Source: Crystallibacter permensis (lineage in GTDB: Bacteria; Actinomycetota; Actinomycetes; Actinomycetales; Micrococcaceae). Taken from it: a DNA stretch of 64,000 bases. Both the position numbers and the translations under genes were made by a program. Location: positions 1-64,000 of the forward strand of contig NZ_JAODLR010000019.1 of the NCBI RefSeq assembly GCF_025960875.1. Direction: 5' to 3'. Shown here piece after piece: positions 1 to 64,000 of this stretch. The notes beneath the pieces were generated by a model that saw only the letters and a list, made by a program, of their open reading frames with translations, did no database searches and was not told the origin of the DNA. Each line of letters begins with the position of its first letter. Positions within the stretch are counted from its first letter, which is position 1.

Positions 1-119
1 GTTCTGTGGTAAGTCAAATTTTCCCTGAAACGACGGACATTTCGTGTTTAAAACGCCGAAGACGACCCGAAACTCATCGGTGGATCAAGGCTAAGCATTA
101 AGCCATCGTACAAGCGTTA

Positions 120-158
120 AAGGGCCAGGGCCCCGGAAAAACCGAAGCCCTGGCCCTT
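120..158 (-). terminator. Terminator after gltA
   Basis: A 12-bp inverted repeat (AAGGGCCAGGGC at 120-131, GCCCTGGCCCTT at 147-158) with a 15-nt loop lies just beyond the citrate synthase stop. Read on the minus strand it is followed by a short TTT. It probably ends the gltA transcript. The stretch from 1 to 119 holds no gene that I can see. Confidence 0.7.
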
Positions 159-172
159 GGCGCAACTGCCCG

Positions 173-1456
173 TTAGCGCATGGGGTACTGGCGCTCGCCC
201 TCGCCCGTGTAGAGCTGGCGCGGACGGCCGATCTTGGTCTGCGGGTCCTTCATCATTTCGCGCCACTGTGCAATCCAGCCCGGCAGGCGGCCGATGGCAA
301 ACAGGACCGTGAACATCTTCTCCGGGAAGCCCATGGCCTTGTAGATCAGGCCAGTGTAGAAGTCCACGTTCGGGTACAGCTTGCGCTCGATGAAGTAGTC
401 ATCGGCCAGGGCCTTTTCTTCCAGCCGCATGGCGATGTCCAGCAGCTCGTCGTTGCCGCCGAGCTTGCTGAGGATCTCGTGGGCGGTTGCCTTCACGATC
501 CTGGCGCGCGGGTCGTAGTTCTTGTACACCCGGTGACCGAAGCCCATCAGCCGAACGCCGGCTTCCTTGTTCTTGACCTTCTCCATGAAGTCCTCGGGCT
601 GCATGTCGGAGGACTGGATCTGGCGCAGCATGTTGAGGACGGCCTCGTTGGCGCCGCCGTGGAGCGGGCCGAAGAGGGCGTTGATGCCGGCGGAGACGGA
701 GGCGAACATGTTCGCGTTCGAGCTGCCCACCAGACGTACCGTGGAGGTCGAGCAATTCTGCTCGTGGTCCGCGTGCAGGATCAGCAGCAGATCGAGCGCC
801 TTGGCCATGGTGGGGTCCACTTCATACGGCTCGGCCGGGAGCCCGAAGCTTAGCCGCATGAAGTTCTCCACGAGATTCATGGAGTTGTCCGGGTACAGCA
901 GCGCCTGGCCGATGGACTTTTTGTGCGCGTAGGCCGCGATAACCGGCATCTTCGCCATCAGGCGGATGGTGGACAGTTCCACCTGCTCGTCGTCGAACGG
1001 ATCCAAGGAGTCCTGGTAGAACGTGGACAGCGCGGAAACGGCCGAGGAGAGCACCGGCATCGGGTGCGCGTCACGCGGGAAGCCGCCGAAGAAGCCCTTG
1101 AGCTCTTCGTGCAGCAGGGTGTGGCGGCGGATGCGCTGGTCGAAGTTTTCCAGTTCGGAAGGGGTGGGCAGATTGCCGTAGATCAGCAGGTAGGAAACCT
1201 CGAGGAAGCTCGAGTTCTCGGCCAGCTGGTCAATGGGGTAACCGCGGTAGCGCAGGATGCCGGCATCGCCGTCAATGTAGGTGATCGCCGAAGTGGTGGC
1301 CGCGGTGTTCATGAAACCGGGGTCAAAGGTGACGGCACCGGTCTGCTTCAGCAGCTTCGAAACGTCGTAGCCGTCATTGCCTTCGGCCGCTTTGAGCCGC
1401 GGGAGGTCGAGTTCGCCGCCATCGTAATGCAGGGTAGCACCGGATTGCTCAGTCAT
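173..1456 (-). CDS. gltA: Citrate synthase
   Basis: Condenses oxaloacetate and acetyl-CoA to citrate at the entry of the TCA cycle in the cytoplasm. The 427-residue protein has the usual length of the type II (hexameric) family. The catalytic triad is visible: His about 266 in GPLHGGANEA, His about 308 in GFGHRVYKNYDPR and Asp about 365 in NVDFYTGL, close to the E. coli positions. An upstream in-frame ATG would add 13 residues, but the start at 1456 is preceded by AAGGGGA at good spacing and gives the expected N-terminus MTEQSGATLHYDG. It is transcribed alone and a hairpin follows the stop. The assignment is secure; I infer citrate rather than methylcitrate synthase from the overall sequence. 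Confidence 0.95.
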   Translation of the reverse strand: MTEQSGATLHYDGGELDLPRLKAAEGNDGYDVSKLLKQTGAVTFDPGFMNTAATTSAITYIDGDAGILRYRGYPIDQLAENSSFLEVSYLLIYGNLPTPSELENFDQRIRRHTLLHEELKGFFGGFPRDAHPMPVLSSAVSALSTFYQDSLDPFDDEQVELSTIRLMAKMPVIAAYAHKKSIGQALLYPDNSMNLVENFMRLSFGLPAEPYEVDPTMAKALDLLLILHADHEQNCSTSTVRLVGSSNANMFASVSAGINALFGPLHGGANEAVLNMLRQIQSSDMQPEDFMEKVKNKEAGVRLMGFGHRVYKNYDPRARIVKATAHEILSKLGGNDELLDIAMRLEEKALADDYFIERKLYPNVDFYTGLIYKAMGFPEKMFTVLFAIGRLPGWIAQWREMMKDPQTKIGRPRQLYTGEGERQYPMR

Positions 1457-1649
1457 TGAGTCCCCTTCAGGAGGTGTATGGAAACTAGCGCACACACGGC
1501 GGTATCGGGGCGCCGAACGTATGCATACTCGGGTAAAACGCTACCCGCATAGTGCCCGGGATAACTAATCGTACGGTCACTTTTTGGTCACTAACGCAGG
1601 CAACAGAGGCCCGGATTTGTGCTTGCCTGACGGCGCTAGTCACTTCGGA

Positions 1650-2777
1650 TCAGCTCAGCCGCTCGACGGCGGCGTCGACCCGTTCATCACTTCCCGTCAA
1701 CGCAACCCGGATGAAGCCCTTGCCCTGTTCACCATAGAAGACGCCGGGCCCGACGACGACGCCAAGCTGGGCAAGACGGTCCACCGTGGTCCAGGTATCT
1801 TCGCCCGCGGTTCCCCAGAGATACAGCCCGGCCTCCGAATGCTGGATCTCGATGCCGAATTTCTGCAGCGCCGGCAGCAAGCGTTCGCGGCGGCCGCGGT
1901 ACAGATCTTTCTGCGCCTGTACGTGGCCATTGTCCGCCAGCGCGCTGCGCATCGCTTCCTGGATGGGAAACGGGACGATCATGCCGGCATGCTTGCGGCT
2001 GTTGATCAGGTTTGGCATCAGTACCGGATCGCCGGCAACGAACGCTGCCCGGTAGCCGGCCAGGTTCGACTGCTTGCTGAGCGAGTAGATGCTTAAAAGT
2101 CCCTCATGGCTGCCCTGGGCCACCTGCGGATCCAGCACGCTGGGAACGGTTTCCCCGCCGCGTGCCGGGTCCCACTGGCCCCAGCCCAGTTCGGCGTAGC
2201 ATTCGTCCGACGCGACGACCGCGCCGAGAGCGCGTGCCTGGTCCACGATCTCCCGGAGCGATTCGCGGTTCCGGACGATGCCGGTGGGGTTGCCGGGCGA
2301 GTTCACCCAGACAAGTTTGACCCGCCGGCGGACGTCGGGCTCAAGGTCATCCAGATTGTCTGCGGCAACAGGGGTAGCGCCTGTCAGCAGCGCACCGATG
2401 TCGTAAGTCGGGTAGGCCACTACAGGCCGCACAACGACGTCGTTCTTTCCCAGGCCCAGCAGCAGCGGCAGCCACGCCACCAGTTCCTTGGAGCCAACGG
2501 TGGGCATGATGGCCGCTGGATCCAGACCGGAAACGTTGCGACGGCTGGCAAACCAGTCCGCGATGGCTTCACGCAGCGCCGGTGTACCGTGCGTCGTGGG
2601 GTACCCCGGCGCGTCAGAAGCCGCCCTCAGCGCCTCTTGCACCACGGCCGGCGTGGGATCTACCGGCGTACCGATAGAGAGATCAACTGCCCCGTCCGGA
2701 TGAAGCGAGGCCTTTTCGAGATAAGGCTGCATCGCGTTCCACGGGTACTCGGGCAGGCGCAGACCAAAACCTTCCAT
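1650..2777 (-). CDS. dapC: Succinyldiaminopimelate transaminase
   Basis: A PLP-dependent fold-type I aminotransferase of 375 residues. It is expected to convert N-succinyl-2-amino-6-oxopimelate to N-succinyl-LL-diaminopimelate in lysine and peptidoglycan precursor synthesis. The N-terminus (MEGFGLRLPEYPWN) and SIGTPVDPTP are typical of actinobacterial DapC. The Schiff-base Lys lies in SLSKQSNLAGYR, and the substrate-side WVNSPGNPTG motif is present. The start at 2777 is 2 nt after the ferredoxin stop, so the two genes are almost certainly co-transcribed, an arrangement conserved in actinobacteria. A longer reading frame extends back into ferredoxin, but that part has no homologous character. 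Specificity is inferred from sequence and the fdxA-dapC order. Confidence 0.88.
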   Translation of the reverse strand: MEGFGLRLPEYPWNAMQPYLEKASLHPDGAVDLSIGTPVDPTPAVVQEALRAASDAPGYPTTHGTPALREAIADWFASRRNVSGLDPAAIMPTVGSKELVAWLPLLLGLGKNDVVVRPVVAYPTYDIGALLTGATPVAADNLDDLEPDVRRRVKLVWVNSPGNPTGIVRNRESLREIVDQARALGAVVASDECYAELGWGQWDPARGGETVPSVLDPQVAQGSHEGLLSIYSLSKQSNLAGYRAAFVAGDPVLMPNLINSRKHAGMIVPFPIQEAMRSALADNGHVQAQKDLYRGRRERLLPALQKFGIEIQHSEAGLYLWGTAGEDTWTTVDRLAQLGVVVGPGVFYGEQGKGFIRVALTGSDERVDAAVERLS

Positions 2778-2779
2778 GC

Positions 2780-3103
2780 CTACTCTTGGTTCTGGGGAGG
2801 AAGCACGGCGATGATCGGGTGGTCCTTGTGCGTGTTGCCGATCTTGGCGGCACCGCCCGGGGAGCCGAGATCGTCGAAGAACTCCACGTTGGCCTTGTAG
2901 TACTCGGCCCACTGCTCGGGGGTGTCATCTTCGTAATAAATGGCCTCGACCGGACACACGGGTTCACAAGCGCCGCAGTCCACACACTCGTCGGGGTGAA
3001 TGTAGAGAGAACGCTCGCCTTCGTAGATGCAGTCCACCGGGCATTCTTCAATGCACGCCTTGTCTTTGACATCCACGCACGGCTGTGCGATTACATACGT
3101 CAC
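2780..3103 (-). CDS. fdxA: 7Fe ferredoxin
   Basis: A low-potential electron carrier of 107 residues. The N-terminal half carries the cysteines of a [3Fe-4S]/[4Fe-4S] ferredoxin: one in AQPC, one in DKAC, then IEEC and PVDC. A CxxCxxCxxxCP cluster motif (CVDCGACEPVCP) follows. The C-terminal extension of about 50 residues is normal for the FdxA class. I chose GTG at 3103 because it gives the family N-terminus MTYVIAQPC. The sequence GAAAGG lies 11 nt upstream. A GTG four codons earlier (3115) has no room for a ribosome site. It precedes dapC with a 2-nt gap. The electron partner cannot be read from the sequence. Confidence 0.92.
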   Translation of the reverse strand: MTYVIAQPCVDVKDKACIEECPVDCIYEGERSLYIHPDECVDCGACEPVCPVEAIYYEDDTPEQWAEYYKANVEFFDDLGSPGGAAKIGNTHKDHPIIAVLPPQNQE

Positions 3104-3182
3104 GTCCTTGAGCACCTTTCGTTGTCAGCTACCACCAAGGGTATCGCTTGGTCCATTATCTAACAGCGGCCGATGTCACACG

Positions 3183-3188
3183 TACTAT
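3183..3188 (+). promoter_or_regulatory. -10 element, leaderless start of the SH3 gene
   Basis: TACTAT lies exactly 6 nt before the GTG at 3195. A transcript starting there would begin at or next to the start codon, so the mRNA is probably leaderless. No convincing -35 is seen. Confidence 0.5.
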
Positions 3189-3194
3189 GAAGGG

Positions 3195-3437
3195 GTGAGA
3201 TCGGCTACGCCATTGGACTTCCTGCGAGGAGCCGCGCCCGGGACCCGGGTAGTGGTACGCTACCGCATTGACGACGGTGTCACGGACGCGCTCGGCTACC
3301 TGATCAGCCTCGACGCCACCGAGTGCACGGTCCGCACGCGACGCGGCGACGTGGTGGTCCCGCTGGACCGGGTCGAGGCCGCGAAGGAAGTGCCTCCTCC
3401 CCCGGCGCCGAGAGCACCTCGCCACCCGGCCCCCTAG
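3195..3437 (+). CDS. Small SH3-like protein, Rv0428c N-terminal type
   Basis: An 80-residue protein. Residues about 14-70 (GTRVVVRYRI, TDALGYLISLDA, TVRTRRGDVVVPLDRV, AAKEVPPPP) match the SH3-like domain that in mycobacteria sits at the N-terminus of the Rv0428c acetyltransferase. Here the frame stops right after the PPPP linker, so the GNAT domain is absent. The next gene is an unrelated regulator, so nothing suggests a simple frameshift. The GTG at 3195 is chosen from the -10 spacing. A function as a small binding module is inference. It diverges from fdxA-dapC across about 90 bp. Confidence 0.6.
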   Translation: MRSATPLDFLRGAAPGTRVVVRYRIDDGVTDALGYLISLDATECTVRTRRGDVVVPLDRVEAAKEVPPPPAPRAPRHPAP

Positions 3438-3462
3438 CTGTTACGCCCGAAGTCCATACTTG

Positions 3463-3482
3463 TGATTGAGAAACATCAATCA
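3463..3482 (+). promoter_or_regulatory. Inverted repeat, candidate ArsR-type operator
   Basis: A perfect 7-bp inverted repeat TGATTGA-N6-TCAATCA sits 16 bp before the presumed -10 of the winged-helix regulator gene. The TGA-N6-TCA core has the layout of ArsR/SmtB operators. Autoregulation is inferred. Confidence 0.5.
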
Positions 3483-3498
3483 TCGGCGCTGCCTCACG

Positions 3499-3504
3499 TA
3501 TGCT
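3499..3504 (+). promoter_or_regulatory. -10 element, leaderless start of the ArsR-type gene
   Basis: TATGCT is followed by 6 nt and then the ATG at 3511. There is no good ribosome-binding site, which fits a leaderless mRNA. Confidence 0.5.
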
Positions 3505-3510
3505 GGAAAC

Positions 3511-4005
3511 ATGCCAACGGACCAGGACCTTCAAGCTACCGGACGCGCGCTCAGCTCCCCTGTCCGCCTCCGCATACTGCGACTCTGCCTGCACCGCTCG
3601 CGGACCAATAAGGAGATCGCGGAACTGCTGGAAATGAATCCGGCCACCTCGCTGCACCACGTGCGCACCCTGCTCAACACCGGGTTCCTCGAGGCTGAAG
3701 AACCGCGCAAGGGCAACCGCGGGGCCAAGGAAGTTCCTTATCGGGCCACCCGGATGTCCTGGGGCGCCAAAATGCCCGACGCCGCACCCGTCCTGGTCGA
3801 GACGTTCCTGCAGGAGATCGACGGGCTCGCCCCGGACGAGATTGAAACCACCAGGATGGGCATCAAGCTCAATGATGCCAACCGCAAGGAAATGATGGAC
3901 AAGATCCGCGCCGTGCTGGAAGAGTATGCCCGCCGGCCGGCGGATGAGGACGGCACCGCGACGTCGATCTTCCTCGCCCACCACGTGGACCGCACAGCCA
4001 ACTAG
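3511..4005 (+). CDS. ArsR-family winged-helix regulator
   Basis: A cytoplasmic DNA-binding protein of 164 residues. Residues about 8-70 form the HTH: the region runs from ALSSPVRLRILRLC to NKEIAELLEMNPATSLHHVRTLLNTGFLEA, which is the typical ArsR helix-turn-helix and start of the wing. The C-terminal half (about 75-160) has no Cys or His cluster for metal sensing. It may be a dimerisation domain of the kind found in non-metal ArsR-type proteins. The start at 3511 is chosen over an upstream in-frame ATG because it follows the -10 element and begins the conserved part. Its stop overlaps the stop of the convergent membrane-protein gene by 3 bp (CTAG). The effector is unknown. Confidence 0.8.
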   Translation: MPTDQDLQATGRALSSPVRLRILRLCLHRSRTNKEIAELLEMNPATSLHHVRTLLNTGFLEAEEPRKGNRGAKEVPYRATRMSWGAKMPDAAPVLVETFLQEIDGLAPDEIETTRMGIKLNDANRKEMMDKIRAVLEEYARRPADEDGTATSIFLAHHVDRTAN

Positions 4006-4493
4006 CGCCGCGGCTTGAGCGCCCAGGCGGCGGCCATGATGGCCAGCACGACGGCGACCGCCAGCCCGATCATCCAGATCTTTCCGGCGAGTTCGATGCC
4101 CAACTGAATCTCGGCCGTAGTCTCGGTAACGATGAGCGGATCGCCGAAGACACTGGTGGCCATGATGCCCACCAGCAGGTAGGTCACCATGCCGGTCAGG
4201 CCCGTGGCCAGGACATTGTTCGCCCGCATGCCAACCCAGACCATCACCGCGAAAGCGAAAACCAGCGCCAGGACCGCTCCCCACGGGTAAGCCTGGTCCC
4301 CCGCGTAGGCAATCTGGCCGTGGAGATTGGTGCCCAGCGCGGCGGCGATAACGCCACCAACGACGGCGGTGCCCCACCCTGCCAACGGATGTTGCCGGCG
4401 TCGTACTCTTGACACCGGGCCTTGGGCATCTGGGGATTTAAACGCCGGAGGCAACCCACTTCCATAGTCCGTGGGTTGCCTCTGCTCAGTCAT
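4002..4493 (-). CDS. Four-helix membrane protein, unrecognised
   Basis: A 163-residue protein with a polar N-terminal tail (1-38, rich in Gln, Pro and Arg). Four hydrophobic segments follow at about 40-58, 70-88, 95-112 and 138-158, so it should span the cytoplasmic membrane four times. I do not recognise a family. It begins 9 nt after typA on the same strand and is probably co-transcribed with it. It ends tail to tail with the ArsR-type gene. No catalytic motif is visible. Confidence 0.75.
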   Translation of the reverse strand: MTEQRQPTDYGSGLPPAFKSPDAQGPVSRVRRRQHPLAGWGTAVVGGVIAAALGTNLHGQIAYAGDQAYPWGAVLALVFAFAVMVWVGMRANNVLATGLTGMVTYLLVGIMATSVFGDPLIVTETTAEIQLGIELAGKIWMIGLAVAVVLAIMAAAWALKPRR

Positions 4494-4502
4494 AGGACCA
4501 GT

Positions 4503-6425
4503 TTAGGCCTTGGCGCGGGCGCGGCTTGCCTTGGCCCGTTCGTTGGAGTCAAGAATCAGCTTGCGGATCCTGATGGATTCAGGGGTGACCTCGACACATT
4601 CGTCCTCGCGGGCGAATTCGAGGGACTCCTCCAGGGTGAGGATCCGCGGCGGGGTCAGGTTCTCGAAGCTGTCTGAGGAAGCGGCACGCATGTTGGTGAG
4701 CTTCTTTTCCTTGGTGATGTTCACGTCCATGTCGTCGGCGCGGGAGTTCTCGCCCACGATCATGCCCTCGTAGACCTCCGAGGTCGGCGGAACGAAGAAG
4801 GAACCGCGTTCCTGCAGGTTGATCATGGCGAACGGCGTCACGACGCCGGCACGGTCTGCAACCATGGACCCGTTGGTGCGGTATTCGATCGGGCCAGCCC
4901 ACGGCTCGTAACCTTCGGAGATGGACGCGGCGATGCCGGCGCCGCGGGTCTCGGTCAGGAACCGGGTGCGGAACCCGATCAGGCCGCGGGCGGGAACGAT
5001 GAATTCCATCCGGCACCAACCGGTGCCGTGGTTGGCCATGTTGACCATGCGGCCCTTGCGGGCGGCCATCAACTGGGTGACGGCGCCGAGGTACTCTTCG
5101 GGCACGTCAATGGTCATGTGCTCCATAGGCTCATGGATCTTGCCGTCGATGGTCTTCGTAACCACCTGCGGCTTGCCTACGGTGAGCTCGAAGCCCTCGC
5201 GGCGCATCTGCTCCACCAGGATGGCCAGCGCCAGCTCGCCGCGGCCCTGGACCTCCCAGGAATCAGGACGCTCGGTCGGCAGGACCTTGAGCGACACGTT
5301 GCCGATCAGTTCCTTGTCCAGACGGTCCTTGACCTGGCGCGCGGTGACCTTGGCGCCCTTGACCTTGCCGGCCAGCGGGGAAGTGTTGATACCGATGGTC
5401 ATGGAGATGGCCGGGTCATCGACGGTGATCATCGGCAGCGGCTGCGGGTTCTCGGCGTCCGTCAGGGTCTCACCGATGGTGATTTCCTCGATGCCGGCGA
5501 CGGCGACAATTTCGCCCGGCCCGGCTTCTTCGGCCGGAACGCGGGTCAAGCCCTTGGTCGCCAGCAGTTCGGAAATGCGCACGTTCCTCAGCTCGCCGTT
5601 CTGGCGGGCCCAGGCAACCGTCTGGCCCTTCTTCAGCGTGCCGTTGTAGATGCGCAGCAGGGCCAAGCGGCCCAGGAACGGGGAAGCATCCAGGTTGGTC
5701 ACGTGTGCCTGCAGTACACCGGCCGGATTGTAGGTAGGTGCCGGGATGTGCTCCATGATGGTCGCGAAGAGCGGCTCCAGGTCTTCATTGTCGGGAGCGG
5801 TGCCGTCCGCGGGCTGCTCGAGCGAGGCGCGTCCGAGCTTTCCGGAGGCATAGACCACCGGCACGTTCAGCACGGCGTCCAGGTCCAGGTCCGGAACTTC
5901 GTCGGAGAGGTCCGAGGCGAGGCCGAGCAGCAGATCCATCGATTCGGCGACGACGTCGTCAATGCGGGCATCCGGGCGGTCGGTCTTGTTGACCAGCAGC
6001 ACGACGGGCAGCTTGGCAGCCAGTGCCTTGCGCAACACGAAGCGGGTCTGCGGCAGCGGGCCCTCGGAAGCATCAACCAGCAGCACTACACCGTCGACCA
6101 TGGACAGGCCGCGCTCAACCTCGCCACCAAAGTCGGCGTGGCCGGGAGTGTCGATGACGTTGATGGTGACATTTTCACCCTTGGCGGAGGGACCGGAATA
6201 GAACACGGTGGTGTTCTTCGCCAGAATGGTAATACCCTTTTCGCGCTCCAGGTCGCCGGAGTCCATGACGCGCTCTTCGACATCGCCATGGCTTGAGAAT
6301 GCCCCGGTCTGCTTCAGCATGGCGTCCACCAGAGTGGTCTTACCGTGGTCAACGTGGGCAACGATAGCGACGTTACGAAGGTCGCTGCGGACGGCGCTCT
6401 GCGTCGACGTGTTGGTTTCAGACAT
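4503..6425 (-). CDS. typA: Ribosome-associated GTPase TypA/BipA
   Basis: A translational GTPase of 640 residues that binds the ribosome and assists 50S assembly and stress adaptation. The G motifs are all present near the N-terminus: AHVDHGKTTLVDA (G1), GITI (G2), DTPGHADFGGEVER (G3) and NKTD (G4). EF-G-like domains II, III and V follow, with the BipA-specific C-terminal domain after about residue 490 (RTNGSMVADRAGVVTPFAM). Length and domain order are those of the family. The annotated start MSETNTST has only a weak upstream purine stretch. The region between this gene and the next transporter operon holds its promoter. A four-helix membrane protein gene follows 9 nt after the stop. Confidence 0.95.
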   Translation of the reverse strand: MSETNTSTQSAVRSDLRNVAIVAHVDHGKTTLVDAMLKQTGAFSSHGDVEERVMDSGDLEREKGITILAKNTTVFYSGPSAKGENVTINVIDTPGHADFGGEVERGLSMVDGVVLLVDASEGPLPQTRFVLRKALAAKLPVVLLVNKTDRPDARIDDVVAESMDLLLGLASDLSDEVPDLDLDAVLNVPVVYASGKLGRASLEQPADGTAPDNEDLEPLFATIMEHIPAPTYNPAGVLQAHVTNLDASPFLGRLALLRIYNGTLKKGQTVAWARQNGELRNVRISELLATKGLTRVPAEEAGPGEIVAVAGIEEITIGETLTDAENPQPLPMITVDDPAISMTIGINTSPLAGKVKGAKVTARQVKDRLDKELIGNVSLKVLPTERPDSWEVQGRGELALAILVEQMRREGFELTVGKPQVVTKTIDGKIHEPMEHMTIDVPEEYLGAVTQLMAARKGRMVNMANHGTGWCRMEFIVPARGLIGFRTRFLTETRGAGIAASISEGYEPWAGPIEYRTNGSMVADRAGVVTPFAMINLQERGSFFVPPTSEVYEGMIVGENSRADDMDVNITKEKKLTNMRAASSDSFENLTPPRILTLEESLEFAREDECVEVTPESIRIRKLILDSNERAKASRARAKA

Positions 6426-6556
6426 GCGAGAATGCTCAATTCAGGTGGAGAACTAAAGGGACGGCGAAATGCGCAGCCGTGTGCCCTCAAAAGGGGGCAT
6501 GTATATTCTAGCGGCATAGGCAAATCCTCACCTAATGCAGATTTTCCGGGCACGCC

Positions 6557-6594
6557 GGATCGGGGCCGCGGATTCTGCTCCACGACCCCGATCC
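6557..6594 (-). terminator. Hairpin after the first peptide ABC operon
   Basis: GGATCGGGG (6557-6565) pairs with CCCCGATCC (6586-6594) across a 20-nt loop, 36 bp beyond the ATPase stop. No U-tract follows, which is common in high-GC actinobacteria. Confidence 0.45.
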
Positions 6595-6629
6595 TGCCTG
6601 CTACGCCTGCTACGTAGGTGGAATCCGCG

Positions 6630-8321
6630 TCAGGCTACCTGGGGAGGCAATTCCAGACTCGATCCCGGGATAGCAGCCAACAGGGCGCGGGTGTATTCCT
6701 GCTCAGGTTCGTCAAAGACGGCGTCCGTCGTGCCGGCTTCGACCACCCGGCCCTTCTCCATGACACAGACATGATCCGCAATCTGCCGCACCACTGCCAG
6801 GTCGTGGGTGATGAACAGATAGCTCAGTCCCAGTTCGTGCTGCAGGTCTGCCAGCAGGTTCAGGATCTGGTCCTGCACCAGCACGTCCAGGGCCGATACC
6901 GCTTCGTCGCAGATCACCACTTCGGGATCGAGCGCCAAAGCACGGGCGATGGCAATTCGTTGCCGCTGGCCTCCCGAAAGCTCGTTCGGGAAGCGCCGCA
7001 TGACCGAGGCGGGCAGGGCAACCTGGTCCAGCAGGTTGCGCACTTTGGCTTCGCGGCTCTTTTTGTCGCCGATGTTGTGTACGCGCAGCGGTTCCTCGAT
7101 GGTGCGGAAAATGTTGTACATCGGATCCAGCGAGCCGTACGGGTCTTGGAAGATCGGCTGGACCCGACGGCGGAAAGCCAGCAGTTCCTTTCCCTTGAGG
7201 GAACCCATATCGACGCCGTCGAACCGGATTTTCCCGCTCGTCGGGTCCTCGAGGTTCAGCACCATCCTGGCGACCGTGGATTTACCCGAGCCGGACTCCC
7301 CCACCACGGCAGTGGTGGTTCCGCGTTTGATCGCGAAGGACACGTCATCCACTGCCTTGAAGTCGGTGGTTTTGCCGAACCCTCCCCGCAACTTGAACAC
7401 CTTGGTCAAGTTGCTGACCTCGATAACGTTGTCAGCTGTTTCCGCGGATGCCTCTGCCGGCGCGAGCAGCTCCACGGTCTCGATTCCGGCAGCCTTGGCC
7501 GACTGGATCCGGCGGGAAGCGAGCGACGGCGCCGCCTCCACCAACCGCTTGGTGTACGGGTGGCGCGGATTGGTCAGAATCGCCTGGGCGGGGCCGGACT
7601 CCACGACGCGGCCCTTGTACATGACCACGACTTTCCGTGCGCGTTCTGCCGCCAGTCCCAGGTCGTGGGTAATCAGCAGCACCGCCGTGCCCAGCTCCGC
7701 TGTCATGGTTTCCAGATGGTCCAGGATCTGCCGCTGCACGGTAACGTCCAAGGCCGACGTCGGTTCATCGGCAATCAGCAGCCGCGGGCGGCAGGACAGC
7801 CCGATCGCGATCAGCGCGCGCTGGCGCATGCCGCCGGAGAACTCATGCGGGAATTGCCTGGCCCGCCGTTCGGCGTCCGGCAGCCCCGCTTCGGCCAGCA
7901 CCTTGGCGACGTCGGAAGGCCCGGCGGGGAGACCGTTGGCCTTCAGCGTCTCCCGTACCTGGTAACCGATCTTCCACACTGGATTCAGGTTGGACATGGG
8001 ATCCTGCGGGACCATACCGATGGAACTGCCCCGCAGCTCAACAATGCGCTTGCTGCTGGCCCCCGTCAGGTCTTCGCCGGCGAAGGTAATCCGGCCGCCG
8101 CTGACCCTGCCGTTGCCGGGCAGCAGCCCGATGGCGGCCAGCGCCGTAGTGGACTTTCCGGATCCGGACTCCCCCACGATGGCTACCGTCTCACCCGGCA
8201 TCACTGTCAGGTGGGCGTCCTTAACCGCCTGCACCTCACCGGTGGACGTGGCGAAACTGATGGCCAGGTCCCGGACTTCCAGCAGGGGTTCGTTGCTATT
8301 GACTTCGTTGATTACTGTCAT
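6630..8321 (-). CDS. Peptide-type ABC transporter, fused double ATPase (DppD-DppF)
   Basis: Energises uptake of oligopeptides, dipeptides or similar solutes from the cytoplasmic face. The 563-residue protein has two complete ABC modules. The first has Walker A GESGSGKSTTAL near residue 45, signature FSGGMRQRALIA and Walker B LLIADEP. The second, after about residue 290, has GESGSGKSTVARM, LSGGQRQRIAIA and VVICDEAVSALD; the second Walker B reads DEA rather than DEP. Each module ends with the RHPYTKRLVEA or QEYTRALLAA extension typical of the Opp/Dpp group. The start at 8321 overlaps the upstream permease stop as ATGA, so the subunits are translationally coupled. The substrate cannot be predicted. 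Confidence 0.9.
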   Translation of the reverse strand: MTVINEVNSNEPLLEVRDLAISFATSTGEVQAVKDAHLTVMPGETVAIVGESGSGKSTTALAAIGLLPGNGRVSGGRITFAGEDLTGASSKRIVELRGSSIGMVPQDPMSNLNPVWKIGYQVRETLKANGLPAGPSDVAKVLAEAGLPDAERRARQFPHEFSGGMRQRALIAIGLSCRPRLLIADEPTSALDVTVQRQILDHLETMTAELGTAVLLITHDLGLAAERARKVVVMYKGRVVESGPAQAILTNPRHPYTKRLVEAAPSLASRRIQSAKAAGIETVELLAPAEASAETADNVIEVSNLTKVFKLRGGFGKTTDFKAVDDVSFAIKRGTTTAVVGESGSGKSTVARMVLNLEDPTSGKIRFDGVDMGSLKGKELLAFRRRVQPIFQDPYGSLDPMYNIFRTIEEPLRVHNIGDKKSREAKVRNLLDQVALPASVMRRFPNELSGGQRQRIAIARALALDPEVVICDEAVSALDVLVQDQILNLLADLQHELGLSYLFITHDLAVVRQIADHVCVMEKGRVVEAGTTDAVFDEPEQEYTRALLAAIPGSSLELPPQVA

Positions 8322-9274
8322 CGTTTTCTGGCCTTCGGGTCCAGGGCATCCCGCAGAGCGTCCCCAAGCATGATGAAGCTCAGGACGGTCACGGAGAGTG
8401 CGGCGGCGGGCCACAGCAGGGTGGAGGGATTCGAGCGTAGGGAAATCTGAGCCGAGGAGATGTCATTACCCCAGCTCATCACGTCCGGCGGCAGCCCGAT
8501 ACCGAGGAAGGACAGCGTTGCCTCGGCGACGATGAAGATGCCGAGGTTAACGGTGGCCACAACGATGACCGGCGCCAGCGAGTTCGGAATGACATGGCGC
8601 ACCAGCGCGGCCGGCCGGGACACGCCCAATGATCTGGCCGCGGTCACGAAGTCCGCGTTTCGCACGGAAAGGACCGCGCCGCGGGTGATCCGGGCAACCT
8701 GGGGCCACCCGAACACCGTCAGCGTGATGACCACTGTCCAGACGTTGCGGTTTTCCCGGAAGAATGGCAGCTGCATGATGATGATGGCGCCAAGAATCAG
8801 CGGCAGGGCGAAGAATACGTCGCCCAGACGCGCAATCACCGCGTCGAGCCAGCCGCCGTAGAAGCCCGCGATCGCACCAAGGGTTCCACCGATGATCAGT
8901 GTCCCCAAGGTGGCGAAGATGCCCACTGTGAGGGACGCCTGCGTACCGTAGATGATCCGGGAAAAAACGTCACAGCCCTGCAGTGTGAAACCCAGCGGGT
9001 GCCCGGGTGCCGGATCGCCGTCGGAATTCGCCAGCAGGCAGTTCTGGTTGGGCGGCGTCTGGGTGAAGACGCCCGGGAAGAGGGCCACGAAGACGATCAG
9101 GACAATCAAAAGGGTGGAAATGATGAACAGGGGTTGCTTGCGTAGATTCCGCCAGGCCTCCGCCCAGAGGCTCAGCGGCTGTACGTCTTCCGCCAGGTTG
9201 TCCGTGGCCTGGAGCGGAGTCTCATCCAGCGGAGCGACGTAGTGTTCGATCTTTTCAGTGGGTTTCTCAGGCAT
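8318..9274 (-). CDS. Peptide-type ABC transporter permease (DppC-like)
   Basis: Inner-membrane permease of 318 residues. A cytoplasmic N-terminal tail of about 45 residues is followed by a first helix (LFIISTLLIVLIVFVALFPG), a periplasmic-side loop, and the BPD_transp_1 core with the EAA loop AARSLGVSRPAALVRHVIPNSLAP. The start MPEKPTEK at 9274 overlaps the DppB-like stop by 8 bp. The gene end overlaps the ATPase start by 4 bp. The order SBP, B, C, DF is the usual Dpp/Opp order. Confidence 0.9.
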   Translation of the reverse strand: MPEKPTEKIEHYVAPLDETPLQATDNLAEDVQPLSLWAEAWRNLRKQPLFIISTLLIVLIVFVALFPGVFTQTPPNQNCLLANSDGDPAPGHPLGFTLQGCDVFSRIIYGTQASLTVGIFATLGTLIIGGTLGAIAGFYGGWLDAVIARLGDVFFALPLILGAIIIMQLPFFRENRNVWTVVITLTVFGWPQVARITRGAVLSVRNADFVTAARSLGVSRPAALVRHVIPNSLAPVIVVATVNLGIFIVAEATLSFLGIGLPPDVMSWGNDISSAQISLRSNPSTLLWPAAALSVTVLSFIMLGDALRDALDPKARKR

Positions 9275-10193
9275 AACGAATCCTCGGATCAAGCCAGGCG
9301 TACAGAACATCGACCAACAGATTGGCCAGGATGTAAACCATCACCAGCACGCTGACAATGGAGACAATCGTCGGCCCTTCGCCCCGGAGCACGGACTGGT
9401 AGAGCCGCTGGCCGACACCGGGCACATTGAAAATGCCTTCCGTCACGATCGCGCCACCCATGAGGGCGCCCAGATCCGCTCCAAGGAAGGTGACCACGGG
9501 AATCATCGAGTTCCGCAGGATATGTACGACGACGACGCGCTGCCGGCTCAGGCCCTTGGCCGTCGCGGTGCGCACGTAGTCGGCATGCATGTTTTCGATA
9601 ATCGACGTACGCGTTAGGCGCAGCACATAGGCAAAGGACACCAGTCCGAGCACGATCGCCGGAAGGATCAGGTCAAGCCAACCGGCATCGCCACCGACCG
9701 TGGGCTTCGCCCAGCCGAGTTTCACGCCGACAACAAACTGCATCACAAAGCCCAGCACGAAGATGGGGATGGCGATGACGATCAACGAGGCTACCAGGAC
9801 GGTGCCGTCGAACATTTTGCCCTTCCGCAGGCCGGCGATGACACCGAAGATGATGCCGAATACGGCCTCGAAGACCAGGGCCAGGATCGCCAGCCGGATC
9901 GTTACGGGGAAAATCTGGACCAGCACCTCGGCGACGGGCCTGCCGGAAAAATCATTGCCCAGGTTAAAGGTGACCAGGTTCTTCAGGTAGAGGAAATACT
10001 GCACCAGAAACGGCTCGTCCAGGTTGTATTGCTCTCTGAGCTGTGCGGCGACAGCTTCATTGACCGGACGGTCGCCGAACAGCGCCTGGATGGGGTCGCC
10101 TGGCAGCGAAAATACCAGGAAATATACGAGGAAGGTTGCCCCGAAGAAGACGGGGATCATTTGGAGGAACCGCCGGATGATGTACCACGTCAT
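9267..10193 (-). CDS. Peptide-type ABC transporter permease (DppB-like)
   Basis: Inner-membrane permease of 308 residues, the normal size for DppB. It starts with the signature MTWYIIRRFLQMIPVFFGATFLVY. The motif LPGDPIQALFGDRP follows the first helix, and the EAA loop (YVRTATAKGLSRQRVVVVHILRNSMIPV) is near residue 215. It forms a heterodimer with the DppC-like product. A strong hairpin separates it from the binding-protein gene upstream, which may lower permease expression relative to the lipoprotein. Confidence 0.9.
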   Translation of the reverse strand: MTWYIIRRFLQMIPVFFGATFLVYFLVFSLPGDPIQALFGDRPVNEAVAAQLREQYNLDEPFLVQYFLYLKNLVTFNLGNDFSGRPVAEVLVQIFPVTIRLAILALVFEAVFGIIFGVIAGLRKGKMFDGTVLVASLIVIAIPIFVLGFVMQFVVGVKLGWAKPTVGGDAGWLDLILPAIVLGLVSFAYVLRLTRTSIIENMHADYVRTATAKGLSRQRVVVVHILRNSMIPVVTFLGADLGALMGGAIVTEGIFNVPGVGQRLYQSVLRGEGPTIVSIVSVLVMVYILANLLVDVLYAWLDPRIRYA

Positions 10194-10269
10194 TGTGTAG
10201 CTTCTTCCGACGGGACCAGCAGGAGACTAGTCATTCACATGCCTGTTCTTTGCGAGTCCGGCACAGCAC

Positions 10270-10298
10270 GGGGGCCGGCCAAAGGATGGCCGGCCCCC
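10270..10298 (-). terminator. Hairpin between binding protein and permease genes
   Basis: An 11-bp perfect stem (GGGGGCCGGCC at 10270-10280, GGCCGGCCCCC at 10288-10298) with a 7-nt loop lies 21 bp after the lipoprotein stop and 77 bp before the DppB-like start. It probably acts as a partial terminator or RNA-stabilising end, so the binding protein is made in excess. Confidence 0.7.
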
Positions 10299-10318
10299 GA
10301 GCAGCCGTTAGATGGTTC

Positions 10319-11950
10319 TTACTTGCCGGTGATGTTGTGGTAGATCGGAACACCGTTCCAGGCGGTGTCGACGTTCTCGACGTTCTCGCTCCAACCCACC
10401 TGCCGCACCTGGTACCAGAGCGGGATCGCCGGCAGGTCCTGGAGCAGAATCTCCTGCGCCTCGTTGAAGATAGCGTTGCCTTCTTCGGGAGTTTCGGCGT
10501 TCAGACCCTCGTTGAGCTTCTTATCGAAAGCTTCGCTGGAATACTCGCCGTCGTTGGAACCAGCACCCGTGCCGAACAGCGGGCCGAGGAAGTTGTACAG
10601 GGACGGGTAGTCCGCCTGCCAGCCGGTGCGGAACGCTCCGGTCATGTCCTTGGCCGTGATCTTGGTGCGGACTTCGGCGAAGGTTGCGTACGGTTCAAAC
10701 TGCGCGTCGATGCCCAGGTCGTTCTTCAGGCCGTTGACGACGGCTTCGATCCATTCCTTGTGGCCGCCGTCGGCATTCGAAGCGATGGTGAAAGTCCGGT
10801 CGCCCCAGGGGTCGATTTCCTCAGCCTGTTCCCAGAGCTTCTTAGCCTCTTCGGGGTTGTATTCAAGCACTTCGCTGCCCGGGATGCTCTCGTCGTATCC
10901 GTCGAGTACTGGCGCCGTGAATTCCTTGGCTGGCTGGCGTCCGCCGGAGAAAATGACCTCGGTAATTTCGTCACGGTTAATGGCCATCGAGATGGCCTTG
11001 CGGCGCAGTTCGCCGGCCTCGCCGGTCCACTCATCGAGGTACTGCGGAATGGTGATGGTCTGGTTGCCGGCGTAGGCCTTCTCCAGCCAACGGCCCTCTC
11101 CGAGGTCCGTCTTGAAGTTCGCCAGCGAGCTCGGCGGGATCGTATCGAGCAGATCGAGGTTGTTCGCCAACAGATCCTGGTAGGCGGCTTCGAAGCCGGA
11201 GTAGAACTTGAAGGTGATGCCCCCGTTCTTCGGCGTTCGGGTGCCTTGATAGTCAGGATTGGGCGTCAGTGCGATCTGAACGTCGTGCTGCCAGGCGCCC
11301 TCGTCTGCCAGCATGTAGGGGCCGTTGCCCACGGGGTTGTTGCCAAAGGCTTCCATGTCTTCGAAGGCAACTTCGGGAAGCGGCGAGAAGGCCGTGTAGC
11401 CAAGCCGTAGCGGCCAGTCGGATTCCGGCTGGGCAAGTTCAGCAGTGAACGTCAGGTCGTCGACGACCTTCAGACCGGACATCTCGTTCTTAGTGCTGCC
11501 TTCGGCGCTGACTTCGTCGTACCCGGCGATGCTCTCGAAGAAGTACTGGCCTAGCTGTGCGTTCTCGGCCGCGGCGCCGTAGTTCCAGGCATCCACGAAG
11601 GAGTTGGCAGTAACGGGCTCGCCGTTCGTGAAAGTCTGGTCGGCCTTGAGCTTGATCGTGTAGTTCTGTGAATCCTCGGTCTCGATGGACTCCGCCATCT
11701 CGTTGACCGGTTTGCCCTCGGCGTCGTAACTGATCAGCCCCTCGAAGAGGAGGTCCACCACACGGCCGCCGCCGACCTCGTTCGTGTTGGTGGGGATCAA
11801 CGGGTTCTGTGGCTCCGTACTGTTGGCGGTGATAACTGCAGCAGCGTTGCCTTCTCCGCCTTCGGTGCCACCTCCCCCGCCGCATGCACTCAGGGCCAAA
11901 GCCGCAGCTGCGGCCAGGCCGATCAGTTTCGATGTTCGCGCGAAACGCAT
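10319..11950 (-). CDS. Solute-binding lipoprotein, family 5 (DppA/OppA-like)
   Basis: Extracytoplasmic substrate-capturing lipoprotein of 543 residues. The lipoprotein signal has MRFARTSK, a hydrophobic core and the lipobox LSAC with the modified Cys near residue 23, followed by a Gly-rich linker. The mature part is the SBP_bac_5 fold: EPQNPLIP near the start, then YTIKLKADQTFTNGEPVTA and NNPVGNGPYM. AGAGGAA precedes the ATG at 11950 at good spacing; the 52-residue upstream extension of the frame is not coding-like. The signal peptide is nearly the same as that of the second lipoprotein at 18-20 kb, which suggests duplication. The ligand is unknown. Confidence 0.92.
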   Translation of the reverse strand: MRFARTSKLIGLAAAAALALSACGGGGGTEGGEGNAAAVITANSTEPQNPLIPTNTNEVGGGRVVDLLFEGLISYDAEGKPVNEMAESIETEDSQNYTIKLKADQTFTNGEPVTANSFVDAWNYGAAAENAQLGQYFFESIAGYDEVSAEGSTKNEMSGLKVVDDLTFTAELAQPESDWPLRLGYTAFSPLPEVAFEDMEAFGNNPVGNGPYMLADEGAWQHDVQIALTPNPDYQGTRTPKNGGITFKFYSGFEAAYQDLLANNLDLLDTIPPSSLANFKTDLGEGRWLEKAYAGNQTITIPQYLDEWTGEAGELRRKAISMAINRDEITEVIFSGGRQPAKEFTAPVLDGYDESIPGSEVLEYNPEEAKKLWEQAEEIDPWGDRTFTIASNADGGHKEWIEAVVNGLKNDLGIDAQFEPYATFAEVRTKITAKDMTGAFRTGWQADYPSLYNFLGPLFGTGAGSNDGEYSSEAFDKKLNEGLNAETPEEGNAIFNEAQEILLQDLPAIPLWYQVRQVGWSENVENVDTAWNGVPIYHNITGK

Positions 11951-11974
11951 GTCGATTCCTCTTTGCAGTCGGAA

Positions 11975-12000
11975 TGCCCGGCATCGGTTTGCGCCGGGCA
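11975..12000 (-). other. Hairpin in the 5' leader of the first binding-protein mRNA
   Basis: TGCCCGGC (11975-11982) pairs with GCCGGGCA (11993-12000), giving an 8-bp stem and 10-nt loop 25 nt before the start codon. It is inside the transcript predicted from the promoter at 12078-12106 and could influence mRNA stability or translation. Confidence 0.35.
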
Positions 12001-12077
12001 AGCCAGTGCGAACTTGAATCTGAGTCCGCCCCGACTCTTGGTCGTGATCAGGATATTCCCGACGTGTGACCTCGGTA

Positions 12078-12106
12078 ACAGTATTGGGTTTTCGATTGGG
12101 TTGCAA
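12078..12106 (-). promoter_or_regulatory. Sigma-70-type promoter for the first peptide ABC operon
   Basis: On the minus strand TTGCAA (12101-12106) and TACTGT (12078-12083) are separated by exactly 17 bp. The predicted leader to the ATG at 11950 is about 120 nt. The rest of 11951-12258 holds no gene that I can see. Confidence 0.5.
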
Positions 12107-12258
12107 TTTGCCCCGGAGAGGCGGCCGGCAAGCCCGTTCAGCGCCATTCTCCCGCGTCAGTACGGGAAAGTGGCGGCATAAGCCAAAATCAGGATGTAAC
12201 GTTTTTGCATCGGAAGGCCGAGCGAGTCCCCGGGCGTGTCATGCCCGTGTTAATGCTG

Positions 12259-12795
12259 CTAGGAGATTTGGCTTAGCGTGGCCTTCCAGAAGGACTTCCA
12301 ATGATCCAACTGCTCCGGCGTTTCCAACTTCTCGTGCTGCAGGGATAGCGCTGACTTGCCCGGGGCCTTTTCATAGATGTTGACGTTCACCCGTGAACCG
12401 TCGGCCAGGCCACAGCGCCAGTAGCGCCATTTAGAGGTTTCACTGAGTTCCGGACCTCTGCTGATACCGACTCCGGAAAAATCCTGAGCGGCCCCGATCA
12501 GGGCGACCCACTTTTCCCTGACCTCGTCCATGGTGCCGGACACTGTCTTGCTCGTAGAAGTCTGGAACCTGCCATCACAGTCCTGCCCCGGCACGCGCCG
12601 CCCGATCAACTGTTCGAAAGCGACTGTGGCCGATTGAGCCCACCAGTCCGTGGCCAGACCGGCATCCTGCAGGGCTTGGGCGATCTCCTTATGGCTCTTC
12701 TCTTTAGCATCGATGGAGGCCAGAAACTCCTCGACTTCAGTCCATGACCTGCCGATGCCGCGTTCGATCGCCTCAATGTTCATGGTGCGGATCAT
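12259..12795 (-). CDS. DUF4287-like and SRPBCC-like protein
   Basis: A cytoplasmic protein of 178 residues. The N-terminal 65 residues (RSWTEVEEFLAS, SHKEIAQALQDAG, TDWWAQSATVAFEQLIGRRVPGQ) match the pattern I know for DUF4287. The C-terminal part, with NVNIYEKAPGKSALSLQHEKL and DHWKSFWKATLSQI, looks like an AHSA1/SRPBCC domain that often follows DUF4287. The start at 12795 has AAGGAG 6 nt upstream. It sits alone between the two peptide ABC operons, with a terminator of the second operon just upstream. Function is not known. Confidence 0.75.
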   Translation of the reverse strand: MIRTMNIEAIERGIGRSWTEVEEFLASIDAKEKSHKEIAQALQDAGLATDWWAQSATVAFEQLIGRRVPGQDCDGRFQTSTSKTVSGTMDEVREKWVALIGAAQDFSGVGISRGPELSETSKWRYWRCGLADGSRVNVNIYEKAPGKSALSLQHEKLETPEQLDHWKSFWKATLSQIS

Positions 12796-12833
12796 CGATT
12801 ACTCCTTCGTTTCAGCCACGTAGCGAAAGACCA

Positions 12834-12873
12834 CCGGGGTCCGGGCAATATCCTTTCACGGACCGGACCCCGG
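12834..12873 (-). terminator. Terminator after the second peptide ABC operon
   Basis: CCGGGGTCCG (12834-12843) pairs with CGGACCCCGG (12864-12873) across a 20-nt loop, 28 bp after the second double-ATPase stop. Confidence 0.6.
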
Positions 12874-12901
12874 AGCTATGGATGGTGGAGAGGGCAAGGG
12901 A

Positions 12902-14728
12902 CTAATCAGCCGCGGCCAGGAGTTGTGCACGCAACTCCCTGCGCTCACGCTGCTTGTCGGGATCCGGCAGCGGTACCGCTGCCAGCAGACGCTGCGTATA
13001 CAGCTCCTGCGGATGGCGGAGTATCTGGTCGCGCGTGCCCTGCTCCACGATGCTGCCGTGCCGCATAACGCAGATCCGGTCAGCCAGGACATCGATGACT
13101 GCAAGGTCGTGGGTGACGAAGAGGCAGGCGAAACCAAGTTCACGCTGCAGATTCTGGAAAAGTTCCAGGACGGTCGCTTGGACGGAGACGTCCAGCGCCG
13201 AGGTCGGCTCGTCCGCAACCATCAGCTTCGGTTCCAAAGACAGGGCCCGGGCAATTCCCACACGCTGCTTCTGCCCACCGGAGAGCTCGTGTGGATAACG
13301 GTTCCGGTAGCCGCGGGGCAGCTCGACCTGATCGAGCAGCGTCTCGATGTTCCGCTGCAGGGCCGCACCTTTGGCGACACCGGCAAGGAACATGGGCTCG
13401 CCAATACTTTCTCCAATAGGGAGCCTCGGATTCAGCGACGAAGAAGGATCCTGGAAGACCATGCCGACTTGACGCCGGAGTGCGTGCAATTGCTTTCGGC
13501 TGGCTCCCGCTATCTCCCGACCGACAACCTTCAGGGAGCCTTCGGCCACCGGCAGAAGGCCGACGGCGGCACGGCCGATAGTGGTTTTACCGGATCCCGA
13601 TTCTCCGACAAGGCCTACGACCTGGCCTGGATAAATGGCGAGGTTGGCTCCCTCCACCGCCCGGAATGCCGGTACTCTGCCCTGCTTCGGGTATTCGATG
13701 GCAACATTGGTCAGTTTCAGGACCGGATCGCCATGTTCTCTCTCTCGGGCACCCATGCCCAGTGCCGCCTCGTTGGCAGCTTCCCTAAGCTTTAGCTCCG
13801 TCTCATCAACCTCGCGGAGGCTAATTCCCGTTGCTGCAGCGAGGGCGGCGGTGACATCGATGTCGTCGTTGCCAGTATGATGGCCTCCCAGGTGTGGCAC
13901 GGCAGCCAGCAGTTGCTGCGTGTACTCATGCTGTGGGTCGTTGAAGATCTCCTGCGCCGTTCCCGTTTCGACGATCCGGCCACGCCGCATCACGGCGATA
14001 CGATCCGCCAGATCGGCGACCACACCCATGTCGTGGGTGATCAGAACGATGGCGCTGTCCAGCTTGTTGCGTAAATTGCGCATCAGGTCCAGGATCTCCG
14101 CTTGGACCGTCACGTCGAGAGCGGTGGTCGGTTCGTCGGCGATCAGCAGCTTCGGATCGCATGACAGCGACTGCGCGATCATGGCGCGCTGCCGTTGTCC
14201 ACCGGACAACTGATGGGGATAGGATCTGAATGCTTTCTCCGGATCGGGCAGCTCGACCAGCTCAAGCAAGCGCATGGCACGGTCTTTGGCTTCGTCAGGA
14301 GAAATGGCATTGTGCAGGCGCAACGTCTCCACAATCTGAAAGCCGATGGTGTACACCGGGTTCATCGCCGTCATCGGTTCCTGGAAAATAACGGCCACGT
14401 CATTGCCGCGAAGCTGGCGTAGCTTGTTGGGGTTGAGTCCCAGAATCTCCCGGCCGTTGAGCTTCACGCTGCCGCGCACGCGGCTGTTGGCCGGCAGCAA
14501 TCCCAGAAGCGCCATGGAGCTGGCGCTTTTGCCCGAGCCGGACTCACCAACAATGGCCAGCACCTCGCCTGCCGAGACCTTGTAGTTCAGATCGATGGCG
14601 GCCGGCACCCACTCCTTCTCAACACCAAAATCGACGCTCAGATTTGAAACCTCCAGCACCGGCGGTTCTGCGCCGCCAGCGGGGGCTCCGGTATAGACGG
14701 GGATGGCAGGATCGATCATTTCAGTCAT
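12902..14728 (-). CDS. Peptide-type ABC transporter, fused double ATPase (second system)
   Basis: A 608-residue double ATPase for the second Opp/Dpp-like importer. The first module has Walker A GESGSGKSASSM, signature LSGGQRQRAMIA and Walker B LLIADEPTTALD. The second, after about residue 330, has GESGSGKTTIGRA, LSGGQKQRVGIA and LMVADEPTSALD. A linker of about 60 residues joins them. GGAAGGAC lies about 9 nt before the ATG. It is separated from its permeases by a gene on the opposite strand (14808-15431), so it needs its own promoter in the 79-bp divergent gap. It is paralogous to the ATPase at 6630-8321 but clearly diverged from it. Confidence 0.9.
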   Translation of the reverse strand: MTEMIDPAIPVYTGAPAGGAEPPVLEVSNLSVDFGVEKEWVPAAIDLNYKVSAGEVLAIVGESGSGKSASSMALLGLLPANSRVRGSVKLNGREILGLNPNKLRQLRGNDVAVIFQEPMTAMNPVYTIGFQIVETLRLHNAISPDEAKDRAMRLLELVELPDPEKAFRSYPHQLSGGQRQRAMIAQSLSCDPKLLIADEPTTALDVTVQAEILDLMRNLRNKLDSAIVLITHDMGVVADLADRIAVMRRGRIVETGTAQEIFNDPQHEYTQQLLAAVPHLGGHHTGNDDIDVTAALAAATGISLREVDETELKLREAANEAALGMGAREREHGDPVLKLTNVAIEYPKQGRVPAFRAVEGANLAIYPGQVVGLVGESGSGKTTIGRAAVGLLPVAEGSLKVVGREIAGASRKQLHALRRQVGMVFQDPSSSLNPRLPIGESIGEPMFLAGVAKGAALQRNIETLLDQVELPRGYRNRYPHELSGGQKQRVGIARALSLEPKLMVADEPTSALDVSVQATVLELFQNLQRELGFACLFVTHDLAVIDVLADRICVMRHGSIVEQGTRDQILRHPQELYTQRLLAAVPLPDPDKQRERRELRAQLLAAAD

Positions 14729-14807
14729 TGCGGGTTTGTCCTTCCAACTGCTCCCAGCCGGCTTGTTCCATTAGTGATGTGGCGCATGCCCCTGACACGA
14801 TGGAAGC

Positions 14808-15431
14808 ATGTCCAGTCATGACACCGACGCTCCTGTTGTTTTCCGGCCGAGAAGTGCCGCTTGGTTGACGGGTGTTGTCTGGCTCGTTGTGTTGTTCAGC
14901 GTGCTTTCCACGGCCGTGACGCATGGATTCCCGGCTCTCGTGCAGGTTGTGCCTTTGGTAGCCCTTGGGTACCTGGCGTGGTGGCTGGCCTGGTACCCCG
15001 CCGTCGTTGTTTCCAGGGACGGGGTGGCGCTGCGCAATCCTCTGCTGACGGTACAGGTCCCGTGGAATGCCCTGATCATGGTTGATACGAAATACGCGCT
15101 GACATTGGTGACCCCAAAGGGAAAGTTCGCCGCATGGGCGGCGCCGGCGCCTGGCATCTTCGGTGTCCAGCGGGCACAGCCGGGGCATGTCCGCGGGCTG
15201 CCTGAGGTGACCTATGGGCCGGGCGAGTCCGTGCGTCCCGGCGACCTGTCCAATTCCGACTCGGGTGCCGCGGCCTTCCATGTCCGCTCCCGCTGGGCCG
15301 ACCTGATCGCTTCCGGCGCCGTGGCTACTGGCGAGGCGGACACGGCTGCCGTCACGAAAAGGCCGAACTGGCCGGTTCTTGTTGCGGCAGCAGCCCTGGT
15401 TGTAGCCAGCCTGCTGTCGTTGACCGGCTGA
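14808..15431 (+). CDS. PH-domain membrane protein
   Basis: A 207-residue protein with two N-terminal membrane segments (about 20-38 and 43-62). A bacterial PH-type domain (bPH6 pattern: YPAVVVSRDGVALRNPLLTVQVPWNALIMVDTKYALTLVTPKGKFAAWAAPAPG) follows, then a low-complexity stretch and a last hydrophobic segment at about 188-204. It is on the plus strand inside an operon of minus-strand transporter genes. The start MSSHDTDAP is 6 nt after CACGAT, a weak -10-like sequence. A role linked to the transporter is not supported by anything except position. Confidence 0.7.
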   Translation: MSSHDTDAPVVFRPRSAAWLTGVVWLVVLFSVLSTAVTHGFPALVQVVPLVALGYLAWWLAWYPAVVVSRDGVALRNPLLTVQVPWNALIMVDTKYALTLVTPKGKFAAWAAPAPGIFGVQRAQPGHVRGLPEVTYGPGESVRPGDLSNSDSGAAAFHVRSRWADLIASGAVATGEADTAAVTKRPNWPVLVAAAALVVASLLSLTG

Positions 15432-15442
15432 CCACCGTGCAT

Positions 15443-15475
15443 GAAGAAGATCTTCAGCCATCTGAAGCCTTCTTC
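15443..15475. terminator. Bidirectional terminator between convergent genes
   Basis: Nested inverted repeats lie between the PH-domain gene and the OppC-like gene: CTTCAG (15452-15457) with CTGAAG (15462-15467), and outer GAAGAAG with CTTCTTC (15469-15475). Part of it lies in the last codons of the OppC-like gene. Confidence 0.5.
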
Positions 15476-16497
15476 GTCCGGGAGTCCGCGGCGCGCTGAC
15501 CACCATCCGGTGCGGCCGCCGCACCGGCTTTCCTGACATTGAACTTCTTCTGCCGCGGGTCGAAAGCGTCGCGCAGTCCATCCCCGATGAAGTTGATGCA
15601 CAAGCAGATGGCAACAATGAAAAGTCCGGGCCACCAGAAGAGCCATGGGCGGGTCGAAAACGCTTCCTGATTCTGGCTGATCAGCGAGCCCAGCGAAACA
15701 TCGGGTGCCTTCACACCCATGCCAATGTAGGACAGGCTGGTTTCCAGCAGAATCGCAGCGGACATGCTCAGCGTCACGCTGACAATGATGACGCCCACGG
15801 CGTTGGGCAGAATGTGCTTAAAGATGATCCGGGCGTTCGAGGCACCGGCGATACGTGCCGCATCCACGAATTCGCGTTCCCGCAGGGACAGGAATTCCGC
15901 CCGCACCAGCCGGGCGAGACCGGTCCAGGCGACAAGTCCGACGAACAGGCCCAAGAAATAGGGCTGGATTCCCGCTGGAATCCAACGCGCAGCAAGCTGC
16001 CCGAGAACGGCCGCCAGAATGATCAGTGGAATCACGATGACGACATCCGTGAGGCGCATGAGCACCGCCTCGATCCTGCCGCGGAAGAAACCAGAGACAG
16101 CTCCAACCACGACGCCGATGGCGCCACCGACGATGCCGATAATGAACATGACGGCTACCGAAATCTGCACGCCTCGCATCGTCTGGGCGAACGTATCCCT
16201 GCCCAGCCGATCTTGGCCGAACGGGTGGTCTCCCAAGCTGAACGGGAAAAGCTGCAGTGTAGGCTCTCCGCCATTGGCCAGATCGTTGACCTCGTTATAG
16301 GTGTATTTCCACCAGCCCGGCAAGCCGAAGAAACCGCCCGCGGAATAAGCCAGAACGAGAATGAGCAAGAACAGCGCCAGGCTGATCAGTGCGGCGGTGT
16401 TGCCCATGAACCTCTTGCGGACAATCTGCCCTTGGCTTAGTCCTGCTTTTTCTTCCGGCACCGCAGGTTTAGTTGAAATAGTACTCGTGGTGGTCAT
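15454..16497 (-). CDS. Peptide-type ABC transporter permease (OppC-like)
   Basis: Inner-membrane permease of 347 residues. A cytoplasmic tail of about 35 residues precedes the first helix (ALISLALFLLILVLAYSAGG). The OppC_N domain and the BPD_transp_1 core follow, with the EAA loop DAARIAGASNARIIFKHILPN near residue 220. The start overlaps the OppB-like stop as ATGA. A Lys/Arg-rich and Ala-rich C-terminal tail (DPRQKKFNVRKAG onward) is longer than usual. It pairs with the permease at 16494-18035. Confidence 0.9.
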   Translation of the reverse strand: MTTTSTISTKPAVPEEKAGLSQGQIVRKRFMGNTAALISLALFLLILVLAYSAGGFFGLPGWWKYTYNEVNDLANGGEPTLQLFPFSLGDHPFGQDRLGRDTFAQTMRGVQISVAVMFIIGIVGGAIGVVVGAVSGFFRGRIEAVLMRLTDVVIVIPLIILAAVLGQLAARWIPAGIQPYFLGLFVGLVAWTGLARLVRAEFLSLREREFVDAARIAGASNARIIFKHILPNAVGVIIVSVTLSMSAAILLETSLSYIGMGVKAPDVSLGSLISQNQEAFSTRPWLFWWPGLFIVAICLCINFIGDGLRDAFDPRQKKFNVRKAGAAAAPDGGQRAADSRTKKASDG

Positions 16498-18035
16498 GCC
16501 TTAACCCTCACTCTCGGGTCCAGAGCGGAGTAAACGAGGTCCGCTATGAGGTTGAAGACGAGCGCCAGGATACCCGTGACCAGGAAAACCCCCATGACGG
16601 GATTCGGATCAACATGCTCCAGGGCCTGGATAAAGAGTTGCCCCATGCCGGCAAACGCGAACACCCGTTCGGTGATGACGGCACCGCCGATAAGTCCGCC
16701 GATGTCGTAGGCCACGATGGTGGCAATGGGGATCAACGCATTTCTGAACGCGTGGCGCATGACCACTGTCCGCTCGCCGAGCCCCTTCGCCCGTGCGGTG
16801 CGGATGTAGTCCATGTTCATGATTTCCAGCATCGAAGACCGCGAATACCGGCTGTAGGACGCCAGTGAAATGAGCAGCAGTGCGATGGTGGGCAGGAGCA
16901 AATGGGTAAAGGTATCCAAGCCGTGCACCCAGAAGTCCCCCTCCAGGTTCGGCGTCTCTGCACCAATGGTGGCGATGGGCCGGCCGTTGACTCTGTTGTT
17001 GTTGAAGTAGGCGGGCCATGCCTGCATGTATCGGTCCAGAAGGACCAGCCCCGCGGTCAGGAACGACGTAATAACGGCTGCGCTCATGTTCTGGCGTCTG
17101 TCGTAGCCGCCCATGACGTATCCGACTCCCAGCCCCACCAGGATAGTCGCTACGGCCAACAGGAAAACCATCAGGCCTGTCGCCTGGGCCAGCAGCGGCT
17201 GGATGGGAAAATACACGACGATGCCGACGGCAACCATCGTCAGGGACGAATACAGTGCCCGCCGGTTCTTCAAGCCCGCAGTCAATAAGGTTGCGCCGAA
17301 GGCGATTCCCGCACCCGTGACCGCGATAACCGGTAGCCCAAGCCCTGGAGAGCTGAGCCAGGACGTCGCCGACAGCAGCCAGAGGACCCCGCCAGCCAGC
17401 ACGAACCCGACACCCGCGGCCTTGAGCCGGACGGGCACAGTTCCACGAGCGCAGATGAACCAAATTACGGCGCTCACCACGCTAATGATAATGATCGTTG
17501 AAAGGGGTATCTGAGGTTCCCGCAGGAAGTTGTTGAACCCGATGGCAACGTATTCCTTGAGCAGAACTGCTACCCAGAAGACCGGCAGTGAGAAGAAAAG
17601 GAACGCCATAAAGGTGACGCCATAGTCCAGTGTGCTGTACTGACGCAGTGCCGTGACAATGCCGAGCGAAACGCCAATAAGCACCGCTAGAATCGCAGCC
17701 GAGCTGACCAGCAGTATGGTCATGCCCATGGCCCGGCCCAGCGCCTCGGTCACCGGCTGTCCCGTGATGGAAAATCCAAGATCGCACTGGCCGACGAACG
17801 GAACCACGCATTTTGCCGCGCCTCCCAACCAGTGGAAATAGCGTATGGGTGCCGGCACGTTCAGGTCCAGGAGCTCAATACGCTGCTGGATGAGCTCTTC
17901 CTTATTCGGCTGGTTACTCGTGCGAAGGTCGGCAAGAGGGTCGCCGGACAGCGCCGTTAATTGGTAGACCAAGAATGAGGCACCCAGGAGAATCAGTACG
18001 GCTGTGAATAGCCGCCGCACAATATAGGTCACCAT
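16494..18035 (-). CDS. Peptide-type ABC transporter permease (OppB-like), enlarged
   Basis: Inner-membrane permease of 513 residues, against about 310-340 for a usual OppB. The N-terminus MVTYIVRRLFTAVLILLGASF and the C-terminal EAA loop (YIRTARAKGLGERTVVMRHAFRNA) are standard. Between them, at about residues 185-330, extra hydrophobic segments are inserted (for example IIIISVVSAVIWFICAR, GVGFVLAGGVLWLLSA, LTMVAVGIVVYFPIQP, LMVFLLAVATILVGLGVGYVMGG). I believe similar long OppB proteins occur in related genera, so this is probably a lineage-specific form and not an assembly error. The start at 18035 begins the family signature; a 21-residue upstream extension is possible but unlikely. Confidence 0.85.
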   Translation of the reverse strand: MVTYIVRRLFTAVLILLGASFLVYQLTALSGDPLADLRTSNQPNKEELIQQRIELLDLNVPAPIRYFHWLGGAAKCVVPFVGQCDLGFSITGQPVTEALGRAMGMTILLVSSAAILAVLIGVSLGIVTALRQYSTLDYGVTFMAFLFFSLPVFWVAVLLKEYVAIGFNNFLREPQIPLSTIIIISVVSAVIWFICARGTVPVRLKAAGVGFVLAGGVLWLLSATSWLSSPGLGLPVIAVTGAGIAFGATLLTAGLKNRRALYSSLTMVAVGIVVYFPIQPLLAQATGLMVFLLAVATILVGLGVGYVMGGYDRRQNMSAAVITSFLTAGLVLLDRYMQAWPAYFNNNRVNGRPIATIGAETPNLEGDFWVHGLDTFTHLLLPTIALLLISLASYSRYSRSSMLEIMNMDYIRTARAKGLGERTVVMRHAFRNALIPIATIVAYDIGGLIGGAVITERVFAFAGMGQLFIQALEHVDPNPVMGVFLVTGILALVFNLIADLVYSALDPRVRVKA

Positions 18036-18155
18036 CGTATGTATAAACCTCGTTTTTCGCTTCCCGGACGACGTGATCCGGTTGCCCGCCGCTGGCACTC
18101 CGATCAGAGAGGGGAGATTCAGGGCCGCAATGGGTCAGGGACGTTTCAGGAGACT

Positions 18156-18200
18156 GCAAAGGCGCCGGGACCGTTGTTGCATATGGTCCCAGCGCCTTGC
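18156..18200 (-). terminator. Hairpin between second binding protein and permease genes
   Basis: GCAAAGGCGCCGGGACC (18156-18172) pairs with GGTCCCAGCGCCTTGC (18185-18200), with one mismatch and one bulge. It lies 30 bp after the lipoprotein stop, in the same place as the hairpin of the first system. Confidence 0.65.
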
Positions 18201-18229
18201 AGTACCCTGCGCGTTAGAACGTTAGGGAG

Positions 18230-20041
18230 TTACTCACCCTTGACTTTCCAGTCCCAGAAGTTCCAGAACACACCCGTCTGGTTCGGCTGGTAGACAACGC
18301 CTTCAACACGTTCGCTGTTGTAAGCATCCAGCCCCACCGACTGGAAGAGCGGCAGACCGTAGAAGGAGTCCCACACCAGCTTGTCGATCTTGGTGATGAT
18401 CTCGTCCTGTGCAGCAGCGTCCGTGGTGACCATGAGTTCGTCCATCAGCTTGTCGGCCTCGGGATCGGAGAAGCCGTTGTAGTTTGAACCGCTGTCCGTA
18501 CGGAAGATCTGCGGTACGCCGCTGACGCCGACACCGGAGTTGATCCAGCCGTAGATGGATGCATCATAGGTGCCGGTTCCCAAGGCGGCACCCCAGTCAG
18601 AGGCACCCAGGCCGCCGTCGACAATTTCGAACCCTGCCTGCTCGGCAGATTCCTGGATAAGCGCGAAGGCATCCACGCGGTTCGGGTTGTCCTTGTTGTA
18701 CATGATCCGAACTTCGGGGGTCTCTCCGTTGAGCAGCTCCTTGGCGGCTTCTATATCAGCTTCCTGGTATGCCTCCGAGCCGTTAGATGCGGCGGACGTT
18801 TCATAGGCTTCCTGGGCAGGAACAAAGAACTGCGAGTCCAGAGGTTTCGCGTCTTCCTTCAGCGGCTTCACGATGCGGTCCACGATGGTCTGCCGTGGAA
18901 CAGCTTTCATGAAAGCTTCCCGAACATTTTCATCCTCGAAAACGCCGGTGTAATTGAGGTCGATATGGTCATAAGCCAGCTGATCGTCGACTTCTACCGT
19001 GACGCCTTCAATGGATTCGAGTAGCTCGACTGTGTCTGCAGAGGGCTGAGGCGCAATGATGTCCACCTCACCGTTCTCCAGAGCCTGGACCTGGTCGGGA
19101 GCGGCACCAATGAACCGGACGGTAATTTCGTTCACGTTCGGCGTTGGGCCCCAGTCATAAGACTCATTGCGTACCAGAGTGATTGACTGGTCCGGCGTGA
19201 TGCTGTCCACCACGAAAGGTCCGCTGGAGAGGTAGAGCGATTCGTCACCGGGCAGGGACTTCGTGTCGAATCCGGTGTTATATACATCGGCGACTCCCTG
19301 CAACTCGGCATTCGGATCTGCAGGGCTCGCCGCGTCACCGCGTTCCAGTCCTTGGATCAAATCAATAAGGGCTTGCTCGTCAGCCAGACCGGCTTTTTCG
19401 GCTATGACATGCGCAGGCATGCCGACACCGCCGTCATTCAGACCTCCAAAAACGATCTCCCAGTCGGCGTACGGCTTGGAGTAGGTCAAGGTGATTGAAC
19501 GGCCGTCGTCGCCGATCTCCGGGATCTCGGTCAATCCCAGCCCGCTGGTGTCGCCTGCATAATCAAAGTAGGAAGTCCCTTCGGTGACTTCACCGGTTTC
19601 CGGATCGACCGTCGCATCGTTGGCGTAACCGGATTCGGCGACCCAGTTCAACAACAGGTCGGCCGCGTCGACAGCATTGCCGTCGGACCATTGGACTCCC
19701 TCGTTGACCGTGTACTTCACGACCAGCGGATCATCGGAAAGCTTCTCGTACGTTCCGAATTCTTCATTCCGAACTACGTTGAGTTCATTATCGATGTGGT
19801 AAAAACCGCCGCGGGTCATATAGGCGATCTTGCCGTTGATATCAACGTTGCCTGCCGCGGTGTCCGAGTTGAACGAACTGAACGCATTGGTCTCAGCGAC
19901 ACTGATGGTTCCACCGGTAGCCGCGGTATCACCTGCACCTTCGGATGCGGTATTTCCGCCACCCGTCGACGCGCAGGCACTCAGTGCCATAGCCGCAACA
20001 GCAGCAACACCGATTGCTTTGGAAGTACGTCCGAAACGCAT
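18230..20041 (-). CDS. Solute-binding lipoprotein, family 5 (OppA-like, second system)
   Basis: Extracytoplasmic binding lipoprotein of 603 residues. The signal MRFGRTSKAIGVAAVAAMALSAC carries the lipobox, with the Cys near residue 23. The mature part has family-5 features such as YDWGPTPNVNEITVRFI, the EDENVREAFMKAVPRQ helix and a C-terminal peptide-cleft region. AGGAGGCGGA directly upstream of the ATG is a strong ribosome site. It heads an operon with permeases at 16494-18035 and 15454-16497. The first 12 signal-peptide residues differ from the other lipoprotein in only a few positions. The ligand is unknown. Confidence 0.92.
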   Translation of the reverse strand: MRFGRTSKAIGVAAVAAMALSACASTGGGNTASEGAGDTAATGGTISVAETNAFSSFNSDTAAGNVDINGKIAYMTRGGFYHIDNELNVVRNEEFGTYEKLSDDPLVVKYTVNEGVQWSDGNAVDAADLLLNWVAESGYANDATVDPETGEVTEGTSYFDYAGDTSGLGLTEIPEIGDDGRSITLTYSKPYADWEIVFGGLNDGGVGMPAHVIAEKAGLADEQALIDLIQGLERGDAASPADPNAELQGVADVYNTGFDTKSLPGDESLYLSSGPFVVDSITPDQSITLVRNESYDWGPTPNVNEITVRFIGAAPDQVQALENGEVDIIAPQPSADTVELLESIEGVTVEVDDQLAYDHIDLNYTGVFEDENVREAFMKAVPRQTIVDRIVKPLKEDAKPLDSQFFVPAQEAYETSAASNGSEAYQEADIEAAKELLNGETPEVRIMYNKDNPNRVDAFALIQESAEQAGFEIVDGGLGASDWGAALGTGTYDASIYGWINSGVGVSGVPQIFRTDSGSNYNGFSDPEADKLMDELMVTTDAAAQDEIITKIDKLVWDSFYGLPLFQSVGLDAYNSERVEGVVYQPNQTGVFWNFWDWKVKGE

Positions 20042-20330
20042 TCCGCCTCCTAGTTCCTCAGAGTGATGTGTGTGGCCGGTTCGCCGATCGGGATCCGGGA
20101 AGCACGATTTGGCTGCCCCCGAAAGACTGCCGCAAGAGTGGCGTGCCTCACATGCATAAGAGCGTAAACCGTTACACCTACTCTTGGGTATAAAAAAGTT
20201 GCTTCACAACGGGTTGTTATCGAGATGCAACCAAACGACGGCGCCACATAACTTCCTGAAGCAGTCTCTTCATGCCGAGTATAAGACGAGTTAATCCCCG
20301 GAAACATGCGGCAAAACGGGGCATAAAAGA
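20042..20330. other. Intergenic region upstream of the second peptide operon
   Basis: About 290 bp without a gene. On the minus strand TATACC near 20190 may be a -10. A small inverted repeat ACAAC-GG-GTTGT (20206-20217) lies near it and could be an operator. I see no tRNA or other RNA gene. Confidence 0.3.
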
Positions 20331-20368
20331 ACCAGCGGCCCCGTTCGTTTCGAATCGGAACCGCTGGT
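20331..20368 (-). terminator. Terminator after the DUF1801 gene
   Basis: ACCAGCGG (20331-20338) pairs with CCGCTGGT (20361-20368), with an inner TTCG/CGAA pairing. Minus-strand sequence after it is TCTTTTATG, a short U-rich tail. Confidence 0.6.
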
Positions 20369-20442
20369 GGGGATGATATTTAGTTATTGGCTGCTAACTG
20401 GTTTGCTGGCGCCGCAGCACCTCACGGGCAGCTACATCCACT

Positions 20443-20799
20443 TCACCCGTCCTTCTCGTACTCGCGGATCCGATAGGCAATCATCATGCCGAGCACGTCT
20501 GCTGGTACAGGCTCGTCGTACGGAAGCTGTACCGAGCCTTTGCCGGTCTTGTATCCCGCGAGCCGGTCGCTGAAAGCAGCCAGGGTAGACGGAGTAAAGA
20601 CGAAATTCGCGTGCTTTTGATGGCCGCTGAAGATGAACAGGATTGTTCCCAGCGAGTAGGCCGGGTTGCCCGATTTAAGTCCTTCGGCGGCAATCGGAGC
20701 GCCGGCGCGGCTTATTTTTCGCAACTCCCGAAGCCGCGGCTGGACGGACTCGGGGAACGAACCGATGTACTCGTCGACCCTCTCATGCTGTATCGCCAT
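20443..20799 (-). CDS. DUF1801-type small protein
   Basis: A cytoplasmic protein of 118 residues with the DUF1801 (YdhG-like) pattern: VDEYIGSFPESVQPRLRELRKI at the N-terminus, then SGNPAYSLGTILFIFSGHQKHANFVF and LAGYKTGKGSVQLPYDEPVP. The start at 20799 has AAGG 7 nt upstream. A much longer open frame exists upstream but is not coding-like. Members are often found beside stress or detoxification genes; the molecular role is unknown. It may be co-transcribed with the DUF1877 gene, although 167 bp separate them. Confidence 0.8.
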   Translation of the reverse strand: MAIQHERVDEYIGSFPESVQPRLRELRKISRAGAPIAAEGLKSGNPAYSLGTILFIFSGHQKHANFVFTPSTLAAFSDRLAGYKTGKGSVQLPYDEPVPADVLGMMIAYRIREYEKDG

Positions 20800-20966
20800 A
20801 GGACTACCTTGCCACCATCGGCACAAACTCAGATGGTAAAGCGGAACTCCTCCACATCCTCGCGGTGAGAAAACTCCGTTTGCCGACGCGATGAGGTCTA
20901 GATTCTCGGCGTGCGGTACGCCGCCATGATCACACCCAACGTGCGTGCGTTGCTGCCGCACCGCGA

Positions 20967-21491
20967 TCAACCGATCATGTAGGCGAATCCACGTCCCTCC
21001 GAGGCCACCGCGTCGGCGAAGTCTCTAGCTCGATACAGGAACTGGGTCGCGTAGGCCAACTCGGACTCCAGCGACTGCCTGGCCGAGAAGAACCCGCCCA
21101 GGCCCGCTTCGATGTCGCGGTCGCTGATCGTCTCAAGGTCCCGGGCGACGGGTTCGACCTCATGAGGCGGGAGTGCGCGCACCCCCGGCCACCATGTGCA
21201 ACCACCGTCGGTGTTTGTCACCTGCCCTTCGAACATCCGATAGGCCGCTCTGGCTCCAGCACCCGAAGAGCGCCGAGCAGTTAGCCACTGCAGGTGCGGC
21301 CATGCCTCGTCGAGGTAGAGAAAGTCACGCTCCGGCAAGGGTTGCCGGAAGTCTGTGACACCGTGAGTGAAACCCGGCTCAAGGCCCAACGCGTCCGCGA
21401 GCGGGTCGGAGCCGATCACCGTGAGTGGGTCAGCGAGTGCCTTCTCGGTCTGATCGCTGTCGAATGCGTATGCGTAGTATCTGATTCCCAT
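20967..21491 (-). CDS. DUF1877-type protein (YfbM-like)
   Basis: A 174-residue cytoplasmic protein. The N-terminus MGIRYYAYAFDSDQTEKALADP, then DPLADALGLEPG, DFLYLDEAWPHLQWLTA and the late Trp-rich GGCTWWPGVRALPPHEVEPVA are those of DUF1877. The start at 21491 begins the family signature; the ribosome site is weak. Function is not known. The 340 bp upstream hold a terminator of ychF and otherwise no recognisable gene, though the same frame stays open for 64 codons. Confidence 0.8.
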   Translation of the reverse strand: MGIRYYAYAFDSDQTEKALADPLTVIGSDPLADALGLEPGFTHGVTDFRQPLPERDFLYLDEAWPHLQWLTARRSSGAGARAAYRMFEGQVTNTDGGCTWWPGVRALPPHEVEPVARDLETISDRDIEAGLGGFFSARQSLESELAYATQFLYRARDFADAVASEGRGFAYMIG

Positions 21492-21784
21492 AAGACGATT
21501 CTGAGACAGCAGTACGCCACCACGGCCAATATCCTGTCGTCTGTGGATAACGAGGCAGCGGACCGACAGTCGTCCGATATGAAACTGGAACTGAACCGCC
21601 CTCTGCCACAGCAAAAACGTTTTGGCGGCAACATCGACGTCGTACAGGGAATACCCGGCCCAAACACGACCGGCCAGCCTCAACGAGGCAGATATCGCAG
21701 ATACGCGGGTGCCTTGTCGAAGATTCTGTATTCAGGAGGCCAAGGTCGATCGATCCGCACTCCTGTGTGCGGGTTTGCCCGGCT

Positions 21785-21823
21785 TGGCGGTGGCTCCTGC
21801 AGTTACGGCAGGAGCCACCGCCA
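21785..21823 (-). terminator. Strong terminator after ychF
   Basis: A perfect 16-bp stem, TGGCGGTGGCTCCTGC (21785-21800) with GCAGGAGCCACCGCCA (21808-21823), and a 7-nt loop, 7 bp after the ychF stop. Confidence 0.85.
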
Positions 21824-21830
21824 GGCCGAG

Positions 21831-22916
21831 TTATACATTGAATCTAAATTCCACGACGTCGCCGTCGGACATGACGTACTCTTTGCCTTCGATCCTGACC
21901 TTGCCGCGTGCTTTAGCCTCTGCCATCGAGCCGGCGTCGACGAGATCGGCGAAGGAGACCACTTCAGCTTTGATGAAGCCGCGCTGAAAATCGGAGTGGA
22001 TGACTCCGGCCGCCTGCGGAGCGGTATCGCCCTGGTTGATCGTCCAGGCGCGTGCTTCCTTCGGCCCGGCCGTGAGGTAAGTCTGGAGGCCCAGCGTATG
22101 GAAGCCAACCCTTGCCAGCTGGTCCAGACCGGATTCGTCCTGGCCGTTCATCTCCAGCATCTCGCGGGCTTCTTCTGGTTCCAGCTCCACCAGATCCGAT
22201 TCCAGCTTCGCGTCAAGGAACACGCAGTCCGCCGGAGCAATCAGTTCGCGTAACTCCGCCTGGCGCTCGGCGCTGCCCAAAATAGTGTCATCGACGTTGA
22301 AGACATAGATAAAGGGCTTGGCCGTCAGCAGGCTCAGCTCCCGCAGGTTTTCGACGTCGAGCTTGTCGCTCTCGACGGACGAGAAGATCGTATCTCCGCG
22401 TTCAAGCACCTTCCGGGCTGCCTCCATGGCGGCCAGTTCGGCGGCGTCGCGCTTCTTGATCTTTACTTCCTTTTCAACCCGGGGCAGCGCCTTTTCCAGC
22501 GTCTGCAGATCCGCGAGGATCAGTTCGGTGTTGATGGTCTCCAGATCGGAGCGCGGGTCCACCTTGCCTTCAACATGGACCACATCGGGGTCATCGAACA
22601 CCCGGATGACCTGGGCGATGGCCTGGGCTTCACGAATGTTGGCAAGAAACTGGTTGCCCAGCCCTTCGCCTTCGGAGGCGCCCCGGACAATCCCGGCGAT
22701 ATCGACAAAAGACACGGTCGCCGGCAGGGTGCGTTGGGAGCCAAAGATCTTGGCCAGCTGATCCAGCCGGGAATCCGGCAGGGGCACCACGCCGACATTC
22801 GGCTCGATGGTCGCGAACGGATAATTCGCCGCCAGAACCTGGTTGCGGGTCAGTGCGTTGAAGAGAGTTGATTTGCCGACGTTGGGCAGTCCGACGATGC
22901 CAATAGTAAGAGCCAC
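21831..22916 (-). CDS. ychF: Redox-regulated ATPase YchF (Obg family)
   Basis: A P-loop protein of 361 residues that in this family hydrolyses ATP rather than GTP and binds ribosomes. Motifs: GLPNVGKSTLFNALT (Walker A, residue 8 on), DIAGIVRGASEGEGLGNQFL (switch II region) and FIYVFNVDD near residue 205, where the usual NKxD is replaced by Nxx[DE], as expected for ATP specificity. A TGS domain follows at about 277-360. The GTG at 22916 begins the standard MALTIGIVGLPNVGKS. A 20-residue upstream extension is not supported. Just upstream is an inverted repeat with a TATCCT element. Confidence 0.95.
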   Translation of the reverse strand: MALTIGIVGLPNVGKSTLFNALTRNQVLAANYPFATIEPNVGVVPLPDSRLDQLAKIFGSQRTLPATVSFVDIAGIVRGASEGEGLGNQFLANIREAQAIAQVIRVFDDPDVVHVEGKVDPRSDLETINTELILADLQTLEKALPRVEKEVKIKKRDAAELAAMEAARKVLERGDTIFSSVESDKLDVENLRELSLLTAKPFIYVFNVDDTILGSAERQAELRELIAPADCVFLDAKLESDLVELEPEEAREMLEMNGQDESGLDQLARVGFHTLGLQTYLTAGPKEARAWTINQGDTAPQAAGVIHSDFQRGFIKAEVVSFADLVDAGSMAEAKARGKVRIEGKEYVMSDGDVVEFRFNV

Positions 22917-22932
22917 GGTATCCAAGGATACC
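22917..22932 (-). promoter_or_regulatory. Inverted repeat and -10 directly before ychF
   Basis: GGTATCC-AA-GGATACC touches the GTG start codon. Read on the minus strand it contains TATCCT 8 nt before the start, a possible -10 for a leaderless or nearly leaderless transcript. The repeat could be an operator or an RNA hairpin. Confidence 0.4.
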
Positions 22933-23028
22933 GGTGAGGTACCCGGCTCAGCGATTCGGCCGGAACGGTGGCGCAAACGACGCCCCGGCTTCGCCTAAAT
23001 TGTCATAGCCGGCTGGCATGGTTGAGCT

Positions 23029-24240
23029 ATGGATGCGTTTCAGATTGTGCTCACATTGCTCATGCTGGTTATTGGGGCAGCGGCCGGGGCTGCGGGAACT
23101 GCGGTGGCATACCGACGCAGGGTCGCAGTGCTCGCGGAAGAAATTGACGACGCCGGTGCTCGTCTTGGCAACGCAACGGCCCGTTTGGCTGCGGCCGAGG
23201 CGGAAAGCCGATTGCTCGCCCAGCAGAACCGGCAGCTAACTGCCAGCAGCGAGCAGGACAACTCTGTGCTTCGCGCCCTGGTCCCTGTCGGGGAAAAGCT
23301 GAAGACGGTCCAGCAGCAGGTCAATGTGCTCGAGCGGGACCGCGTCGAACAATTCGGCCAGCTGGCCGAACAGCTGCGCGCCGCACAACTGAACGATGAG
23401 CAGTTGCTGCGCTCCACCCAGACCCTGACCGCGGCATTGCAGTCCAACTCCGCCCGCGGACAGTGGGGAGAGGTCCAGCTCCGCCGGGTGGTGGAGGCCG
23501 CCGGCATGCTGGCGCACGTGGACTTTAGCGAGCAGGTCCATCTGGTGGGGGCCGAACGTGCCCTTCGACCTGACATGCTGATCCATCTTCCCGGCTCCAA
23601 ATCACTCGTGGTGGATGCCAAAGTGCCGCTGCGGGCGTATCTGGAAGCCCAGGAACTTCCGTCCTTCGGCTCCGCGGAGGAACGTGAAAAGCGGGCCGGA
23701 CTGCTGACTACACATGCCAAGGCGGTCAAGGCACACGTAGACGCGCTTGCAAACAAGAAATACTGGGACGGAGTGGCTGCGTCCCCCGAACTCGTCCTGT
23801 GCTTCCTGCCCGCCGAATCCGTTCTTTCAGCAGCCCTGCACAGTGAACCGGGCCTATTGGATTACGCCTTCTCGCGCAACGTTGCCCTGGTCTCCCCCGT
23901 CTCACTGCTGGCCACGCTGAAGTCGGTCGCCTTCACCTGGCGGCAGGAAGTCCTCACCGAGAATGCCCGGGAGATTTTCGAGCTCTCCCGCCAGCTCTAC
24001 GACCGGCTGGGCACCCTTGGTGAGCATGTGACGAAGCTGGGCTCGTCCCTGAAGGGTTCAGTGGAAAAGTACAACGCCTTCGTCGGAACACTTGAGTCCA
24101 GGGTCCTGCCGACAGCGCGGAAGATCAGTGCCTTTGACCCGTCTTCGCTGAAGGAAGCGCCTGCCCCTCAAGCCTTGGAGAGCACCCCACGGCTGTTGGC
24201 CGCACCGGAGCTCATTGCCGACCAGGAGCGTAGCGCCTAG
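23029..24240 (+). CDS. rmuC: DNA recombination protein RmuC
   Basis: A 403-residue protein that in E. coli limits inversions at short repeats. An N-terminal membrane anchor (about 5-27) is followed by a long coiled coil (about 30-125, rich in Glu, Gln, Arg and Leu). The RmuC nuclease-like core then runs to about residue 370, with RGQWGEVQLRRVVEAAGM, SKSLVVDAKVPLRAYL and PLRAYLEAQELP. The Asp-x-Lys of DAKVPL fits the PD-(D/E)xK fold of the family. It diverges from ychF across 112 bp and converges with ispH. The ATG at 23029 gives a sensible anchor; no strong ribosome site is seen. Confidence 0.9.
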   Translation: MDAFQIVLTLLMLVIGAAAGAAGTAVAYRRRVAVLAEEIDDAGARLGNATARLAAAEAESRLLAQQNRQLTASSEQDNSVLRALVPVGEKLKTVQQQVNVLERDRVEQFGQLAEQLRAAQLNDEQLLRSTQTLTAALQSNSARGQWGEVQLRRVVEAAGMLAHVDFSEQVHLVGAERALRPDMLIHLPGSKSLVVDAKVPLRAYLEAQELPSFGSAEEREKRAGLLTTHAKAVKAHVDALANKKYWDGVAASPELVLCFLPAESVLSAALHSEPGLLDYAFSRNVALVSPVSLLATLKSVAFTWRQEVLTENAREIFELSRQLYDRLGTLGEHVTKLGSSLKGSVEKYNAFVGTLESRVLPTARKISAFDPSSLKEAPAPQALESTPRLLAAPELIADQERSA

Positions 24241-24273
24241 CCATAGGCACGCAGCTGCCCCGTCCCGCCACGT

Positions 24274-25359
24274 TTACCGTGCGGGCCGGGCGCCCCTGCC
24301 GCCGAGACCGCGTGAAACGTCGCCCTTTTCCTTGAGAGTTGCGCGCAGTTCCTTGGGCAGCGAGAACAGGATGTCCTCTTCTGCGGTGACCACTTCCTCA
24401 ACATCGGCATAACCATAGTCAGCGAGCAGGCTCAGAACTTCGCGCACGAGGACCTCCGGCACGGACGCTCCGGAGGTCACACCCACAGTGGAAATGCCTT
24501 CAAACCAAGACTCATCGACCTGGTTCGCGAAGTCGACGCGGTAGGAAGCCTTGGCGCCGTATTCCAGAGCCACCTCCACCAGGCGCACGGAGTTGGAGGA
24601 ATTCGCCGATCCGACCACGATGACCAGTTCCGCCTGCGGGGCGATCTTCTTGATCGCAGCCTGCCGGTTCGAGGTTGCGTAGCAAATGTCGTCGCTGGGC
24701 GGATCCTGCAGGGTCGGAAAGCGTTCCTTGAGCAGGTTGACGGTCAGCATGGTCTCGTCCACGCTCAGCGTGGTCTGCGAGAGCCAGATCACCTTGTTCG
24801 GATCCCGGACCTCAACCTTGTCGACATCTTCCGGACCGTTGACGATCTGGATATGCTCGGGGGCTTCTCCGGCGGTTCCCTCGACCTCCTCGTGGCCCTC
24901 ATGTCCGATGAGGAGAATGTCGAAATCGTCCTTTGCGAAACGGACGGCCTCGCGGTGCACCTTTGTCACCAAGGGGCATGTCGCGTCAATTGTCTGCAGT
25001 CCGCGCTCGTCGGCAGACTGCACGACGGCAGGCGAAACGCCGTGGGCGGAGAAGATAACCAGTGCACCCTCGGGCACCTCGTCCGTCTCTTCGACGAAGA
25101 TCGCGCCCTTTTCTTCCAACGTGCTGACTACATGGAGGTTGTGCACAATCTGCTTACGCACGTAAACCGGCGGGCCGTAATGCTCGAGCGCCTTTTCGAC
25201 GGCGATGACGGCGCGGTCGACGCCTGCGCAGTACCCGCGCGGGGCAGCAAGCAGGACCTTGCGGGGGCCTTCGACCGGTGCGGCAGAGGCAATGTCTTCG
25301 GGGCTGCGGCGCCTGCGCGGAATAGTGGGCATCGGAACGGAGACAGCAGTGCTACTCAT
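24274..25359 (-). CDS. ispH: 4-Hydroxy-3-methylbut-2-enyl diphosphate reductase
   Basis: Last step of the MEP isoprenoid pathway: reduces HMBPP to IPP and DMAPP using a [4Fe-4S] cluster. Three conserved Cys ligands are visible, in [13 protein letters not shown] (about 47), [11 protein letters not shown] (about 128) and [11 protein letters not shown] (about 229). Active-site His residues lie in SAHGVSP and IGHEGHEE, and [10 protein letters not shown] is present near residue 255. The protein has 361 residues, with a polar N-terminal extension of about 35. GGAGGT touches the ATG directly, too close for normal Shine-Dalgarno use. TAGCAT lies 6 nt before the start, so a leaderless mRNA is likely. 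The upstream membrane-protein gene ends 16 bp away. Confidence 0.95.
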
Positions 25360-25365
25360 ACCTCC

Positions 25366-25371
25366 ATGCTA
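25366..25371 (-). promoter_or_regulatory. -10 element, leaderless start of ispH
   Basis: TAGCAT on the minus strand is followed by 6 nt (GGAGGT) and the ATG. The GGAGGT has zero spacing to the start codon, so the -10 reading explains the context better than a ribosome site. Confidence 0.5.
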
Positions 25372-25375
25372 GCCG

Positions 25376-26200
25376 TTAGGCCCTTCGACCCGAGAGTTGG
25401 CGGGCTGTTACACCAATCACCGCGGCAGCCAATCCCGCCCCGGCGAGCACGACGGCCCAGGGCTGGAAAGACGTTGCCGCGAGTTCGACGAACCGAGCGG
25501 TAAAGGCATCGGCAACAGGGCCGGCCGCATCGTGCTGCGCAGCCACGTCCGGGGCCGCCTCCGCTGCCAGCCAGAATCCGACGGCGAGAATAACTGCGCC
25601 GACACCAAGCCAGGCAAGGGCAGTCGACGCCCTTCTCGCTACCAACAGGGTCAGCAACAGGCCGGCCAACGCTCCTGCCGCGATCCAGCGCCACTCGTTG
25701 GCAACACGCTGTACAAGGTCGACCGATTGCAGCTGATCTGCCTGGCCGATATCGACAATGAGCTCCTCTTGTACGGGGATCTCTGTGCCTAAGGTGTCCG
25801 CTACCCGCTGAATCGCCAAGGCAACAATGGGAGCGATATCAAGCCGCAGGGCCCCCTCATCCGGGCCTTCTGCCTCCAGCGTCAGAGTATGGGACTTCGC
25901 CAAAGCTTCATTCCATGCCTGCGGGAACTCTTCCAGTCCGGTGACGGCTCCGGCGGCCCTGGCGATGATGGGATCAACCAGCTCCTGGAGCCCCGGCGGC
26001 AGCTGGCTTTGGTTGCGCACCTCTTCCGCGATGGCTTCTGCCAGGGCGCTGCGGAAGTGTGGGTCCTGCCCCATGGGTGCCGCCAATTCGACGAAGCCTT
26101 GCTGGTTCGTCAGGTTCTGGCTGGTCCATGCCGCAGGCACGGCGACGGCTGTCATCACCAATGTGACCAGGCCAAGGATCAAGGCAAGGACGGAACGCAT
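25376..26200 (-). CDS. Membrane protein of unknown function
   Basis: A 274-residue protein. An N-terminal helix (about 3-24) leads to an extracytoplasmic domain of about 140 residues (about 28-170) with GQDPHFRSALAEAIAEEV and a predominantly helical look. Three further membrane segments follow at about 171-190, 192-213 and 243-265. AGGAG lies 7 nt before the ATG. I do not recognise the family with certainty. It is upstream of ispH by 16 bp on the same strand and divergent from xseA. No catalytic motif is visible. Confidence 0.75.
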   Translation of the reverse strand: MRSVLALILGLVTLVMTAVAVPAAWTSQNLTNQQGFVELAAPMGQDPHFRSALAEAIAEEVRNQSQLPPGLQELVDPIIARAAGAVTGLEEFPQAWNEALAKSHTLTLEAEGPDEGALRLDIAPIVALAIQRVADTLGTEIPVQEELIVDIGQADQLQSVDLVQRVANEWRWIAAGALAGLLLTLLVARRASTALAWLGVGAVILAVGFWLAAEAAPDVAAQHDAAGPVADAFTARFVELAATSFQPWAVVLAGAGLAAAVIGVTARQLSGRRA

Positions 26201-26348
26201 CCGCAGGCTCCTCTCCGCCGGCTTCCAGAGAGGCGCAGGATGCCTCTTGGGATAAGTAGAACAGAATCAATAATGTCTGCGATAGCTGATAAGAATGTAA
26301 GGATCGCTGTACTGTAGCTGCGCCAAGCATCGCCGAGAGGGACACTAC

Positions 26349-27623
26349 GTGAACCAGAACCCGGGGCCACCCACCGGTGGCCAGCTGGATGCCCCGGCCA
26401 AGCCATCCACACTGCCTGCTACCGCCATGGAGACCTCGGCGGAGAATCCCTGGCCATTGCGGCTGCTTTCGCAGAAGCTCAAGAGCCACATTGACCGTGT
26501 CCCGCCCACCTGGATCGAAGGCCAGGTGATTGAGCTCAACAGGCGGAACAATGTCACGTACCTCACGCTGCGGGACACGGAAGCGGAAGCATCGTTCAGC
26601 CTCGTGGCCTGGGGAAGTGTCATGGCCCGGCTGGAGTTTCCACTTGAGCCGGGATCGCGCGTCGTGGCGCAGTTGAAGCCGGATCTATACGTCAAGACAG
26701 GCCGGCTCTCGATGCAAACCCGCGATATCCGCCCTGTGGGTCTGGGCGATCTGCTGGCGCGCCTCGAACGGCTTCGCCATGCCCTTGCCGCCGAGGGACT
26801 CTTCGCGCTCGAACGCAAGAAACCGCTTCCCATGCTGCCACACCGCATCGGGCTGATTACCGGCCGCGACTCGGATGCCATGAAAGACGTTATCCGCAAC
26901 GCTTCCCTGCGCTGGCCGGCCGTGGCCTTCGAAGTACGGGAAGTCGCTGTCCAGGGTGTTAATGCCGTAACCCAGATCCAGCGCGCATTGCTGGAACTGG
27001 ACGCCCGCGAGGATGTCGACGTCATTGTCATTGCCCGCGGTGGCGGATCCCTCGAAGACCTGCTGCCCTTCAGCAGTGAGGATCTGATCCGCGCGGTTTC
27101 GGCTGCCCGCACGCCCGTGGTCAGCGCTATCGGACACGAAGCGGACCGTCCCCTGCTGGACGAGGTCGCGGATCTCCGCGCTTCCACTCCGACCGATGCC
27201 GCAAAGCGTATTGTCCCCGACGTTAACGAGGAGCTCGCCAGGATCGCCCAGGCACGGCAGATGCTGGACCGCAGGGTGGACCAGTTGATCCGGGTCGAGA
27301 GCGAGCGGCTGACAGCTATCCGTTCCCGTCCCGTTCTGGCCAATCCAGCCAGCATGGTGGAAGCCCGGCACGAGGACCTGCAGCGTTTGTCCACACGCGC
27401 TTACAACTGCATCTCGGCCGCCGTACACAGGGACTCGGACCGCATCGCCCATCTCAGGGCGCAGGTTCGTTCCCTCTCGCCCCAAAACACCTTGGACCGT
27501 GGCTACGCCGTCGTACAGCTTCCGGACGGAAGCGTCCTGCGCGACAGCTCTGACGCCGCGGCGGGAACGCGGCTTCGCGTGCGTGTTTCCGTCGGCGAAC
27601 TGTCCGCCGACGTCGCTCCGTAA
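26349..27623 (+). CDS. xseA: Exodeoxyribonuclease VII large subunit
   Basis: Catalytic subunit of the ExoVII complex that degrades single-stranded DNA. The protein has 424 residues. The OB-fold domain (about 40-135) contains PPTWIEGQVIELNRRNNVTYLTLRD. The catalytic domain shows IGLITGRDSDAMKDV, VDVIVIARGGGSLEDLLPFSSEDLIRA and TPVVSAIGHEADRPLLDEVADLRASTPTDAA. A helical region and the C-terminal segment NTLDRGYAVVQ follow. The GTG at 26349 has GAGAGGG about 8 nt upstream. A TACTGT -10-like element is near 26311. The small subunit gene follows after 38 bp. Confidence 0.95.
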   Translation: MNQNPGPPTGGQLDAPAKPSTLPATAMETSAENPWPLRLLSQKLKSHIDRVPPTWIEGQVIELNRRNNVTYLTLRDTEAEASFSLVAWGSVMARLEFPLEPGSRVVAQLKPDLYVKTGRLSMQTRDIRPVGLGDLLARLERLRHALAAEGLFALERKKPLPMLPHRIGLITGRDSDAMKDVIRNASLRWPAVAFEVREVAVQGVNAVTQIQRALLELDAREDVDVIVIARGGGSLEDLLPFSSEDLIRAVSAARTPVVSAIGHEADRPLLDEVADLRASTPTDAAKRIVPDVNEELARIAQARQMLDRRVDQLIRVESERLTAIRSRPVLANPASMVEARHEDLQRLSTRAYNCISAAVHRDSDRIAHLRAQVRSLSPQNTLDRGYAVVQLPDGSVLRDSSDAAAGTRLRVRVSVGELSADVAP

Positions 27624-27661
27624 TACTGAACAACACCATCAATCCGAAAGCGGGAACCAGC

Positions 27662-27928
27662 ATGGATGCCAAGAATTCCGTCGAAATTGCCGATGTCGCA
27701 TCGCTGAGCTACGAGCAGGCACGGGAGGAACTCGTCGCCGTTGTAAGCCAGCTGGAAACCGGCGGGGCCAGTCTTGAACAGTCGTTAGCCCTATGGGAAC
27801 GCGGTGAAGCCCTGGCCGCCCGGTGCGAAACGTGGCTGGAAGGGGCCCGGCAACGCCTCGACGCAGCCAGGGCCAACGCGGCTGGCGGACCGGAGGCAAC
27901 AGGAATGGCGGAACCAGGCAGGGACTAA
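27662..27928 (+). CDS. xseB: Exodeoxyribonuclease VII small subunit
   Basis: An 88-residue helical-hairpin protein that forms the multi-copy part of ExoVII. SYEQAREELVAVVSQLETGGASLEQSLALWERGEALAARCETWLEGARQRLD is the full family pattern (residues about 16-68). It lies 38 bp after xseA on the same strand. The short polar C-terminal tail is variable in the family. It converges with the PPK2 gene with only 9 bp between the stop codons and no terminator visible. Confidence 0.93.
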   Translation: MDAKNSVEIADVASLSYEQAREELVAVVSQLETGGASLEQSLALWERGEALAARCETWLEGARQRLDAARANAAGGPEATGMAEPGRD

Positions 27929-27937
27929 CCTTCGTGG

Positions 27938-28789
27938 TCAGCTTTCAGCCAACCGCTTTTTCTCTGCCGCCACGTCGAAATCCGCCCTCGGCCACTGGGG
28001 ATTGATGTCTTCGAGTACATCGATCAGCAGCTGTTGGACTGCGAGCCGCGCGTACCATTTCTTGTCCGCCGGGACCACGTACCAAGGCGCGATATCTGTG
28101 CTGGTGCGTTCCAAAGCCATTTGGTACGCCTGCTGGTACTGGTCCCAGAATGAGCGGTCATCGACGTCGCCGGGGTTGTACTTCCAGTGCTTATCCGGCC
28201 GGTCCAGCCGTTCCTGCAGCCGGCCTTTCTGCTCATCCTTGCTGATGTGCAGCATGACTTTGATGATGCGGGTACCGCCCGCGGCGACCCTGGCCTCAAA
28301 GTCCCTGATGATGCTGTAGCGCTGTTCAATCTCGTCGGCGGGAGAGAGCTTGCGGACCCGTTGGACCAGCACGTCCTCGTAATGCGAGCGGTCAAAGACA
28401 CCGATGATGCCAGGCTCCGGCAGCTCTTTTTCGATCCGCCACAGGAAGCCCTTGGACTGTTCCTCCGCCGTCGGTGCTTTGAACGCCTTGTGGTGGATGC
28501 CTTGCGGATCGGCTGCTCCGATGACATGGCGGACGATGCTGCCCTTGCCGCCGGTGTCCATGGCCTGCAGGACCAGCAGCACGCTCTCGCGGGCGCCGAA
28601 CCGGCTCTGGGCGAACAGCTTCTCCTGCAGTTCCGTGAGCTGCTCGTCCTCCCGGTCGAGGAGTTCTTTGCCTGCCTCCTTATCGCCGGTAAACCCCGGG
28701 GTCGATCCGGGGTCGACATGGCGCAGGTCGAAGCCCGTCTGCACTCGCAGCAGGACGGTCGGACTCGGGCTGAACGCGGTGGTCTCCAT
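27938..28789 (-). CDS. PPK2-family polyphosphate kinase
   Basis: A 283-residue PPK2-type enzyme that transfers phosphate between polyphosphate and nucleotides. Motifs: Walker A VLLVLQAMDTGGKGSIVRHV at about residue 70, FDRSHYEDVLVQRV (Walker B and catalytic Arg) near 148, and the lid region RIIKVMLHISKDEQKGRLQERL near 188. The RPDKHWKYNPGD and PWYVVPADKKWYARLAV segments are typical of the class that phosphorylates nucleoside mono- or diphosphates. The ATG at 28789 shares one base with the stop of the aminotransferase gene (TAATG), so they are coupled. A frame of about 155 codons upstream is out-of-frame aminotransferase. Substrate class (I, II or III) cannot be settled by eye. Confidence 0.88.
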   Translation of the reverse strand: METTAFSPSPTVLLRVQTGFDLRHVDPGSTPGFTGDKEAGKELLDREDEQLTELQEKLFAQSRFGARESVLLVLQAMDTGGKGSIVRHVIGAADPQGIHHKAFKAPTAEEQSKGFLWRIEKELPEPGIIGVFDRSHYEDVLVQRVRKLSPADEIEQRYSIIRDFEARVAAGGTRIIKVMLHISKDEQKGRLQERLDRPDKHWKYNPGDVDDRSFWDQYQQAYQMALERTSTDIAPWYVVPADKKWYARLAVQQLLIDVLEDINPQWPRADFDVAAEKKRLAES

Positions 28790-30003
28790 TACGGCTTGTA
28801 CGTACTCAGGAATTCGGCGATCCGGTTGACGGCTTCCTCGAGGATGCCGACGTTGGGCAGGGTCACAAGCCGGAAATGGTCCGGTTTGTGCCAGTTGAAA
28901 GCGCGCCCGTGGGAGACGAGGATCTTTTGCTGCTTGAGCAGATCCAGCGCAAACTTCTCGTCGTCCTTGATCGGGTACACGTCCGGGTCCAGCTTGGGAA
29001 ACAGGTAGAGGGCTCCCCTGGCCTGCTGGGTGCTGACGCCGGGAATGGCATTGAGCATTTCGTAGGCCTTGTCCCGCTGTTCCAGCAACCGGCCTCCGGG
29101 CAGGATCAGATCGTTGATGCTTTGGTAGCCCCCGAGTGCCGTCTGGATGGCATGCTGCGCGGGAACATTCGCGCACAAACGCATGTTGGTCAACAGGTTG
29201 ATGCCTTCGATGTAGTCCGTAGCCAGGTGTTTCGGCCCGGAGATGGCCATCCACCCGCTGCGGAATCCGCAGACCCGGTAGGCCTTGGACAGCCCGCTGA
29301 AGGTCATGACCAGCACGTCGTCGGCCAGCAGAGCTGTATTTACATGCTGCGCATCCTCATAAAGGATTTTCTCGTAGATTTCGTCCGAGAACACCACCAG
29401 ATTGTGCTTCCGGGCCAGTTCGAGCATTCCCTCGAGCACTTGTTGCGGGTACACCGCACCGGTGGGGTTGTTCGGATTGATGATCACGATGCCCTTGGTA
29501 TTGGGCGTGATCTTTCGCTCCAGATCCTCCAGATCCGGCAGCCATCCTTCTTCCTCCACACACAGGTAATGGATGGGATGGCCGCCGGCCAGGCTCACGG
29601 AGGCAGTCCAGAGGGGATAGTCGGGCGCGGGGATCAGCACCTCGTCGCCGTTGTTGAGCAGCGCCTGCAGGCTCATGGTGATCAGTTCGCTGACCCCGTT
29701 GCCCAGGTAGACATCGTCAACGCCGATGTCCTGGATGCCGCGGGTCTGGTAATACTGCGACACCGCGGTCCGGGCCGAGAAGATCCCGCGGGAATCGCTG
29801 TAGCCCTGGGCATCGGGCAGGTTCCGGATCATGTCCACGAGGATGGCATCCGGCGCTTCGAACCCGAAGGGCGCCGGATTTCCGATGTTCAGCTTCAGGA
29901 TCCGGTGGCCCTCGGACTCCATGCGTTGCGCATGCTCAAGCAGCGGACCGCGGATATCGTAAAGGACGTTATGAAGCTTGTTGGACTGCTTGAACTGGGC
30001 CAT
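28789..30003 (-). CDS. Alanine-type aminotransferase (AlaA-like)
   Basis: A PLP enzyme of 404 residues, close in pattern to AlaA, which makes alanine from pyruvate with glutamate. Visible motifs: DIRGPLLEHAQRMESEGHRILKLNIGNPAPFGF at the N-terminus, IINPNNPTGAVYP, DEIYEKILY and the Schiff-base Lys in TFSGLSKAYRVCGFRSGWM near residue 245. A C-terminal Arg for carboxylate binding lies in the DHFRLVTLPN segment. The start MAQFKQSNKLHNVLYDIRG is the family N-terminus. It is directly followed by the PPK2 gene and lies 28 bp after the OpuC-type lipoprotein gene. Confidence 0.88.
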   Translation of the reverse strand: MAQFKQSNKLHNVLYDIRGPLLEHAQRMESEGHRILKLNIGNPAPFGFEAPDAILVDMIRNLPDAQGYSDSRGIFSARTAVSQYYQTRGIQDIGVDDVYLGNGVSELITMSLQALLNNGDEVLIPAPDYPLWTASVSLAGGHPIHYLCVEEEGWLPDLEDLERKITPNTKGIVIINPNNPTGAVYPQQVLEGMLELARKHNLVVFSDEIYEKILYEDAQHVNTALLADDVLVMTFSGLSKAYRVCGFRSGWMAISGPKHLATDYIEGINLLTNMRLCANVPAQHAIQTALGGYQSINDLILPGGRLLEQRDKAYEMLNAIPGVSTQQARGALYLFPKLDPDVYPIKDDEKFALDLLKQQKILVSHGRAFNWHKPDHFRLVTLPNVGILEEAVNRIAEFLSTYKP

Positions 30004-30031
30004 TTAAGCATCTTCGCATATCGGAACGGGT

Positions 30032-30982
30032 TTACTTCGTCAGCCCGTTTTCGCTAAGCCAGTCCGCCGCCGCGTCTGCCGGATTGCGCTTTTCGTCCCC
30101 GCTGACCTGACGGTTGAGATCAATCAGGTCTTCCGTGGTCAGCGCGGCTGAGACGTCGTTCAGCACCTCTGCCGCTTCCTCGCTGACTTTGTCCTGATTC
30201 ACCAAGGGAAGCACCTGCTGGGCGATGAAGTTATTCTTCGGGTCCTCCAGCACCACCAGGTCATTATCCTCGATCGACGGTGTTGTGGTGTAGATGTCAG
30301 CGATCTGGATCTGGTCGGTAATCAGCGCCTGCAGGGTGGCCGGGCCGCCGCCGTCGTTAATCGGTTCGAAGGACTTCGGTTCGCAGCCGTAGTTCTCCTT
30401 CAGCCCGGGCAGCCCGTATTCACGCTCGGCGAATTCAGGATTGGCGCCGAGCACCAACTCGTCGCACACCGGCCCCAAGTCTGCGATGCTCTCGAGCTGG
30501 TACTTCTCGGCGGTGGCTTTGGTGACCACCATGGCGTCCTTGCTTTCGGCGGAGGCCGGTTCCAGGACGCCCAGTCCCTCCGGCAAGGCAGCGGGAAGGG
30601 CATCCATGATCTCCCCGGCGGAAGCAGCCGTTGCCTCGGGATCCAGGAACAACAACAGGTTGCCGCTGTAGTCGGGAACGACGTCCACGGACCCTTCTTC
30701 AACCGCCTTCACATATACCTCCCGGGAACCGATGCCGGGCTTGGTGGTGACATCGAAACCCGCAGCGGTAAGCGCGCCGGCATAGATCTCGGCGACGATC
30801 TGGCTTTCGGGGAAGTTGGCGGATCCGACCACCAGGGAACCGGTTGCGCCTGAACTGGCGGCGGTATCGGACGACCCCTCCAACGGATTGGAATTGGCGC
30901 CGCATGCCGTCAGCGTGACGGTCAGGGCGGTCATGGCTGCCGCCGCCAACATTGCCCGGCGTGAGGATGTCTGGATCTTCAA
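30032..30982 (-). CDS. Glycine betaine/choline-type binding lipoprotein (OpuCC/ProX-like)
   Basis: Extracytoplasmic substrate-binding lipoprotein of 316 residues for a compatible-solute importer. The signal peptide has SSRRAMLAAAAMTALTVTLTAC, with the lipobox LTAC near residue 27 and a twin Arg in the n-region. The OpuAC/QAT-type domain shows LVVGSANFPESQIVAEIYAGAL at its start. I place the start at TTG 30982 because AAAGGAG lies 5 nt upstream. The in-frame ATG 13 codons earlier is inside the upstream permease gene and has no such site. The transporter genes upstream overlap, so all four form an operon. The aromatic cage cannot be confirmed by eye. Confidence 0.88.
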   Translation of the reverse strand: MKIQTSSRRAMLAAAAMTALTVTLTACGANSNPLEGSSDTAASSGATGSLVVGSANFPESQIVAEIYAGALTAAGFDVTTKPGIGSREVYVKAVEEGSVDVVPDYSGNLLLFLDPEATAASAGEIMDALPAALPEGLGVLEPASAESKDAMVVTKATAEKYQLESIADLGPVCDELVLGANPEFAEREYGLPGLKENYGCEPKSFEPINDGGGPATLQALITDQIQIADIYTTTPSIEDNDLVVLEDPKNNFIAQQVLPLVNQDKVSEEAAEVLNDVSAALTTEDLIDLNRQVSGDEKRNPADAAADWLSENGLTK

Positions 30983-30992
30983 GGCTTCTCCT

Positions 30993-31712
30993 TTACTGGC
31001 CGGCACCCGGGGCGCCAACATTCTTCGTTCCCTGCCCCGGCGAGGCCGGGGAAGACTTCAAACCTGGTGAGACCGCGTACTTTTGCACCAGCGAGAGGAT
31101 CAAATCGACAATCAGCGCCAGCACCGCAATCAGAATAGCGCCCGCAAACAGCCGGACGGGGTCGCTGACGGCTAATCCGTCGATCAGATACCGGCCCAGC
31201 CCGCCCAGATTGATGTAAGCAACGACGGCGACAGTCGAGATGACCTGCAGCACCGCGGCCCGCATACCGCCAAGCATCACCGGCAGGGCGTTAGGCAGTT
31301 CCACCCGCACCAGAACCTGCCACTCGGTCATGCCGAGACCGCGTGCGGCGTCCAGCAGTTGCCGGTCCACCGCCGCGATCCCCGAGTAGGTGCCGGCCAA
31401 CAGCGGCGGGACAGTCAGGATGACGAGTGCGTAAATGGGCGGCATCAGGCCCAGGCCCATCAGGATGACAAACAGCGTCAGCAGGCCCAGCGTGGGCAGG
31501 GCCCGCAGTGCGCTGGCTGCCGAGACCACGGCGACCTTGCCCTTGCCGGTATGCCCCACGTACAGGCCCGCCGGAATGGCGATGGCCGCGGCGATCAACA
31601 GCGTCAGGACCGTATACCAGAGGTGCTCCCCCAGCCGGGCAGGAATTCCAGCCGGCCCGGACCATTGGGCGGGGTCCGCCAACCACAGACCAACCTGCTC
31701 AAAGAGATTCAT
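30993..31712 (-). CDS. Glycine betaine-type ABC permease (OpuCD-like)
   Basis: Inner-membrane permease of 239 residues with about six helices. ARLGEHLWYTVLTLLIAAAIAIPAG at the start and the EAA-type loop DAARGLGMTEWQVLVRVELPNALPVMLGGMRAA near 140 are of the ProW/OpuC type. The start MNLFEQVG at 31712 lies inside the end of the preceding permease gene (14-bp overlap). The last residues (SPGLKSSPASPGQGTKN) form a polar tail. It works with the permease at 31699-32454 as a heterodimer. Confidence 0.88.
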   Translation of the reverse strand: MNLFEQVGLWLADPAQWSGPAGIPARLGEHLWYTVLTLLIAAAIAIPAGLYVGHTGKGKVAVVSAASALRALPTLGLLTLFVILMGLGLMPPIYALVILTVPPLLAGTYSGIAAVDRQLLDAARGLGMTEWQVLVRVELPNALPVMLGGMRAAVLQVISTVAVVAYINLGGLGRYLIDGLAVSDPVRLFAGAILIAVLALIVDLILSLVQKYAVSPGLKSSPASPGQGTKNVGAPGAGQ

Positions 31713-32454
31713 GCAGCACCGCCGTTTCGGCCGCATCAGGACGGCGCACGGTACCGGCGCTATCCCCACTGGCGGAGTTGTCCGGGCCGGACGTGGCCGT
31801 CACCTGTTTACGTCCGGCCTTGCGGTGCCGGTTCCAGGGCGTGAGCAGGTGCTCCAGGCCCACGAGGACAAAGTCCATCAGCAGCGCCAGGATCAGCGTC
31901 ATCACGATCCCGACGACGATCTCGGTCAGGAAGTTCCGCAGCAGCCCGTCAGTGAAGAGCACGCCGAGATTGCGGATGCCGATCAGTGCCCCCACGCTGG
32001 CCAGCGAAATGTTGCTGACCGACACCACGCGCAGGCCGGCAAAAAGGACGGGCACGGCCAGCGGCAGGTCCACGGCGAAGAACCGTCGGAACGGCCGGTA
32101 TCCCATAGCTACGGCGGCTTGCCGGACGCCGTCGTCAATTGACTCCAGTGCGTCGACGACGGAGCGCACCAGCAACGCGATGGCATAGACAGTCAGGGCG
32201 ACAATCAGATTGGCCGGGTCCAGAATCATGGTGCCCAGGATGACCGGAAGAATGACGAACAGGGCCAGGGACGGAATGGTGTAGAGCACCGAACTGACCG
32301 ACAGGATCACGCCGCGGACCGGCGGAAGGCGCCAGGCCAGGTAGCCGAGGGGTACCGATATCAGCAATCCCAGCACGAGCGGCAGCACCGACTGGTAGAG
32401 ATGGTGCCCGGAGAGCTCCAGCACAAAGGGCAGATTGGCCAGGAACCAGTCCAT
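31699..32454 (-). CDS. Glycine betaine-type ABC permease (OpuCB-like)
   Basis: Inner-membrane permease of 251 residues. The start MDWFLANLPFVLELSGHHLYQSVLPLVLGLLISVPLG is typical of the OpuCB family. The EAA loop (DGVRQAAVAMGYRPFRRFFAVDLPLAVPVLFAGLRVV) lies near residue 110-145. The ATG overlaps the stop of the ATPase gene by one base (TAATG). The C-terminal tail of about 40 residues is polar and partly variable. Confidence 0.88.
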   Translation of the reverse strand: MDWFLANLPFVLELSGHHLYQSVLPLVLGLLISVPLGYLAWRLPPVRGVILSVSSVLYTIPSLALFVILPVILGTMILDPANLIVALTVYAIALLVRSVVDALESIDDGVRQAAVAMGYRPFRRFFAVDLPLAVPVLFAGLRVVSVSNISLASVGALIGIRNLGVLFTDGLLRNFLTEIVVGIVMTLILALLMDFVLVGLEHLLTPWNRHRKAGRKQVTATSGPDNSASGDSAGTVRRPDAAETAVLHESL

Positions 32455-33572
32455 TAGCCGCGGCGCTCCGCGTCCAGCCGCTGGAGCACCTCGCCGGCGT
32501 CCACCAGTCCGGCTACCTTGCCGGCAGCGTCCACTGCCACGCCTTGGCCGGAGGGAGAGGACAGGGCGGCGTCCAGCGCCTGCCGGAGTGAACTGCCTAT
32601 GGTGAACAAGGAGCCACCGGTGACCGCCGCTGCGGGCGTACGCTGTCCGGGCGGCAGCCACCCGAGGGGCGCACCGCCGTCGTCGGTTATCAGCAGCCAG
32701 CCTTCGGCAGGCATCGACGCCAGGGCCCCGGCCGTCGCCGTGGCCGCGGGCAGCAGCGGCAAGTCCCGGGCGGAGGCAAACGAGAGCGAGCGGAAGCCGC
32801 GGTCCCGGCCAACGAACCCGGCCACGAAATCGTCTACCGGCGCGCGTAACAGCTCCTCCGGCGGCGCGTACTGCGCCAAGCGGCCGCCGGTGGCGAAGAC
32901 GGCCACCTTGTCCCCGATGACCGTGGCCTCGTCGATGTCGTGGGTGACAAACACGATCGTTTTCGCCAGTTCCTGCTGCAGCCGCAGCAACTCCTGCTGC
33001 AGTTCCGCGCGCACCACCGGATCCACTGCGCTGAAGGGCTCGTCCATGAGCAGGATCGGCGGATCCGCGGCGAGCGCCCGGGCCACCCCCACGCGCTGCT
33101 GCTGGCCGCCGGAGAGCTGCGCGGGGTAGCGCTTGCCCAGGGCCGGTGAAAGACCGACGACGGCGAGCAGTTCCTCGGCGCGGATTCTCGCTTGCCGCCG
33201 CGGGACACCGTTAAGGCGGGGAACGGTGGCGATGTTGTCCAGCACGCTCCGGTGCGGCAGCAGGCCCGAGGACTGCAGCACGTAGCCCATTGAACGCCGC
33301 AGCGCCGCAGCAGGCTGCGCCGAGACGTCCTGTCCGTCCACCAGCACTGTGCCCTCGGTGGGCTCCACCATGCGGTTGATCATCCGCAGCGACGTGGTCT
33401 TGCCGCACCCGGACGGACCGACGAACACGGTGATGGCTCCGCGGTCAATCTCCAGGTTCAGGTTATGCACCGCCGGCTGCCCCGACGCGTAGCTCTTCGA
33501 CACGTTGCGGAACTGGACCATGGGCGAGTTGCCCGCGCTGGCCGGCGGGGCCACAGACTGGGCTTCGGTCAT
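32454..33572 (-). CDS. Glycine betaine-type ABC ATPase with CBS region (OpuCA-like)
   Basis: ATP-binding subunit of 372 residues. Walker A GPSGCGKTTSLRM (about 53), signature LSGGQQQRVGVARALAADP and Walker B ILLMDEPFSAVDP mark the ABC domain (about 18-255). The C-terminal third (about 280-370), with GWLLITDDGGAPLGWLPPGQRT and GVAVDAAGKVAGLVDAGEVLQRL, reads as a CBS pair. In OpuA-type systems that element senses ionic strength, so osmotic gating is plausible but inferred. The start MTEAQSVA at 33572 overlaps the NUDIX stop as ATGA, so the transporter is coupled to the NUDIX gene. Confidence 0.9.
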   Translation of the reverse strand: MTEAQSVAPPASAGNSPMVQFRNVSKSYASGQPAVHNLNLEIDRGAITVFVGPSGCGKTTSLRMINRMVEPTEGTVLVDGQDVSAQPAAALRRSMGYVLQSSGLLPHRSVLDNIATVPRLNGVPRRQARIRAEELLAVVGLSPALGKRYPAQLSGGQQQRVGVARALAADPPILLMDEPFSAVDPVVRAELQQELLRLQQELAKTIVFVTHDIDEATVIGDKVAVFATGGRLAQYAPPEELLRAPVDDFVAGFVGRDRGFRSLSFASARDLPLLPAATATAGALASMPAEGWLLITDDGGAPLGWLPPGQRTPAAAVTGGSLFTIGSSLRQALDAALSSPSGQGVAVDAAGKVAGLVDAGEVLQRLDAERRG

Positions 33573-34090
33573 CGTGCCTCGCTCTCTGTCCTGGTCGGCG
33601 CACCGTATTGCGGCACGGTCCCGGGACTCCTGACAGCTTGGCTGATGGAAGCTGTCCCGGCAGCCGGTTCCGCGAAATAGAGGCTCAGGCCGACATCCAC
33701 CAGGTCCACCCGGTCCAGTGCTGCGACGTCGTCCAGCTGGATCCACTTTGCCTGATCCGTCGATCCCTGGAGCTCATGCGCTAAATCACCGCTCGTCACA
33801 GTAGCAGCGTAAATGATCCGCAGGGCGTGCAGCGGCACCTTCCCGCCATGCAGCCGCCGTTCCGCCGGGATGAACTTACTGTCGACGCCGAGCAACCGCC
33901 CCAGTTCCACGGTGTAGCCGGTTTCTTCGGTGATTTCCCGCAAGGCCGCCGTGGGAGCATCTTCCCCCGCTTCAAGCCCGCCACCGGGCAGCGTCCAACG
34001 CGGGGTTCCGGAACCGGTCCATCGTGCCAGCAGCACGGCATTCTCCTGAACGATCACGCCGTAGGCGCCGATGCGAGTATCGAAGGACAT
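33569..34090 (-). CDS. NUDIX hydrolase
   Basis: A 173-residue NUDIX-fold protein. The NUDIX box is intact: G-x5-E-x7-REITEETGY is read as GLEAGEDAPTAALREITEETGY at about residues 38-59. The N-terminal half (SFDTRIGAYGVIVQENAVLLARW) is a usual beta strand pair. A role in sanitising or recycling a nucleoside diphosphate derivative is expected, but the substrate is unknown. The start at 34090 has both GAAAGG directly upstream and TAGACT 7 nt upstream, so it may be leaderless. It heads the OpuC-type operon. Confidence 0.9.
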   Translation of the reverse strand: MSFDTRIGAYGVIVQENAVLLARWTGSGTPRWTLPGGGLEAGEDAPTAALREITEETGYTVELGRLLGVDSKFIPAERRLHGGKVPLHALRIIYAATVTSGDLAHELQGSTDQAKWIQLDDVAALDRVDLVDVGLSLYFAEPAAGTASISQAVRSPGTVPQYGAPTRTESEAR

Positions 34091-34097
34091 GCCTTTC

Positions 34098-34103
34098 AGT
34101 CTA
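34098..34103 (-). promoter_or_regulatory. -10 element, near-leaderless start of the NUDIX gene
   Basis: TAGACT on the minus strand is followed by GAAAGGC (7 nt) and the ATG. Confidence 0.4.
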
Positions 34104-34294
34104 GGCGGGCTTCAACCTGCGCCGCAGAAGCGCCGGGCTGCATTTGGCATAGATCCCTTCGCCATACTTTCGCAAACGTTACTTTGGCCGCCCGAGCGTT
34201 GCGTCCGGGGCCAGCGGGGACTACAACTGAATGCATGGGGATCAGGCCAGCAAGGCATCGCGCGGACCCCGTCCCGCCGGATTGGAGCGTGGCA

Positions 34295-36010
34295 ATGCCC
34301 GCCATCGAGCGGCGGCTTCTAGAAGTCCTCGCTGCCGCCGGGCCGGACCCTGCCGCGACGCCCGCGAATCCCCGTGACTGCCTGGACCGGGCCTATGAAG
34401 CGGCCTACGCGGAGGACCACTATGGCGCGGTGACCTTGGCACGCCTGGGACTTGAACAGGCTACCGAATCCGACACCGACACCGTGCTGGCGTTGTATTC
34501 GGTCCTGATAGCCGTTGCCCAGATCCAAGACCAGGCTTCGGATGCGGAGTACTACCTGGCGCAGCGGGTAGACCGGCTGCGCCATGCCGGACGCAAAGTC
34601 CAGGCATCCGTCGAGGCTGACCTGGGGACGGTCCTCTTCCGCGAAGCGACCGCCGCGGAACTGCCCGTGCTGGAAGCGGCATTGGAGCAGCTGCAGGCAA
34701 CCAAGGCCCCCGTCGGCGTCCTGGCCGACGTCAAGCTGGCCATCGCCGTCGCGCATTCGCAAAAAGGGGTCCGCTCCACGGCGGTCGCCCTGCTTGAGGA
34801 CGCGGTGGAGGGTTACGCTGCCGGCGAGCGCACCGACAGTCTCGCCGGGGCGCTGATGTATCTGGCACACACCTACCTGCAGCTGGACCAGCCCGGGCAG
34901 GCCGTCGCCGCCGCAGACCGGCTGCTCGCCATTCCGGCCAACCGCGCACTGGCGGCCTCCATGTGGCTGCTGAAAGCCAACCTCGTCAACACCGGGGAGC
35001 ACGACGACGAAGCCATCGAGTACGCCCTGACGGCCCTTGAGCTCTACGCTGCCTGCGGCGTCCGCAAGGGCGCCATTTCCGCCGCGGTCGTCGTGGCACA
35101 GCTGTGTGCTGCCGCCGGCGACGCGGAGAGTTCGGTACTGGCTTGGCGCGCGGCCGTGCAGCAGGCCGAACGCGGCGAAGTCCAGGAGGAGCTGACGCTG
35201 CGCCTGGCGCTGGGCAACCAATTGCTGGAGGCAGAGGAGTATGAGCTCGCTGCCCAGGTGCTGGGCAAGCTGCTGCAGCGCCAGCGGCTGATCGACGCCC
35301 CGCACTCGGACAAGGCCCGCACGCTGATGAGCCTGGGGCATGCACACCGCCACGCCGAACGCACGGTCGACACCTTGGACTGCTGGCGCGAGGCAGTAGC
35401 CGAGTTCACGGGCGGCGGAGAGTACGGCGAGGCTGCACGGTCGCTGCTGGCCATCGGCACCTTGCTGTCGCGGGAAGACCATGACGCGGACGCGATCGTC
35501 TGCTTCGAGGCGGCCGTTGCCGCCGCCCGCAAATCTTCCGACGACGCAGCGGCCCTGCCGCAGGCCCTCCATGCCCTCGGCCATGCAATGTGCGAAGCCG
35601 GCGACCAGGACGGCATCGCCCAGCTGGACGAGGCAATCCGGCTGGCGCGGGACTACGGGGCGCATTGGTACGAGGCGGACTACAGCGACACCAGGGCCCG
35701 CGGGCTCTGGGCCCTCGACCACGGCCCGGCGGCGGTCTCCGCTGCCCTGCAGGCCGCGGACCTTTACTCCGCGGCGGACGACGCGGCGTCGGCCGGCAAT
35801 TCCGAACTTTTCGCCGCGCATGTCCTGGCGGAGCTTGACCGTCCCGCGGACGCGGTGCCGATGTTCCGGATGGTGCTGGCCCAGCCCGAGGTCAGCCGGA
35901 TGCTGCGGGTGGCTGCCAACCTGGGACTGTCCGCGGCCCTGGACTCGCTCGGCCACAAGGATGAAGCCGAGGAGGCACGCCGCGCGGCGGAAGAGGCAGC
36001 CGAGGACTGA
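34295..36010 (+). CDS. TPR-type repeat protein, function unknown
   Basis: A soluble, mostly helical protein of 571 residues built from TPR-like repeats: pairs of Ala/Leu/Glu-rich helices over nearly the whole length. Clear units include YLAHTYLQLDQPGQAVAAADRLL and LGHAMCEAGDQDGIAQLDEAIRLARD. No DNA-binding or catalytic motif is visible, so it may be a scaffold or chaperone. The start at 34295 has GGAG 7 nt upstream. The frame stays open far upstream, into the NUDIX gene, but that part is not coding-like. It has the very high GC-rich third-position use of its neighbours. Confidence 0.75.
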   Translation: MPAIERRLLEVLAAAGPDPAATPANPRDCLDRAYEAAYAEDHYGAVTLARLGLEQATESDTDTVLALYSVLIAVAQIQDQASDAEYYLAQRVDRLRHAGRKVQASVEADLGTVLFREATAAELPVLEAALEQLQATKAPVGVLADVKLAIAVAHSQKGVRSTAVALLEDAVEGYAAGERTDSLAGALMYLAHTYLQLDQPGQAVAAADRLLAIPANRALAASMWLLKANLVNTGEHDDEAIEYALTALELYAACGVRKGAISAAVVVAQLCAAAGDAESSVLAWRAAVQQAERGEVQEELTLRLALGNQLLEAEEYELAAQVLGKLLQRQRLIDAPHSDKARTLMSLGHAHRHAERTVDTLDCWREAVAEFTGGGEYGEAARSLLAIGTLLSREDHDADAIVCFEAAVAAARKSSDDAAALPQALHALGHAMCEAGDQDGIAQLDEAIRLARDYGAHWYEADYSDTRARGLWALDHGPAAVSAALQAADLYSAADDAASAGNSELFAAHVLAELDRPADAVPMFRMVLAQPEVSRMLRVAANLGLSAALDSLGHKDEAEEARRAAEEAAED

Positions 36011-36014
36011 CGCT

Positions 36015-36031
36015 TCTCATATTCGTCTCAT
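36015..36031 (+). promoter_or_regulatory. Direct repeat with 11-bp period, candidate OmpR-type regulator site
   Basis: TCTCAT occurs at 36015-36020 and again at 36026-36031, start-to-start distance 11 bp, 22 bp before the ATG of the acidic membrane protein. OmpR/PhoB-type response regulators bind direct repeats of this period. The response regulator gene is the third gene of the same cluster. Confidence 0.45.
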
Positions 36032-36053
36032 CTTGCCTCGGAATACTTGAAGC

Positions 36054-36479
36054 ATGCAGCGCGCGACCATCCGTTATGTGCTCACGGCCGTTGCCATTGT
36101 GCTCGGCATGGGGCTGGCAGGTTATGCCGTGGCGAGCACCCTCCGCAGCCCCGACCCCTCCGATCTGGGTCCGTCGATAGTGTTCACCCCCTCCCCTTCG
36201 GCCTCCAGCGCGCCAGCCGAATCGCCGGATGCCGGTTCCGCTGACAACGCTTCGACAGAACCGGACCCGGACGCCGGACGGCCTTCGGAGCCCGCCCCAC
36301 AGCCGGACCCCGACCCGGCACCAGCGCCTGCCCCGGCACCTGCCCCCGCGCCGCCGCCCGCTCCCGCTCCGCCACCTGCTCCTGCCCCCGTCCCGGTACC
36401 GCCCGCACCACCGATCGATTACGACGACGGAGACGACGATTTCGATGACGACGACGGCATTGACGATGACGACGACTAA
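36054..36479 (+). CDS. Membrane-anchored Pro/Ala- and Asp-rich protein
   Basis: A 141-residue protein. An N-terminal helix (about 8-27) after two Arg suggests an N-in anchor. A Ser/Pro-rich stretch follows, then a Pro-Ala linker (about 78-122) and an almost pure Asp tail (DYDDGDDDFDDDDG at the end, Asp making up most of the last 18 residues). It would extend outside the membrane and could bind cations. I do not recognise a family. It is 26 bp upstream of the histidine kinase gene on the same strand. The gene has simple-sequence composition and low-complexity codons, but the frame is intact and the start has an adjacent AATACT-TGAAGC context. Confidence 0.65.
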   Translation: MQRATIRYVLTAVAIVLGMGLAGYAVASTLRSPDPSDLGPSIVFTPSPSASSAPAESPDAGSADNASTEPDPDAGRPSEPAPQPDPDPAPAPAPAPAPAPPPAPAPPPAPAPVPVPPAPPIDYDDGDDDFDDDDGIDDDDD

Positions 36480-36505
36480 AATCAACCTGATGATGACCGG
36501 GACGG

Positions 36506-37942
36506 ATGTTTAGGCGCCTGGACGGCCTGTCCGTCCGCACCCGTGTCCTCGCGGCCGTACTCGCACTTTCCGCCCTGGGCCTCGCGGTAGCCGGCGGCGT
36601 GCTCTTTGGCCTCCAGCGCGGCCAGATCAATCAACGCATCGATGACTCGCTGCGGCGGTCCGTCGAAGAGTTCGACACCCTGGCCGACATCGGCATCGAC
36701 CCCGAAACGGGACAGGAATTCACCCGCGGCAGCCAGTTGGTACGCACCGTCATGGCGCGCACTGCACCGGCAGAGAACGAGGGCATGGTCGGCATCGTTG
36801 ACGGACAGGTTGCGTTGACCGCCAACAACTCGGTCGAATTGCGGTTGGAAAACGACCACGAACTCATCGACAAGGTCGTGGCCCAGCCGGAGACGGAGCG
36901 CATCATCCTCACCTCCATCAAGACCGGGCAGACCACTTACCGCGCCGTGACCGTCCCTGTCCAGCTGTCCTCGGACCCCACCCACAGTATTTTTTTGCTG
37001 GCCTTCGACTACGATGCGGAACTCGAGGAGCTCGGCGACAACTTCCGGACCTACACGTTGATCAGCCTGGCGGCGCTTGTGCTCATTTCGGGCGTAGGTT
37101 GGCTGGTGGCCGGGAGGTTGCTGGCACCGGTCCGGCTGGTACGGGAAACCGCCCAGAAGATCACCGAAACCGATCTGTCCCGCCGCATCCCGGTCAGCGG
37201 GAACGATGACCTCTCCGAACTCTCCCAGACCTTCAACGAGATGCTGGACCGGCTCCAAGGCTCGATGACAGCCCAGCGCCAACTGCTCGACGACGTCGGG
37301 CATGAGCTGCGAACGCCGATCACCATCGTCCAGGGGCACCTGGAACTCCAGGACTCGTACGATCCGGAAGACGTTGACTCCGTCCGCGCTATTGCGCTCG
37401 ACGAACTGGACCGCATGCGGCTGCTGGTCGATGACCTTGTTACGCTCGCGGGCGCCGAACGCCCCGAATTCGTCAAACCCCGCCCACTGGAGGTCGGGCA
37501 GCTGACAGATGATGTGCTGGACAAGGCCAGGACACTGGGCGACCGGCGGTGGGTTGTCGACTCCCGCGCCGAACACATGTGGAGCCTCGATCCCAAACGC
37601 ATGACCCAGGCGTGGCTGCAGCTGGCCGCGAATGCCGTCAAGTTTTCCCCGATAGGTTCAACCATTGGCGTTGGTTCCCGGGCCGTCCCCGGGGAACTGC
37701 GCCTATGGATCCGTGACGAGGGTGCAGGGATCGCCCCCGAAGACCAGGGCCGGATCTTCGCACGCTTCGCCCGTGGCGCCAACGGGACCAGGGCCGAAGG
37801 ATCCGGGTTGGGATTGACCATCGTCAACGCCATCGCCCATGCCCACGGCGGGCGCGTTGAACTGGCCAGCGCACCCGGACACGGTTCCACTTTCACTATC
37901 GTTATCCAAGAACGCCAGCCCGAACAGGAGGATCCAGTATGA
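36506..37942 (+). CDS. Sensor histidine kinase
   Basis: A two-component membrane sensor kinase of 478 residues. The first helix (about 15-37) is followed by an extracytoplasmic sensor region (about 38-180) and a second helix at about 183-202. HAMP (about 203-258) leads to HisKA with the phospho-acceptor His in LDDVGHELRTPITIVQGHLELQ near 272. HATPase_c follows, with the N box LQLAANAVKFSP, G1 box IRDEGAGIAPEDQGRIFARFARG and GSGLGLTIVNAIAHAHGG. The gene overlaps the response regulator as ATGA. Input is unknown; the acidic membrane protein upstream is a possible partner. Confidence 0.92.
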   Translation: MFRRLDGLSVRTRVLAAVLALSALGLAVAGGVLFGLQRGQINQRIDDSLRRSVEEFDTLADIGIDPETGQEFTRGSQLVRTVMARTAPAENEGMVGIVDGQVALTANNSVELRLENDHELIDKVVAQPETERIILTSIKTGQTTYRAVTVPVQLSSDPTHSIFLLAFDYDAELEELGDNFRTYTLISLAALVLISGVGWLVAGRLLAPVRLVRETAQKITETDLSRRIPVSGNDDLSELSQTFNEMLDRLQGSMTAQRQLLDDVGHELRTPITIVQGHLELQDSYDPEDVDSVRAIALDELDRMRLLVDDLVTLAGAERPEFVKPRPLEVGQLTDDVLDKARTLGDRRWVVDSRAEHMWSLDPKRMTQAWLQLAANAVKFSPIGSTIGVGSRAVPGELRLWIRDEGAGIAPEDQGRIFARFARGANGTRAEGSGLGLTIVNAIAHAHGGRVELASAPGHGSTFTIVIQERQPEQEDPV

Positions 37943-38607
37943 GCCAGATTCTGGTTATCGAAGACGAGGTCAGGATCAGTTCCTTTGTCGCCAAGGGCCT
38001 GAAGTCGGCCGGCTACGTGCCCACTGTTGCGGCCACCGGCCGTGAAGGTTACCACCTGGCCATGACGGGTGATTTCGAGCTGATCGTGCTGGATCTCGGC
38101 CTGCCGGACCAGGATGGTTTTACAGTGCTCCGCCGGATCCGCGAGGCCAGGAACGACACTCCGGTCATTATCCTGACCGCACGCAGTTCCGTCGACGACA
38201 CCGTCGCCGGCCTCGAAAACGGTGCCGACGACTACATGGCCAAGCCCTTCCGCTTTGAAGAGCTGCTCGCCCGGGTCCGCTTACGGCTGCGAACGGAAGC
38301 ACCGACGTCGGACATGAGCACCCTCAGCAGCGGAAACCTGCAGCTCGATCTGCGCACCCGGCGTGCCACCATTGACGGGAAAGAGATCGACCTGTCGGCC
38401 CGCGAATTCGCTTTGGCTGAAGCCTTCCTGCGCAACCCCGGCCAGGTGCTCAGCCGCGAACAGCTACTCTCCCGCGTCTGGGGCTACGATTTCGATCCAG
38501 GTTCCAATGTGGTCGATGTGTACGTGCGTTACCTGCGCAACAAGCTCGGGGCCGAGCGCTTCGCCACCGTGCGGGGCATGGGTTACCGGCTGGCCGCGGA
38601 CAGCTGA
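37939..38607 (+). CDS. OmpR-family response regulator
   Basis: A DNA-binding response regulator of 222 residues. The receiver domain (1-115) shows the acidic pair in VIEDEVRI, the phospho-acceptor Asp in LIVLDLGLPDQDGF near 53, Thr in ILTARSS and Lys in YMAKPFRFEELLAR. The winged-helix effector (about 130-222) carries RRATIDGKEIDLSAREFALAEAFLRNPGQVLSREQLLSRVWG and VDVYVRYLRNKLG. It overlaps the kinase stop by 4 bp. Its stop lies 25 bp inside the convergent phosphotransferase gene. A candidate binding site is upstream of the cluster. Confidence 0.93.
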   Translation: MSQILVIEDEVRISSFVAKGLKSAGYVPTVAATGREGYHLAMTGDFELIVLDLGLPDQDGFTVLRRIREARNDTPVIILTARSSVDDTVAGLENGADDYMAKPFRFEELLARVRLRLRTEAPTSDMSTLSSGNLQLDLRTRRATIDGKEIDLSAREFALAEAFLRNPGQVLSREQLLSRVWGYDFDPGSNVVDVYVRYLRNKLGAERFATVRGMGYRLAADS

Positions 38608-39827
38608 CCGGCTTCGGCAGCAAGCCGCTCCGCGATGGCCAGGCGCTGCAGGGCGTCCAGTTGCCAGGCTTCGCCCTGGCCAAAGGTCTTCGCGCCGGCC
38701 ACCAGGGATAAAGCCACCCCGGCGGATCGGCCTCTCAGCCCTGCCGGATCAACAGTTTGGTCAAAGGCGCGCAGATAACGCTCCATGACCTGCGGTACGT
38801 GGACATATCCCTCGTGAACAGCCGGCAGTACCGCCAGATGGCCGATGAGGCAGGCGAGATCATCGATCCGGTGGCCTGGCCCCAGCGAGTCCACGTCCAG
38901 CACCCCGGTGACCGTGCCGCCGTCGATCAGCAGATTCGCTTCGTAGAAGTCACCGTGCGTTGGAACCAATGGACCGGGCTTAGTCACCGCCAGCACGTTC
39001 GAGATCTTCTCCTCCAGACGGAAAATCCGCTCCTGCTCCTGCGGCAGAGCGGCCGCGGCGGCCCGCGCGTAGTCCGCCGCGCGTTCGGCCCACGCCGGGC
39101 GGCGGGACAGCTTCATCGCCCCGGCGGGCATCCTGTTCAGAAGCTCCAGCAGGGTGTCTGGGTCCAATTGGGACGCACCGTCATTCATCAACGCTTGGGC
39201 CAGTGGCGTTCCCTGGACCTCGCGCAGCAACACCACGCCGGTGGCCGGGCCGGGTATAAGCTCCGGCGACGGGAGTCCAGCCTCCGTGAGCAGCCGATGG
39301 CGCCGCAACAGCGCGTCGGCCTTGTCGGGGCGCACCACTTTAATGAACACACGCGATGCTCCCTGCGAGGCCTCCAGCACTGCCCGGCGGAGCGGACGGT
39401 AGTTGACCATCCGCAGGTCGGCGTCTCCGCTTCCGAAGGCCGCCCGTGCCATAGCGGCGGAATCGCAGGCTGTTGGCAACCCGGTCAACACCGGATCCGC
39501 GGGATACAGCCATGCGGTCAACGTGATAGTGCCGTCATCCAGCCGGACCACGGGTACGCCGGTGTCCGGAACGGCCGAAGTGGTGATGCAGACGTATTCG
39601 GTGCGCACAGTTCCGTCAGGAACCTGCACGTCCACGCTGTAGATTCCGGTTGCTCCGGCGCCCGGGCGGTGCTGCAGCTTGGCCAGTTTCCATGCCTGTA
39701 TGCCCGCGCCAATGGTACCGACCGCGAGTTCCAGCGGCTGCTGCATCTTAGTGCTCTCCAGCAGGTCGATGCCGTCGGTCTCGGCCCGCATCAGGTCCCG
39801 GCTCGGAGCGTTCATACTTCTTTTCAT
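38583..39827 (-). CDS. Phosphotransferase, aminoglycoside/maltokinase-like fold
   Basis: A 414-residue protein with a C-terminal APH-type kinase fold. The catalytic loop reads VPTHGDFYEANLLIDGG (His-Gly-Asp and Asn) near residue 300, with DVDSLGPGHRIDDLACL a little later as the metal-binding Asp. The upstream part has VFIKVVRPDKADALLRR, where the Lys may serve as the ATP-binding Lys. The N-terminal about 130 residues resemble the domain found in maltokinase-type sugar kinases. The start is uncertain: ATG at 39827 (weak GGGAT upstream) or 39815. It ends inside the response regulator gene, 25 bp overlap, tail to tail. Substrate is unknown. Confidence 0.75.
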   Translation of the reverse strand: MKRSMNAPSRDLMRAETDGIDLLESTKMQQPLELAVGTIGAGIQAWKLAKLQHRPGAGATGIYSVDVQVPDGTVRTEYVCITTSAVPDTGVPVVRLDDGTITLTAWLYPADPVLTGLPTACDSAAMARAAFGSGDADLRMVNYRPLRRAVLEASQGASRVFIKVVRPDKADALLRRHRLLTEAGLPSPELIPGPATGVVLLREVQGTPLAQALMNDGASQLDPDTLLELLNRMPAGAMKLSRRPAWAERAADYARAAAAALPQEQERIFRLEEKISNVLAVTKPGPLVPTHGDFYEANLLIDGGTVTGVLDVDSLGPGHRIDDLACLIGHLAVLPAVHEGYVHVPQVMERYLRAFDQTVDPAGLRGRSAGVALSLVAGAKTFGQGEAWQLDALQRLAIAERLAAEAGQLSAASR

Positions 39828-39874
39828 ATCATCCCGCTGCAGAAACGGCTCCCTCCGGCCGGGGAAAGGCAAAA

Positions 39875-39899
39875 GGCCCGCCCCTTACCGGAGCGGACC
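39875..39899 (-). terminator. Terminator after the SepX/GlpR-like gene
   Basis: GGCCCGCCCC (39875-39884) pairs with GGAGCGGACC (39890-39899), with two G-U pairs and a 5-nt loop. On the minus strand TTTT follows. Confidence 0.7.
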
Positions 39900-39930
39900 C
39901 ACTGATCGCCAGTTGCCAGGGCTGCGGCCC

Positions 39931-40917
39931 TCACGCCCGGCGCCGCTGCAGCACCGCATCCAGATTGATCTTGCCCGCCTGCGGCGCCGCTTCCTTGGCA
40001 GCCGGAGACACGCCGCCCTTCGAAGCGGCCGGCACGTCGGCCTTCGGAGCCACGGCTGCCTGTTTGATCGGCGTCTTCATCGTCGGTTTTTTCACTTCCG
40101 GGGCCGGCAGCGGTGCCGGGGCCGGCCGTTCCGCTTTGGCCGAGGCAACATACGTAGGCTTCGGCACTTCTACGGGCTGCCAGGTGGGACCGGATCCAGG
40201 CCCGGAATTTCCTGCGCTTTTTGACTCGGCTTCGGCTGCAACTTTGAGTGCCTCCGCGCGCAGTTCCTCCGGTGTCAAGCGCCGTGGTTCGGGAGCGGGA
40301 GCCGGTTCCTGCTTTTCAGAACCGGAGACAGCGTCGGCTTCCGCTTCTGCCGCATCGAAAAGCACGGTTTCCCGCTGCGGAAGTGGTGAAAGATGGTGGA
40401 CCGGCGGATTCATCGCTTCTTCGAAGGCCCTGTTCACTCGGGCGGCTGCACGGCGGCGGCGGTCTCGCCGCACCAGCATACGCAGCATAAGGACGACGGC
40501 GGCGACAGCCAGCAGCGCGACCCCCGGGACACTGCCCGAGACCAGGCCGAAGAGCGCCAGTCCCCCGCCGATGACGAAAGTCAGCAATGCGGCGGTTCCC
40601 ACCAGAGCCAACGCGGTGCGACCGTAGCGGATGTTCAACGGCGCGGGCACACGTTGCTCCGGGGCAGCGCTCTCCGGGGCGACGCGCTCAGGCCCGGAGG
40701 CGGCGCGGGATGTTCCGGAATGGGCGTTATTTTCCATGATGATCCCCTGAGCTGCACTGCCTGTGGCGGTGACGGGTCCTGAGTCGAATGATATTCCCTG
40801 GCCCGGGAGTGCCTCGGCCAGTGTTGCAGTTCCAAGAAAGCGAAGTAAATACGGTCCTACCCAGACAAGCCAAAGCCCCACGATCACTACGAAGATCACT
40901 GAGCTTTGAATGTCCAC
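39931..40917 (-). CDS. glpR: SepX/GlpR-like divisome membrane protein
   Basis: A 328-residue protein anchored by an N-terminal helix (SSVIFVVIVGLWLVWVGPYLLRF). Two further hydrophobic segments follow at about 103-125 and 128-147. A basic stretch (VRRDRRRRAAARVNRA) and a long Pro/Ala/Glu-rich cytoplasmic tail complete it. The N-terminal helix plus WVGPYLLR pattern, the overall layout and the position next to the GNAT and galU genes match SepX of Streptomyces and GlpR of mycobacteria. These are actinobacterial cell-division proteins. The GTG at 40917 has TACGGT 7 nt upstream and is preferred to the TTG at 40923. The symbol rests on synteny and layout. Confidence 0.7.
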   Translation of the reverse strand: MDIQSSVIFVVIVGLWLVWVGPYLLRFLGTATLAEALPGQGISFDSGPVTATGSAAQGIIMENNAHSGTSRAASGPERVAPESAAPEQRVPAPLNIRYGRTALALVGTAALLTFVIGGGLALFGLVSGSVPGVALLAVAAVVLMLRMLVRRDRRRRAAARVNRAFEEAMNPPVHHLSPLPQRETVLFDAAEAEADAVSGSEKQEPAPAPEPRRLTPEELRAEALKVAAEAESKSAGNSGPGSGPTWQPVEVPKPTYVASAKAERPAPAPLPAPEVKKPTMKTPIKQAAVAPKADVPAASKGGVSPAAKEAAPQAGKINLDAVLQRRRA

Positions 40918-40924
40918 AATCAAA

Positions 40925-40930
40925 ACCGTA
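40925..40930 (-). promoter_or_regulatory. -10 element, near-leaderless start of the SepX/GlpR-like gene
   Basis: TACGGT on the minus strand is followed by 7 nt and the GTG at 40917. No ribosome site is visible. Confidence 0.45.
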
Positions 40931-41006
40931 GAAGCTAAAACATGCCGGGTGCGGCATTAGTCACGGTGTGTCGGCGAAAGTCACCGAAAATTGATAAACC
41001 AGCAGG

Positions 41007-41633
41007 TCAGCACGAACGTCCGCTGCTTTCGAGCCAGCCGGGAAGAAGTCCGTCCGGAACTTCCTCCGCAGTCAACGCAAAAGACCTGTGATCGGCCCAT
41101 GAACCATTGATGTGCAAGTAGCGGGGGCGCAGTCCTTCGTCCCGGAAGCCAAGTTTTTCCACTACCCTCAAGCTGGCAGAATTCTCCGGGCGGATGTTGA
41201 TTTCCATCCGATGCAGCCCCAGGGCCTGAAAGCAGTGATCCGTGGCCATTGCTACCGCCGTTGGTGCGATACCGCGACCGGCCGAAGCCTGATCCACCCA
41301 GTAACCGAGCGTAGCCATCATGGCCGATCCCCAAACGATGCTGGACACAGTCAGCTGCCCGACGATCACCGGCGCCGCCCGGCCAGGCTGGACTTCGGTA
41401 ATGACCCAAGGCAGCGCTGTTGCCAGCTTCGCCTGCCGGTTCAGCGACCGGACCATCTCGGCAAACTGCGGCAAGGAACCGTTGGGGTCGGGGTTGGAGG
41501 CTTCCCACGGAGCGAGCCAGACCGCGTTCTGCTGGCGCAGCTGGAGCCACTCGCGCTTGTCACGACGGGAGATCGGACGCAGCGCCAAGCTACCGCACTC
41601 AACTCTGACGGGCCAGATGGCCGAACTCAGCAC
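41007..41633 (-). CDS. GNAT acetyltransferase, RimJ/RimL type
   Basis: A 208-residue GNAT-fold protein expected to acetylate an amino group, often a ribosomal protein N-terminus. The beta-strand LALRPISRRDKREWLQLR opens the domain. The acetyl-CoA loop is GYWVDQASAGRGIAPTAVAMATDHCFQALGLHRMEINI (about 110-147), and ENSASLRVVEKLGFRDEGLRPRYL is the usual late motif. The GTG at 41633 has no clear ribosome site, and galU ends 15 bp upstream. The equivalent mycobacterial cluster also has a RimJ-like gene at this place. Confidence 0.85.
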   Translation of the reverse strand: MLSSAIWPVRVECGSLALRPISRRDKREWLQLRQQNAVWLAPWEASNPDPNGSLPQFAEMVRSLNRQAKLATALPWVITEVQPGRAAPVIVGQLTVSSIVWGSAMMATLGYWVDQASAGRGIAPTAVAMATDHCFQALGLHRMEINIRPENSASLRVVEKLGFRDEGLRPRYLHINGSWADHRSFALTAEEVPDGLLPGWLESSGRSC

Positions 41634-41648
41634 CGCCGCAGCCTGGTC

Positions 41649-42551
41649 TCAGCCCTGTGTGCCTTCGGAGAATTCCTTCAGCCAGGAGCGCAGGTCCTCA
41701 CCGATGTCAGCGCGTTCCGAGGCGATGGTCACCACAGCCTTCAGGTAGCTCAGCTTGTCACCCGTGTCGTACCGCCGTCCGCGGAAAACGACACCGTAGA
41801 CGCCCCCGCCTTCTCCTTCGCGGGACGCGAGTGTTTCCAGTGCGTCGGTCAGTTGGATTTCGCCGCCCCGTCCGGGACCGGTCTCTTCCAGTACGTCGAA
41901 GACCGACGGGTGCAGCACGTAGCGGCCGATGATGGCCAGGTTCGAGGGGGCCTCTTCAGGCGACGGCTTTTCGACCAGCCGGTTGACCTGCACGCAGTCG
42001 ATACCGTCCATCTCGGTGACGTCGGCACAGCCGTAGGCACTGATCTGCGCAGGCTCGACCTCCATCAGGGCGACGACGGATCCGCCGGTCTTCTCCTGGA
42101 CGTCGATCATCCGGCGCAGCAGCTCATCGTTTTCGTCGATCAGGTCATCGCCGAGCAGCACGGCAAACGGCTCGTCACCAACGTGCTGGCGGCTGCGCAG
42201 CACGGCATGCCCCAGTCCCTTGGGATCGCCTTGGCGCACGTAGTGGATATCAGCCAGGTTCGATGCCTCGCGCACCAACGCCAGTTTGTCGAGGTCACCC
42301 TTTTCCTCGAGGACGAACTCGATGTTGGGCACGCGGTCGAAGTGGTCTTCCAGCGGCCTCTTGTTCCGTCCGGTGATCATCAGGATGTCCGTGATGTCCG
42401 CGCGGACCGCTTCCTCAACCACATACTGGATGGCCGGTTTGTCCACTACCGGCAGCATCTCTTTGGGCATGGCTTTGGTAGCGGGCAGGAAGCGGGTGCC
42501 GAGACCGGCGGCCGGGATGACGGCCTTGCGTACGGTGCGATGAGACTTCAT
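41649..42551 (-). CDS. galU: UTP-glucose-1-phosphate uridylyltransferase
   Basis: Makes UDP-glucose for envelope glycans and trehalose or glycogen metabolism. The 300-residue protein starts with the nucleotidyltransferase signature AVIPAAGLGTRFLPATKAMPKEMLPVVDKP and has VRQGDPKGLGHAVLRSRQHVGDEPFAVLLGDDLID in the middle. VVTIASERADIGEDLRSWLKEF is near the end. Two starts are possible. ATG at 42551 begins the conserved part and has TAATCT 7 nt upstream. ATG at 42569 would add six residues. I prefer 42551. It diverges from the cyclo-ligase gene across about 104 bp. Confidence 0.92.
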   Translation of the reverse strand: MKSHRTVRKAVIPAAGLGTRFLPATKAMPKEMLPVVDKPAIQYVVEEAVRADITDILMITGRNKRPLEDHFDRVPNIEFVLEEKGDLDKLALVREASNLADIHYVRQGDPKGLGHAVLRSRQHVGDEPFAVLLGDDLIDENDELLRRMIDVQEKTGGSVVALMEVEPAQISAYGCADVTEMDGIDCVQVNRLVEKPSPEEAPSNLAIIGRYVLHPSVFDVLEETGPGRGGEIQLTDALETLASREGEGGGVYGVVFRGRRYDTGDKLSYLKAVVTIASERADIGEDLRSWLKEFSEGTQG

Positions 42552-42558
42552 GGAAATA

Positions 42559-42564
42559 AGATTA
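42559..42564 (-). promoter_or_regulatory. -10 element, near-leaderless start of galU
   Basis: TAATCT on the minus strand is 7 nt before the ATG at 42551. A TTGACG (42576-42581) is nearby but only 11 bp away, so it does not pair with this -10. Confidence 0.4.
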
Positions 42565-42655
42565 CCCATCCGCAGCGTCAAAATATGAATTAGCATGACA
42601 GCTGCCGCCGAAGTGCTTTCGACGGCGGCGATGACCCCTTCGAACAAGGATTGCC

Positions 42656-43270
42656 GTGACTCCTCTCGATAAAGACTCCGCCCGCGCACACTTCCGCAAG
42701 CTGCGGCAGGATCTGCCGGACACCGACCGGCGCGCGGCCGCCGAACAACTGGCCAAAAATGTCATGGCGGGACTCGAAGCGGCCGGAGCGGAACGCGGCA
42801 GTACCGTTGCCGGCTATCTCTCAACCGGCGCGGAACCCTCCACCGACCTACTGCTGCCCGCCCTGACCCGGGCTGGCTACCGCGTGGTTGTCCCCGTCTG
42901 CGAGCCGGAGTACCAGCTCAGCTGGGTGCAGTGGTACGACGGCGTGGAGCTCGTCCGCAGTCAACGGGCCTGGGTCTACGAGCCGGTCGGGGAACGGCTG
43001 CCTTCAGCCATCATGGCCGATGTCCCGCTGATCCTGGTACCCGGCCTGGCAGTTGACGCGGACGGCAACCGGATAGGCCAGGGCGGCGGTTACTATGACC
43101 GGTTCCTGGCAGGTGTCGCCCGGCTGCCGGAGCAGCCCAAGGAAGTCGGCGTTTTTTATCCCCACGAAGTTGTCTCTCCCGGGACCTTCGAGGTCACTGA
43201 GCTGGACGCCCCGCTTGACGGCGCCGTGACGGCAGAGGGTTGGATATGGTTCGGCCCCGGGACAGTGTAG
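42656..43270 (+). CDS. 5-Formyltetrahydrofolate cyclo-ligase
   Basis: Converts 5-formyl-THF to 5,10-methenyl-THF with ATP in folate salvage. The 204-residue protein has the N-terminal LDKDSARAHFRKLRQDL motif. The diagnostic C-terminal sequence is PGLAVDADGNRIGQGGGYYDRFLAG (about 122-147), with GVFYPHEVV further on. The GTG at 42656 has AAGGA 5 nt upstream. It is followed after 2 bp by a CIRCE element and then by the zinc-ribbon gene. The same pair occurs in mycobacteria as Rv0992c-Rv0991c. Confidence 0.92.
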   Translation: MTPLDKDSARAHFRKLRQDLPDTDRRAAAEQLAKNVMAGLEAAGAERGSTVAGYLSTGAEPSTDLLLPALTRAGYRVVVPVCEPEYQLSWVQWYDGVELVRSQRAWVYEPVGERLPSAIMADVPLILVPGLAVDADGNRIGQGGGYYDRFLAGVARLPEQPKEVGVFYPHEVVSPGTFEVTELDAPLDGAVTAEGWIWFGPGTV

Positions 43271-43272
43271 AA

Positions 43273-43299
43273 TTAGCACTCGGAACTATCGAGTGCCAA
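43273..43299 (+). promoter_or_regulatory. CIRCE element (HrcA operator) before the Ruc/FmdB-like gene
   Basis: TTAGCACTC-N9-GAGTGCCAA fits the CIRCE consensus TTAGCACTC-N9-GAGTGCTAA with one mismatch. It begins 2 bp after the cyclo-ligase stop and ends 50 bp before the GTG at 43350. The arms are the same as those of the CIRCE at 62323 in front of groES. TAGAAT just upstream (43268-43273) may be a -10. Confidence 0.85.
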
Positions 43300-43349
43300 C
43301 CCAACGGGTGGCCCGGACGTGTTCCGCAGGAATTTTCAGGAGGATTCAA

Positions 43350-43631
43350 GTGCCCACGTACGCCTATGCCTGCAAAGATTGCAGCCACGCTTTCGAGATC
43401 CAGCAGTCCTTCAGCGACAACTCGCTGAGTGTTTGCCCTGAGTGCAGCGGCAACCTGCGCAAAAAGTTCAACAGTGTCGGCGTCGTCTTCAAGGGTTCCG
43501 GTTTCTACCGGACCGATTCACGCGATACCAAGAGCACCAGCACGGTTCCGGCCGCCGGCAAGTCCGAAAGCCCGGCGTCGGCACCGGCAGCAGCGCCCGC
43601 ACCGGCCGCTGCTGCCCCCGCTGCCAGCTAG
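43350..43631 (+). CDS. FmdB-type zinc ribbon protein, Ruc-like chaperone candidate
   Basis: A 93-residue protein. Residues 1-45 form a FmdB-type zinc ribbon with two CxxC pairs (YACKDC and VCPEC) around SFSDNSLS. The C-terminal half is low-complexity, Ala/Pro/Ser-rich and probably disordered. This layout, and the position next to a cyclo-ligase gene, match Rv0991c of M. tuberculosis, reported as the redox-regulated chaperone Ruc. A CIRCE element upstream suggests HrcA control. The GTG at 43350 follows AGGAGGA at ideal spacing; the annotated upstream ATG would start before it. A chaperone role here is inference from these points. Confidence 0.85.
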   Translation: MPTYAYACKDCSHAFEIQQSFSDNSLSVCPECSGNLRKKFNSVGVVFKGSGFYRTDSRDTKSTSTVPAAGKSESPASAPAAAPAPAAAAPAAS

Positions 43632-43652
43632 AGAGCCTCCTTAGCAATACAC

Positions 43653-43681
43653 CACCCGGGGATGCCACGGCTCCCCGGGTG
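43653..43681 (+). terminator. Terminator after the zinc-ribbon gene
   Basis: CACCCGGGGA (43653-43662) and TCCCCGGGTG (43672-43681) form a 10-bp stem, 21 bp after the stop. Confidence 0.75.
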
Positions 43682-43781
43682 CTCTGCGTCCGATGAGGTT
43701 CCTTTCCTCCACAACGGAAACTATCGCTGCCCCCGTGCACAGTTCGCCGCAAGCCCCTGACGAACCGGTTCCGGGCCTCCT

Positions 43782-43787
43782 TACTGT
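43782..43787 (+). promoter_or_regulatory. -10 element, leaderless start of the SAF gene
   Basis: TACTGT is followed by 6 nt (GGCCTT) and the ATG at 43794. CTGACG at 43757-43762 could be a -35 at 19-bp spacing. Confidence 0.5.
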
Positions 43788-43793
43788 GGCCTT

Positions 43794-44453
43794 ATGCAGC
43801 ATTCACCCCGGGCGACCATCCCGCTCCTTGTCCGGCGTCTGGTCAGGCGCCATTACCGACTGATCGCAGCCGCCCTGCTTTGTGCAGCCGCCGGACTCAC
43901 TGTCCATGAGCTCACTCCGGCCCCTCTTGAGACCGTCCCTGTGGTCACTGCCGCCGCGGACCTGCCCGCGGGGACCATCCTGGCCGCTTCGGATCTAGTG
44001 ACCGGCCGCCTTCCCGCCTCGGCCGTGCCGTCCGGGTCGGCTGCTTCAGTCTACGACCTGGCGGGAAAACGGCTGGCCACGGCGCTGCGGGCCGGTTCCC
44101 CGGTCCTGGATACCTCCATCGTCGGCCCCGGGCTCCTGGCCGGCAGCCCGCCGGGCACTGTCGCGGTTCCGGTCAGGCCCGCCGACCAGTCGACCGTCCA
44201 ATTGCTCAGCCCCGGACAACGGGTGGATATCGTGCTCAGCACCGGCAACGGTTATGAAGAGCCGGCAGCCTCGGAAGTGCTGGCGAACGACGTGCCCGTG
44301 CTGTGGCAGGCGGGGAGCACCACCGACGGTTCCGGGCTGCTGGGCCGCCAGGAAAGCGAAGGGCTCGTGGTGGTAGCAGCTTCACCGACCGAGGCCACGG
44401 CCCTGGCAAGTGCGTCGAGCCGGGGCAAGGTCTTCCTGGTACTTGTCGGCTAG
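43794..44453 (+). CDS. SAF-domain membrane protein (CpaB/RcpC-like)
   Basis: A 219-residue protein with an N-terminal membrane helix (about 21-39) and a SAF domain (about 45-110: VVTAAADLPAGTILAASDLVTGRLPASAVP). The later part VAVPVRPADQSTVQLLSPGQRVDIVLSTGNGYEE resembles the RcpC domain of CpaB, which serves Flp/Tad pilus assembly. No pilus genes are visible in the window. The gene is 3 bp from the stop of the convergent helicase-like gene. Similar genes sit downstream of the zinc-ribbon gene in relatives. Confidence 0.8.
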   Translation: MQHSPRATIPLLVRRLVRRHYRLIAAALLCAAAGLTVHELTPAPLETVPVVTAAADLPAGTILAASDLVTGRLPASAVPSGSAASVYDLAGKRLATALRAGSPVLDTSIVGPGLLAGSPPGTVAVPVRPADQSTVQLLSPGQRVDIVLSTGNGYEEPAASEVLANDVPVLWQAGSTTDGSGLLGRQESEGLVVVAASPTEATALASASSRGKVFLVLVG

Positions 44454-44456
44454 GCG

Positions 44457-47400
44457 TCAGCTCCAGTGGGGCGGGCGCTGTTCCTTCAGCCAGGCGTCCC
44501 GGTCCTCGCCGCTGTCGCCCCAGGCCCTCGGATCGTCCTCTTTGGCCCGGTCCGGGATCGCACTGCCGCGAAGGGCCGCCGCGGCGGCCTTCCGTGTTTG
44601 CGGTTGCTGGTCCTGCGGTTCTGCCCGGGCCGCGGCGTCTGCCGTGGCGCCGGCGGAATGGTCCGTGCCGTCTGCCTGCAGGTCAGCGGAACGTTCCGCA
44701 GGCTGATCATCCTTGGCCACGTGCCTCCCCGTCCCTTCTAGATCCGGATCCTGTAGTCCCAAGTATCCTCCGATCAGCTGCGCGCACTTCTCCGGGTCGG
44801 CAAAAACTTCGATGGTCCACAACGTCAGCGGACGCCATCCGAGCCGCTCCAGCAGCTGCGGCCGCAGCCGGCTGCGCTCGCGCACACTCATCTTCCGGTA
44901 CTGCGGCGTGCCGTCCGACTCCAGCGCCACCGGCAGGGTCGGATGGTGGTCTCCCGGCTGCAGCAAGGGGTCTGCCGCTGCGACGATGTCCAGGATTCCA
45001 CGGTAATGGTCCTGCACCTGTGCGCCACGGCTGCGGATCCGCTCAACCAGATCCGCGACGAGCGGATCCTCAATGCCGGCAGAGGCAGCTGATACTGCTA
45101 CCCCGCCTGTACCGAGCTTCCGGTTGATCAGTTCATAGAAGTCGACGGCGCCATGGCTCAGCCGTTCGGGATCAAGGTCTTCCGGACGGAAACATGTCAG
45201 CACCCGCAGCGAACGCCGCGCCCGGGTCATAGCCATGGCGAACCTGCTCCGGCCATCCGGCTCCGACAAGGGACCAAAGTTATGCACTGCCCGGCCATGC
45301 GGCGTGCGGCCGTAACCGAGCGAAAAGACGATGTCGTCGCGGACCAGCCCGGAGGACCGCTCCACGGGAACCACACGGAAGGAATCCTCGGCCCGCTTGA
45401 AGAACTCCGAAGCGGCAGGGTAGTTCGGCATTTGCAGGCGGATCGCTTCTGCCACGCGTGCCGCATGGCGGACGGTGGAGGTGATGACGGCCAGCGAACG
45501 CTGGGGCCGGTGACGCGCGTGTTCAAAGACCAGATCCACAACCCGGTTGATTTCCGCCGGGACGCTTTCAACGCCCTCATGGCCGGCACCGGGCAGCCCG
45601 GTACCGTCCGGCAGGTATTCGACCATCAACCCGTCGCCGCCGGTAATTTCGCCGGCGGACGGCAGCCGGGTGACGGCGCCGTCGTAAAATTCCTTACTCA
45701 ACGACTGCGCCAGTTCCATATCGACCGCGCGGTACAACGTGGTCAGCGGCAGTACAGGCAGGACGCGTGCCAGCGCGTGGTAGCTGCTGATGACAGGATC
45801 TGTCTCGGTGCCGGGCGCCTGCTCACGCTTCCGGTCCACATTGACTTCGAACGGCTCCGCCGTACCCAGCTGGCCGTCGCCGAAGGCGATGACCTGCTCG
45901 GCCCGGGCCATGGCCCCGACCGCCGACTGCAGGCTGGTGGCTTCGGCGTCGAGAATGATGACGGCGTCGAACCGTTTCTCGGCCGGCAGCACCATCGGCA
46001 GGACCAACGGGGAGGCAGCCCAGACCGGCATCAACGACGACACCAATTGGCCCGACTGCTCGCTCAGGGACCGCAGGGTCGGTTCGGAGGTCTTGAGCAT
46101 CTCCCGCAGACGCTCCGCCGCCTTGGGCTGGCTCTTGATGGCGTGCCGCCAGTTCTGGGCCAGCTCCCAGCGCAGGCGCGCCGCACCGGAAGCGATGTGG
46201 GCGTTATCGGCCAGCCGGTAGACCGCTTCCAGCTTGCGCAGGTTGTCGCCGTCGGACATGGCCAGGTAGTCGTCGCCGCTGATCATGGCTTCCAAGGCCG
46301 ACTGCCACCAGGCAAGGTCCAGTTCGGCGCCGACATTCTCCGTGGCCACTTCACGCTCGGCCAGATCATCCAGCAGTTCGCCCAGACCGTGCTCGCGCAT
46401 CTGCTCCAGCAGCAAGGTCCGTTCCGGCAGGTTCACCAGCGTCTCGCGGTCGGCCGCCAGTGCTTCCAGCCGCTCCACCAGTGCGTCCTGGTCCAGGTCG
46501 GCCAGCAGCACGCCGTCGGCCGGTTCCGCCAGGAGCCCGGAAAGTTTCTGCAGCTTCTTGTGGATGCCGAGGTAGAAACTATTCAGTTCCGCCAGACCTG
46601 ACGGCACCGACGGGTGACGCTGCGTGGTGGCGTATTCGGCCCACTTGCTGCGTTGCTGCTGCACGTCTGCCAGGGACTCGTGCAGGTCCGAGATGTGAAC
46701 ACCGGGACGCACATATTCCTTGGCCACACGCCGCAGCCGGGAGCGGGTCATGGAGCTCATTTCGATGCCGCGCTCGCGCCGCCAGCCGGAAGATGCCGTT
46801 GCGGAGATCAGGTCCGTGACCGGGCGGTCGAAAATGTCCGGCGTGAACTTGTCCAGGCTGCCGCGAACGGCGACCAGCAACAGGAGCTGCTGCCCCCATT
46901 CACGGAAGCTGGTCCCCAGGGAAATCTGGGAATGGTCAGCCACCCGGTTCATCTGCTCACGCAGTTTGGGGATGTCGCGGGCAAGATCCACAGACAACTG
47001 GTGGGCGTCTTCGGTTTCCTTGCGGTTGAGCAGCTTGGCGCCGAACCACGCGCTGGTGGTCGAGGACTTGCTGAAGCTGCCCAGTTCCGCCGCACGGCGC
47101 AGCCGGCCGGTCAGCTCGGCGCGGTCCGCGATGCTGTCCAGCACGGAGCGCTTCAGCCGGACGGTGGTGGCCGGTGCCGGATCCAGCGAGACGAGCTTGG
47201 CCAGCGACTGCATGGCCTGGTACGGCGAGCAGTTCCAGCGCTTGCGGACATTGTGCAGCGACTGCACGTGGTCCATCAGCTGGTGGCGGTGGTCGATGAG
47301 GGTGGTGTGCAGTTTTTCCAGCTGCGGCGCCGTGGCCTGCTCGTTGCGCATGATGGCCCGGACCAGCTGATCCTTGAGCTGCTGGCTGGTGATGTTGGCG

Positions 47401-48428
47401 TTCAGCTGCAGCACCAGGGAGCCGAGCTTGAGCTCGTCGAGCTGCTTGGCGAACTGGTTCAGCGTGGTGCGCCGCTCCGCGACCACCAGGACGGATTTGC
47501 CTTCGAAGGCCAGCGTCGCCGCGGCGTTGATGGCAGTCTGGGTCTGGCCAGTTCCCGGCGGCGCCGAGACGACCACCGAATGGCCGCTCTGGACCAGGTC
47601 AAGGATCTTCTGCTGGGCGGGATCCGCGTCCAGCACCAGGAACTCGTCCTGCGGTGAGCGCTCGTCCAGCGGCGGCAGGTCCACCTCCGGCACGGGCACG
47701 TGGTAGCCGGTTTCCGGGTCCAGATCCGCTGCCATCATGGCGTTCAGCAGCGGGTGCGCGGAATCGAGGGCTGAGGTATCGGCAATGTTCGATACATCGG
47801 CGAAGGTGGAGACCAGGAGGTGGTGCTCGATGGTCATGCTGCGCACATCCTGGGTCAGCGACCGCAGCCGCTCCAGCACCGGATGCGGGTCGAACCGCGC
47901 GGTGCTGTAAGCCAGCCGGGCCACGCCTTCGGGGTCGATGTCGACGCCCTGTTCGGCTTCAAGGTGCCTCACCAGTGCCGGGTTGAGGCGGGCCTGATCG
48001 GTGAGCTGGAGTTCGAAGTCATCCTGGCTGGGCCGGACCGTCAGCGCCACCGGGGTGAGCATGATCGGAGCGTTCAGCGTCTCGGACCGGCCTACCTCGG
48101 GAACACGCCAGGAGGCGGTGCCCGCCGCAAGATAGCCGACGTCGATGCCGCGCTCCGTGCTGAGCTCAAAGATTTTGGAACGCAGGCTGCGGGCCGTCTT
48201 CATCGCCGCCGAGTACTGGGCCTGGTCCCGCAGCAATGTGGACAGCCGCGTGCGCCGGCCGGTCAGCAGCTGGGCAAGACCGGACGGATGGGCATGGGTG
48301 AGGTCGATGCTGTTCGTCGAGGACGGCGCGAAGTACAGCAGGGTATCTGTTCCCGCGTGCTGGCCCAGCTGTTTCAGCCAGTGCGTCAGAATATCCTCGG
48401 CAGCCTCGTCAGTGCGATCGCGCGACAC
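44457..48428 (-). CDS. Large SF1-helicase-like protein with Vsr-like nuclease end
   Basis: A cytoplasmic protein of 1,323 residues. The N-terminal region (about 10-260) starts with DILTHWLKQLGQHAGTDTLLYFAPS, a DUF4011-like beginning. A helicase domain 1 P-loop reads SAPPGTGQTQTAINAAA at about 288-304: the Walker A Lys is Gln (codon CAG). The motif II equivalent reads VIILDAEATSLQSAVG near 820 instead of DEA(S/T). A motif VI-like AMAMTRARRSLRVLT lies near 1070. The last domain (about 1110-1220) has YRGILDIVAAADP and LPVALESDGTPQYR, the pattern of the MTES_1575-type Vsr-like nuclease. GTG at 48428 is the start I prefer (AGAGAG upstream). Confidence 0.75.
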   Translation of the reverse strand: MSRDRTDEAAEDILTHWLKQLGQHAGTDTLLYFAPSSTNSIDLTHAHPSGLAQLLTGRRTRLSTLLRDQAQYSAAMKTARSLRSKIFELSTERGIDVGYLAAGTASWRVPEVGRSETLNAPIMLTPVALTVRPSQDDFELQLTDQARLNPALVRHLEAEQGVDIDPEGVARLAYSTARFDPHPVLERLRSLTQDVRSMTIEHHLLVSTFADVSNIADTSALDSAHPLLNAMMAADLDPETGYHVPVPEVDLPPLDERSPQDEFLVLDADPAQQKILDLVQSGHSVVVSAPPGTGQTQTAINAAATLAFEGKSVLVVAERRTTLNQFAKQLDELKLGSLVLQLNANITSQQLKDQLVRAIMRNEQATAPQLEKLHTTLIDHRHQLMDHVQSLHNVRKRWNCSPYQAMQSLAKLVSLDPAPATTVRLKRSVLDSIADRAELTGRLRRAAELGSFSKSSTTSAWFGAKLLNRKETEDAHQLSVDLARDIPKLREQMNRVADHSQISLGTSFREWGQQLLLLVAVRGSLDKFTPDIFDRPVTDLISATASSGWRRERGIEMSSMTRSRLRRVAKEYVRPGVHISDLHESLADVQQQRSKWAEYATTQRHPSVPSGLAELNSFYLGIHKKLQKLSGLLAEPADGVLLADLDQDALVERLEALAADRETLVNLPERTLLLEQMREHGLGELLDDLAEREVATENVGAELDLAWWQSALEAMISGDDYLAMSDGDNLRKLEAVYRLADNAHIASGAARLRWELAQNWRHAIKSQPKAAERLREMLKTSEPTLRSLSEQSGQLVSSLMPVWAASPLVLPMVLPAEKRFDAVIILDAEATSLQSAVGAMARAEQVIAFGDGQLGTAEPFEVNVDRKREQAPGTETDPVISSYHALARVLPVLPLTTLYRAVDMELAQSLSKEFYDGAVTRLPSAGEITGGDGLMVEYLPDGTGLPGAGHEGVESVPAEINRVVDLVFEHARHRPQRSLAVITSTVRHAARVAEAIRLQMPNYPAASEFFKRAEDSFRVVPVERSSGLVRDDIVFSLGYGRTPHGRAVHNFGPLSEPDGRSRFAMAMTRARRSLRVLTCFRPEDLDPERLSHGAVDFYELINRKLGTGGVAVSAASAGIEDPLVADLVERIRSRGAQVQDHYRGILDIVAAADPLLQPGDHHPTLPVALESDGTPQYRKMSVRERSRLRPQLLERLGWRPLTLWTIEVFADPEKCAQLIGGYLGLQDPDLEGTGRHVAKDDQPAERSADLQADGTDHSAGATADAAARAEPQDQQPQTRKAAAAALRGSAIPDRAKEDDPRAWGDSGEDRDAWLKEQRPPHWS

Positions 48429-48525
48429 GGCTACTCTCTTTTCTTCACTCTCGGGCACAAGCCTTGACCAAATTGGCATGTGTCTCAAACTATCGGATAG
48501 GACATGGCAAACGGGTGACCGCAAC

Positions 48526-48552
48526 ACTCCCCGGCTGAATTTGCCGGGGAGT
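48526..48552 (-). terminator. Terminator after guaA
   Basis: ACTCCCCGGC (48526-48535) and GCCGGGGAGT (48543-48552) form a 10-bp perfect stem with a 7-nt loop, 42 bp beyond the guaA stop. Confidence 0.75.
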
Positions 48553-48594
48553 TCACAGCTTTACCTGCTGCGAGGCTGCGGCCACCCGTCGGGG

Positions 48595-50184
48595 TTACTC
48601 CCACTCAATGGTTCCCGGCGGCTTGCTGGTGACATCGAGAACCACGCGGTTCACGCCGTCGACCTCGTTGGTGATGCGGTTGGAAATCCGCGCCAGCAGG
48701 TCGTAAGGCAGCCGGGACCAGTCCGCGGTCATGGCGTCCTCGCTGGAGACGGGGCGGAGCACAATCGGGTGGCCGTAGGTGCGGCCGTCGCCCTGGACCC
48801 CGACGCTGCGCACGTCGGCGAGCAGCACCACGGGCATCTGCCAGACTTCGTTATCCAGGCCGGCAGCGGTCAGCTCAGCGCGGGCAATCGCGTCCGCCTT
48901 GCGCAGCAGCTCCAGTCGCTCGGCGGTGATGTCGCCGACGATGCGGATGCCCAGCCCCGGACCGGGGAACGGCTGGCGGCCCACGATCTCGGCCGGCAGG
49001 CCCAGCTGGGCGCCAACGGAACGTACCTCGTCCTTGAACAGTGTGCGCAGCGGCTCCACCAGTTCGAACTGCAGGTCCTCGGGCAGGCCGCCGACATTGT
49101 GGTGGCTCTTGATGTTCGCAGCACCCTCGCCGCCGCCGGACTCGACGACGTCCGGGTACAGGGTGCCCTGGACCAGGAATTTGATGCTCTCGCCCTCCGC
49201 CGCGGCTTCCGCGATGATGGCGCGCTCGGCCTCTTCGAAGGCGCGGATGAACTCGCGGCCGATGATCTTGCGTTTGGTTTCCGGATCGCTGACACCGGCC
49301 AGCGCACTCAGGAAGCGCTCCTGCTCGTTGGCCACGTACAGCTTCACGCCGGTGGCGGCGACGAAGTCCCGCTCCACCTGTTCGGCTTCGCCTTCGCGCA
49401 GCAGACCATGGTCCACGAACACACAGGTCAGCTGGTCCCCCACGGCGCGCTGCACCAGGGCGGCGGCCACGGCGGAGTCCACGCCGCCGGAGAGCCCGCA
49501 GATCACGCGCGACGTGCCGACCTGCTCGCGGATGCGCTCGACCTGCTCTTCGAGAATGTTGCCGGTGGTCCAGTTCGGCTCCACCTTGGCGCCCTTGAAC
49601 AGGAAGTTCTCCAGAACCTGCTGGCCGTGGGCCGAGTGCTTGACCTCCGGGTGCCACTGCACGCCGTACAGCGCCTTCGCCTCGTTCGCGAAGGCGGCCA
49701 CCGGGGCGCCGGCCGTGCTGGCGAGGACCTCGAAGCCCTCCGGAGCTTCGTGCACCGAGTCGCCGTGGCTCATCCAGGTGTTCTGCGTTTCCGGCACACC
49801 TTCGAGAATGGAGCGGGCCTCGCCCACCATGGTGGTGTCCGTTGCCCCGTATTCGCGGAGTCCGGTCTGGGCAACCTTGCCGCCCAGGGCGTTTGCCATG
49901 GCCTGGAACCCGTAGCAGATGCCGAGAACCGGGACACCGGCCTCGAAAAGGTCGGCACCGACGCGCGGTGCGCCGTCGGCGTAGACGCTGGACGGCCCGC
50001 CGGAGAGGATGATGGCGGCCGGGTTCTTGGCCAGCAGCTGCTCGGTGGTGTGGGTGTGCGGGACGATTTCGGAATACACGTTGGCCTCGCGTACGCGGCG
50101 GGCGATCAGCTGCGCATACTGGGCCCCGTAGTCAACGACAAGTACGGGCCGGTGGTCCGTGGCGGCGGGGGCTGGATTAGTCAC
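48595..50184 (-). CDS. guaA: GMP synthase (glutamine-hydrolysing)
   Basis: Aminates XMP to GMP. The protein has 529 residues. The class I glutaminase domain (1-200) has the nucleophile Cys in [10 protein letters not shown] near 92 and His/Glu in [10 protein letters not shown] near 180. The ATP-pyrophosphatase domain has the P-loop [12 protein letters not shown] near 235. The C-terminal dimerisation domain ends [16 protein letters not shown], the family ending. The GTG at 50184 is 6 nt after a TATCCT element, so the transcript is probably leaderless and separate from the upstream DUF3817 gene. A terminator follows the stop. Confidence 0.97.
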
Positions 50185-50190
50185 CCACTA

Positions 50191-50196
50191 AGGATA
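50191..50196 (-). promoter_or_regulatory. -10 element, leaderless start of guaA
   Basis: TATCCT on the minus strand, then 6 nt, then the GTG at 50184. There is no ribosome-binding site. Confidence 0.5.
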
Positions 50197-50250
50197 GTCG
50201 CCGCGCGCGGCTGCTTGCACATTGGCCTCAGGCGCGCCGTCGGTAGTACT

Positions 50251-50277
50251 GTTCCGGCGGTTCCGGTTGTTCCGGTT
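50251..50277. repeat. Three tandem 9-bp repeats
   Basis: GTTCCGGCG, GTTCCGGTT and GTTCCGGTT follow each other between guaA and the DUF3817 gene, with a partial GTTAACG copy after. Purpose unknown. Confidence 0.6.
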
Positions 50278-50286
50278 GTTAACGCC

Positions 50287-50323
50287 AGCGGACGACGGCG
50301 GGTGGGTACCGCCGTCGTCCGCT
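50287..50323 (-). terminator. Long hairpin after the SURF1-DUF3817 pair
   Basis: A perfect 15-bp stem (AGCGGACGACGGCGG at 50287-50301, CCGCCGTCGTCCGCT at 50309-50323), 33 bp beyond the DUF3817 stop on the minus strand. The only U-tract (TTTTT) is on the plus-strand side, where no gene ends. It still probably ends the minus-strand transcript. Confidence 0.65.
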
Positions 50324-50356
50324 TGGGTTTTTGCTCGCCTGGGTTCAAACCATGGC

Positions 50357-50866
50357 TTAGTAGCGCTTGGCCGCTTCGGGATGCTCGGCCAGGTCTTCTT
50401 CCACCTGCCGGTGGACACGCTTTTCCAGCAGGATCGAGAGGAACGGGATGACACCGCCCAGGGCGATCAGGATGAACCGGGTGAACGGCCAGCGCATCAG
50501 GGACCACAACCGGAAATCGGCGATCAGATACAGCACGTAGAGCCAGCCGTGGGCAATCAGGACGGCGATGGAGAGATTGACACCTTCAACCACCGACGGT
50601 TCCGCCTGCGCCAGGCCGAGTGCGAAGGTCTCCCCGGTGAGCGTATTGGTGGCTCCGGCGAAGAGGAACAGGTTGAAGCCGTAACGCAGGATCATCTCGG
50701 CGCAGAGCAGCAGCAGCATGACGCCGGTGATGTAGGAAGTGACCTTGTAGAACGTCAGCGCCGAGCGGATCTGGGCGTGTGTGCCGCCGTAACGCCGCTT
50801 GGCAGGGCGGGCCTTGGCGGGAGCCTGCGGGGCATCCGGGTTCGGCTGGTTCACGTTATCTGTCAC
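50357..50866 (-). CDS. DUF3817 membrane protein
   Basis: A 169-residue integral membrane protein. After a polar Pro/Ala-rich tail of 30 residues it has four helices at about 42-62, 65-85 (weaker), 97-118 and 130-150. The YKVTSYITGVMLLLLCAEM, HGWLYVLYLIADFRLW and RWPFTRFILIALGGVIPFLSILLEKRV segments are those of DUF3817. The GTG start overlaps the SURF1 stop as GTGA. Location upstream of guaA is common in actinobacteria. A role in respiration or assembly is guessed only from the SURF1 partner. Confidence 0.85.
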   Translation of the reverse strand: MTDNVNQPNPDAPQAPAKARPAKRRYGGTHAQIRSALTFYKVTSYITGVMLLLLCAEMILRYGFNLFLFAGATNTLTGETFALGLAQAEPSVVEGVNLSIAVLIAHGWLYVLYLIADFRLWSLMRWPFTRFILIALGGVIPFLSILLEKRVHRQVEEDLAEHPEAAKRY

Positions 50867-51699
50867 TTGCTTACCTCGTTGTTTTTATCGGTGCCGCCCT
50901 GAAGGCCGGCCAGATAGCGGGCCTCTTCAGCGGCGAATTCTTCGTCCTCGAGCGTCCGGCGGTAGTCGTCGGCGACGAGCCGCCACCAGAGGAAGATGGC
51001 GAAGCCGGCGAAGACTACCCACTCCACCGCGTAGAAGATGTTCATCCAGTTGACCGGCGTCTCCTGTGGCTGCGGGCCCACGACAACCGGTTCCATGGCG
51101 GTGCCGGCGGTGGCCGTGCCCAGCTCCTCGCCCGCCACGGTGAAGTCAGTGCCGACCACAAACCCTGCATACGCCGGGGCATTCCAGAGGTTGATCAGTT
51201 CCGCCACGGACAGGGTGGGCACTTCCCCCGGCGGGGTCTGCCCCGGGACCGGTGCTTCGGTCGGCAACAGCCGTCCGACGACGGTCGCCTCACCTTCCGG
51301 CGCCGTCGTCGCGTCCGCCGGATCCGCCACCCAACCGCGGACAACGGGGATAAAAACGTGCTCGCCGTTCTGTTCGGGAGCACCGTCCACGGTAAACGCG
51401 GTGACTACCCAGTACCCCTCCTCGCCGTCCTGCAGCCGGGTCTGCACCAGCACCTGGTCCGCCGGACGGAACCGGCCGTCGATGCTGACCATCTGGTCGG
51501 CCTGCGAAGCGTGCATCGGCGTGCCGGGCTCAAAGACCTCGGTCAGCGGCTGGACGGTTTCGGTCTGGCCGGGCGGCGGCGGGGCCTCGTTTTGGGATGC
51601 AGAAAACTGCCACTGGCTCAAGAGTACAAAGACTGTCGAAACGACCAGTGCCAGCACCAACGCCGCGATCCAGCGGGGTTTGAGGGCAGTTTTCAGCAC
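50863..51699 (-). CDS. SURF1-family protein
   Basis: A 278-residue membrane protein of the SURF1 family, which helps assemble haem-copper oxidase. The first helix (about 10-28), then a globular outside region (SIDGRFRPADQVLVQTRL, EEGYWVVTAFTVDG, HVFIPVVRGWVA, EATVVGRLLPTE) and a last helix (VNWMNIFYAVEWVVFAGFAIFLWWRLV, about 215-245) with a basic-acidic tail are characteristic. GTG at 51699 lies 6 nt after TAGGGT, so a leaderless transcript is likely. It overlaps the DUF3817 gene by 4 bp. Confidence 0.88.
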   Translation of the reverse strand: MLKTALKPRWIAALVLALVVSTVFVLLSQWQFSASQNEAPPPPGQTETVQPLTEVFEPGTPMHASQADQMVSIDGRFRPADQVLVQTRLQDGEEGYWVVTAFTVDGAPEQNGEHVFIPVVRGWVADPADATTAPEGEATVVGRLLPTEAPVPGQTPPGEVPTLSVAELINLWNAPAYAGFVVGTDFTVAGEELGTATAGTAMEPVVVGPQPQETPVNWMNIFYAVEWVVFAGFAIFLWWRLVADDYRRTLEDEEFAAEEARYLAGLQGGTDKNNEVSK

Positions 51700-51705
51700 C
51701 TATTA

Positions 51706-51711
51706 ACCCTA
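51706..51711 (-). promoter_or_regulatory. -10 element, leaderless start of the SURF1 gene
   Basis: TAGGGT on the minus strand, 6 nt (TAATAG), then the GTG at 51699. Confidence 0.5.
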
Positions 51712-51772
51712 CTTCGTGCCTCTGTAGAAAACGAATCTGCCCGCGGCTCTTCGCCACCGTCGGCGGGTTGCC

Positions 51773-52243
51773 TCAGGAATCGGAGAAGTCGATGGTGGAG
51801 TTGATCAGCTCGGCAATCACGCCCGGGTCATAGGCCCGGCGCAGCGACTCACGGAAGTTCTCTTTCATTAGGGACCGCGCCAGTGTGGCCAGCACCTCCA
51901 GGTGCTCCGAAAACGAGGCGGCCGGCGTTGCCATCAGCAGCACGAGGTTGGCCGGTCCGTCCACGGCACCGAAATCGAGGCTGTGGCCGAATTTCGTCAC
52001 CCCCACGGCGATGGAGGTGTGCTGCACGAATTCGCTACGGGCGTGCGGCAGGCCCACGCCGCCGGGCAGCCCGGTGGCCAGCTGGTGTTCCCGGGCATTG
52101 ACCTGTGCCAGAAAACCGTCCAGATCCGAGATACGGCCGGCTGCATGCAGTGTTCCGGCGAGCTGCGCGGTGGCATCCTGCTTGTCCGCCGCCACCAGGT
52201 CCAGCAGCACCAGGGCCGGCGTGGTCAGTTCGAGTTCAGTCAT
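51773..52243 (-). CDS. PTS IIA domain protein, fructose/mannitol type
   Basis: A stand-alone phosphocarrier domain of 156 residues. The active-site His lies in GVGLPHARSEFVQHTSIAVGVTKFG near residue 60. The surrounding DLDGFLAQVNAREHQLATGLPGGV and the late VLLMATPAASFSEHLEVLATLARSLM are typical of PTS EIIA type 2. No IIB or IIC gene is near, so it may be regulatory. I chose the ATG at 52243. An ATG six codons earlier is also possible and the GGAGG lies 11 nt before the chosen start. It follows glpD by 38 bp on the same strand. Confidence 0.85.
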   Translation of the reverse strand: MTELELTTPALVLLDLVAADKQDATAQLAGTLHAAGRISDLDGFLAQVNAREHQLATGLPGGVGLPHARSEFVQHTSIAVGVTKFGHSLDFGAVDGPANLVLLMATPAASFSEHLEVLATLARSLMKENFRESLRRAYDPGVIAELINSTIDFSDS

Positions 52244-52281
52244 CGGTATCTGTGCCTCCATCCGTGCACACTGCCGGTCCC

Positions 52282-54006
52282 TCAGCTGAGCGGGACAATG
52301 TCGTCCACACCCATGCGCGCGCTGTCGGCGGAGATGTCGTCGGGCTGTTCCTGACTGAGCCGCTCGGCTTCCACTCTGGCAAGGTAGTGCTTGACTTCCC
52401 GCGCTTCCTGCTCGTCGCTCCAGTGCAGCAGCGGCGCCATGAGGGCCGCTACTACGGGGGCGGCGGAGACACCGCGGTCCCAGGCCTCAATGGAGATCCG
52501 GGTACGCCTGGTGAGCACGTCGTCGATGTGCCGGGCCCCCTCATGCGTGGTGGCGTAGACGATTTCTGCCTGCAAATAGTCGTCCGCACCCGGCAGCGGC
52601 TCGGCCAGTTCGGGACTGCCGGTGATGATGTCCAGCACTTCATCCGTCATGGAGCCGTAGCGGTTGAGCAGGTGCTCCACCCGGGCCACATGGATCCCCG
52701 CGCGGTCGGCCATGCGGCTGCGCTTGTTCCACTTCGCCTTGAACCCGGAGGCTCCGAGCAGCGGGACAATCTCCGTGCAGCTCGGCGGCACGCGCTCGTC
52801 CAGGGCACGCGCGGCTTCGTCCACCGCGTCCCTGGCCATGACGCGGTAGGTGGTGTACTTGCCGCCCGCCACTACCACCAGCCCGGGAACGGGATGGGCG
52901 ACAACGTGTTCGCGCGAGAGCTTGGCCGTGTCATCGTTTTCGCCTGCCAGCAGCGGCCGCAGGCCGGCGTATACGCCTTCCACGTCTTCGCGGGTCAGCG
53001 GGCGGCTGAGCACCTGGTTCACGTGCTCGAGCAAATAGTCGATGTCCTTGGACGACGCCGACGGGTGTGCCTTGTCCAGGTCCCAGCCCGTATCCGTGGT
53101 GCCGATGATCCAATGCCGGCCCCAGGGGATGACGAACAGCACGGACTTTTCGGTCCGCAGGATCAGCCCCACGGTGGACTGGAAGCGGTCCCGGGGCACC
53201 ACCAGGTGGATGCCCTTCGAGGCCCGCACTTTCAGCTGGCCGCGCTCGGTGACCATGGCCTGGGTTTCGTCGGTCCAGACTCCGGTGGCATTGACCACCT
53301 GTTTGGCCCGGATGTCGAACTCGGTGCCGTCTTCCTGGTTGCGGACGCGCGCTCCGACCACGCGTTCGCCCTCGCGCAGGAAGTTGATGACCTTGAGCCG
53401 GTTGGCGGCATGCGCCCCGTACTCCGCCGCCGTCCGGACCAGGTTGACCACGAACCGCGCGTCGTCGACCTGTGCGTCGTAGTAGCGGATGGAGCCAACG
53501 AAGGCGTCCTTTTTCAGGCTCGGAGCCGCGCGCAAGGTGCCATGCCGCGACAGGTGCTTGTGGAACGGCACTCCGCGGCCGTACCCGCTGGCCACCGATA
53601 ATGCATCATAAAGCGCGACGCCGGCGCCCACGTAGGGACGCTCGACGAACCGTTTGGTCAGCGGATAGAGGAAAGGCACCGGGCGGACCAGATGCGGCGC
53701 GATGCGCTGCAGCAGCAGGCCGCGTTCCTGCAGGGCTTCACGGACCAAGGCAAAGTCCAGCATCTCCAGGTAGCGCAGCCCGCCGTGGATGAGCTTGGAG
53801 GACCGGGAGGACGTGCCGGACGACCAGTCCCGGGCTTCCACGATGCCGACGTCGAGGCCGCGGGTGACAGCGTCCAGCGCAGCGCCGGCGCCGACCACTC
53901 CCCCGCCGACTATCAGTATGTCCAGTTCCCGGTCGTGCTCCTGCGTTGCCCGCAGGGCGGCCAGGGCCTCCTCACGGCTTTCAGGACTCATGGCTCCGGA
54001 ACTCAT
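52282..54006 (-). CDS. glpD: Glycerol-3-phosphate dehydrogenase (aerobic, FAD)
   Basis: Oxidises glycerol-3-phosphate to dihydroxyacetone phosphate and feeds the quinone pool from the membrane surface. The 574-residue protein starts with the FAD-binding GGGVVGAGAALDAVTRGLDVGIVEA and SSRSSKLIHGGLRYLE. The C-terminal domain of GlpD (about 400-540) follows, with the EIVYATTHEGARHIDDVLTRRTRIS segment. The start at 54006 follows GGGAGG at 10 nt. It lies 28 bp after guaB3 and 38 bp before the PTS IIA gene, so the three may be one transcript. Confidence 0.93.
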   Translation of the reverse strand: MSSGAMSPESREEALAALRATQEHDRELDILIVGGGVVGAGAALDAVTRGLDVGIVEARDWSSGTSSRSSKLIHGGLRYLEMLDFALVREALQERGLLLQRIAPHLVRPVPFLYPLTKRFVERPYVGAGVALYDALSVASGYGRGVPFHKHLSRHGTLRAAPSLKKDAFVGSIRYYDAQVDDARFVVNLVRTAAEYGAHAANRLKVINFLREGERVVGARVRNQEDGTEFDIRAKQVVNATGVWTDETQAMVTERGQLKVRASKGIHLVVPRDRFQSTVGLILRTEKSVLFVIPWGRHWIIGTTDTGWDLDKAHPSASSKDIDYLLEHVNQVLSRPLTREDVEGVYAGLRPLLAGENDDTAKLSREHVVAHPVPGLVVVAGGKYTTYRVMARDAVDEAARALDERVPPSCTEIVPLLGASGFKAKWNKRSRMADRAGIHVARVEHLLNRYGSMTDEVLDIITGSPELAEPLPGADDYLQAEIVYATTHEGARHIDDVLTRRTRISIEAWDRGVSAAPVVAALMAPLLHWSDEQEAREVKHYLARVEAERLSQEQPDDISADSARMGVDDIVPLS

Positions 54007-54034
54007 ACTTAGTCAGCCTCCCGGCATCGGCGGA

Positions 54035-55174
54035 TCACTCGTTGGATATGTACGGCGAGAGGACTACCTCGCACCGCTGGAACTCCTTCAGGTCCGAGTA
54101 GCCCGTAGTGGCCATGGACCGGCGCAGCGCGCCCACCAGGTTGGACGTGCCGTTAGTGTGGTGTGAGGGCCCGTAGAGCACCTCGGCCAGCGGCCCGACC
54201 GTGCCGATCCTGACCCTGTCTCCGCGAGGCAGCTCGTGGTGGTGGGCTTCCTGGCCCCAATGCCAGCCGCGGCCCGGAGCCTCCTCGGCGCGGGCCAGGG
54301 CGGCGCCGAGCATGACGGCATCCGCGCCCATGGCGATGGCCTTGACGATGTCCCCGCTGGTGCCCAGGCCGCCGTCGGCAATGACGTGGACATAGCGGCC
54401 GCCGGACTCGTCCATGTAGTCGCGGCGTGCCCCGGCCACATCCGAGATCGCCGAGGCGAGGGGCGAATGGATACCCAGCGCGCGCCGCGTCGTCGTTGTT
54501 GCGCCGCCGCCGAAGCCCACCAGGACACCGGCTGCACCGGTGCGCATCAGGTGCAGGGCGGGGGTGTAGCCCGCGGCGCCGCCGACGATCACGGGAACGT
54601 CCAGTTCGTAGATGAACTGCTTGAGGTTCAGCGGCTCGTGCTCCCGGGAAACGTGCTCGGCGGAAACCGTGGTGCCGCGGATCACGAAAATGTCCACGCC
54701 GGCGGCGAGCACGGTCTTGTAGAACTCCTGGGTGCGCTGCGGCGTCAGGGAGCCGGCCACCGTCACACCGGCTTCACGGATCTCGGCCAGGCGCGAGGTG
54801 ATCAGGTCCGCCTGGATCGGAGCCTCGTAGATCTCCTGCATCCGCTTGGTGGCGGCGGGGCTGAAGCTCTCCTCGCTCAGCGCGGAGATCTCATCGAGCA
54901 TCGGCTGCGGGTCTTCGTAGCGGGTCCACAAACCTTCGAGGTTGAGCACACCCAGCCCGCCAAGCCTGCCGACCGCGATAGCCGTGGCCGGGGACATGAC
55001 CGAGTCCATCGGGGCCGCGATCACCGGCATCTCGAACTGGTACGCATCGATCTGCCAGCTGACGGAGACGTCCTGGGGATCACGCGTGCGCCGCGAGGGA
55101 ACAATCGCTACATCATCCAGGGAGTAGGCTCTGCGCCCACGCTTGCCACGGCCAATCTCAATCTCGTAAGTCAC
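54035..55174 (-). CDS. guaB3: IMP dehydrogenase-related protein GuaB3
   Basis: A TIM-barrel protein of 379 residues without CBS domains, from the GuaB3 family widespread in actinobacteria. The nucleotide-binding strands read VHVIADGGLGTSGDIVKAIAMGADAVMLG and AGVLVGFGGGATTTTRRAL. In true IMP dehydrogenases the latter loop is GxGxGSICTTR with the catalytic Cys. Here that Cys is absent, so classical IMPDH chemistry is doubtful, as known for mycobacterial GuaB3. The GTG at 55174 is 6 nt after TAACCT, so leaderless. It precedes glpD by 28 bp. Confidence 0.9.
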   Translation of the reverse strand: MTYEIEIGRGKRGRRAYSLDDVAIVPSRRTRDPQDVSVSWQIDAYQFEMPVIAAPMDSVMSPATAIAVGRLGGLGVLNLEGLWTRYEDPQPMLDEISALSEESFSPAATKRMQEIYEAPIQADLITSRLAEIREAGVTVAGSLTPQRTQEFYKTVLAAGVDIFVIRGTTVSAEHVSREHEPLNLKQFIYELDVPVIVGGAAGYTPALHLMRTGAAGVLVGFGGGATTTTRRALGIHSPLASAISDVAGARRDYMDESGGRYVHVIADGGLGTSGDIVKAIAMGADAVMLGAALARAEEAPGRGWHWGQEAHHHELPRGDRVRIGTVGPLAEVLYGPSHHTNGTSNLVGALRRSMATTGYSDLKEFQRCEVVLSPYISNE

Positions 55175-55180
55175 GGCTCT

Positions 55181-55186
55181 AGGTTA
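55181..55186 (-). promoter_or_regulatory. -10 element, leaderless start of guaB3
   Basis: TAACCT on the minus strand, then 6 nt (AGAGCC), then the GTG at 55174. Confidence 0.5.
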
Positions 55187-55292
55187 TCCCACCACGGCGC
55201 GCACGCCGGGCCGGGACGCGGACTGTGGACAGCTGCGTCCGCCCACAGTCCGTCCACAGTCCGGCGCTGGCCGGCCCTCATGTGCGGGCAGC

Positions 55293-56480
55293 TCACCCGG
55301 ACAAGGACTTCGCCGCGGCCTCCTCCGCCGCGTGGATGTCCTCCATCCGGTCTGCCAGAGCGGCGAAGTGAGCGGTCCGCCCTTCTGCAGGACACTGCGG
55401 ATCGACGGCGTCGGCCAGCTGCTGCCACCGCTCGCCGGCGGCAGCGTACAGCTGCGCCGGCTGCTGCAGCCGGTCCAGGCCCTCCAATGCTGCCGCCTCG
55501 GACAGGAACCGGGAGTAGAGCGGCCGCAGCGCAGCCGGCCCTCCCCAGCCGGTTCCCGCCAGGCACTCCTTGATCCGTTCCAGTCCGAACCGCAGGCGCT
55601 GCTCGTCGGCGAACATGGCGGGCCAGCCTTTCTTGGTCCTGGTATCGCGCAGCCGCCCGGTCCAGGTCTGCATCCCGGCCAGCCCGAAATTTTTCGCCAC
55701 GCGCGCGGGGACGCCGGCCGGCGGGACCGTACCCAGCAGCACGCCGGCCGTTTCCGCCACCGACTCCAGGACGCTCTGGCGCAGCTGGTCCACGGTGGTC
55801 TCGCCGGGATCGACCACCGAAGCCTGCCAGTGCTTGTCCTTCTTGCGTTTGCCGCGCGCGCCTGCCAACTCGGCGGCCGTTGCGCCGTACAACTGCCGGC
55901 CGCCGTCGTCAATCAGGTATTCGCCGTTGGTCTTGCCGGCCACCACCACATCCACCGAGTCGCTGTACTCCAGAGCATCCGAGTGGTACCAAGGCAAGGC
56001 GCCCTGGGTAACCCTGACGACGACGGCGCGGCCGGCTTCCAGCGCGGCGTCCAGATTGTCCTGGGCTGCTTTGGTGCTGGTGGTGGACTTCTCCTCCACA
56101 ACCGCTCCACAGCGGTTCAGCAGATTGCCCACGTAGGGGCCGGGATGGAAACGGGTGACAATCGTCGCCGTCGTGATTTGTTCGTATTCGAAAGTGAACA
56201 CCATGAAGCCGATGCCGCCGGCCAGTCCGGAAAGCATCGCTTCGGTAAAGGGTGTGCCGGTGGCCGGATTTTCGACCCCGGCTTGGGCCAGGACGTGCTG
56301 CCACAGCCCTGCGTCGCGCTGCACCAGCGGCGCGCCGGCGGGGTAACCGGGCAGCAGGCCCGGCAGGGACGGTTCGGTCGGCAGGTCCTTGAGCAGCTGC
56401 AGGCGGGCTGTCGTGTAACTCTCGCCAGTCTTCTGCATGCGTTCGCGGACACGGGACTTGAAGTGCTTGTGCTGGACCAT
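55293..56480 (-). CDS. BtrH_N-type protein
   Basis: A 395-residue cytoplasmic protein. After the N-terminal VQHKHFKSRVRERMQKTGESYTTARLQLLKDL helix the pattern GTPFTEAMLSGLAGGIGFMVFTFEY (about 80-105), then ALEAGRAVVVRVTQGALPWYHSDALEYSDSVDVVVAGKTNGEYLIDDGG is the BtrH N-terminal cysteine-peptidase-like fold. The first catalytic-type position reads Glu-Ala here rather than Cys. The remainder resembles the DUF4872 region. The start is between two adjacent ATGs (56483 and 56480); I take the second because AAAGAG lies 5 nt upstream. Function is not known. Confidence 0.7.
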   Translation of the reverse strand: MVQHKHFKSRVRERMQKTGESYTTARLQLLKDLPTEPSLPGLLPGYPAGAPLVQRDAGLWQHVLAQAGVENPATGTPFTEAMLSGLAGGIGFMVFTFEYEQITTATIVTRFHPGPYVGNLLNRCGAVVEEKSTTSTKAAQDNLDAALEAGRAVVVRVTQGALPWYHSDALEYSDSVDVVVAGKTNGEYLIDDGGRQLYGATAAELAGARGKRKKDKHWQASVVDPGETTVDQLRQSVLESVAETAGVLLGTVPPAGVPARVAKNFGLAGMQTWTGRLRDTRTKKGWPAMFADEQRLRFGLERIKECLAGTGWGGPAALRPLYSRFLSEAAALEGLDRLQQPAQLYAAAGERWQQLADAVDPQCPAEGRTAHFAALADRMEDIHAAEEAAAKSLSG

Positions 56481-56768
56481 CATGTCTCTTTCTGCACGCG
56501 TCGACGTCCGGCCCCACGCACCGCTGACGCCAACACATCGCAAAAAAATGTTCACATGGTCGTTCACCCGGAGGCTGGACCTCCTTTGCTCCCGCGGTTC
56601 CCGGCCGCGTGGGTGCCGGTGAAGGGAGTTAGGCGATGGGCGTCGCCGATCCCAGCCTATAGGACCGCCGCCGACGCACAACAGGCACGGTGCCGACGGC
56701 AACCGGCAGCACAACACGGCACAGAAGGAGCGCGAAACGCATGCAGTAAACGGATACGCCTAACGACG
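56481..56768. other. Intergenic region upstream of the BtrH_N-type gene
   Basis: About 290 bp without a recognised gene. It should hold the promoter of the BtrH_N-type gene. A GTGAAC direct repeat on the minus strand (near 56552-56571) and an A/T-rich run stand out, but I cannot assign them. Confidence 0.3.
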
Positions 56769-56802
56769 ACGAAGGCCCGGGCTTGAGTGCCTGGGCCTTC
56801 GT
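56769..56802 (-). terminator. Terminator after guaB
   Basis: ACGAAGGCCCGGGC (56769-56782) pairs with GCCTGGGCCTTCGT (56789-56802), one G-U pair, 6-nt loop, about 80 bp after the guaB stop. Confidence 0.75.
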
Positions 56803-56881
56803 CTGATGCTACTGGCGGTTGCCGGAACCGGTTGCTGGAACCGGTCGCTGCGCAGTGCGACTAACGCTTGTACTGCTGTTG

Positions 56882-58462
<1,581 letters not shown>

Positions 58463-58527
58463 TTACATCCTAAAACCATTTGCCACCCGGCTCTATTTCG
58501 TTCCCGCACCCATGTGGTGGAACTAAC

Positions 58528-60051
58528 TCAAGCCGCGTCTTCTTCCGGTGCCTTGTACGCCGTGAGCCTCCCCTCATACGCGATCAGGAAGGCTCCGTCG
58601 GCGCCGACTCCTGCATCCCTGACCGCGGCCAGGGAAGGTGGCAGACCTTCTCCGCCGGCACAGGGGGTCGCCAGGTACCCGCCGCTCCGCTCAGTGGGGG
58701 CCTTGCCTCCAGGGTGGGACGCCCGCCAGAATTCGTAGCTGCCCTCGATAAAACAGACATGCTGCACTGCCTCTTCAGCCGCTACGACAGGCACCGGTGA
58801 CGTTTTGCCCGATGCCACGTCGAGGAGAACCGGCTTGTCGTTTAGCTCAATGCGCTGCGACAAGTCTTCTCCGGAATTTGCCGCAGCCGGGCCGGTGACC
58901 AGATCCTCATCAGCACCTGCCTCCAGTTGCCATTTCGACTCGCCAGTCAAGAGGTCGTAGCCCTCAATGACCACATCCAGGCCATCGAAAGAAGCAATAT
59001 CGCCATCGTCGAAGAGCGCTTTGCCGCTGGTCAGGCACCGGATTCCCAGCCAGGCGCCATCCTTTAGTTTGTGCGGGCCGGTGTCGAACTGGTCATTGCA
59101 ATCCGTTCCCGGCGCCGACCACAGCCGGGCACCGGTTCCACCTTCCAAGGCGGTTATGCGGTTTGTGGCCAGATCCACCGATTCTGATTCACCGTCCGGT
59201 TTGAGCTCCGAATGCAGCAAGTAGGCGTCTTCGTCTTCCAGATAGAGGCTGAAGGCCGCCGATCCAAAGGTGATGCCGGGTCCGAAGGCAGCGGCTGCGT
59301 CGAGCTGCCACGCTGATTCTCCATCACGGACTTCGCCAATCCCGAAATCTCCGCCGTCCTCGCCGTAAAGGTACAGGCGTCCGCCGGGCATTGGCTGCGC
59401 GCCCGCAGGCAAGCCCGCCCACAACGGGTCCGGAACAAGGTCCGGGGCTCCGGCTTCGAGGCGCATTCCCGGTCCGGCCCGCTCGCTTGTTGAGATCAGG
59501 CACAGGGCTGCTGGATCGTCCCGGCAGACTTCCGGGGACTGGTCCACCACCATTCCCCCGGTGTTATGGACGATATCGCCGGTGTCGATGTTCCGGATCT
59601 GGACACGGTCCAGCCACGGCCACCATGCTTCCTTGATAGTGGGATAGCTGAAGTCGCCGGGCGCGATGAATGCCACGAGGTTCTTACCGTCGGCCTGTTC
59701 CAGGAACGCGACGTACGGCGGATTGCCAACGTAATCATCTCCGGGGCTTGCAGCATGCTTCCACTGGATCTTGCCGGTGGCCACATCAACTGCAGCCAAC
59801 TCCAGCTTCCTGCCATCGCTCACGTAAACGAACGCCGTGCCATCCTTAACCTGTGGCTGGCCAACAACATTGAGTTTGGTGCTCCACAGCTCCTCGGCCG
59901 GCCTGCTATTTTCAGCGGCTTGAGCAGCGGCGCTGCCTTCTGCGGAGGAAGCTTCGACATCGGCGCTGCATCCCGCGAGGAGCGCCCCCGCCAATGCCGG
60001 TGCCATCAGTGCTGTCAGCGTGGTCTTGAGACTGTACCTGGTTCTTCCCAT
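58528..60051 (-). CDS. PQQ-type beta-propeller lipoprotein
   Basis: An extracytoplasmic lipoprotein of 507 residues. The signal TTLTALMAPALAGALLAGC has a lipobox with Cys near 28, then a Ser/Ala/Glu-rich linker. The mature part has PQQ-like repeats (LAAVDVATGKIQWKHAA, LVVNID-like ITALEGGTGARLWSAPG, VIEGYDLLTGESKWQLEAG), so a beta-propeller similar to BamB-type proteins. Cys residues in CRDDPAALC, DCNDQ and CFIEG may form disulfides. The ATG at 60051 is preferred over a TTG four codons earlier; no strong ribosome site. Function unknown. Confidence 0.75.
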   Translation of the reverse strand: MGRTRYSLKTTLTALMAPALAGALLAGCSADVEASSAEGSAAAQAAENSRPAEELWSTKLNVVGQPQVKDGTAFVYVSDGRKLELAAVDVATGKIQWKHAASPGDDYVGNPPYVAFLEQADGKNLVAFIAPGDFSYPTIKEAWWPWLDRVQIRNIDTGDIVHNTGGMVVDQSPEVCRDDPAALCLISTSERAGPGMRLEAGAPDLVPDPLWAGLPAGAQPMPGGRLYLYGEDGGDFGIGEVRDGESAWQLDAAAAFGPGITFGSAAFSLYLEDEDAYLLHSELKPDGESESVDLATNRITALEGGTGARLWSAPGTDCNDQFDTGPHKLKDGAWLGIRCLTSGKALFDDGDIASFDGLDVVIEGYDLLTGESKWQLEAGADEDLVTGPAAANSGEDLSQRIELNDKPVLLDVASGKTSPVPVVAAEEAVQHVCFIEGSYEFWRASHPGGKAPTERSGGYLATPCAGGEGLPPSLAAVRDAGVGADGAFLIAYEGRLTAYKAPEEDAA

Positions 60052-60137
60052 GGGCACAGTCAACAGAAAGGGACGCGGACTTCGCCAACGGTTGCGCCCA
60101 CCTGTGGATAACTTCGAACCCTCCCGGCTTAAATGCC

Positions 60138-60175
60138 AAAGGGATCCGGCCAGTGTGAACTGGCCGGATCCCTTT
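60138..60175 (-). terminator. Terminator after groEL
   Basis: A perfect 17-bp stem (AAAGGGATCCGGCCAGT at 60138-60154, ACTGGCCGGATCCCTTT at 60159-60175) with a 4-nt loop, 37 bp beyond the groEL stop. Confidence 0.85.
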
Positions 60176-60212
60176 CTGCGGCTACTGAGAGCGAAGCGCG
60201 GGCGCTGCGGTC

Positions 60213-61823
<1,611 letters not shown>

Positions 61824-61850
61824 TTATTAATTCTCCTTATTGGACCAAAA

Positions 61851-61876
61851 ACCCCGGCCAGTTGCCTGGCCGGGGT
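61851..61876 (-). terminator. Intrinsic terminator between groES and groEL
   Basis: ACCCCGGCCAG (61851-61861) and CTGGCCGGGGT (61866-61876) form an 11-bp stem with a TTGC loop. On the minus strand the stem is followed by TTTTT. It should stop part of the groES transcripts and give groES excess over groEL. Confidence 0.8.
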
Positions 61877-61886
61877 CATCGGAAAA

Positions 61887-62183
61887 CTACTTGACGACGA
61901 TCGCCAGCACGTCGCGGGCGGAGAGTACGAGGTACTCCTGGCCGCTGTGCTTGACTTCGGTTCCGCCGTACTTGGAGTAGATAACGACGTCGCCCTCGGC
62001 TACATCGACCGGGACGCGGTTTCCGTTGTCATCAACGCGGCCGGGGCCTACTGCGACAACTTCACCTTCCTGCGGCTTTTCCTTGGCGGTGTCCGGGATG
62101 ACCAGGCCTGAAGCCGTGGTCTGCTCTGCTTCGAGCGGGCGGACAACAATACGATCCTCAAGAGGCTTAATAGAGACCGACAC
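61887..62183 (-). CDS. groES: 10-kDa co-chaperonin GroES
   Basis: Lid of the GroEL chamber, 98 residues, the usual length. The sequence [49 protein letters not shown] has the mobile loop, and [14 protein letters not shown] is the roof-side strand. The GTG at 62183 has AAGGAG 8 nt upstream. The in-frame ATG 15 codons earlier has none and lies in the leader. Two CIRCE elements and a matching promoter lie 90-170 bp upstream, so HrcA repression and heat induction are expected. Confidence 0.96.
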
Positions 62184-62276
62184 TCGGCTCTCTCCTTTGC
62201 ATGAGCTACGAATAGGTTCTTTGGCCAAGGACTTTTCTGCCGTCGTCGCGGTGCCGGCAGGAGGTTCCTTGAATAA

Positions 62277-62303
62277 TTAGCACCCGCACGGGGAGAGTGC
62301 TAA
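62277..62303 (-). promoter_or_regulatory. CIRCE element 1 of groES
   Basis: TTAGCACCC-N9-GAGTGCTAA, one mismatch to the consensus, 94 bp before the groES start codon. It lies just downstream of the predicted -10, near the transcript start. Confidence 0.9.
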
Positions 62304-62307
62304 TAAG

Positions 62308-62337
62308 ACTCTATGTGCCGGATTAGCACTCGGTCAA
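62308..62337 (-). promoter_or_regulatory. groES promoter
   Basis: On the minus strand TTGACC (62332-62337) and TAGAGT (62308-62313) are separated by 18 bp. The -35 sits in the spacer of the second CIRCE and the start lies near the first, so HrcA at either would block it. Confidence 0.65.
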
Positions 62338-62349
62338 GGTGAGTGCCAA
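62323..62349 (-). promoter_or_regulatory. CIRCE element 2 of groES
   Basis: TTAGCACTC-N9-GAGTGCCAA, one mismatch, 19 bp beyond element 1. Its arms are the same as those of the CIRCE at 43273. Confidence 0.9.
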
Positions 62350-62504
62350 AAGCGTCGCAACGCCCCCCTTGCGCGAGCCCCCACATCGGCTCGTATGACC
62401 GGCCCGGCTACCGGTTCCAGCGCCAGCCAGAGTGCATCCGGATGCGCCGTCCGCCGTCGTTGTTTGGTGCTGTTGTTGCTTAAGGACATTTTTCTGCAGG
62501 GAAG

Positions 62505-62523
62505 TTGCCTAAGGCTAACCTAA
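62505..62523 (+). promoter_or_regulatory. DtxR/IdeR-like iron box
   Basis: TTGCCTAAGGCTAACCTAA, 19 bp, reads on the minus strand as TTAGGTTAGCCTTAGGCAA and matches 15 of 19 positions of the DtxR/IdeR consensus TTAGGTTAGCCTAACCTAA. It is 103 bp before the siderophore-binding lipoprotein gene. The rest of 62350-62626 shows no gene. Confidence 0.7.
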
Positions 62524-62626
62524 CCCGATACGGTTCGAAGGCGCGCAAGAATTAGCCAATGATTTTGTGATCTATTGCGGCGGGTACCGGGAGGTGCCCG
62601 AGCACCCGATTTTCCTGGAGCCATTT

Positions 62627-63580
62627 ATGAATAAGTCAGTGAAGTCCCGCCTCCTGGCAGTCTCGGCCGTTGCCTCGCTGCTGGCGCTGAGCGCCTGCGG
62701 CCAGGACGCCGGGGCAGCCGATGCCAATGCCAACGCGGAGACCATTACCGTTGAGCACGCACAGGGTTCCACCGAGGTTCCAGCCAACCCCGAGACCGTC
62801 TACAGCTTTGATCTTGGCGCGCTGGACAGCCTGGATTCTCTCGGCGTTGAGGTTGACGGTGCTCCGACGGCGCAGTACCCGGAGTCGCTGGCCAAGTACG
62901 GCGAGGATTCGGTCACCAAGATCGGCTCCATGAAGGAACCGGATTTCGAAGCGATCAGCGAAGGCGCTCCGGATCTGATCATCATTTCGGGGCGCACTGC
63001 CGGTGCCTACGAGGAACTGAGCAAGATCGCCCCGACCATCGACCTCAGCGTTGATGCCGCCGCACCGGTCGAGAGCTTCAAGGAAGTTTCCACCACGCTC
63101 GGCGAGATCTTCGGCAAGGAAGCCGAGGTCGAGGAGCAGCTGGCCGCGATCGATACCAAGATCGAGGAGACCAAGGCGGCCGCTGCCGACGCCGGTACCG
63201 GCCTGGTGCTGATGACCAGCGGCGGGGAACTCACCGCCTACGGCGCCGGTTCGCGCTTCGGTATCGTCCACGATGTCCTGGGCGTGCAGACCGCGGCCGA
63301 CGTCAAGTCCGAGGGCTCGCACGGCGAGGCCGTCTCCTTCGAATTCATTGCCGAGAAGAACCCGGCCCATCTCTTCGTGATCGATCGCGATGCGGCCATC
63401 GGCGAGACTGCGGGCAAGGCCGCCGCAGCAGTCCTGGACAACGAACTGGTCGACGGCACCGATGCCGCCAAGAACGACAACATCACCTACCTGGATTCCG
63501 CTTCCTGGTACCTGGTGGGCTACGGCCTGAACAACGTCGACTCCATGGTCGGCGCAGTACAGGCAGCACTGGTCAAGTAG
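62627..63580 (+). CDS. Siderophore-binding lipoprotein (FatB/CeuA-type)
   Basis: Extracytoplasmic binding lipoprotein of 317 residues for iron-siderophore uptake. The signal MNKSVKSRLLAVSAVASLLALSAC has a lipobox with Cys at about 24. The mature part has the periplasmic binding fold of class III: ITVEHAQGSTEVPANPETVYSFDLGALDSLDSLGVEV, IGSMKEPDFEAISEGAPDLIIISGR and KNDNITYLDSASWYLVGYGLNNVDSMVGAVQAAL. The ATG at 62627 has GGAG 7 nt upstream; the in-frame ATG 20 codons earlier has none. The iron box upstream suggests repression in iron-replete cells. Confidence 0.9.
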   Translation: MNKSVKSRLLAVSAVASLLALSACGQDAGAADANANAETITVEHAQGSTEVPANPETVYSFDLGALDSLDSLGVEVDGAPTAQYPESLAKYGEDSVTKIGSMKEPDFEAISEGAPDLIIISGRTAGAYEELSKIAPTIDLSVDAAAPVESFKEVSTTLGEIFGKEAEVEEQLAAIDTKIEETKAAAADAGTGLVLMTSGGELTAYGAGSRFGIVHDVLGVQTAADVKSEGSHGEAVSFEFIAEKNPAHLFVIDRDAAIGETAGKAAAAVLDNELVDGTDAAKNDNITYLDSASWYLVGYGLNNVDSMVGAVQAALVK

Positions 63581-63586
63581 TCAATG

Positions 63587-63619
63587 CCGCTGCGGGCCGG
63601 TGCATCCGGCCCGCAGCGG
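63587..63619 (+). terminator. Hairpin between binding protein and permease genes
   Basis: A perfect 14-bp stem (CCGCTGCGGGCCGG at 63587-63600, CCGGCCCGCAGCGG at 63606-63619) with a 5-nt loop, between the lipoprotein stop and the permease start. Its right arm is next to GGAAGAG, the ribosome site of the permease gene. Confidence 0.75.
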
Positions 63620-63631
63620 AAGAGACCTACC

Positions 63632-64000
63632 ATGGCTTCCTCGACGATGACCCGCTCCACCCCGGCAATCTCCGGCCGGGTAGCTCTGGCACGCCCGCGC
63701 GGTTCCGGCGGCCAGCTGGCGGTGGCCGGTGCCGCCGTTATCGCGCTCGCGATTGCCAGCATGTTTGTTGGGGTCAGCGACGTTTCACTGCCCGCACTGC
63801 TCGCGGGCGACCAGACAGCGTGGGATATTTTCTGGATCAGCCGGGTGCCGCGGACCATCTCCGTCATCCTGGCCGGCATGGCCATGAGCGTTGCAGGCCT
63901 GATCATGCAGCTCATGGCGCGCAACAAGTTCGTCGAGCCCTCCACCGTGGGGACGGTGGAATCCGCGTCGCTGGGCATCCTGGTGGTCACGGTGGCCGTC
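63632..64000 (+). CDS. FecCD-type siderophore ABC permease, 5' part
   Basis: The first 123 codons of an iron-siderophore permease, open to the window edge. A polar tail of about 28 residues is followed by a first helix (GGQLAVAGAAVIALAIASMFVGVSDV). DIFWISRVPRTISVILAGMAMSVAGLIMQLMARNKFVEPSTVGTVESASLGILV follows, which is the classic start of the FecCD/BtuC family with its RVPRT motif. GGAAGAG precedes the ATG. It is the membrane partner of the lipoprotein upstream. The rest of the gene and probably the second permease and ATPase lie beyond the window. Confidence 0.9.
   Translation, partial: MASSTMTRSTPAISGRVALARPRGSGGQLAVAGAAVIALAIASMFVGVSDVSLPALLAGDQTAWDIFWISRVPRTISVILAGMAMSVAGLIMQLMARNKFVEPSTVGTVESASLGILVVTVAV

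Follow-up and report, generated by a model that had tools for sequence, protein, structure and literature searches.

In the general model of HrcA control, misfolded proteins occupy GroEL/ES and HrcA loses its activity. The closest described relative of the gene considered here is ruc (Rv0991c) of Mycobacterium tuberculosis, for which direct repression by HrcA and induction by heat are reported (Becker et al., 2020, PMC7448276). Ruc protein is scarce at 37°C, mainly through HrcA, increases at 45°C, and is abundant at 37°C in an hrcA mutant; it binds zinc, blocks aggregation when oxidized and aids refolding by DnaK (PMC7448276). SigH binding and SigH-dependent transcription have also been described for Rv0991c (PMC4803200). 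Hsp33 resembles Ruc in using four zinc-binding cysteines as a redox switch and in acting as a holdase, but the two are expected to share little structure and to be activated by distinct mechanisms, and they anticorrelate in occurrence (PMC7448276). In line with that anticorrelation, no Hsp33 match was found in the genome searched here. HrcA control of ruc is already known from M. tuberculosis and the principle is not new. Literature searches confined to open-licence papers turned up nothing connecting CIRCE with ruc in organisms other than M. tuberculosis, nor did we find there the class-wide depth of this link, the fixed operator-promoter register in the family analyzed below, or the variation of the promoter under a constant operator.

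The window, a 64,000-nucleotide stretch of Crystallibacter permensis DNA, reads TTAGCACTC GGAACTATC GAGTGCCAA at positions 43273-43299 of the forward strand, a single mismatch from TTAGCACTC-N9-GAGTGCTAA; 17 of the 18 arm bases fit the consensus and the spacer is 9 bases. Three CIRCE matches with three or fewer mismatches are present in the window against 0.01 expected, and none of 100 shuffles gave three, which confirms that 43273-43299 is a genuine CIRCE, far above chance. Two bases separate it from the TAG stop codon (43268-43270) of a 5-formyltetrahydrofolate cyclo-ligase gene, and its end lies 50 bp before the GTG start of ruc. Its arms are shared, base for base, with one of the two elements preceding groES (62323-62349). 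The first-pass annotation had described a well-formed CIRCE 2 bp after the cyclo-ligase stop with arms identical to one of the groES elements, and both statements are borne out, as are the bounds that it gave for the feature (43273-43631), which run from the start of the CIRCE to the ruc stop codon. Consensus match and conservation mark the element as the predicted HrcA operator. Control of ruc through a HAIR element was rejected: over the 250 bases preceding the gene, the closest approach to a HAIR sequence is mismatched at 7 of 14 positions.

The ruc open reading frame (43350-43631, forward strand) begins with GTG at 43350, ends with TAG at 43631 and encodes a 93-residue zinc-ribbon protein of the FmdB family; a Shine-Dalgarno sequence, AGGAGGA (43338-43344, forward strand), can be read directly five bases before the GTG. 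The product scores 65.1 bits against TIGR02605 (cut-off 31.3, E 4.3e-18) and 56.2 bits against PF09723 (cut-off 34.4, E 3.5e-15). Cys8, Cys11, Cys29 and Cys32, together with VFKGSGFY, are invariant in all eight aligned sequences (the window protein and seven relatives), and the cysteine numbering coincides with C8/C11/C29/C32 of Rv0991c. From about residue 59 the protein reads as Ala/Pro/Ser/Thr-rich, so that the earlier description of a small CxxC...CxxC protein with an Ala/Pro tail fits; the tail of M. tuberculosis Ruc is disordered (PMC7448276). Identity to two Mycobacterium-titled proteins is 65% and 63% over their first 60 residues. The cyclo-ligase gene (42656-43270, forward strand; PF01812 E 4.6e-31, TIGR02727 above cut-off) is the immediate upstream neighbour of ruc, in the same orientation, in all 103 family loci, and a cyclo-ligase gene also lies just upstream of ruc in the Mycobacterium-titled loci L148, L152 and L158. 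The likeness to Rv0991c in layout and context that the first-pass annotation had proposed, with its zinc ribbon, upstream HrcA operator and adjacent cyclo-ligase gene, is therefore seen, and the alignments support the window gene as a close relative of Ruc.

The rest of the HrcA regulon was sought by a pattern search of the whole genome (4,947,726 bases, 66 contigs) with AGCACTC-N9-GAGTGC at up to two mismatches. The search returned 47 forward and 45 reverse matches; with the letters of the pattern in reverse order it returned 25 and 20. At one mismatch or fewer there were 14 rows representing seven distinct sites, and these seven best CIRCEs precede ruc, groES (two), a second groEL (two), hrcA and hsp20. 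The identities of groES, groEL and hsp20 come from inspection of the translated sequences, that of hrcA from TIGR00331. In the window, groES is on the reverse strand (61887-62228 as the longest open reading frame, the true start being probably further in), with one CIRCE at 62277-62303 (one arm mismatch) and the other, which shares its arms with the ruc element, at 62323-62349, both reverse-strand pattern matches. The hrcA gene itself (C14:102366-103355; 294.7 bits, E 1.7e-87, above cut-off) has a CIRCE with one mismatch 54 bases before the matched stretch, and a perfect CIRCE (G000:C5:257380-257406) lies 97 bases before the searched coding stretch of hsp20. The ruc operator is the same as that of the described groES-groEL and hrcA regulon, whereas its target is not a chaperonin gene.

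In actinomycetes dnaK is usually under HspR. For dnaK here (C13:33857-35590), the 500 bases upstream of the match contain nothing closer to a CIRCE than a site with seven mismatches. They do contain two HAIR-like sites, each mismatched at 2 of 14 positions, at distances of 122 and 174 bases from the match, so that dnaK looks like an HspR gene rather than a CIRCE gene. The proposal that HrcA control of ruc would extend the regulon beyond groE and dnaK therefore stands in part: there is a CIRCE at ruc, but dnaK does not belong to the CIRCE genes, and the HrcA-ruc connection had already been published. The window gene is, on its sequence, best regarded as a real member of a known regulon. Among hsp20-like genes of the family, a CIRCE (up to four mismatches, spacers of 7-11) was present at 20 of 30 loci, drawn from 70 family genomes with a match, and at 0 of 30 controls; five of these elements (L300, L305, L312, L323 and L325) have an 8-base spacer.

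A sigma-70 consensus scan of 43150-43760 gave no two-hexamer promoter, and no good -35 hexamer was found at the window ruc. Comparison within the family nevertheless points to a -10 element. In 57 of 61 CIRCE-bearing family genomes (CIRCE at up to five mismatches) a TANNNT hexamer ends on the first base of the CIRCE, and in the other 4 it ends on the second; at any other offset tested between -30 and +5, TANNNT occurs in at most 2 of the 61. In the window the predicted -10 is TAGAAT (43268-43273, forward strand), the TAG of which is the stop codon of the cyclo-ligase gene; the two-base gap between stop codon and CIRCE occurs in 16 of the 61 genomes. The M. tuberculosis HrcA site, by comparison, overlaps a SigH promoter (PMC7448276), whereas no GGAAY-N16-20-GTT match overlaps the window CIRCE. 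A SigH-type promoter was rejected for the window, and in the family its frequency does not exceed chance (3 of 58 CIRCE-bearing genomes vs 4 of 58 coding controls of 250 bases).

We consider it very probable that ruc, as an FmdB-type chaperone gene, is transcribed here from a heat-shock promoter under HrcA repression, and direct control of the window ruc by HrcA is likely. At normal temperature HrcA would sit on the CIRCE at 43273-43299. Because the element starts on the last base of TAGAAT and covers the predicted start point, bound HrcA would be expected to exclude RNA polymerase. Upon heating, HrcA would become inactive and ruc would be switched on together with groES-groEL, the second groEL, hrcA and hsp20. 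The ruc product would most likely act as a holdase when its cysteines are oxidized and pass its clients to DnaK, as does M. tuberculosis Ruc. By analogy with that system we infer HrcA binding, heat induction and chaperone activity at this locus, the last from one published orthologue.

The conservation of the association was addressed by comparing genomes of the family. A ruc gene was present in 103 of 120 family genomes, and all 103 upstream regions were analyzed for a CIRCE within 250 bases, by default with up to four mismatches in the 18 arm positions. A CIRCE was found at 58 of the 103 loci, or 61 at up to five mismatches. Coding-stretch controls gave 0 of 103 (one more at up to five mismatches), and a first-order Markov null gave 0 of 515. 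The first-pass annotation had counted absence of the element from close relatives with the gene against its proposal. Such absence is seen in part: 45 of 103 family genomes that keep ruc have no CIRCE there (42 of 103 at five mismatches), whereas the element is retained throughout the window's own genus (6 of 6 genomes). Scored at up to five mismatches, the element is present in all members of 15 of 28 genera, in one of five members of 3 genera, and in no member of 10. On a midpoint-rooted tree of cyclo-ligase and Ruc residues the trait requires 11 changes, of which at least 8 are forced by well-supported branches, as compared with 32.9 for shuffled labels. Because most of the class outside the family has the element, repeated loss would be the simpler reading of the CIRCE-less genomes. 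An hrcA gene was found in 118 of 120 family genomes, implying that the element was mostly lost while the repressor was retained; loss of hrcA as a general cause was rejected on this ground and on its presence in 142 of 148 class genomes. With 45 ruc-bearing genomes lacking the element in a family where hrcA is nearly universal, control of ruc by HrcA is apparently dispensable. TAGAAT occurs within 250 bases of ruc in 15 of 42 CIRCE-less family genomes and in 2 of 42 coding controls, as if in these the operator had gone and the promoter had been retained.

Across the class, ruc was found in 139 of 148 genomes, and all 139 upstream regions were analyzed; this sample and that of the family overlap in two loci (L012 and L041). 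At up to four mismatches a CIRCE is present at 109 of 139 loci, compared with 0 of 137 coding controls (two loci being too short) and 0 of 695 Markov resamplings, and it is represented in 32 of 37 families and 63 of 76 genera; the families with none are f4 (0/4), f7 (0/5), f28 (0/10), f34 (0/1) and f39 (0/1). Most arm positions are near-invariant across the class, and the 9-base spacer and the flanks drift. The 43 organism-titled loci, an incomplete sample, include 26 with the element (coding control 0 of 42), among them loci titled Mycobacterium, Nocardia, Streptomyces, Frankia, Micromonospora, Amycolatopsis, Nonomuraea, Nocardioides, Cellulomonas and Arthrobacter. No CIRCE was found at ruc in a MAG titled Streptomyces griseus (L160) or in a Bifidobacterium MAG (L146, the sole Bifidobacterium-titled locus). 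For bifidobacteria, the excerpted source gives CIRCE at groEL, groES and hrcA and does not include ruc among them (PMC9004370). Outside the class, one further titled locus with the element, Bacterium HR29 (L180), has a perfect CIRCE at ruc. Its phylum we take to be Chloroflexota. Within the phylum to which the class belongs, spread of the association beyond the class was rejected: one (L346) of 20 out-of-class loci, the best-scoring 20 of 98 genomes with a match, has a CIRCE.

Presence of hrcA is not a clean predictor of CIRCE at ruc. Five genomes have a ruc locus and no hrcA that was found, three with CIRCE and two without. The listed completeness of the three (G141, G151 and G248) is 80, 94 and 86%, and incomplete assembly may lie behind the absence of hrcA from them; the two (G002 and G101, genus g3) are listed as 100% complete and show ruc with neither an hrcA match nor a ruc CIRCE. 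In family f28, the small genomes of genus g62 (G143, G162, G180, G195, G209, G221, G253 and G263) all lack CIRCE at ruc. In each of the eight sampled genomes of that genus the HrcA model is matched in two stretches within a frame of 243-254 residues, the first covering about 1-130 and the second, in at least seven of the eight, about 225-336; the g62 HrcA thus seems to be without its middle part.

The half-sites themselves vary. The ruc half-site is often GCAGTC instead of GCACTC, as in the left arm of 51 of 109 class sites, and the right arm appears in the corresponding form, GACTGC, in 15 of 58 family ruc sites. In one locus (L077) both arms are of the GCAGTC type; its element has five mismatches and is therefore outside these half-site counts. 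HrcA affinity for the GCAGTC half-site might be lower than at groE.

Three other readings of the window locus were weighed. The gene could be transcribed mainly by read-through from a cyclo-ligase promoter, as a housekeeping operon gene, with the CIRCE governing a minor internal promoter only. The constant position of the cyclo-ligase gene directly upstream and on the same strand in the family is what such an operon would look like, and no terminator-like site was found in 43150-43760. The fixed register of the -10 with the CIRCE, however, argues for a dedicated ruc promoter. The cyclo-ligase gene went undetected beside ruc in 83 of the 109 CIRCE-bearing class genomes, a figure that is an upper bound (one divergent query, and 1 kb upstream for much of the set), and HrcA is the main reason reported for the low level of M. 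tuberculosis Ruc at 37°C (PMC7448276). We regard predominant read-through as unlikely. It is more improbable still, to the point of being nearly negligible, that the CIRCE is a non-functional remnant at this locus, retained because divergence has been short. Ten of the 28 family genera with ruc lack the element and 3 more have it patchily, which, with the 11 changes on the tree (at least 8 forced), would be compatible with such a remnant, but conserved arms between a drifting spacer and flanks, and coding controls at 0 of 137, speak against it.

The third reading concerns the function of the product. The FmdB family models name a domain without a tested function, and the tail sequence is not conserved among Ruc homologues (PMC7448276), so that a zinc-ribbon protein of some other role could merely share HrcA control. 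Set against this are the zinc binding, the prevention of aggregation in the oxidized state and the support of DnaK refolding by M. tuberculosis Ruc (PMC7448276), and the 63-65% identity of the first 60 residues to the two Mycobacterium-titled relatives. A role other than that of a chaperone is accordingly a possibility to which we give about one chance in four, and the HrcA-repressed chaperone gene is the reading that we retain. It provides concrete, testable grounds for viewing actinomycete genes annotated only as FmdB-family zinc-ribbon genes as heat-shock chaperone genes, and suggests that, in a large bacterial class, the HrcA regulon reaches beyond groE.

Lineages differ in the promoter that lies under the operator, but they do not divide cleanly. 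Outside the window's family, TANNNT occurs at the same CIRCE register in 38 of 107 class loci. GGAAY-N16-20-GTT runs into the CIRCE from upstream in f21 (10/10), f6 (6/9), f20 (3/10) and f19 (1/10) and in no other class family, as compared with a single occurrence in 108 coding controls of 250 bases. From the resemblance of their sites and proteins to titled loci, f21 is taken as Streptomyces-like and f6 as Mycobacterium/Nocardia-like. Among the 23 of 26 CIRCE-bearing titled loci that were checked, the SigR/SigH-type pattern was found in Streptomyces (9/10), Mycobacterium (2/3) and Nocardia (2/2) and also in Amycolatopsis; Frankia and Arthrobacter have TANNNT alone, and Micromonospora and HR29 have neither. 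A clean swap of promoter types was rejected, since the Cellulomonas, Nonomuraea and Nocardioides loci show both.

Taken together, these comparisons lead us to favor, with somewhat less assurance than for the window locus itself, a view in which ruc has belonged ancestrally, together with groE and hrcA, to the core of the HrcA regulon throughout the class. In this view the operator would be fixed over the -10/start region and the promoter would depend on lineage, with a TAGAAT-type -10 in the window's family, a SigR/SigH type in genomes resembling Streptomyces and in many resembling Mycobacterium, and the two together in some others. Heat control would then extend through most of the class, with thiol-stress control added in some lineages only. 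Lineages with and without the thiol-stress promoter under the same operator would provide a natural experiment in the joint control of a redox chaperone by heat and oxidation signals. In the Streptomyces-titled loci L150, L163-L166 and L168-L172 the CIRCE lies just 9-11 bases before the ruc start codon, and the right end of the Streptomyces-titled element reaches into the Shine-Dalgarno sequence.
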